NCBI GenBank assembly: GCA_025774615.1
Contig: JALGVQ010000143.1
Span: 1 to 7,561 of the forward strand
Source: a bacterium
Lineage (GTDB): Bacteria; Blakebacterota; Blakebacteria; Blakebacterales; Blakebacteraceae
DNA length: 7,561 nt
Reading direction: 5' to 3'
Shown here: one piece after another, positions 1 through 7,561 of the stretch
How the letters are laid out: each line of letters opens with the position of its first letter
Position numbering within the stretch: the first letter of the stretch is position 1
Notes under the pieces: generated by a model
The model's input: only the letters and a program-made list of their open reading frames with translations
The model's database searches: none
Told to the model about the DNA's origin: nothing
Translations under genes and position numbers: made by a program

Positions 1-15
1 CCAGCCACCCGGAGA

Positions 16-2166
16 ATGTTCCTGCCGGCGTTGCTGCTCGTCATATCGGTGCTCCTGCCTGCACGATCGGTCGCCCAGACCGGAAACCGGAACATCAGCC
101 GCGGACTCCCGCTGGGCAGCACATCCGGTCAACTTCTCATCGGGGAACTCTCCGGTGAAATCGCATGGCACCATGTCCGGGAGATCGCTCAATTCCACCG
201 GATCCAGGCCTCTCCGATGATGCGTGAATCGGCTGAATACGTGCTGGCACAGCTGCAGGCGTACGGTCTTGATGACGCGGTCATCGAATCGTTCCCATCC
301 GACGGTCGGCGGTCATATCTGACTCAGCTCTCTCCCGTGCCCTGGACCATTGATGAAGCCGAACTGTGGATGGTCTCCCCTCAGCGGAAACGACTGGCCC
401 GCTTCAGTGAGATCGCCAACTCCCTCGTCACGCTCTCCACTTCAGCCGATGAAGAGGGCGTACTGATCGACGTTCTGGCAAGCGGGTACGGCGGTAACGT
501 GCACCGGCTCGCGGTACTGCGGCACGGCGCTCTCGGAGTGGTCTGCTGGAACGATAATCCGGATCTGCCCGACCAGGTCAGATACACGGGGATGTGGCCG
601 AAGGCGGGCGAACGGGAACGGATCCGCTGGGGATTCAACATCAGCTTCCGTCTCGCGCGCGAGTTGAAAGAGATGCTTGCCGGAGGTGAAGAGGTCCGTC
701 TCCACGCCACGATCACCAACGGCATCCTGCAGGAGGGCACGCTCGACGGCGTCACCGCCACCATAACCGGGGGGAGATACCCGCATCAGGAGATCATCCT
801 GATGGCGCACCTCGACCACCCGAAACCGAGCGCCAACGACAATGCCTCCGGCTCGGCAGCCCTTCTTGACATCGCTCGCGCCCTGCAGAACATGATCTCG
901 GACGGCCGGCTCCCCCGGCCCGACCGGACGATCAGATTCCTCTGGATCGCGGAGATGCACGGGACAGCGGCGTGGCTCGACGCCCACCCGGAGGTTGGTG
1001 AGCGAACCTGTTTCGGCATCAATCTCGACATGGTCGGCACACCGGCCGATCTGAGTGTCCTGCAGGTGATCCAGAACCCCGCTTCGACCTCTTCGGTCCT
1101 TGACCGGGTGATAGCGGCCGCAGCCGAATGGGTCGGCGATACAGCGATCCATGAACCGCGGGGAAGCAGCGCGCCGCTCAACTACCGGGTGAGACCCTAC
1201 TCTGCCGGATCGGATCACTATATGTTCATCGACGGGGCGATCGGTGTTCCGTCGATCATGCTCAACACCTGGCCCGACCCCTACTACCACTCCAGCGAGG
1301 ACACACCCGACCGGGTCGATCCCACCACCCTGAAGCGTTCAGAACTGATCGCCACCGCCACTGCCTGGTCACTGGCCACGCTCAATCCGTCAGAAACAGA
1401 CGACCTCCTGGAGGTGCAGGTGGCGAGTGCCCTCGAACGGCTCCGTCTCGATCAGCGGATAGTCGTCGATATGCTCGAGACCATGGATCGACAGATGGAG
1501 GATGTGAACCTGGCGCTCCTGATCCGGGACGCCGGCATCATGCTCGGCGCCCAGCTCGACAGGGAGATGCGCGCCATCTCCACCCTGATGCGGCTTGCCC
1601 CGGTCGGGATCGACTCAGCTGCAACCGTCGCGTTCCGCATGGCCGTCACCCGGGCGCACGCCCAGCTCGAGGCAGTGGGAACCGTCCTGCGGGACCGCGT
1701 GATGGAAACCGAGATGGAACGGATCACCGGCGAACGGGGGATTACCAACATCCCGCAGTTACTGCCGATCGCGCGCCTGCCGGAGCGTGAGGAAGCAACG
1801 GGCTTGATCCTGCAACGATCGACACGGGGACCGATCACCGACGACTGGTTTCTCGACCACCTGCCGACAGCCCGCAGGCTCTGGTATCAGGAGGGCGAGG
1901 GACGATCACTCTGGGGAAACTCGACTCTGAGGTTCGAGATCGTGAACTACATCAACGGCGGCCGCAGCGCGCTCGATATCTGGTATGCGGTCAGTTCAGC
2001 GTATGGAGTGGTGCCCCTCGCGGCGGTCGTAACCTATCTGAAGGATCTGCAGGCTGCGGGTCTCGTTACCGAGACCAGGGAGAGGAATATCAGCGGAACC
2101 GTATTCCCAGCCGCACCTGCAATCGGGGCTCGGTCCCCGAGTCGGAGACTGCTTCCAGGCTCATGA
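16..2166 (+). CDS. Secreted M28-family zinc metallopeptidase with PA-like insert and long C-terminal extension
   Basis: Probable exported aminopeptidase/carboxypeptidase-type enzyme. Residues 1-21 are a signal peptide: hydrophobic core from Phe2, ending Ser-Val-Ala-Gln. Residues about 45-110 are the usual lead-in of bacterial M28 homologues (HRIQAS at 61-66). About 145-235 resembles a protease-associated insert. The zinc-site pattern follows: His265-x-Asp267, Asp275 in NDNASGS, Glu313, Asp338 in NLDMVG, GSDH at 398-401 and His425 in YYHSSEDT. M28 enzymes normally have Glu-Glu at the catalytic position; here it is Glu313-Met314, as I recall for a subgroup of long M28-like proteins, so activity is likely but not certain. 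Residues 460-716 are mostly helical; about 650-695 (NGGRSALDIW onwards) resembles a winged-helix or PqqD-like fold. The frame is open to base 1 and adds Arg-Arg just before Met. GGAG lies only one base from this ATG, so the real start may be upstream. The last 77 bp overlap the convergent gene. Family confident, substrate unknown. Confidence 0.85.
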   Translation: MFLPALLLVISVLLPARSVAQTGNRNISRGLPLGSTSGQLLIGELSGEIAWHHVREIAQFHRIQASPMMRESAEYVLAQLQAYGLDDAVIESFPSDGRRSYLTQLSPVPWTIDEAELWMVSPQRKRLARFSEIANSLVTLSTSADEEGVLIDVLASGYGGNVHRLAVLRHGALGVVCWNDNPDLPDQVRYTGMWPKAGERERIRWGFNISFRLARELKEMLAGGEEVRLHATITNGILQEGTLDGVTATITGGRYPHQEIILMAHLDHPKPSANDNASGSAALLDIARALQNMISDGRLPRPDRTIRFLWIAEMHGTAAWLDAHPEVGERTCFGINLDMVGTPADLSVLQVIQNPASTSSVLDRVIAAAAEWVGDTAIHEPRGSSAPLNYRVRPYSAGSDHYMFIDGAIGVPSIMLNTWPDPYYHSSEDTPDRVDPTTLKRSELIATATAWSLATLNPSETDDLLEVQVASALERLRLDQRIVVDMLETMDRQMEDVNLALLIRDAGIMLGAQLDREMRAISTLMRLAPVGIDSAATVAFRMAVTRAHAQLEAVGTVLRDRVMETEMERITGERGITNIPQLLPIARLPEREEATGLILQRSTRGPITDDWFLDHLPTARRLWYQEGEGRSLWGNSTLRFEIVNYINGGRSALDIWYAVSSAYGVVPLAAVVTYLKDLQAAGLVTETRERNISGTVFPAAPAIGARSPSRRLLPGS

Positions 2167-3067
2167 AAAAAGGTCCGGTGTTCACCTTCCGGCGGGTGAG
2201 GACCAGTGTGTCGAAGAGGTTGAAGATATATGCCCCTGCCAGGAGGTAACCGGCCCGCTTCTGCCGTTTCTCAACCGCGCGGCGCTGGTCGATCGCCCTG
2301 ATATTCCTGATCCGGTCTGCACTCAACCTGGTGTAGAACTCCTCTTCGGAAACTTCTGTTTCGTGGATCATGAACCGATACTCATTGGTTCCCCAGACCT
2401 GGACCGCCTGATAGCTGTCCCAGTCGAGACGGAACTGGTCGGGAGACGGGGTGGTGGTCCCATAGAGGATCGCCGCCAGAACAACGCCCGCGCTGAGTGC
2501 GGCGTGCAGTGGTTCCCCCTGATTCAGTTGGCCCATTCCCGGAAAGATGAGGGAGTAAAAGAAAGCGGTATCCGCGGGCGCGTAATTCCGTGGATGGGTC
2601 ACTTCGGATGCCAGGATCCTGATACCGGCAATCGCCGCCTCCTCATTGGAAAAGATCGCCGACTCAACGGCATGGATCGCCTTCTCCTCCCGACTGAAGA
2701 GCATGACCGATACTTCGATGCGGCCATCATCGAGCGTATGTGCCACCCCACCGATGATGAATGAAGTGCCTCCGAGTTCAGAGAATTCAAGCAGTTGTGA
2801 AACACTGCTCAATACACTACGGGGAGAACGGCGCCCCAGCTGGCGTGTCACTTCTTCCAGAGTGGAGAGACGCTGTCGAATCGAGAGCCGGACTCCCGAT
2901 CGGAGTTCACCGGTCAACCGGTCAGCGAGAGCATCCCGTCCGGCCGGGACGTTCACCGGCAGAACCATGACCTGCTCGACATAACCGACCTGGGCTGAGA
3001 CGACCGGACCCTGGTGCAGCAGGGCAGTGAGCGCGATCACCATCGTCATACCCGGTGTCCGACTCAT
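2090..3067 (-). CDS. Exported protein with CsgG/TolB-N-like domain and DUF5683-like membrane hairpin
   Basis: A 325-residue envelope protein of unknown function. Residues 1-26 are a signal peptide ending VVSAQ. Residues about 31-155 look like the alpha/beta domain of CsgG/FlgO/TolB-N-type proteins: a VMVLPV strand, a helix with DALADRLTGEL, then FIIGGVAH and a strand pair IEVSVMLFSREEKAIHAVES. Residues 168-203 contain SLIFPGMGQLNQGE followed by a hydrophobic segment, the hallmark of DUF5683-like proteins. A charged region (about 205-272) leads to a second hydrophobic segment (273-290). The C-terminus (RLQVRLGIRFR) is an alternating beta-like strand. I chose the ATG at 3065-3067 because it overlaps the TGA of the upstream lipoprotein gene, has GGGAG eight bases upstream, and is followed directly by the signal peptide; the longer in-frame start at 3163 would lie inside that gene. 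Coupled translation with the lipoprotein is likely. The domain calls are from pattern recognition only. Confidence 0.8.
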   Translation of the reverse strand: MSRTPGMTMVIALTALLHQGPVVSAQVGYVEQVMVLPVNVPAGRDALADRLTGELRSGVRLSIRQRLSTLEEVTRQLGRRSPRSVLSSVSQLLEFSELGGTSFIIGGVAHTLDDGRIEVSVMLFSREEKAIHAVESAIFSNEEAAIAGIRILASEVTHPRNYAPADTAFFYSLIFPGMGQLNQGEPLHAALSAGVVLAAILYGTTTPSPDQFRLDWDSYQAVQVWGTNEYRFMIHETEVSEEEFYTRLSADRIRNIRAIDQRRAVEKRQKRAGYLLAGAYIFNLFDTLVLTRRKVNTGPFFMSLEAVSDSGTEPRLQVRLGIRFR

Positions 3068-4155
3068 GCTCCAGGCTCCCACCGGCCGTACCAGAGTCGC
3101 CGCTCGGCATGACTGTATATACTGACATGGATCGTACCATTCTCGTCGATATGCATCGACCACTTACCGAAGGAGTTGAGATCACTGATCGATGTCTCCC
3201 TCCGCCATCCATCCGTGTACAGACGCGATATCCCAAGGCCCTCCTTGAAGGGATAGAGCACCCACAACTCGCCACCCGGTCCCCTTTTGATCCGTATCCG
3301 ACCTGCCACGACACCCCGGGCGATCCGCCCGCCTGCCAGATCTATCAGGTCACCGTTGCCCAGCCGGTAGAGGATGTGCCTCTGACCCGCCTGATCGTAA
3401 TCCATCGCCAGTGACTGGAAGGAATAGTCGCTTCTGAGAAGATCAGTGACGAGGACGGTCTTTGTCCATTGTCCCGCGGGATCGGCGGCGGTGAAGAGCA
3501 GAAGATCGTATTTGTGGATCGAACGGCCGTAATAGGTGGTCTGGGTCGCAAAGACCGCGACAGCGTGGCCGGTCGGGCCGTGGGCCAGTGCCAGAGACGA
3601 CCGGGGGCTGTTCACATGGATGTCACTCAGAAGGGTCCAGTTTCCGAGCCCGCCATGCCAGTAATTGATATTGTTCCGGTCGCTCTTCAGCTCCAGCAGA
3701 TGGATCCCGTCACCCCGGGGATCGATGATCGGTTCCTCACCGGCGGAACGGAATGGATCGATGCGTTCGTACGCCCAGCTGGTACCGTCGAAACTGGCAT
3801 ACCGCAGATTATCCACGAACATGTCCTGGTACGCCACGTGAAGGGTATCACCGGCACCGCGGCTGATAACCACATCCTCACCCTTCCACCCGATCGTATC
3901 CACCTGGACCCGCTCCCACTTCCCCGGCGCGACCCGGCGGGCATGATGGAGCGTGAGATCCTTCGCATCATGGTAGAGGATGTGCACAGATCCGTCCGAG
4001 GTGGTGGTCAGAGAACTGTGCAGGCCGACCTGATCGCCATTGGCGACAGGTTCGAAGGTCCAGCCCCCCCCACCCGGACCGGTGGGAGACCGGCTGCATC
4101 CCCCCAGTACGATGAGGGTGATGATCATTCCAATGCCTGTTCTGATCTGTCTCAC
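3064..4155 (-). CDS. Lipoprotein with probable seven-bladed beta-propeller
   Basis: A 363-residue lipoprotein, probably anchored in a membrane and facing outside the cytoplasm. The N-terminus has a short basic stretch, a hydrophobic core (IITLIVL) and a lipobox LGGC, giving lipid-modified Cys20, followed by a flexible Pro/Gly linker (SPTGPGGGG). The rest carries a recurring strand of the form DG-x-VH-x-x-Y. Its equivalents centre near residues 58, 106, 152, 197, 260, 298 and 343, a spacing of 38 to 63, typical of blades. Most are followed by an aromatic-rich strand such as LHHARR or LRYASF and then GxW. This resembles BNR/sialidase-like propellers, but I see no catalytic signature, so a binding or scaffolding role is more likely. 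The GTG start at 4153-4155 puts the lipobox at normal depth; GAGG lies upstream in AAAGAGGCGCC. ATG at 4126-4128 is an alternative giving a very short signal peptide. First gene of the unit; its TGA overlaps the next ATG. Confidence 0.82.
   Translation of the reverse strand: MRQIRTGIGMIITLIVLGGCSRSPTGPGGGGWTFEPVANGDQVGLHSSLTTTSDGSVHILYHDAKDLTLHHARRVAPGKWERVQVDTIGWKGEDVVISRGAGDTLHVAYQDMFVDNLRYASFDGTSWAYERIDPFRSAGEEPIIDPRGDGIHLLELKSDRNNINYWHGGLGNWTLLSDIHVNSPRSSLALAHGPTGHAVAVFATQTTYYGRSIHKYDLLLFTAADPAGQWTKTVLVTDLLRSDYSFQSLAMDYDQAGQRHILYRLGNGDLIDLAGGRIARGVVAGRIRIKRGPGGELWVLYPFKEGLGISRLYTDGWRRETSISDLNSFGKWSMHIDENGTIHVSIYSHAERRLWYGRWEPGA
3076..3080 (-). promoter_or_regulatory. Ribosome binding site for the DUF5683-like gene
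   Basis: The minus strand reads GGGAG eight bases before the ATG at 3065-3067, inside the end of the lipoprotein gene. It supports the short start that overlaps the lipoprotein stop codon over the start 96 bases further upstream. Confidence 0.55.
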
Positions 4156-4292
4156 CTCACCCCGGCGCCTCTTTGCGCAGTTTGATACATCCTCGTCGCT
4201 CCCGGTCAGCACAGGCACTATATTCGGTGCTGGCTGTTCTACCATTATGGTAGGGAACGCTTCAATCCCACTGTTGAAAAGGCGCTGACAGG
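4156..4292. promoter_or_regulatory. Divergent spacer with presumed promoters for the lipoprotein unit and gatDE
   Basis: These 137 bp lie between two genes transcribed away from each other, so promoters for both should be here. TATATT at 4219-4224 (plus) is one base from a bacterial -10 box, and the minus strand over the same spot reads TATAGT. Neither has a good -35 partner at 17 bases: the best on the minus strand is ATGGTA, inside the palindrome. The same AT-rich block could serve as a TATA element if the host were archaeal. AAAAGG at 4277-4282, ten bases before the GTG, is the likely gatD ribosome binding site. Presence of promoters is inferred from gene orientation; the exact elements are weak. 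Confidence 0.45.
4239..4253. repeat. Perfect 15-bp palindrome upstream of gatD, possible operator
   Basis: CTACCAT and ATGGTAG form a perfect 7-base inverted repeat around a single central T. Outer bases GTTC (4236-4239) and GAAC (4255-4258) can also pair if GG is bulged, giving an alternative ten-pair stem in RNA. It sits 39 bases before the gatD start and next to the TATATT block, where a repressor site or a leader hairpin could act. There is no T-run after it, so it does not look like a terminator. Function is inferred. Confidence 0.4.
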
Positions 4293-5699
4293 GTGGCATA
4301 CGAAGGCACCTCGAGAGAACTCCTCAACCGGTATGGCGTCGATGTCGGAGACCGGATCATCCTCCAGACACCGCATGGTCCCTATGAAGGGATCATCATG
4401 CCGCGGACCGAGCTCGGTGACGACTACCACATCGTCATGAAGCTGGTCAACGGTTACAACGTCGGGATCAGGATCACCGGCACCGAGACGATAGAGAACC
4501 TCGAAGCAAGCCAGGATGTGGGGATCTACAAGGGCCGCGAACCGGTCTCTGATGAGTCGATGCCCACATTCTCGATCCTCCACACCGGCGGCACCATTGC
4601 CAGCCGCGTCGATTACAAGACCGGTGGTGTCGTGCCCGCATTCACCCCGGAAGAGATCCTCGAACTCTTCCCCGAACTGGAGGAAATCGGGAACTTCCGG
4701 GCCTACCTCGTCTCCAACATGTTCTCCGAGGATATCGAGTACGAGCACGTCGTCAGCCTGGCCAGGGGGATAGAGAAGGAACTCGAGCTTGGCACCAGCG
4801 GCGTCGTGATCACCCACGGCACCGACACCATGCATATCTCATCGGCCGCCCTCTCCTTCATCGCCCAGAAATTGCCGGTACCGGCGATATTCGTCGGTTC
4901 ACAGCGCTCGAGTGACCGGGGGTCGAGCGACGCCAAGATGAACCTGATGTCCGCGGCACGGTTCGCCACGACTGCCGACTTCGCCGGCGTGGGTCTCTGC
5001 ATGCACGAATCGATGGAGGACGACGCCTGCTTCATCCATGAGGGTACCAAGGTCAAGAAGATGCACGCCTCCCGGCGCGATTCGTTCCGGAGCATCAACC
5101 AGGTCCCCTTTGCCCGTGTCTGGCAGGACGGCCGGGTTGCCTGGTTGAGAGATGACCACGCACGCAGGGACCTTGACCGTAAGCCGGAATTCTTCTTCGA
5201 GTTCGAGGAGAAGGTGGCGCTCGTGAAATCATATCCCGGCTTCCAGCCGGAGATCATCAGGTTCCTTACCGAAACCGGGTACCGCGGGATCGTCTTTGAG
5301 GGGACCGGGCTGGGTCATGTTCCGCTGAACGTGCTCGATGAGTACACGGTGCACCATTCAGAGATACTGAAGGCGATCACCGAGTTCGTCGAGAACGGCG
5401 GCACCGTGGTCATGACATCGGCCTCTCTCTTCGGCCGGGTCAGCATGAATGTCTACTCCACCGGGCGGTATCTGCAGAGCGCGGGCGTTGTCCCCGGCGA
5501 AGACATGATGAGCGAAGTCGCGCTGGTGAAGCTCAAGTGGGTCCTCGGGCAGACAACCGATCCGAAGGAGGCCGCCGAGATGATGGTCACCAATTACGCC
5601 GGTGAGATCGCTGAGCGGACCACGTCGAACGTCTTCTACTACCAGCTCCCCCGCGACGATCGGAAAACCGCGAAGGATTGGAACACAGGGAACGAATGA
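4293..5699 (+). CDS. gatD: Glu-tRNA(Gln) amidotransferase subunit D (archaeal-type)
   Basis: Asparaginase-like subunit of the cytoplasmic GatDE complex. It hydrolyses glutamine (or asparagine) and passes the ammonia to GatE. Residues about 15-75 form the small N-terminal beta-barrel domain of GatD (GDRIIL, then YEGIIMPR). From about 92 the L-asparaginase fold begins. Catalytic residues can be placed by family pattern: Thr101 in HTGGTIAS, Thr177-Asp178 in HGTDTM, and Lys256 in KKMHASRRDSF. The ending has the usual GQTTDP and YAGEI blocks. At 468 residues it is slightly longer than the roughly 430-440 typical of archaeal GatD, mainly at the ends. The N-terminal barrel and the paired gatE separate it from a stand-alone L-asparaginase. 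The GTG start is favoured because the next in-frame ATG (codon 36) would delete part of the barrel. Its TGA overlaps the gatE ATG, so the two are probably translated in a coupled way. No damage seen. Confidence 0.96.
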   Translation: MAYEGTSRELLNRYGVDVGDRIILQTPHGPYEGIIMPRTELGDDYHIVMKLVNGYNVGIRITGTETIENLEASQDVGIYKGREPVSDESMPTFSILHTGGTIASRVDYKTGGVVPAFTPEEILELFPELEEIGNFRAYLVSNMFSEDIEYEHVVSLARGIEKELELGTSGVVITHGTDTMHISSAALSFIAQKLPVPAIFVGSQRSSDRGSSDAKMNLMSAARFATTADFAGVGLCMHESMEDDACFIHEGTKVKKMHASRRDSFRSINQVPFARVWQDGRVAWLRDDHARRDLDRKPEFFFEFEEKVALVKSYPGFQPEIIRFLTETGYRGIVFEGTGLGHVPLNVLDEYTVHHSEILKAITEFVENGGTVVMTSASLFGRVSMNVYSTGRYLQSAGVVPGEDMMSEVALVKLKWVLGQTTDPKEAAEMMVTNYAGEIAERTTSNVFYYQLPRDDRKTAKDWNTGNE

Positions 5700-7561
5700 A
5701 CCGCATCGCCGCAGAGCCCCTCGACTATCATGAGATTGGCTTCCTCGGCGGGATCGAGATCCACCAGCAGATCGGTACCCGCAAACTCTTCTGCGAGTGC
5801 GAGCCGCGGATAGTGAAGGACACTCCCGATGAAACAACAGAACGGCGCCTGCACGCGGTAGCCTCCGAGCTGGGAGAGTATGATCCCGCGGCCCTGCACG
5901 AGGCGCATCGAAAACGGACCTTCCACTACGAAAGCTACTTCGACCGTGTCTGCCTGGTTGAACTGGACGAGGAGCCCCCCCACCCGGTCAATCAGGTAGC
6001 TCTTGAGGTCGTGCTTCAGGCAAGCCTGCTGCTCAACGCCCGCGTCGTCGACGAGATCCAGGTGATGCGCAAGACCGTGATCGACGGCAGTAACACGGCC
6101 GGATTCCAGCGCACCATGCTGGTCGGCACAGACGGTGTAGTGGAGACGAACGAAGGTGATGTGATCCTGCACTACTTCTGCCTGGAGGAGGACGCCGCCC
6201 GGATAATGGAAGTGGACGAGCGGAGTGTGCACTACCGGCTCGACCGGCTCGGCATCCCCCTGCTCGAGATCGTGACCGGCCCGGTTTTCAAATCTCCCCG
6301 TCAGGCGGGTGAAGTGTCCGACAAACTGGGACATATCATCCGGTCTCTCAACGTGCGGCGCGGGATCGGCAGTATCCGTCAGGATGTGAACGTCTCGACG
6401 AAATACGGCACCCGCATCGAGATCAAGGGTGTGCAGAAACACCGGATGATCCCACTCATCATGGAGAACGAAGCCCGCCGCCAGAAGGCGCTCTGGGAGA
6501 TCGGGCAGGAGCTGAGCACGCTCTCTTCGAGGATCGATCGGGCCGGGCTGCAGAAGAGAACCCATACCGTTACCGATCTCTTCCGCTCGACCGGATCGGG
6601 CATCCTCCGTTCCCTCATCGACCACGGCGGTGAGGTGATCGCGATCTCGGTCCCCTCCATGCGCGGATTCCCCGCCAGGGAACTCTACCACGGCATGCGA
6701 CTGGCCACCGAGTTCAAAGATCAGCTTCTCACCCTCGGGATCAGGGGGGTCATCCACTCCGACGAGAATGTCGGGAAGTACGGGATATCTCCCACCGAAC
6801 TCGGAACGCTCACCGATGTACTCGGACTGCAGGAGCAGGACGCGTTCATCCTCTTCGCCTCCCGACCAGAGGTCGTGCCACTGGCGCTCGACAAGCTGTA
6901 TGAGCGGATACCTGCCTGCTGGGACGGCGTCCCGAAGGAATCGCGGCGGTCAAAGGGTGTGGGCGGTACCCAGTACATGCGCCCCCTGCCCGGAGAGGCG
7001 CGGATGTATCCCGAGACCGACATCCCGCCGGTCATCATGACACAGGAACGGATCGAGGCATGCCGCTCCACCCTCCCCGAAGTGATCGAAGCCAGAGTGG
7101 AACGGATCTCCGGAATGAGCGGGATCTCCCTGCACGACATCTGGAAGATCGAGGAGTACTTCGACTCCTTCATCTACGGCATCGAGGAACTGGAGCTCGA
7201 TCCGGCTGTGGTGTTCAACGTGGTGGGGAGCAACGTGGTCGACTTCCGTCGCAGGAGAGGTATCACCTTCTCCACCGAAGCGCTGAACCTGCTGCTCGAC
7301 AGGATATCCCGAGGCGGTGCGCTGAAGGAGAATGTCCCTGAGATCCTCGACCGAATGGCCGCTGGTCTCACGATCGATGAGATCATCACCGACCTCTCAG
7401 CGGAATCAGTGGATCTCGATGCCGAGATCGAGGCGATCATCGAAGGGCAGGAAGAGATCCTCGACAATCCGCACTGTCACCGGATCCTCATGGGAGAGTT
7501 GATGGGAGCACTCAGGGGCAGGATCGAAGGAGGGATGGTCTCCCGGGCTCTTGCTACTGCT
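5696..7561 (+). CDS. gatE: Glu-tRNA(Gln) amidotransferase subunit E (archaeal-type), 3' end cut by window
   Basis: Subunit that phosphorylates the glutamate of misacylated Glu-tRNA(Gln) with ATP and amidates it with ammonia from GatD. 622 codons are open up to the last base, with no stop. Archaeal GatE is about 620-630 residues and the ending (GRIEGGMVSRAL) matches the usual last helix, so only a few codons are probably missing. The GatB/GatE cradle shows EIHQQ at 21-25, LFCEC at 31-35, RKTVIDGSNTAGFQRT at 125-140, LEEDAAR at 163-169, YRLDRLGIPLLEI from 180, RRGIGSIRQDVNVS from 221 and EIKGVQKHRM near 242. An AspRS-like (GAD) insertion absent from GatB follows, recognisable at ENVGKYGIS (357-365). 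MRPLPGEARMYPETDIPP (428-445) is a GatE signature. From about 540 the helical and YqeY-like tail, which in the family contacts tRNA(Gln), is present. The GAD insertion and gatD partner exclude GatB. AGGGA at 5687-5691 is a closely spaced ribosome binding site; the start overlaps the gatD stop. Confidence 0.96.
   Translation, partial: MNRIAAEPLDYHEIGFLGGIEIHQQIGTRKLFCECEPRIVKDTPDETTERRLHAVASELGEYDPAALHEAHRKRTFHYESYFDRVCLVELDEEPPHPVNQVALEVVLQASLLLNARVVDEIQVMRKTVIDGSNTAGFQRTMLVGTDGVVETNEGDVILHYFCLEEDAARIMEVDERSVHYRLDRLGIPLLEIVTGPVFKSPRQAGEVSDKLGHIIRSLNVRRGIGSIRQDVNVSTKYGTRIEIKGVQKHRMIPLIMENEARRQKALWEIGQELSTLSSRIDRAGLQKRTHTVTDLFRSTGSGILRSLIDHGGEVIAISVPSMRGFPARELYHGMRLATEFKDQLLTLGIRGVIHSDENVGKYGISPTELGTLTDVLGLQEQDAFILFASRPEVVPLALDKLYERIPACWDGVPKESRRSKGVGGTQYMRPLPGEARMYPETDIPPVIMTQERIEACRSTLPEVIEARVERISGMSGISLHDIWKIEEYFDSFIYGIEELELDPAVVFNVVGSNVVDFRRRRGITFSTEALNLLLDRISRGGALKENVPEILDRMAAGLTIDEIITDLSAESVDLDAEIEAIIEGQEEILDNPHCHRILMGELMGALRGRIEGGMVSRALATA

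Follow-up and report, generated by a model that had tools for sequence, protein, structure and literature searches.

The stretch of DNA analyzed here (the window) is the complete 7561-base contig G000:C207 of the metagenome-assembled genome (MAG) G000, which is 3.3 Mb long, 82% complete, and 1% contaminated. G000 was studied within a lineage set of four genomes that also comprises G001 (a second MAG, from a sister species of the same genus), G002 (from a sister genus), and G003. The features of the window are collected in Table 1.

Table 1. Features identified along the window.
Feature	Positions	Strand	Evidence
M28-family secreted peptidase	16..2166	+	PF04389, 92.5 bits; 86% identical in G001, 72% in G002
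DUF5683-like protein with signal peptide	2090..3067	-	PF18935, 20.5 bits (below cut-off of 26.7); G001 counterpart at the same position, 72% aa identity; start refined to 3067
Putative lipoprotein with LGGC lipobox, transcribed divergently to gatD	3064..4128	-	Sequence; G001 counterpart at the same position, 63% aa identity; start refined from sequence, most likely 4128
Intergenic stretch between the divergent lipoprotein gene and gatD	4129..4292	.	Crossed by a single blastn alignment (706-4969) with G001
gatD, Glu-tRNA(Gln) amidotransferase subunit D	4293..5699	+	GTG start, 468 aa; NCBIfam above cut-off
gatE, Glu-tRNA(Gln) amidotransferase subunit E	5696..7561	+	ATG start; 622 aa up to the contig end, where the 3' end is truncated; NCBIfam above cut-off

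A gatDE pair and its neighbors

The genes for the M28 peptidase, the DUF5683-like protein, and the lipoprotein are context and lie outside the GatDE enzyme. A preliminary description had taken all three for envelope genes; the identity of the M28 peptidase is clear-cut by its Pfam match, whereas the names DUF5683 and BNR-like (the latter for the lipoprotein, 19.5 bits against a Pfam cut-off of 27.3) are suggestive, because both matches fall under their cut-offs. ATGA overlaps connect the lipoprotein stop to the start of the DUF5683-like gene and, at 5696-5699, the gatD stop to the gatE ATG. Positions 1-114 of the window are identical to the end of another G000 contig, C77, which thus lies upstream of the M28 gene. 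The M28 family itself is represented in each of the genomes of G000 and its relatives by around ten or more divergent paralogues, pointing to a protein-degrading life style.

GatD and GatE are intact, full members of their families and carry the catalytic residues. Both clear the NCBIfam equivalog cut-offs by wide margins, i.e., 498.8 bits for PRK04183.1 (cut-off 310) and 495.4 for TIGR02153 (cut-off 324) in the case of GatD, and 605.8 bits for PRK04028.1 (cut-off 456) and 525.3 for TIGR00134 (cut-off 319.6) in the case of GatE, which bears out their initial identification. By Pfam, GatD consists of GatD_N, Asparaginase, and Asparaginase_C domains; it has the N-terminal GatD_N barrel and the type I asparaginase domain with a T/T/D/K active site expected of a GatDE subunit. 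Residues T101, T177, D178, and K256 occupy the asparaginase-type active-site positions, and are assigned as catalytic on the basis of the known 2D6F enzyme. In GatE, the equivalog models and a structure model reveal the GatB-like cradle, the AspRS-like (GAD) insertion, and the C-terminal tail. The Pfam GatB_N domain and the GAD insertion are both over cut-off, and the GatB_Yqey tail scores 22.4 bits alone, against a cut-off of 27, and 27.8 bits with its neighbors in frame. The profile match reaches position 621 of 630, so that GatE lacks just its final few residues at the contig end, and every invariant family column is kept. The structure model (pLDDT 89.6) has 1zq1 and 2d6f as its top PDB matches, followed by the GatB of GatCAB. 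Indeed, both subunits align across nearly their full length with the solved archaeal enzymes of Methanothermobacter thermautotrophicus (2D6F) and Pyrococcus abyssi (1ZQ1), with which they share the GatD active site, the cradle, GAD insertion, and tail of GatE, and a DGSNT signature.

A bacterial host and a resident locus

The host was characterized by sampling G000 through targeted searches and 17 stretches. We found a bacterial GlnRS, YqeY, an MsbA-like transporter, RelA/SpoT, a heptosyltransferase, and a MacB-like protein, and CCA is genome-encoded on the tRNAs inspected. These characters together identify G000 as a diderm bacterium, GlnRS being unknown in archaea (PMC9499178). A 16S rRNA search of the G000 bin found none, and the same search missed known controls. 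The preliminary description had hesitated between a bacterial lineage carrying GatDE and an archaeon that had acquired bacterial envelope genes; the host markers speak for the first alternative and dismiss the second.

That archaeal gatDE genes became joined to bacterial ones in a chimera, or that the contig was misbinned, could be suspected from a contig of just 7.6 kb, from the archaeal-like character of GatDE, and from G002 and G003, where it was not seen. We consider such contamination very improbable. On the contrary, the order M28-DUF5683-lipoprotein-gatD is identical in the independent assembly G001, and an uninterrupted 4.36 kb blastn alignment at 75% nucleotide identity runs from the M28 gene through the first half of gatD. 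The chimeric join that had been envisaged near 4156-4292 is spanned by this alignment and is hence refuted, as is contamination or chimera of gatD itself. Moreover, the tetranucleotide distances of both halves of the window lie inside the range of 54 other G000 chunks, so that the composition matches the bin and agrees with the uniform codon choice that the preliminary description had suggested.

The divergence between the two MAGs is as expected for the genus (92% identity for GatD and 86% for M28). Among the four genes compared with G001, gatD has the lowest dN/dS (0.063, against 0.11 for M28, 0.16 for the DUF5683-like gene, and 0.26 for the lipoprotein gene). Gene order shared with G001, this low gatD dN/dS, and a composition that fits the bin argue that the locus is resident and under selection, and purifying selection on gatD implies that the enzyme is in use. 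gatE was recovered from G000 alone, the G001 contig stopping within gatD. We did not find GatD in G002 (72% complete) or G003 (63% complete), so that gain of gatDE cannot be polarized against its loss. The M28 gene, which occurs in G002 with other neighbors, is native to the lineage, judging by its sequence. In conclusion, gatDE is a genuine, expressed-looking operon resident in this genus of diderm bacteria.

Placement and distribution of bacterial GatDE

Reviews up to 2022 describe GatDE as restricted to archaea (PMC9499178, PMC8007984). A survey of bacterial-domain genomes overturns this premise, which the preliminary description had shared: 35 of the 386 sampled carry GatE at E <= 1e-70, 24 of them over the curated cut-off, and the control set matches the GatE profile solely in its four archaea. 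We found no report of bacterial GatDE in the literature that we searched, which covered few subscription journals. What is new is hence the contradiction with the printed archaea-only rule; the enzyme family is known, and databases may already annotate such genes.

The window's copy stands apart from most of these bacterial ones. Excluding it, 29 bacterial GatE form one clade against 80 archaeal GatE. A careful tree built on 48 rows separates this bacterial clade from the archaea plus the window with a support of 100/100, and the GatD tree agrees, placing the window on the archaeal side (SH-aLRT 100). An alignment-based search of a named genome collection returned archaeal proteins for all of the best 80 GatE matches (35-41% identical), and these 80 listed matches all share with the window the signature DGS(N/D)T.xFQR, as opposed to DGSIP(T/A)GFQR in the bacterial clade; beyond these best 80, further bacteria with a GatE like that of the window may exist in the collection. 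A single-protein GatE scan of the genome collection found no relative. The GatDE of the window and that of the bacterial clade are alike in being gatDE pairs of bacteria, often accompanied by GlnRS and lacking GatB; they differ by the DGSIP signature of the clade, by a GatE identity of 30-37%, and by a position of the window copy outside the clade at 100/100 in the tree. However, AU tests do not reject a grouping of the window with the bacterial clade (p 0.281 for GatE, p 0.248 for GatD), and the window GatE sits on a long branch (1.44) among weakly supported ones. Thus, of the proposed comparison with archaeal references, the archaeal side stands in the trees, and the copy could nevertheless join at the base of the bacterial/archaeal split. 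We looked for an archaeal donor in the GatE trees and none was identifiable, given the weak support around the window and its own long branch. GatDE likely reached the lineage by transfer from archaea or from an early-branching archaeal-like source.

The 35 bacterial GatE carriers most often have GlnRS and lack GatB (17 genomes), the others having GatB alone (8), both (6), or neither (4). GatB is rarer in GatE carriers (14/34) than in other sampled genomes (30/32; Fisher p 5e-6, kinship ignored). In G032, G151, G314, and G315, three of which are at least 98% complete, GatE is present and neither GlnRS nor GatB was found. Such a pattern would be predicted if bacterial GatDE served to make Gln-tRNA, and GatDE may be the sole route to it in these four genomes.

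Gln-tRNA synthesis in the lineage and the role of GatDE

In the lineage of the window, the searches for glnS and gatB that had been proposed recovered a bacterial GlnRS in 4/4 genomes, including the two without detected GatDE, and detected GatB in none of the four. The lineage accordingly differs from bacteria that use GatCAB, an enzyme of the same chemistry in which GatB shares with GatE the cradle and YqeY-like tail, and in which an amidase-type GatA stands in place of the asparaginase-type GatD. The first base pair of tRNA-Gln, also singled out for inspection, proved to be U1:A72, with G73, in tRNA-Gln(UUG) of G000, and the same was found in tRNA-Gln(CUG) of G002; this is the kind read by bacterial GlnRS. 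On the contrary, the archaeal tRNA-Gln read by GatDE has A1:U72 and A73 (PMC9499178). The lineage tRNA-Gln thus lacks the A1:U72 pair of the archaeal substrate, which is a property of the substrate and not of the protein.

As for the partner enzyme, a search of G000 and G001 found no GluRS of either the discriminating (D) or the non-discriminating (ND) kind; the GluRS of G002 is of the ordinary bacterial type. The gltX gene of G002 precedes tRNA-Gln(CUG) and tRNA-Glu(CUC), and since these two linked tRNAs are missing from G000 too, the missing gltX of G000 is probably one assembly gap. We therefore set aside the absence of GluRS in G000 and G001 as a biological signal. Elsewhere in G000, apart from its normal tRNA genes, contigs C283 (at 3354, 6861, and 13513) and C200 (at 930 and 2736) hold short, 64-65 base tRNA-Val(UAC)-like repeats with low tRNA scores.

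Compared with archaeal GatDE, the enzyme of the window hence resides in a bacterial host with GlnRS and a U1:A72, G73 tRNA-Gln, its GatE is just ~40% identical, and the partner ND-GluRS was not found in G000 and G001. Nothing in the lineage obviously calls for GatDE in Gln-tRNA synthesis: with GlnRS present and tRNA-Gln bacterial, GatDE is not the obvious sole route. This weakens the earlier expectation that GatDE bears on how the lineage makes its Gln-tRNA. A true dependence on GatDE, with a non-discriminating GluRS and a GlnRS of other or partial role, would fit the strong selection on gatD and the lack of any D or ND GluRS seen in G000 and G001; it appears improbable, as GlnRS is kept in all four genomes, even in those two where GatDE was not detected, and the gltX gap has the assembly explanation given above.

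We favor the view that the locus encodes a working, archaeal-side, putative Glu-tRNA(Gln) amidotransferase, which the cell probably retains, next to its GlnRS, for a second or salvage route. In this family, GatD releases ammonia, and GatE carries out phosphorylation and amidation. Here, GatD would free ammonia from an amide donor glutamine, and GatE would phosphorylate and so activate the gamma-carboxyl of Glu on tRNA-Gln, then amidate it with that ammonia, converting mischarged Glu-tRNA(Gln) to Gln-tRNA(Gln) alongside GlnRS. tRNA-Gln is thereby the presumed substrate. The family scores, the 1zq1 and 2d6f matches, the synteny with G001, the gatD dN/dS of 0.063, the trees, and the DGSNT signature support this explanation, as do the presence of GlnRS with no GatB detected in the lineage, the scarcity of GatB among bacterial GatE carriers, and the four carriers in which neither GlnRS nor GatB was found. 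It is weakened by the U1:A72, G73 of tRNA-Gln, by a GlnRS that makes the route look redundant, by the negative search for a GluRS in G000 and G001, by the recovery of gatE from G000 alone, and by the AU tests.

The chief rival is that GatDE has been repurposed, so that its target would be a different mischarged tRNA or a carboxylate outside tRNA, or that GatD would act mainly as a glutaminase/asparaginase. The presence of GlnRS, a tRNA-Gln that does not begin with the archaeal pair, the length of the GatE branch, and the prevalence of GlnRS without GatB among bacterial carriers all point in this direction. However, GatE retains the cradle, the GAD insertion, the tail, and all invariant family columns; a conserved, coupled gatE would be needless for a mere glutaminase; and tRNA identity could have moved along with the enzyme. 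We thus hold repurposing to be rather unlikely, and prefer the second or salvage route of Gln-tRNA synthesis.

More broadly, bacteria may tentatively be viewed as holding at least two GatDE branches, the broad clade and the archaeal-side one. Where GlnRS is present, these would serve an unrecognized purpose, such as the repair of mischarged tRNA or the amidation of another substrate, in place of bulk Gln-tRNA synthesis; this broader scheme is possible, if doubtful. The confinement of GatDE to archaea has been used in reviews to argue how amidotransferases and tRNA-Gln evolved and why GlnRS never entered archaea (PMC9499178, PMC8007984). The occurrence of GatDE in bacteria, together with GlnRS and with a tRNA-Gln whose first pair is not the archaeal one, takes away the premise of an archaea-only distribution, and the presence of GatDE and GlnRS in one cell provides a direct test of whether the two exclude each other.
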